Source of the DNA: Acinetobacter sp.
GTDB lineage: Bacteria > Pseudomonadota > Gammaproteobacteria > Pseudomonadales > Moraxellaceae
Reading direction: 5' to 3'
NCBI GenBank assembly: GCA_008017255.1
Contig: SSHD01000004.1
Coordinates: forward strand, 1-11,819
Length of the DNA stretch: 11,819 bases
In this document: piece after piece, positions 1 through 11,819 of the stretch
How the letters are laid out: each line of letters opens with the position of its first letter
Numbering within the stretch: the stretch's first letter is position 1
Made by a program: the position numbers and the translations under genes
Notes under the pieces: generated by a model
Databases searched by the model: none
What the model saw: the letters and a program-made list of their open reading frames with translations, nothing else
What the model was told of the DNA's origin: nothing

Positions 1-382
1 CCATATAGTAGTCGTTATCTGTATAGCAATCCATATTATTATATTTTGATGCTGTTATTTTTGCTGAATTTTGGTTTCTAATAATTTTGACGTTAGTATG
101 ATTAATTTGATATGCCATTTTTTTTATTATTTCACTATTTTCTAAGTTTAATTCTTTAAGTTTTTTCCCCGACATACTCGTTGTTCGCTCTATGCCATCC
201 GCTGCTGTCACTTTTGAATGAATTTTTGCATCATCCGCATACATCTCCAAACCTTCAAAATCAGCCGCATTAGATAACTGCTCATATTTTTTTAAAAACA
301 TCATGTATTCTTGATCAGGATTAATTGCATAGCTATTAGAAAACCCCATTATACTTAGAATAAGAATTATTTTTTTCAACAT
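1..382 (-). CDS. Secreted protein, probable NTF2/SnoaL-like, 3' end cut by window
   Basis: The reading frame is open from an ATG at 382 to the window edge (about 127 residues), so the C-terminus is missing. Residues 1-19 (MLKKIILILSIMGFSNSYA) form a short Sec signal peptide with an SYA cleavage site, so the product should be periplasmic or secreted. The next part, with MMFLKKYEQLSNAADFEGL and YADDAKIHSK, resembles the first helix and strand of NTF2-like (SnoaL/DUF4440) proteins, but that assignment is inference from a partial sequence. A purine-rich AGG sits 7 bases before the ATG, and a strong sigma-70 promoter lies just upstream. It diverges from creC, where creB would normally be found, and is visibly richer in A and T than creC. 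No function is known to me. Confidence 0.75.
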   Translation of the reverse strand, partial: MLKKIILILSIMGFSNSYAINPDQEYMMFLKKYEQLSNAADFEGLEMYADDAKIHSKVTAADGIERTTSMSGKKLKELNLENSEIIKKMAYQINHTNVKIIRNQNSAKITASKYNNMDCYTDNDYYM

Positions 383-409
383 GATCTACCTAAAGTTGTA
401 ATCCCTAAA

Positions 410-438
410 ATTATAGTGTCCTCTCTATTATTTTTCAA
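410..438 (-). promoter_or_regulatory. Sigma-70 promoter of the truncated secreted-protein gene
   Basis: On the minus strand, a TTGAAA -35 box (433-438) and a perfect TATAAT -10 box (410-415) are separated by exactly 17 bases. Transcription would start about 20 bases before the AGG ribosome binding site of the gene starting at 382. A plus-strand TTGACC at 439-444 abuts this -35 box back to back, but no good -10 follows it, so the creC promoter is not clear. Confidence 0.7.
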
Positions 439-490
439 TTGACCGTACTATTTTCTAGTATTCTGCTTAAACTATTCACAATAATTAAAG

Positions 491-1968
491 ATGCTTTTTA
501 CCATGTCCATCTTCATCCGTATTTGGTTTTTCTTTAGCTTAATCGTGGTGCTCAGCCTAAGCTTTATTGCTTATACCTTAACACAACAAGTCAAACCCAA
601 TGTCCGTCAAGTGGTTGAAGATACATTGGCTGAAAATGCCAATATTATTGCGCAATTGATTGCCGAAGATGTCGATCAACAGCAGGTCAATACGCCTGAG
701 TTTGACCAAAAAATTCAAGCGGCTTTGTCGCGCCAACTCGATGCCACCATTTGGCAGCACAAAAAAGGGCAAATTAATCAACAGCTTTATATCACTGACC
801 CAAAGGGTATGGTGATTTATGATTCAGAAGGACAAGCCGTTGGACAAGATTATTCCAAATGGAATGATGTCTATTTAACCTTGCGCGGTAAATACGGCGC
901 ACGCTCTACCGCAACCAACCCGAAAGATCGAAATAGCAGTGTAATGCATATTGCCGCACCAATTATTTATCAGCAAAAATTGCTCGGCGTGGTCAGTATT
1001 GGTAAGCCCAATCAATCGGTACAGCCTTATATTGCACGTGCTGAACAGCAACTGATTCAGCAAGCCTTATGGATTGCCGTCCTTAGTCTACTACTGGCAA
1101 GTATGGTTGCGTATTGGCTAAGACATAGTATTGATAAAGTACGGCGTTATGCCCAAGCCCTCGCCCCTGTCAATCAAGCGCCTTTTTTCTATTCAGCCAA
1201 AGAGTTAAATCAAGTCACCCAAGCCCTGAGTGACATGCGAGAAAAACTGGAAGACCGCGCCTATGTTGAAAGCTATGTCAACACACTGACCCATGAACTG
1301 AAAAGTCCGCTCACAGCGATTCAAGCCAGTGCCGAATTACTGCAAGATGCGCTTCCTCTTGCCGATCAGCAACAGTTTTCGACCCATATTGTGCAACAAA
1401 GTCAGCGACTGCACTCTTTAATTGAACGCATGCTGTTACTGACACGCTTAGAGAAAAATCAACATGGTTTAGAGTTGCAAACACTGGATTAAGTGCGCTA
1501 ATTCAACACTGCTTCCAGCAACAACACAGCGCACTACAACTGAAAAACATCCAGACCCTGTTGGATCTTCCGACTCACTATTCAATAGATGCAGATGTTT
1601 TTTGGCTCAAGCAAGCCTTCAATAATTTACTCGATAATGCTCGAGACTTTTGCCCAGCACAGGGAAAAATCGCGGTACAACTGAAACCCAATGCGCTGCA
1701 TGAAAATGTAGAAATTTTATTTTTCAATGAAGGTGAAGCGATTCCTGACTATGCCTTGGCACGTGTGTTTGAGACTTATTTTTCATTGCCACGTCCGCAT
1801 AATCAGCAGCGCAGTACTGGCATTGGTTTAAGTATCGTACAACAGATTATTCAACAGCATCAGGGTCAAATCAGCATTCAAAATATGCCTGCAAATTCAC
1901 TCAATTTTTTAGCAAACCACGGCGCTGGCGTACTGATCCGCATCACACTTCACAGCAACTTCACTTAA
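491..1968 (+). pseudogene. creC: Sensor histidine kinase CreC, broken by a one-base frameshift
   Basis: CreC is the inner-membrane sensor kinase of the CreBC two-component system. The frame from the ATG at 491 covers TM1 (about 9-30), a periplasmic sensor region with the CreC signature VGQDYSKWNDV and LRGKYGARST, TM2 (about 192-210), a HAMP-like linker and the H box THELKSPLTAIQ with phospho-acceptor His268. It stops at TAA 1490-1492. The ATPase half continues in another frame: N box NNLLDN (about 378-383), NEGEAIPDYAL, G2 box TGIGLS, and the CreC-like end ITLHSNFT. One extra T in GATTAAG (1487-1493) would read LDLSALIQ and restore a 492-residue protein, close to E. coli CreC. A second ATG at 503 is an equally possible start. 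As written, the kinase would lack its ATP-binding domain. A real mutation or a sequencing error are both possible. creD follows downstream; creB is absent upstream. Confidence 0.88.
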
Positions 1969-2043
1969 GCTTCAAACCAAACGCATCCGAAACGCATATC
2001 GGTAGTAGAAACTGGTCATAACACAATGACAAAGGACGCTGCC

Positions 2044-3450
2044 ATGCGCCGCAATCTAATTAACCTCAAACTCGGTGCGATTCTGTTCCTGATTTTGATT
2101 TTTTATGTGGGTCTGTTTTTTATATCCAATTTGGTCACTGAGCGAAAAAACTATCAACAACAAGTGATCAATGATATTGCCAAGGAGCAAATTCGCCCGC
2201 AACAAGTCATCGCCCCTTATTTAAAATTGCCGTATCAAGTCCATACCACCTGCACCGATGACGAAAAGAAAAGCTACGCCTGTGAGCAAACCCTTTTTGT
2301 TGCCCTTGGTGCAGAGACCACCGATTGGACGGCAGCATTTAAGGTGTCAGACAGTACCTATAAACGTAATATTTATAAAGCCATCAGTTATCAAAATCAA
2401 ATGTCGGGTCAGGGGCTATTTAAAGGGGCAAAGCACGAACCGCAGCGCAATTATTTATGGGATCAAGCTGAGATTATTTTCCCGATTCAAGATGCGCGCG
2501 GACTCAATGCCAAACCGAGTTTTAATATCGATGGTACGGTCTATAAGTTTAATTTTTCTGAACAAAGCCAAGGACAGCAAGGTTTTGATCTAATGCACAT
2601 CACAACAAAACAATATCCTGAGCTCATCCAAAAGTTCCAACAAGGCTTTAACTTTAAAGTGCAATTCGAGCTGGAAGGACTCAGTGAATTCAGCTTTATT
2701 CCGACCAGTTATGAAATGACCTATCAAGCCAAGGGCAACTGGGGCGATGTGAAATACGACGGACAAAGTCTGCCTTTTAAAAAAGTGAGTCAAAAACAAC
2801 AATTCCAAGCCGATTGGAAAAATATTGCACTAGGCAAACGTAATTTAGATAACGTTGCACTGTGTGAAAGCAGCCAATGCTTTTATCAACTGTTAAATAC
2901 TGAACATGATGCGATGGCGGCGGTAGACGTTGCCTATGCGGCTGAAAGTGCAGCCCCAACAACCAGTATTTCAGGCATTTCCACGCAATTTCTGCAACCA
3001 GTGAATATTTATATGCAAACCGATCGTGCGATTAAGTACGGCATTATGGTGATTATTATTACTTTCGGTTGTTTCTTCTTATTTGAAGTGTTGAAAAATT
3101 TAAAAATCCATCCTGTGCAATACGCACTGGTTGCAATGGCGCAAGGGGTGTTCTTTGTCCTGCTGCTTTCTATCAGTGAATATTATGCTTTTACATTGGC
3201 TTATGTAGCGGCGGCAATCGCCTGTGTGGGGCTGATCACGTGGTATTTGTACTATGTGGTCAAAGGTTTTAGGGCTGCGATTCTATTTGGTATTTTGCTC
3301 AGTATTTTGTACGGCATGATCTATCTACTGCTGCAATCCAGTGGCAAAACCTTCTTATTCGGTTCAATCCTCTCATTCATCTTGATTGCCTGTGTCATGT
3401 TCATCACACGTCATGTCAATTGGTATCAATCGGAACAAACAACCTCATAA
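2044..3450 (+). CDS. creD: Inner-membrane protein CreD
   Basis: CreD is the inner-membrane protein encoded next to CreBC. It is induced by CreBC in enterobacteria and linked to envelope stress and beta-lactam response, but its biochemical role is unknown. The product has one N-terminal membrane segment (about 10-30), a large periplasmic domain (about 31-325), the conserved family block around TDRAIKYGIMVIIITFG, then about five membrane segments (about 330-455) and a short tail ending near TRHVNWY, as in E. coli CreD. I chose the ATG at 2044 because AAGGA lies 7 bases before it. An in-frame ATG at 2026 would add 6 residues but has no ribosome binding site. The gap to creC is 75 bases, so the two are probably cotranscribed. 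A strong terminator follows directly. Confidence 0.92.
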   Translation: MRRNLINLKLGAILFLILIFYVGLFFISNLVTERKNYQQQVINDIAKEQIRPQQVIAPYLKLPYQVHTTCTDDEKKSYACEQTLFVALGAETTDWTAAFKVSDSTYKRNIYKAISYQNQMSGQGLFKGAKHEPQRNYLWDQAEIIFPIQDARGLNAKPSFNIDGTVYKFNFSEQSQGQQGFDLMHITTKQYPELIQKFQQGFNFKVQFELEGLSEFSFIPTSYEMTYQAKGNWGDVKYDGQSLPFKKVSQKQQFQADWKNIALGKRNLDNVALCESSQCFYQLLNTEHDAMAAVDVAYAAESAAPTTSISGISTQFLQPVNIYMQTDRAIKYGIMVIIITFGCFFLFEVLKNLKIHPVQYALVAMAQGVFFVLLLSISEYYAFTLAYVAAAIACVGLITWYLYYVVKGFRAAILFGILLSILYGMIYLLLQSSGKTFLFGSILSFILIACVMFITRHVNWYQSEQTTS

Positions 3451-3456
3451 AACGAT

Positions 3457-3485
3457 AGGGGCGAATTCGATATTCGCCCCTTTTT
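3457..3485 (+). terminator. Rho-independent terminator after creD
   Basis: A perfect GC-rich stem GGGGCGAAT / ATTCGCCCC (3458-3466 with 3472-3480) has a 5-base loop and is followed by TTTTT. It begins 6 bases after the creD stop codon and ends the creC-creD unit. Confidence 0.9.
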
Positions 3486-3511
3486 GGAATGCAACCAATC
3501 AGGAGAAAACC

Positions 3512-3715
3512 ATGCCCCACAGCACTGCTTCGACTTTAAACCAAGTTAAACAACTGTGTCCTTTACACAGCTCAATTGCGACTTGCCTAAACCAATTAAG
3601 ACAGACCAAAATTCAATTTTTAAATCTTGGCAATATCATTATCTGCCCACAACAGCGCTGTATTTTATTTTTTCAACAACGTAGCTTAATGCAAATTGAA
3701 ACTTTTTCGGCCTGA
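3512..3715 (+). CDS. Small protein of unknown function (67 aa)
   Basis: The ORF begins with an ATG preceded by AGGAG at 6-base spacing, the best ribosome binding site in this part of the window, which is the main reason to believe it. The product (MPHSTASTLNQVKQL at the start, QIETFSA at the end) has four cysteines, no signal peptide and no membrane segment, and contains a hydrophobic stretch around FLNLGNIIICP. I do not recognise a family. It lies between the creD terminator and the ridA-like gene, 54 bases before the latter. No convincing promoter fits in the short space after the terminator, so transcription may come from within creD or from terminator read-through. Confidence 0.55.
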   Translation: MPHSTASTLNQVKQLCPLHSSIATCLNQLRQTKIQFLNLGNIIICPQQRCILFFQQRSLMQIETFSA

Positions 3716-3769
3716 ACTTACCCAATTTCCAGTACAATCGCTGTTATTTTTTATGCTTGGGAAGTCACC

Positions 3770-4126
3770 ATGAGCGTACAACGGCTGCATGTCACCTCAC
3801 GTTATTGTGAAGTCGCCATCGCGGGTAACTTGGTTCATTTGGCAGGGCAATTGGCAGATGACACCAGTACCGATATTACAATACAAACTCAGCAAACCTT
3901 AGCCAATATCGATCGTTTACTGCTTGAAGCAGGTACAGACAAAAGTCATATTTTATCAGTATTTATATTCTTAAAAGACATCGAAAAAGATTATGCAGCC
4001 ATGAATGCTGTTTGGGATGCGTGGCTAGCTGAGGGACATCCCCCAGCACGCACTTGTGTAGAATCGAAGCTATATGCCGCCGAGGTATTAGTCGAAATGA
4101 CTGTGACTGCGGTACGTCCAGATTAA
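3770..4126 (+). CDS. RidA family protein (YoaB-like subgroup)
   Basis: RidA-family proteins are small trimeric enzymes; the best-known members hydrolyse reactive enamine/imine intermediates released by PLP enzymes. At 118 residues this one has the usual length for the family. It shows the family blocks VHLAGQLADD (about 22-31), QTQQTLANIDRLLLEAG (about 39-55), and the late PPARTCVES with the conserved substrate-binding Arg (Arg94), followed by VEMTVTAV with a conserved Glu. The sequence is closer to the YoaB-type subgroup than to canonical RidA, so imine deaminase activity is uncertain. A TACAAT hexamer at 3733-3738 could be a -10 box, but no good -35 goes with it. The stop codon overlaps by 4 bases the end of the convergent DUF2726 gene, and no terminator lies between them. 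Confidence 0.88.
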   Translation: MSVQRLHVTSRYCEVAIAGNLVHLAGQLADDTSTDITIQTQQTLANIDRLLLEAGTDKSHILSVFIFLKDIEKDYAAMNAVWDAWLAEGHPPARTCVESKLYAAEVLVEMTVTAVRPD

Positions 4127-4653
4127 GTTGATTTTGCCGCCAAAGCACCATATTTCACACTACGTTCCATACTGAGCCTAGCTGTTGCAGACGGCATACT
4201 CGGTAAAAACTTCGTATGTTCAGGAATCAGGTCGGCACGCAATTGCGGCTCGGTTGGCATGCTGCTATAGCGCAACACCCGATAACCAGCCAGTTCCAAT
4301 AAATTGTCTTGATAATGCTTTTGACTGCGACGATTTAAATAGCTTTCATCTACAATTTCAACAATCGCAAGCACTTGATATTGCTGATCTAACACCACAA
4401 AATCCGCCATAAGCATCTGATATTTTTTGCGAGTGTGAGTATATTTTGTGGTCAGCAAAGCATCAAAGGCAACGTGTGCCAAAATAGTATGCTGTGGCAA
4501 TATCTGCTGTAAACGCAACAAAATAATTTGCTCGGTGATATTTAAAATACCACGACGTTTTAAAGGACTATCCTGACGGCGTTTATGCTGCCAATGCTGC
4601 AACACAAACCCTGAAAACAACAGTAATAGCACTATTGTTATTAAATAATACAT
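4123..4653 (-). CDS. Membrane-anchored DUF2726 domain protein
   Basis: The 176-residue product starts with a membrane segment (about 2-18) followed by basic residues (HKRRQ, LKRR), which suggests a single anchor with the bulk in the cytoplasm. From about residue 36 it follows DUF2726: an N-terminal EQIILLRLQQILPQ helix, then ADFVVLD (Asp84), IVEIVDES (Glu99, Asp102), a helix with DNLLELAGYRVLRYS, and a low-complexity tail. DUF2726 belongs to the restriction-endonuclease-like fold, and the D...E-x-D arrangement would fit a degenerate PD-(D/E)XK site. The usual LDDSSH motif is altered to VDESYL, so nuclease activity cannot be assumed. It has its own promoter and an AGGGA about 8 bases before the ATG. 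Confidence 0.75.
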   Translation of the reverse strand: MYYLITIVLLLLFSGFVLQHWQHKRRQDSPLKRRGILNITEQIILLRLQQILPQHTILAHVAFDALLTTKYTHTRKKYQMLMADFVVLDQQYQVLAIVEIVDESYLNRRSQKHYQDNLLELAGYRVLRYSSMPTEPQLRADLIPEHTKFLPSMPSATARLSMERSVKYGALAAKST

Positions 4654-4674
4654 ACAACCAATCCCTTTTCATTT

Positions 4675-4703
4675 TTTATAATCGTGTTGGCTTTTAATGC
4701 CAA
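4675..4703 (-). promoter_or_regulatory. Sigma-70 promoter of the DUF2726 gene
   Basis: On the minus strand, TTGGCA (4698-4703) and TATAAA (4675-4680) are separated by 17 bases. Both boxes are near consensus and lie just upstream of the start codon at 4653. Confidence 0.65.
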
Positions 4704-4867
4704 TTTTTTTAATCAGTTTTGAGCGAACAATTGCAGTTGAAAATAAAAACTTCTGCAACCTTAGTTATAATCAGCTCGGCGATAATATTCAAGTGCCGAT
4801 TGTCAGTATATGTTTCCATCATCGCGATTTCATTCATCGTAGACAGCCCCATACGCTTTTTTGCTTA

Positions 4868-4892
4868 CAGCAGGTCGTTCATAGACCTGCTG
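4868..4892 (-). other. Stem-loop after ygiQ, possible transcript end
   Basis: A perfect 9-bp stem CAGCAGGTC / GACCTGCTG with a 7-base loop starts 10 bases beyond the ygiQ stop codon. In the direction of ygiQ transcription it is followed by A-rich, not T-rich, sequence, so it is not a classical intrinsic terminator. It may protect the mRNA 3' end. Confidence 0.35.
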
Positions 4893-4901
4893 TGGCTTAA
4901 C

Positions 4902-7283
4902 TTAACGGGTTGCTTTACGTTTCGCTTTGGGCTGAGCAGAAAACGGGCGTTTTTCACCCGTTTCACGCGGCGGCAAACCCGTGTGTTGGGTCAATATTTG
5001 CCCTTTTTGTGGTCGTTTTTGACCCGACTGGGTACGCGATTGTCCCTGCTCGGAACGCTTGACAGAATCGCCTGCCACGGTCGAGTTTTTCTTCCGTGCC
5101 GACTGATATTGCCCTTCAGTGCCTTGCGGTTGATAGGTTGGAATCAAATGCTGCTTGGAATTACCAATTAAATCTGCCCGTCCCATTTCCTTTAAGGCAT
5201 CACGCAGTAATGGCCAGTTATTTGGGTCATGGTAACGCAAGAAGGCTTTATGAATACGACGACGTTTATCACCTTTCACAATATCGACATTTTCAGTATA
5301 GCGTGCCACTTTGGAGAGCGGATTTTTGGCGGTGTAATACATGGTGGTGGCAGTCGCCATTGGTGATGGATAAAACGTCTGCACCTGATCGGCACGGAAA
5401 TTGTTTTTCTTCAACCAAATCGCCAAATTCATCATGTCGTAATCCGTAGTCCCCGGATGCGCAGCGATGAAGTAAGGAATTAAATATTGTTCTTTGCCTG
5501 CTTCCTTACTAAAACGCTCAAACATTTGTTTAAAGCGGTCGTAAGTACCAATCCCCGGCTTCATCATCTTGGATAATGGACCTTGTTCGGTATGCTCAGG
5601 GGCGATTTTTAAATAACCACCCACATGATGCTGCACCAATTCTTTCACATATTCAGGGTTTAACACCGCCAAATCATAGCGCAACCCCGAACCAATCAGA
5701 ATCTTTTTCACGCCTTTAATTTCACGTGCTTTACGGTACAACTGCACCAAAGGCGCATGGTCGGTCAGCAGATTTTGACACACCCCTGGATAAACACACG
5801 ACGGCTTACGACAGTTCTTTTCAATTTCAGGGTCGTTACAATGCAACCGATACATATTGGCAGTTGGACCACCGAGGTCAGAAATAATCCCTGTAAACTG
5901 CGGTGCGGTATCACGAATTTTTTCAATTTCACGCAAAATCGAATCTTCAGAACGGTTTTGAATAATCCGCCCTTCATGCTCGGTAATCGAACAGAAAGTA
6001 CAACCACCAAAACAACCACGCATAATATTGACCGAAAATTTGATCATATCAAATGCTGGAAAACGTGCATCGGCGTAGATAGGATGCGGCAGACGCGCAT
6101 AAGGCATATCAAACACATAGTCCATTTCTTCGGTGCTGAGCGGAATTGGTGGCGGATTAATCCACACATCACGCTCACCATGCCGTTGTACTAAAGCACG
6201 TGCATTGCCAGGGTTGGTTTCCAAATGCAAAATACGGTTGGCATGGGCATATAGCACTTGGTCATTCGCAACTTCTTCATAAGACGGCAGTCGAATCACA
6301 GCCAGTTCGCGTGGCGGTAATTTATGTTTAATCGCTTTAGACGGTAAGGCTTTCAGTTGTACAATTTGCGTGTCGGGATCTAACTGATCGCCTGCTCGCA
6401 CGATTGGGTTGGTCACCACTTCTTTTTGAAAATCTTGGTATTGCGCCAGCGAATTGCCTTTGTCTTTTTCAATTTCACAACCGTCTAAATCTTCGGTCAT
6501 CACATAGGGGTTGATGATTGGATCGACCCGCCCAATACTATCGACATCATTCGAGGCAATTTCAACGAATTGCGCTTTGGTGGCTTTGTTATGTTTATTG
6601 ACAATAAATGCCGTACCACGCACATCGGTAATACTATGAATTTGCTCGCCTTTGGCTAAGCGATGCATCACTTCAATAATGGCCCGCTCACCATTGCCGT
6701 ACATCAGCAAATCTGCTTTAGAATCCATCAAAATTGAACGCCGCACTTTATCTGACCAATAGTCGTAATGTGCAATGCGGCGTAAACTCCCCTCGATGCC
6801 GCCTAACAGTACTGGCACATCTGGAAAGGCTTCACGGCAGCGCTGGCAATACACTGTAGCAGCACGGTCAGGGCGTTTATTTGGTTCATTATTGGGAGAA
6901 TAGGCATCATCGGAACGGATTTTACGATCTGCGGTATAGCGGTTAATCATCGAATCCATATTGCCGGCGGTGACCCCCCAAGCAATAGTGGGTTTGCCCA
7001 GTACGCGGAAACTTTCCGCATTGGTCCAGTCCGGCTGCGCAATAATCCCCACCCGATAGCCTTGCGCCTCGAGCACACGCCCAATAACCCCTGATACAAA
7101 AGATGGATGATCAATATAAGCATCGCCACAGACCAAAATAAAGTCGCAAGCATCCCAGCCGAGCAAGTCCATTTCTTCTCGTGACATCGGCAAAAATGGT
7201 GCAGGTTCAAAACATGACGCCCAATATTTGTCGTAATCAAACAGCGCTTTAGGCGCAGTCTGCATTGTATAAGCAGTAGACAT
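4902..7283 (-). CDS. ygiQ: YgiQ family radical SAM protein
   Basis: This is a large cytoplasmic radical-SAM protein of the YgiQ family (UPF0313), whose substrate is not established. N-terminal blocks [11 protein letters not shown] and DAYIDHPSF (about 29-62) and [15 protein letters not shown] (about 106-120) match E. coli YgiQ closely. The 4Fe-4S cluster motif CFGGCTFC uses Cys424, Cys428 and Cys431. A second cysteine group follows (Cys482, Cys491, Cys496, Cys502). [17 protein letters not shown] (about 561-577) and [14 protein letters not shown] are also family blocks. At 793 residues it is somewhat longer than the E. coli protein, mainly through a spacer around 255-325 and a polar, basic tail after about 720. 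The start at 7283 keeps the expected N-terminus, but no clear ribosome binding site precedes it. No strong promoter is evident in the 186 bases upstream, though TAAAAT and TATAAT hexamers occur there. Confidence 0.95.
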
Positions 7284-7430
7284 GGTGGGAGTTCTCGGCT
7301 AGCAAAAGAGAAAAGATATTGCGGGCGATGTGGGTGCGACACAAAGCCTTAAATGAAAGCCGGTCATTTTAACATGAAATCCATTCATTTTACTTGATTA
7401 TAAAATATACAGAATCAAAGGGATAAAAGT

Positions 7431-7455
7431 AAAAAAATCCACCGTAGTGGATTTT
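7431..7455 (-). terminator. Rho-independent terminator of the lipoprotein operon
   Basis: Read on the minus strand, AAAATCCAC and GTGGATTTT form a 9-bp stem with a TACG tetraloop, followed by more T residues. It begins 15 bases after the stop codon of the downstream lipoprotein gene and separates the operon from ygiQ. Confidence 0.85.
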
Positions 7456-7469
7456 GAATTGGTGGTGAC

Positions 7470-8078
7470 TTAAAAACCGCCTTTTCGAATATGCCCTTGC
7501 CAACCATTGTTAGTTAAAATCAAGTTCATTTTCTTTTCCAATTCTTCACCTTTCTCTAATTTTCCAAAACTCTTAGGATAAGCGGCTAGTAATATTGGAT
7601 TTTTTGTCCAGTTCGGTAAATCTTTGATGGTATAAGTATAATCTGCCTGCGATACGGTTTGACCGAGACCATCACTTGGTTCTGTAAAATTAGTCACCTT
7701 AATGACTTCTAATTTACCTACACAAATTTGATTATCAAGCACAAATTTTTTACCTGCTTCAGCTAAGCCATATTGTTTTATCTGTTTCGCTTCTCCACCA
7801 AAAAAGCCTTTTTGCTCTACCATTGAAGAACTTAATAAGCCCTCTTTTTCCAAAACTTGTAAGATATTATTTCGATCTTTGTTATATGGGTTTTCAGTTT
7901 CTGGAAAACGTACACCTGTAAAGCAAAATTTTCCTTCATTATCACTATCTAATGCAGCTTGAATTGCTTTTTTAAAATTCGCTTCCGATGCTTTTTTAGG
8001 ATCAGAACATGCAGATAAAACCGAACTCAATGCAATACTTAAGACAACACTCGATTTCATTAAATATGAATATTTCAT
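7470..8078 (-). CDS. Uncharacterised lipoprotein (202 aa)
   Basis: An N-terminal signal sequence (MKYSYLMKSSVVLSIALSS) leads to the lipobox LSAC with lipidated Cys24, so the product should be an envelope lipoprotein. Ser-Asp after the Cys raises the question of inner-membrane retention, as Asp at +2 is the classic signal in enterobacteria, but here +2 is Ser and Asp is +3. The mature part has two further cysteines (Cys52, Cys119) that could form a disulfide, a helical lead (ANFKKAIQAALDSD), and LLSSSMVEQKGFFGG and TYTIKDLPNW blocks that I do not recognise. GAGG sits 7 bases before the ATG at 8078, which supports this start over the internal Met7. It lies 16 bases after the stop of the upstream lipoprotein gene, in the same operon. 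Function unknown. Confidence 0.85.
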   Translation of the reverse strand: MKYSYLMKSSVVLSIALSSVLSACSDPKKASEANFKKAIQAALDSDNEGKFCFTGVRFPETENPYNKDRNNILQVLEKEGLLSSSMVEQKGFFGGEAKQIKQYGLAEAGKKFVLDNQICVGKLEVIKVTNFTEPSDGLGQTVSQADYTYTIKDLPNWTKNPILLAAYPKSFGKLEKGEELEKKMNLILTNNGWQGHIRKGGF

Positions 8079-8094
8079 TTTCTTACCTCAATAT

Positions 8095-8430
8095 TTAACA
8101 ACGACCTGCTGCTTTTAATAACGCATTACAAGATTGATTATTATTTTGTTTAACTGAATTTGAACCTGAACAAATGGCTTGTGAACTGACTGCGCCTGCC
8201 ATAGTCGTGATATAACATTGATGTGATTTACCTTTTGTCGTGGCAACAAAATTAATTGTGCCATCTACTGAACCACTACGATTGGAAATTTTAACTTTAT
8301 CCGCTGTCGTATTTAAAGCAAATGCAGCCTTTTGTTCAAGTGATGCGTCCTGAATAACCATATTCCCTATTGTTCCACATCCGCCAAGTAACAATAACGA
8401 AGCGATAAGTAATACATTACGTTGTTTCAT
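8095..8430 (-). CDS. Uncharacterised small lipoprotein (111 aa)
   Basis: The signal sequence MKQRNVLLIASLLLLGGC has a standard lipobox (LGGC, lipidated Cys18); Gly at +2 fits export to the outer membrane. The mature part begins TIGNMVIQDASLEQKAAFAL, a form common in small lipoproteins. It continues with a beta-rich segment (KVKISNRSGSVDGTINFVATT), then four cysteines (Cys72, Cys87, Cys101, Cys111) that could form two disulfides in the periplasm, the last being the C-terminal residue. I do not recognise a family. AAAGGG lies about 8-10 bases before the ATG. It is the first gene of a two-lipoprotein operon with a strong promoter. Confidence 0.85.
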   Translation of the reverse strand: MKQRNVLLIASLLLLGGCGTIGNMVIQDASLEQKAAFALNTTADKVKISNRSGSVDGTINFVATTKGKSHQCYITTMAGAVSSQAICSGSNSVKQNNNQSCNALLKAAGRC

Positions 8431-8492
8431 TTTATATACCCTTTATATCTATGTTTATTTTTAAGCAATTTTTAATAAAAAAAATCCCCCCA

Positions 8493-8521
8493 AATCTAAG
8501 AATAAAAACCCGATTTGTCAA
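8493..8521 (-). promoter_or_regulatory. Strong sigma-70 promoter of the lipoprotein operon
   Basis: On the minus strand a perfect TTGACA (8516-8521) is followed after 17 bases by TAGATT (8493-8498). Transcription would start within or next to a run of G residues followed by eight T residues. It gives a 5' leader of about 55 bases, AT-rich apart from that G run. Confidence 0.8.
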
Positions 8522-8649
8522 TTATTTTAAATTTTGGGATGCAAGCAGCAAGTGCAATAGCATAAAAATTCTCCATTATTCCACTGAGTGTAAGCCAGCC
8601 TAAAGACTTCCTAGGTTGTACTAGCCTATACCTAATAGCAATTCACCTC

Positions 8650-8678
8650 TTGACGTAACAACATCCTATGCCTACCAT
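8650..8678 (+). promoter_or_regulatory. Likely promoter of the transglycosylase gene
   Basis: TTGACG (8650-8655) and TACCAT (8673-8678) are separated by 17 bases on the plus strand, giving a start near 8685. This is the best candidate upstream of the lytic transglycosylase; the -10 box is only moderate. Confidence 0.5.
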
Positions 8679-8705
8679 CCTTAGAAATTTGGCTTCATCT
8701 CTTGG

Positions 8706-9281
8706 TTGTTTCTCTTGCACATTTCTTCTCTTGCAACGCTGCGTACGAACAGCGCAATACCATGGGCTGTAAAAATCAGCCTGCTGCTGCTTGCCGTGAC
8801 CCTAAGTGCCTGTAGCAATATCAGCGGTTCGATGGCACAGCGTTCCAAGCAACTCTCATCGGGTCTACAAAGCGCTTATGCAGTCGCACCAAATACCGCC
8901 AATCGACTGTCGCCGATGATTATTCAAAGCTCAGAACAGCATGATGTTTCGCCAATATTACTTGCTGCAGTCATTCGCCAAGAATCCAACTATAAAAGCT
9001 CCGCCCGCTCACCGACTGGTGCGGTAGGTCTAACTCAGATTATTCCAAGTCATTGGCGGCAGTCTTGTCCAGGCAATTTATACGATGAAAATATCAACAT
9101 CAACTGTGGTGCTTATGTGTTGGCAAGCTACTATAAATCTGCCGGCAGTTGGCCTAAAGCACTGGCCTATTACAATGTCGGGCCGACTGGCTATAAACGC
9201 AGTTTTTGGACTCGGCACAAAGGCAAAAAATATGCACGCTCAGTCAAAAAGCATGAAAAAATCTTAAAAAACGCACTTTAA
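8706..9281 (+). CDS. Lytic transglycosylase (SLT domain) lipoprotein, start uncertain
   Basis: The product cleaves the MurNAc-GlcNAc bond of peptidoglycan to leave 1,6-anhydro ends. The SLT/goose-type lysozyme domain begins near LSPMIIQSSEQHDVSPILLAA; the catalytic Glu is Glu93 in AAVIRQESNYK, followed by SPTGAVGLTQIIP and the AYYNVGP block. Cys121 and Cys134 could pair. KISLLLLAVTLSAC is a lipoprotein signal with lipobox LSAC, so the enzyme should be anchored to a membrane. The open frame contains no ATG before the signal; the first candidate is TTG at 8706, without a ribosome binding site. An ATG at 8762 is one base out of frame; one A fewer in the AAAAA run (8771-8775) would give MGCKISLLLLAVTLSAC, a compact lipoprotein signal. 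The 5' end is therefore either mis-sequenced, mutated or an unusual TTG start. Confidence 0.85.
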   Translation: MFLLHISSLATLRTNSAIPWAVKISLLLLAVTLSACSNISGSMAQRSKQLSSGLQSAYAVAPNTANRLSPMIIQSSEQHDVSPILLAAVIRQESNYKSSARSPTGAVGLTQIIPSHWRQSCPGNLYDENININCGAYVLASYYKSAGSWPKALAYYNVGPTGYKRSFWTRHKGKKYARSVKKHEKILKNAL

Positions 9282-9295
9282 ATTGAACTGGCAAT

Positions 9296-9326
9296 AAAAA
9301 ACCATGCCTGAGTCGCATGGTTTTTT
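9296..9326. terminator. Bidirectional terminator between transglycosylase gene and cysK
   Basis: A perfect 12-bp stem AAAAAACCATGC / GCATGGTTTTTT with a 7-base loop lies between two convergent genes. The A run on one side and T run on the other make it usable from both directions. Confidence 0.88.
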
Positions 9327-9340
9327 ATCTGTGATGAAGA

Positions 9341-10342
9341 CTAAGCCTCGTCAAACAAACCTTCAAATAACACCGAAGATAAATAACGTTCGCCGCTATC
9401 GGGTAAAATCACCACAATGGTTTTGCCTGCATTTTCAGGGCGTTCAGCCAGTTGCGCCGCTGCTGCCAATGCCGCACCACTTGCAATACCGACTAAAATC
9501 CCTTCTTGCGTTGCACACTGTCTTGCCCACTGCACCGCATCTGCACTATTTACCGTTAAGACTTCATCCACTAAGTCTAAGTCTAAGTTTTTAGAGATAA
9601 AATTCGCGCCTATGCCCTGAATTTTATGCGGTGCAGGGGTGATGCTTTCACCACGTCTAGCTTGGCTGATGATGGCAGATTCAGCAGGTTCAACCGCAAC
9701 CGAATACAATGGCTTGTTTTGGACTTGCTCAAAATAACGTGAAATGCCTGTAATGGTACCGCCCGTACCAACCCCTGCCACTAATATATCCACTTGACCA
9801 TTAGTCGCTTGCCAAATCTCTGGTCCAGTCGTAGTCGCATGTATTTGTGGATTAGCTGGGTTTTCAAATTGCTGTGGTAAAAAATACAGCGCTGGGTTTT
9901 CAGTAACCAAACGCACCGCTTCATCTATCGCGCCTTTCATACCTTTTGCAGGATCTGTCAGGACTAAATTTGCTCCGAGTGCTTTTAAGACTTTGCGACG
10001 CTCCAAGCTCATGCTCGATGGCATGGTGAGGGTAATGGCATAACCTTTTGCAGCCGCGACGAATGCCAATGCAATTCCTGTATTCCCACTAGTCGGTTCA
10101 ACAATATGCATCCCTGCTTTAAGTACGCCACGTTGTTCAGCATCGGCGATCATAGCCGCACCAATACGACATTTGACCGAAAATGCAGGGTTACGGCTTT
10201 CTATTTTTGCAAGTACCGTTGCGCCTGTTTTAATCAGCCGATTGATACGAACTAAAGGTGTATTACCAATGGCTTCGGCATTATTGGCATAGACAGCTAT
10301 ACCTAAATTTTCAGGTGTTGGAAATTGTTGATCGGTAGACAT
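9341..10342 (-). CDS. cysK: Cysteine synthase A (O-acetylserine sulfhydrylase)
   Basis: This PLP enzyme makes L-cysteine from O-acetyl-L-serine and sulfide in the cytoplasm. The sequence follows E. coli CysK closely: [11 protein letters not shown] (about 26-36), the PLP lysine Lys57 in [18 protein letters not shown] (84-89) for substrate binding, the GTGGT phosphate loop (192-196), [11 protein letters not shown], and PDSGERYLS (314-322) near the end. The KCRIGAAMI and [14 protein letters not shown] blocks point to CysK rather than CysM. At 333 residues it is slightly longer than E. coli CysK because of an N-terminal extension of about 15 residues. The start is supported by AAGGA 7 bases before the ATG. 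It is monocistronic, bounded by terminators on both sides. Confidence 0.95.
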
Positions 10343-10378
10343 GTTATTTCCTTATTCGAGTTGGAATGCGTTTGGATT

Positions 10379-10407
10379 ATTATAGGCTGATTCCGCCAAA
10401 AAGCACT
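10379..10407 (-). promoter_or_regulatory. Probable cysK promoter
   Basis: A perfect TATAAT lies at 10379-10384 on the minus strand, 36 bases before the cysK start codon. The matching -35 position (AGTGCT) is poor. A weak -35 box would be compatible with activator control, as for CysB-dependent cys genes elsewhere, but no CysB site can be identified by eye. Confidence 0.5.
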
Positions 10408-10445
10408 GCTGTGTAATTTGCTATTTTGTATATGTTTATGCTGAA

Positions 10446-10483
10446 AAAAAACCAATTACTCACGGATGAATAATTGGTTTTTT
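10446..10483. terminator. Bidirectional terminator between cysK and the two-gene cassette
   Basis: A 13-bp perfect stem AAAAAACCAATTA / TAATTGGTTTTTT encloses a 12-base loop. In the minus direction it ends transcription of the cassette before cysK; its T run on that side is eight bases. Confidence 0.85.
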
Positions 10484-10496
10484 GTTAAATATTAAC

Positions 10497-10551
10497 TAGT
10501 TTGGCATTCCACCTGAGAAGTGTACTTCGCAGGGGTGGAACGAGACAATAG
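10497..10551 (+). repeat. Palindromic repeat, copy A
   Basis: The left arm TAGTTTGGCATTCCACC and right arm GGTGGAACGAGACAATAG are shared, in opposite orientation, with the copy near 11391-11430. TTCCACC pairs with GGTGGAA. Between them TGAGAAGT and ACTTCGCA pair with one A-G mismatch, giving a long hairpin with a two-base bulge. It lies between the last cassette gene and its terminator. It looks like a dispersed REP-type element, but the copy number in the genome cannot be seen here. Confidence 0.7.
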
Positions 10552-10556
10552 AAGTT

Positions 10557-10871
10557 TTAAGGAGAAAATACTATTGTCTTAAATAATACCTTATCTTTTT
10601 TATCTAAGTAAACATGTCCAAATTTAACTACTCCTAAGCGATAAATGCGCACCTTATTACATCTTAAAAGCTCTTTTTTTGATATACCCTCAATCTCTCC
10701 TAGGGGACAATTATCAGTTTGAAAAGTAGCACTAATTAAATCGTCTAACTGCTCAACTGTCATGGACAATTCAACTTTATCAAAAGATTTCTCCAAGTAA
10801 GTGTACCGAAGAAATTGATAAACAAAAAATATAAGAATTAATGATACTCCTAAAACTAGCCATTTTTTCAT
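10557..10871 (-). CDS. Small membrane-anchored protein, possible immunity partner
   Basis: The 104-residue product starts MKKWLVLGVSLILIFFVYQF, an uncleaved membrane anchor, and then a soluble part of about 80 residues. VELSMTVEQLDDLISATF resembles the first helix of BamE/SmpA-like small domains, and KFGHVYLDKKDKVLFKTIVF resembles their closing beta hairpin; this is a weak fold-level impression only. Two cysteines (in DNCPLG and LLRCNK) could form a disulfide if the domain is periplasmic. I chose the ATG at 10871 because AAGGTG lies 6-8 bases before it and overlaps the stop codon of the upstream gene; a GTG at 10880 would add three residues but has no ribosome binding site. Tight coupling to the preceding gene suggests joint expression. 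An immunity role is inference from position and membrane anchoring. Confidence 0.72.
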   Translation of the reverse strand: MKKWLVLGVSLILIFFVYQFLRYTYLEKSFDKVELSMTVEQLDDLISATFQTDNCPLGEIEGISKKELLRCNKVRIYRLGVVKFGHVYLDKKDKVLFKTIVFSP

Positions 10872-10876
10872 CTTTA

Positions 10877-11359
10877 TCACCTTGGATTAAATTCGTAAAG
10901 TTCTTGAGGTGGCGTTTTAGATCCTTGCGGAATGCTATAAACTTTGGGTGTATAGAAATATTTTAATTGTAAATAAATATCATTAGGTAATCCTGTATCT
11001 AAGAGTGTAAATCCAGCTTGTTTAAACCCTTCTGCTGATCTATGAGCGCAGCTATCAGGCCAAGTACTAGTAAGAATTGAAGTTGGAAAGCTTGACCAAT
11101 AACTTAAAGCAGCCTGATCCTGTGCTTTGCTTGTATTATTAAATACTAAAACTGTCGTGTCTCTTTTTTGAGCTTGATTTAACAAATAGTCTGAAAAGGA
11201 TGATCCTAAGGGTGTTGAATTGCCAAAGCTATATACGCCTGCCCCAGTAGTAGACGTAGCAGAATGACCAAAAGGACTGGTTTTCGTCCAACCATTCATC
11301 ACGAAAGCAATACCTTGCCCCGTCACATTACTCAATTCATAATCAGAAAGCTCTCTCAT
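10877..11359 (-). CDS. Protein with class II microcin-like leader and unassigned C-terminal domain
   Basis: From the ATG at 11359 the 160-residue product opens MRELSDYELSNVTGQG. This matches the pattern of double-glycine export leaders (LSxxELxxVxGG) at every key position except the final Gly, which is Gln, and recalls the MRELxxxELxxV start of class II microcins. After a hydrophobic patch (IAFVMNGW), the domain shows GHSATS (His32), VYSFGNSTPLG, a basic-hydrophobic RDTTVLVFNN strand and DSCAHRSAEGFKQAGF (Cys104). A His early and a Cys late would suit a permuted papain-like (NlpC/P60 or LRAT type) hydrolase, but this is inference. There is no Sec signal peptide. The frame stays open upstream to a TTG at 11518, but that extension reads straight through a palindromic repeat and a 16-base palindrome. 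No good ribosome binding site precedes the ATG, so the start is not settled. Confidence 0.65.
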   Translation of the reverse strand: MRELSDYELSNVTGQGIAFVMNGWTKTSPFGHSATSTTGAGVYSFGNSTPLGSSFSDYLLNQAQKRDTTVLVFNNTSKAQDQAALSYWSSFPTSILTSTWPDSCAHRSAEGFKQAGFTLLDTGLPNDIYLQLKYFYTPKVYSIPQGSKTPPQELYEFNPR

Positions 11360-11375
11360 TGATAGTGAATTATTT

Positions 11376-11391
11376 AACAGATTAATCTGTT
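11376..11391. promoter_or_regulatory. Perfect 16-base palindrome, operator-like
   Basis: AACAGATTAATCTGTT is its own reverse complement and lies 16 bases upstream of the ATG at 11359, next to the palindromic repeat. Its size and symmetry fit a dimeric repressor site, but no regulator gene is nearby. Confidence 0.4.
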
Positions 11392-11430
11392 GCCTCGTTC
11401 CACCGCTGTGCGGTGGAATGCCAAACTGGT
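11391..11430 (-). repeat. Palindromic repeat, copy B (inverted relative to copy A)
   Basis: On the minus strand it reads AGTTTGGCATTCCACC, a short GCACAGC centre, then GGTGGAACGAGGCAACAG. The arms match copy A at 10497-10551 with only a few differences, but the centre is shorter. TTCCACCGC and GCGGTGGAA form a 9-bp hairpin with a TGT loop. It lies in the 5' leader of the microcin-leader gene. Confidence 0.7.
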
Positions 11431-11545
11431 AGAGGCCTAAATTCCAAATAAAATTAAAAGAACCAATTAAATGATAAGCAATACCACAACTCCCTACAAC
11501 CGTGGTTGGCACGATCAACTAAACAGGATTAGAACGCTTAAAATA

Positions 11546-11576
11546 ATTATAGTTACAATACGTTTGCATTCTGCAA
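11546..11576 (-). promoter_or_regulatory. Candidate promoter of the two-gene cassette
   Basis: A perfect TATAAT (11546-11551) is preceded by TTGCAG (11571-11576) at 19 bases, longer than ideal. It lies between the rRNA terminator and the cassette and would give a leader of about 180 bases before the ATG at 11359, carrying copy B and the palindrome. Confidence 0.45.
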
Positions 11577-11586
11577 TAGCCGCCCA

Positions 11587-11624
11587 ACAAAAAACACCCC
11601 CTCTGCATAAGCGGAGGGGGTGTT
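11587..11624 (-). terminator. Rho-independent terminator of the rRNA operon
   Basis: AACACCCCCTCTGC pairs with GCGGAGGGGGTGTT (14 bp with one G-U pair) around an ATAA loop. On the minus strand it is followed by a run of T. It begins 11 bases after the 5S 3' end. Confidence 0.92.
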
Positions 11625-11635
11625 AGTATTTAAAA

Positions 11636-11749
11636 GCTGGCGATGACTTACTCTCACATGGCAAACGCCACACTACCATCAGCGCGAAGAGGTTTCACTT
11701 CTGAGTTCGGGAAGGGATCAGGTGGTTCACTCTTGCTATTGTCGCCAGC
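11636..11749 (-). rRNA. rrf: 5S ribosomal RNA
   Basis: Read on the minus strand, GCTGGCGACAATAGC at the 5' end pairs with GTCATCGCCAGC at the 3' end as helix I. The conserved core includes CCACCTGATCCCTTCCCGAA, CTCAGAAGTGAAAC and GATGGTAGTGTGG. The length of about 114 bases fits Acinetobacter-type 5S rRNA; the exact ends may differ by a base or two. It is the last gene of an rRNA operon that continues beyond the window. Confidence 0.96.
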
Positions 11750-11819
11750 AAACTGTTTTGGCTTTGGGTGGTCTTAACATTGAACTCATTTTTAAGTTCG
11801 TGCCACTTAGTACCGAAAG
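11750..11819 (-). other. 23S-5S intergenic spacer of the rRNA operon (partial)
   Basis: The 70 bases upstream of the 5S gene on the minus strand contain no gene and are most simply the spacer to 23S rRNA. The 23S 3' end is not recognisable within the window. Confidence 0.5.

Follow-up and report, generated by a model that had tools for sequence, protein, structure and literature searches.

Two adjacent genes of an Acinetobacter sp. contig (SSHD01000004.1, assembly GCA_008017255.1), analysed here within a stretch of 11,819 nucleotides that we call the window, probably form an orphan Rhs-type toxin-immunity module that is possibly truncated at its 5' end. The toxin domain of the first gene, ORF1, would have lost its Rhs part through a cut at the DPxG boundary and gained in its place a short GQ motif of the FilA/DUF6160 type that normally stands behind a Sec signal peptide. 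The second gene, ORF2, would encode a membrane-anchored, periplasm-facing immunity protein of this toxin, and ORF1 may by now be an orphan, poorly expressed and possibly lacking part of its 5' end, that persists together with its immunity gene. A first-pass annotation had read the same pair as a microcin-like toxin with its immunity protein.

A putative toxin domain and its membrane-anchored partner

ORF1 (10877..11359, minus strand) is an open frame of 160 amino acids that combines a predicted toxin domain of the Rhs C-terminal type with a 15-residue FilA/DUF6160-like start. It begins with MRELSDYELSNVTGQGIAF and contains the motifs FGHS (residues 30-33) and DSC (residues 102-104), which hold the candidate catalytic residues His32 (11264..11266, minus strand) and Cys104 (11048..11050, minus strand). 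Alignment A5, comprising the ORF1 protein (P0001) and 55 of its 81 profile hits, had omitted the other 26, several of them fragments or sequences that failed the Cys pattern, and we therefore recounted conservation on all 82 rows. His32 is kept in 77 of the 77 rows with a residue at this position and Cys104 in 79 of 80, the sole exception being P0081, which diverges upstream of position 104. The first-pass annotation had suspected a permuted papain-like hydrolase and had proposed checking these two residues; both are conserved, the His precedes the Cys, and a fold match to TseH points to a papain-like fold with permuted order. Its view of ORF1 as a toxin likewise agrees with the assignment of the domain to the Rhs C-terminal type, as judged from sequence. 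The domain is presumably an enzyme, and lipid may be its target.

Other comparisons of this protein gave less. P0001 has no match to a Pfam, NCBIfam or PADLOC family, Foldseek alone returned no ORF1 match at E 0.001 or better, and a search of solved structures with A5 found Rhs tails alone, via the tails inside the alignment. Matches to Lnb_N (DUF4105/Lnb) were seen in 8 of 56 members, with a best E of 0.0016 that is below or near usual significance, and none for P0001. TseH itself (VCA0285, PDB 6v98), a T6SS effector of Vibrio cholerae, shares 10% sequence identity with ORF1, and its structure entry has no link to Rhs. A further parallel, drawn from its description and not from direct sequence comparison, is the Salmonella T6SS effector pair Tox-Act1/Imm-Act1 (PMC12994826), in which a permuted NlpC/P60 domain with His before Cys, linked to DUF4105/Lnb, is followed by a membrane-associated immunity protein. 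Tox-Act1 is secreted by a T6SS, whereas ORF1 is an orphan with a FilA-like start whose relatives are Rhs tails.

ORF2 (10557..10871, minus strand) encodes a putative immunity protein of 104 amino acids with two Cys and one N-terminal membrane helix, predicted at residues 4-20 (10812..10862, minus strand) from a hydrophobic stretch in the sequence and spanning residues 2-29 in a low-confidence structure model (pLDDT 55.7) that was too poor for a fold search. The gene layout described in the first-pass annotation is as stated there: the ATG of ORF2 comes five bases after the stop of ORF1, and the ribosome-binding site of ORF2, CCAAGGTGAT, overlaps that stop and forms a duplex of -9.9 kcal/mol with the 16S tail. 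The single N-terminal helix also fits the earlier remark that a small membrane protein downstream is the usual form of an immunity protein, and by this position and form ORF2 would be expected to serve as one. Its one relative in the protein database, P0086, is 69% identical and keeps both Cys. ORF2 has no recognisable relation to the genes downstream of other ORF1-type copies, and homologues of ORF1 exist without an ORF2-type gene. The two therefore do not always occur together, which answers a question raised in the annotation and is one of the conditions that it had named as refuting its reading. In the four loci with a visible downstream gene (L002, L003, L005 and the window), the encoded protein has either a membrane helix or a start like a lipobox; these proteins are of three unrelated kinds. 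This fits a toxin acting in the periplasm.

Relatives at the ends of Rhs proteins

Relatives of the ORF1 domain are mostly Rhs tails. A search of the protein database with the single sequence returned two proteins, one of them ORF1's own cluster, and among 175 genomes of the genus the domain turned up in two besides its own. In G082 (L149/L003) it forms the end of an Rhs protein of 1,400 residues, which begins with a signal-peptide-like stretch, contains DUF6531 and Rhs repeats and gives no PAAR match in Pfam at E 0.01; in G021 it sits on an Rhs remnant. Both copies are followed by a related 86-residue protein with an N-terminal hydrophobic helix, and on a Stenotrophomonas contig the domain lies on an Rhs frame with an ankyrin protein behind it. 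A profile built from five sequences then matched 81 proteins, restricted to 0.55-1.75 times the query length, that are mostly Rhs tails; 61 of them carry an Rhs-type DPxG by a loose pattern. The domain is thus C-terminal to an Rhs core in L149/L003, in L005 and in many of the 81 hits, while the window itself holds no Rhs part.

The boundary between domain and start can be placed from the alignment, where 'NVTG|QGIAFVMNG' of ORF1 stands opposite 'DPLG|LATAVIFNG'. The toxin domain therefore starts where Rhs toxin domains usually start, and the first 14-15 residues of ORF1 are foreign to it. In starting at the DPxG boundary and having a small gene behind the domain, the pair resembles known orphan Rhs C-terminal toxin-immunity modules; unlike these, ORF1 has no Rhs remnant and carries the GQ motif there instead. 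Some 22 of the 81 homologues are short proteins in which the toxin domain comes after a Sec signal peptide and a short piece of Rhs tail (among them P0009, P0012, P0013, P0041, P0050, P0066 and P0077), a count for which a hydrophobicity rule had given 24 before P0010 and P0031 were removed as false. These sequences suggest that Sec-exported Rhs-tail toxins exist among the homologues of ORF1.

Wider searches added little to this distribution. The class-wide search with A1 found the own genome alone among 369, and pattern searches gave 43 matches in viral contigs, none of them confirmed, and 18 in genome contigs, of which one was confirmed. The full Rhs relative in G082 and its small membrane gene (L149 1951-7951) lie in prophage-like surroundings, with a UmuC-like gene on one flank and genes like phage Rz/Rz1 and endolysin on the other, as read from their sequences. 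Neither a phage nor a plasmid origin of the pair itself was borne out by tblastn: no phage record matched with an E better than 2, and the one convincing partial plasmid match was a P. aeruginosa fragment beside IS630. T6SS (VipB) and Rhs repeats were not found in the own genome, which is 65% complete, so that absences there prove little.

A REP-bracketed pair in a variable spot

Two features of the locus were absent from the first-pass annotation. No ribosome-binding site precedes the ATG of ORF1 (-1.1 kcal/mol, compared with -6.2 for cysM), and inverted palindromes of 31 to 44 bases bracket ORF1 and ORF2. The left copy of this REP-like repeat (10501..10544, plus strand) lies 12 bases beyond the ORF2 stop and the right, inverted copy (11394..11424, minus strand) 34 bases upstream of the ORF1 ATG. 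The repeat occurs in eight copies in five stretches of the own genome and, at the same stringency, in none of the other loci compared. We regard these repeats as REPs because a REP-associated tyrosine transposase (NF047646) in L077 lies between an inverted pair of them; an alternative identity as C4 antisense RNA was unsupported by Rfam. P0003, the second member of the ORF1 cluster, is arranged upstream in the same way, with a single change within the REP, and the arrangement has thus persisted for at least that long. A perfect palindrome, AACAGATTAATCTGTT (11376-11391), which may be an operator or chance, lies between the REP and the start of ORF1.

The pair occupies a spot whose content differs among Acinetobacter relatives and which is therefore variable. 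Across 29 cysM loci (28 from other Acinetobacter, plus L140), the segment 10389..11583 has no blastn match at E up to 1e-3, and relatives share window DNA only on both sides of it. Its right border is a 5S rRNA (11635..11749, minus strand; Rfam RF00001, 94 bits). The interval between 5S and cysM measures about 126 bases in two of nine relatives (loci L112-L114, L118-L122 and L124) and 0.8-1.3 kb in the others, and the longer intervals hold acetyltransferase or uncharacterised genes. Elsewhere in the window, a sensor histidine kinase (491-1968) appears to be split into the frames 491-1492 and 1561-1968.

The missing ribosome-binding site of ORF1, next to the good one of ORF2, would also fit a different reading in which ORF1 is a gene fragment without expression and ORF2 an orphan immunity gene, retained because it guards against incoming Rhs toxins. 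REPs stand at both ends of the pair, as this reading might lead one to expect, and L077 of the own genome (contig C152) offers a comparable picture: at 1831-3626, three REP copies surround the transposase gene and the neighbouring interval, in which a gene for a 305-residue membrane protein follows an open frame that looks truncated at a REP. The ORF1 frame is intact, all its conserved positions are present, and translation of ORF2 is coupled to it, all of which argue against a mere fragment, and we consider this explanation rather unlikely, though a serious competitor. The orphan Rhs-type toxin-immunity module is the reading that we prefer. ORF1 lacks both a signal peptide and a ribosome-binding site and has a REP just upstream, and for these reasons it probably does not leave the cell through a microcin transporter and is maybe truncated. 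We found no intact gene combining a signal peptide, the motif and this toxin, and so the loss of a 5' part is inferred, not seen.

The GQ start motif and possible export routes

The first 15 residues of ORF1, MRELSDYELSNVTGQ (11315..11359, minus strand), had been annotated as matching a class II microcin leader except for the final Gln, with the added hunch that LSDxELSxVTGQ might mark a broader family in Acinetobacter. It is this second idea that prevailed, as the motif is of the DUF6160/FilA type. A search of 173 Acinetobacter genomes with the 16-residue motif found it at 26 places in 25 genomes beyond the own, where the matches are individually weak (E 0.13 to 3.5); all 26 places are preceded by a Met, a basic residue and a stretch with a hydropathy of at least 2.02, i.e., a Sec signal peptide. 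Many are near-identical orthologues, and 14 distinct 15-mers were used for scoring. Two of the motif proteins were checked against Pfam DUF6160, one scoring above the cut-off and one below, and ORF1 itself has no such match. Proteins of DUF6160/FilA (PF19657, NF050077) thus share the LSDxxLSxxTGQ motif with ORF1 but differ in the Sec signal peptide before it and in the beta-rich surface protein after it. In the ORF1 model, residues 1-10 have a mean pLDDT of 60.

For contrast, we collected 18 stretches at C39-type genes, mostly ABC transporters; 12 of them hold a small gene that has a ribosome-binding site and encodes a leader of the double-glycine type. These leaders end in GA (nine), GG (two) or GS (one) and never in Q, although the pattern permitted Q, whereas Gln occupies the last position in 9 of the 14 distinct Sec-type motifs. 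Asp6 and Ser10 of ORF1 agree with all 14 motifs of the Sec-type set and with 0 and 1, respectively, of the 12 in the microcin-type set. In a PSSM comparison, the window motif scored 39.9 bits against the Sec-type set and 22.2 bits against the microcin-type one, a gap that is inflated by the collection of the former through similarity to this very 16-mer. Homologues without the leader exist, another outcome that the annotation had listed as refuting its reading, and have Rhs tails or Sec signal peptides in its place. A search for a DNA donor of the leader matched 138 of the 173 genomes at E up to 1; outside the window these were short stretches alone (best E 0.0019), which we read as noise.

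The GQ end and the better fit of the Sec-type motif led us to reject a microcin leader with C39-ABC export as the main reading, and that ORF1 is a class II microcin-type protein leaving through such a transporter now seems very improbable. It does have Arg2 and no signal peptide before its motif, and its MREL start and overall pattern come near genuine leaders of Acinetobacter, for example MRELSIYELNLVSGA in L050. In these respects and in its adjacent small membrane gene the pair resembles class II microcins like Mcc17978 of A. baumannii (PMC10333792), but ORF1 differs from them in its GQ for GG/GA, in a larger, putatively enzymatic domain and in having no transporter locus alongside. At 160 amino acids it exceeds the 75-120 of the verified class II microcins covered in PMC9746304, and it has no ribosome-binding site. 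C39 domains occur in 161 of the 173 genomes, yet strong ABC-type hits in just 17, which include G021 and G082, where the domain also has Rhs-linked relatives; the rest are mostly FilB-like frames with a length of about 280 residues. The own genome yielded no C39 domain, weak evidence given its incompleteness, and nine near relatives, whose CysM is at least 90% identical, have no strong ABC-type hit among the matches listed.

The FilB-like frames open a side lead. In all four stretches fetched (L141-L144, from G037, G046, G040 and G141), a standalone C39 gene follows a signal-peptide gene with MQSMDDAALSAATGQDG or similar, and NCBIfam names one such pair FilA and FilB. FilB keeps the surroundings of the C39 Cys, His and Asp and is similar to FapD, a periplasmic C39 peptidase whose target is called unclear, and whose recognition sequence possibly different, in PMC5557850. 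Among the 90 DUF6160 matches listed (moderate length), 81 come from genomes with a listed C39; for 73 of the 81 the distance to it is within 3 kb, which holds for 73 of 78 genomes. From this sequence neighbourhood, the GQ motif may be a recognition sequence read by FilB.

The pair could then be a functional toxin exported by a Sec/Fil route, in which an intact-5' relative has a signal peptide before the motif and periplasmic FilB trims at GQ to free the toxin. The FilA-type motif at a mature N-terminus beside FilB speaks for this, as do the 22 of 81 homologues in which, by the hydrophobicity rule, a Sec signal peptide precedes a short Rhs tail and the domain. Yet a signal peptide is missing from ORF1, whose best 10-residue hydropathy is 0.96 where the 26 motif proteins reach at least 2.02, neither a FilB-type C39 nor DUF6160 was found in its incomplete genome, and we found no description of FilB cleavage at GQ in the literature searched, which makes this route doubtful at best. 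Similarly speculative is the broader idea of a toxin domain grafted onto a C39-readable GQ tag and released either by a C39-ABC transporter or by FilB, the latter once intact relatives have passed through Sec; the GQ motif of FilA/DUF6160 proteins would then also be what non-ABC C39 peptidases recognise. If true, it would be a modular route for delivering Rhs toxin domains without the Rhs shell or a T6SS.

Literature searches on leaders on large toxins, DUF6160, REPIN/RAYT with toxins and FilA/FilB turned up, among the papers listed, none with this combination, which is not proof of absence. The orphan Rhs-type module belongs to a so far uncatalogued group of Rhs-linked toxin domains resembling TseH/Tox-Act1, some of them apparently short Sec-exported proteins, and presents one such domain freed from its Rhs shell and lying between REP elements. 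The neighbourhood of the FilA motif and FilB, seen in 73 of 78 genomes, provides a testable candidate recognition sequence for periplasmic C39 peptidases and may come to outweigh the main finding.
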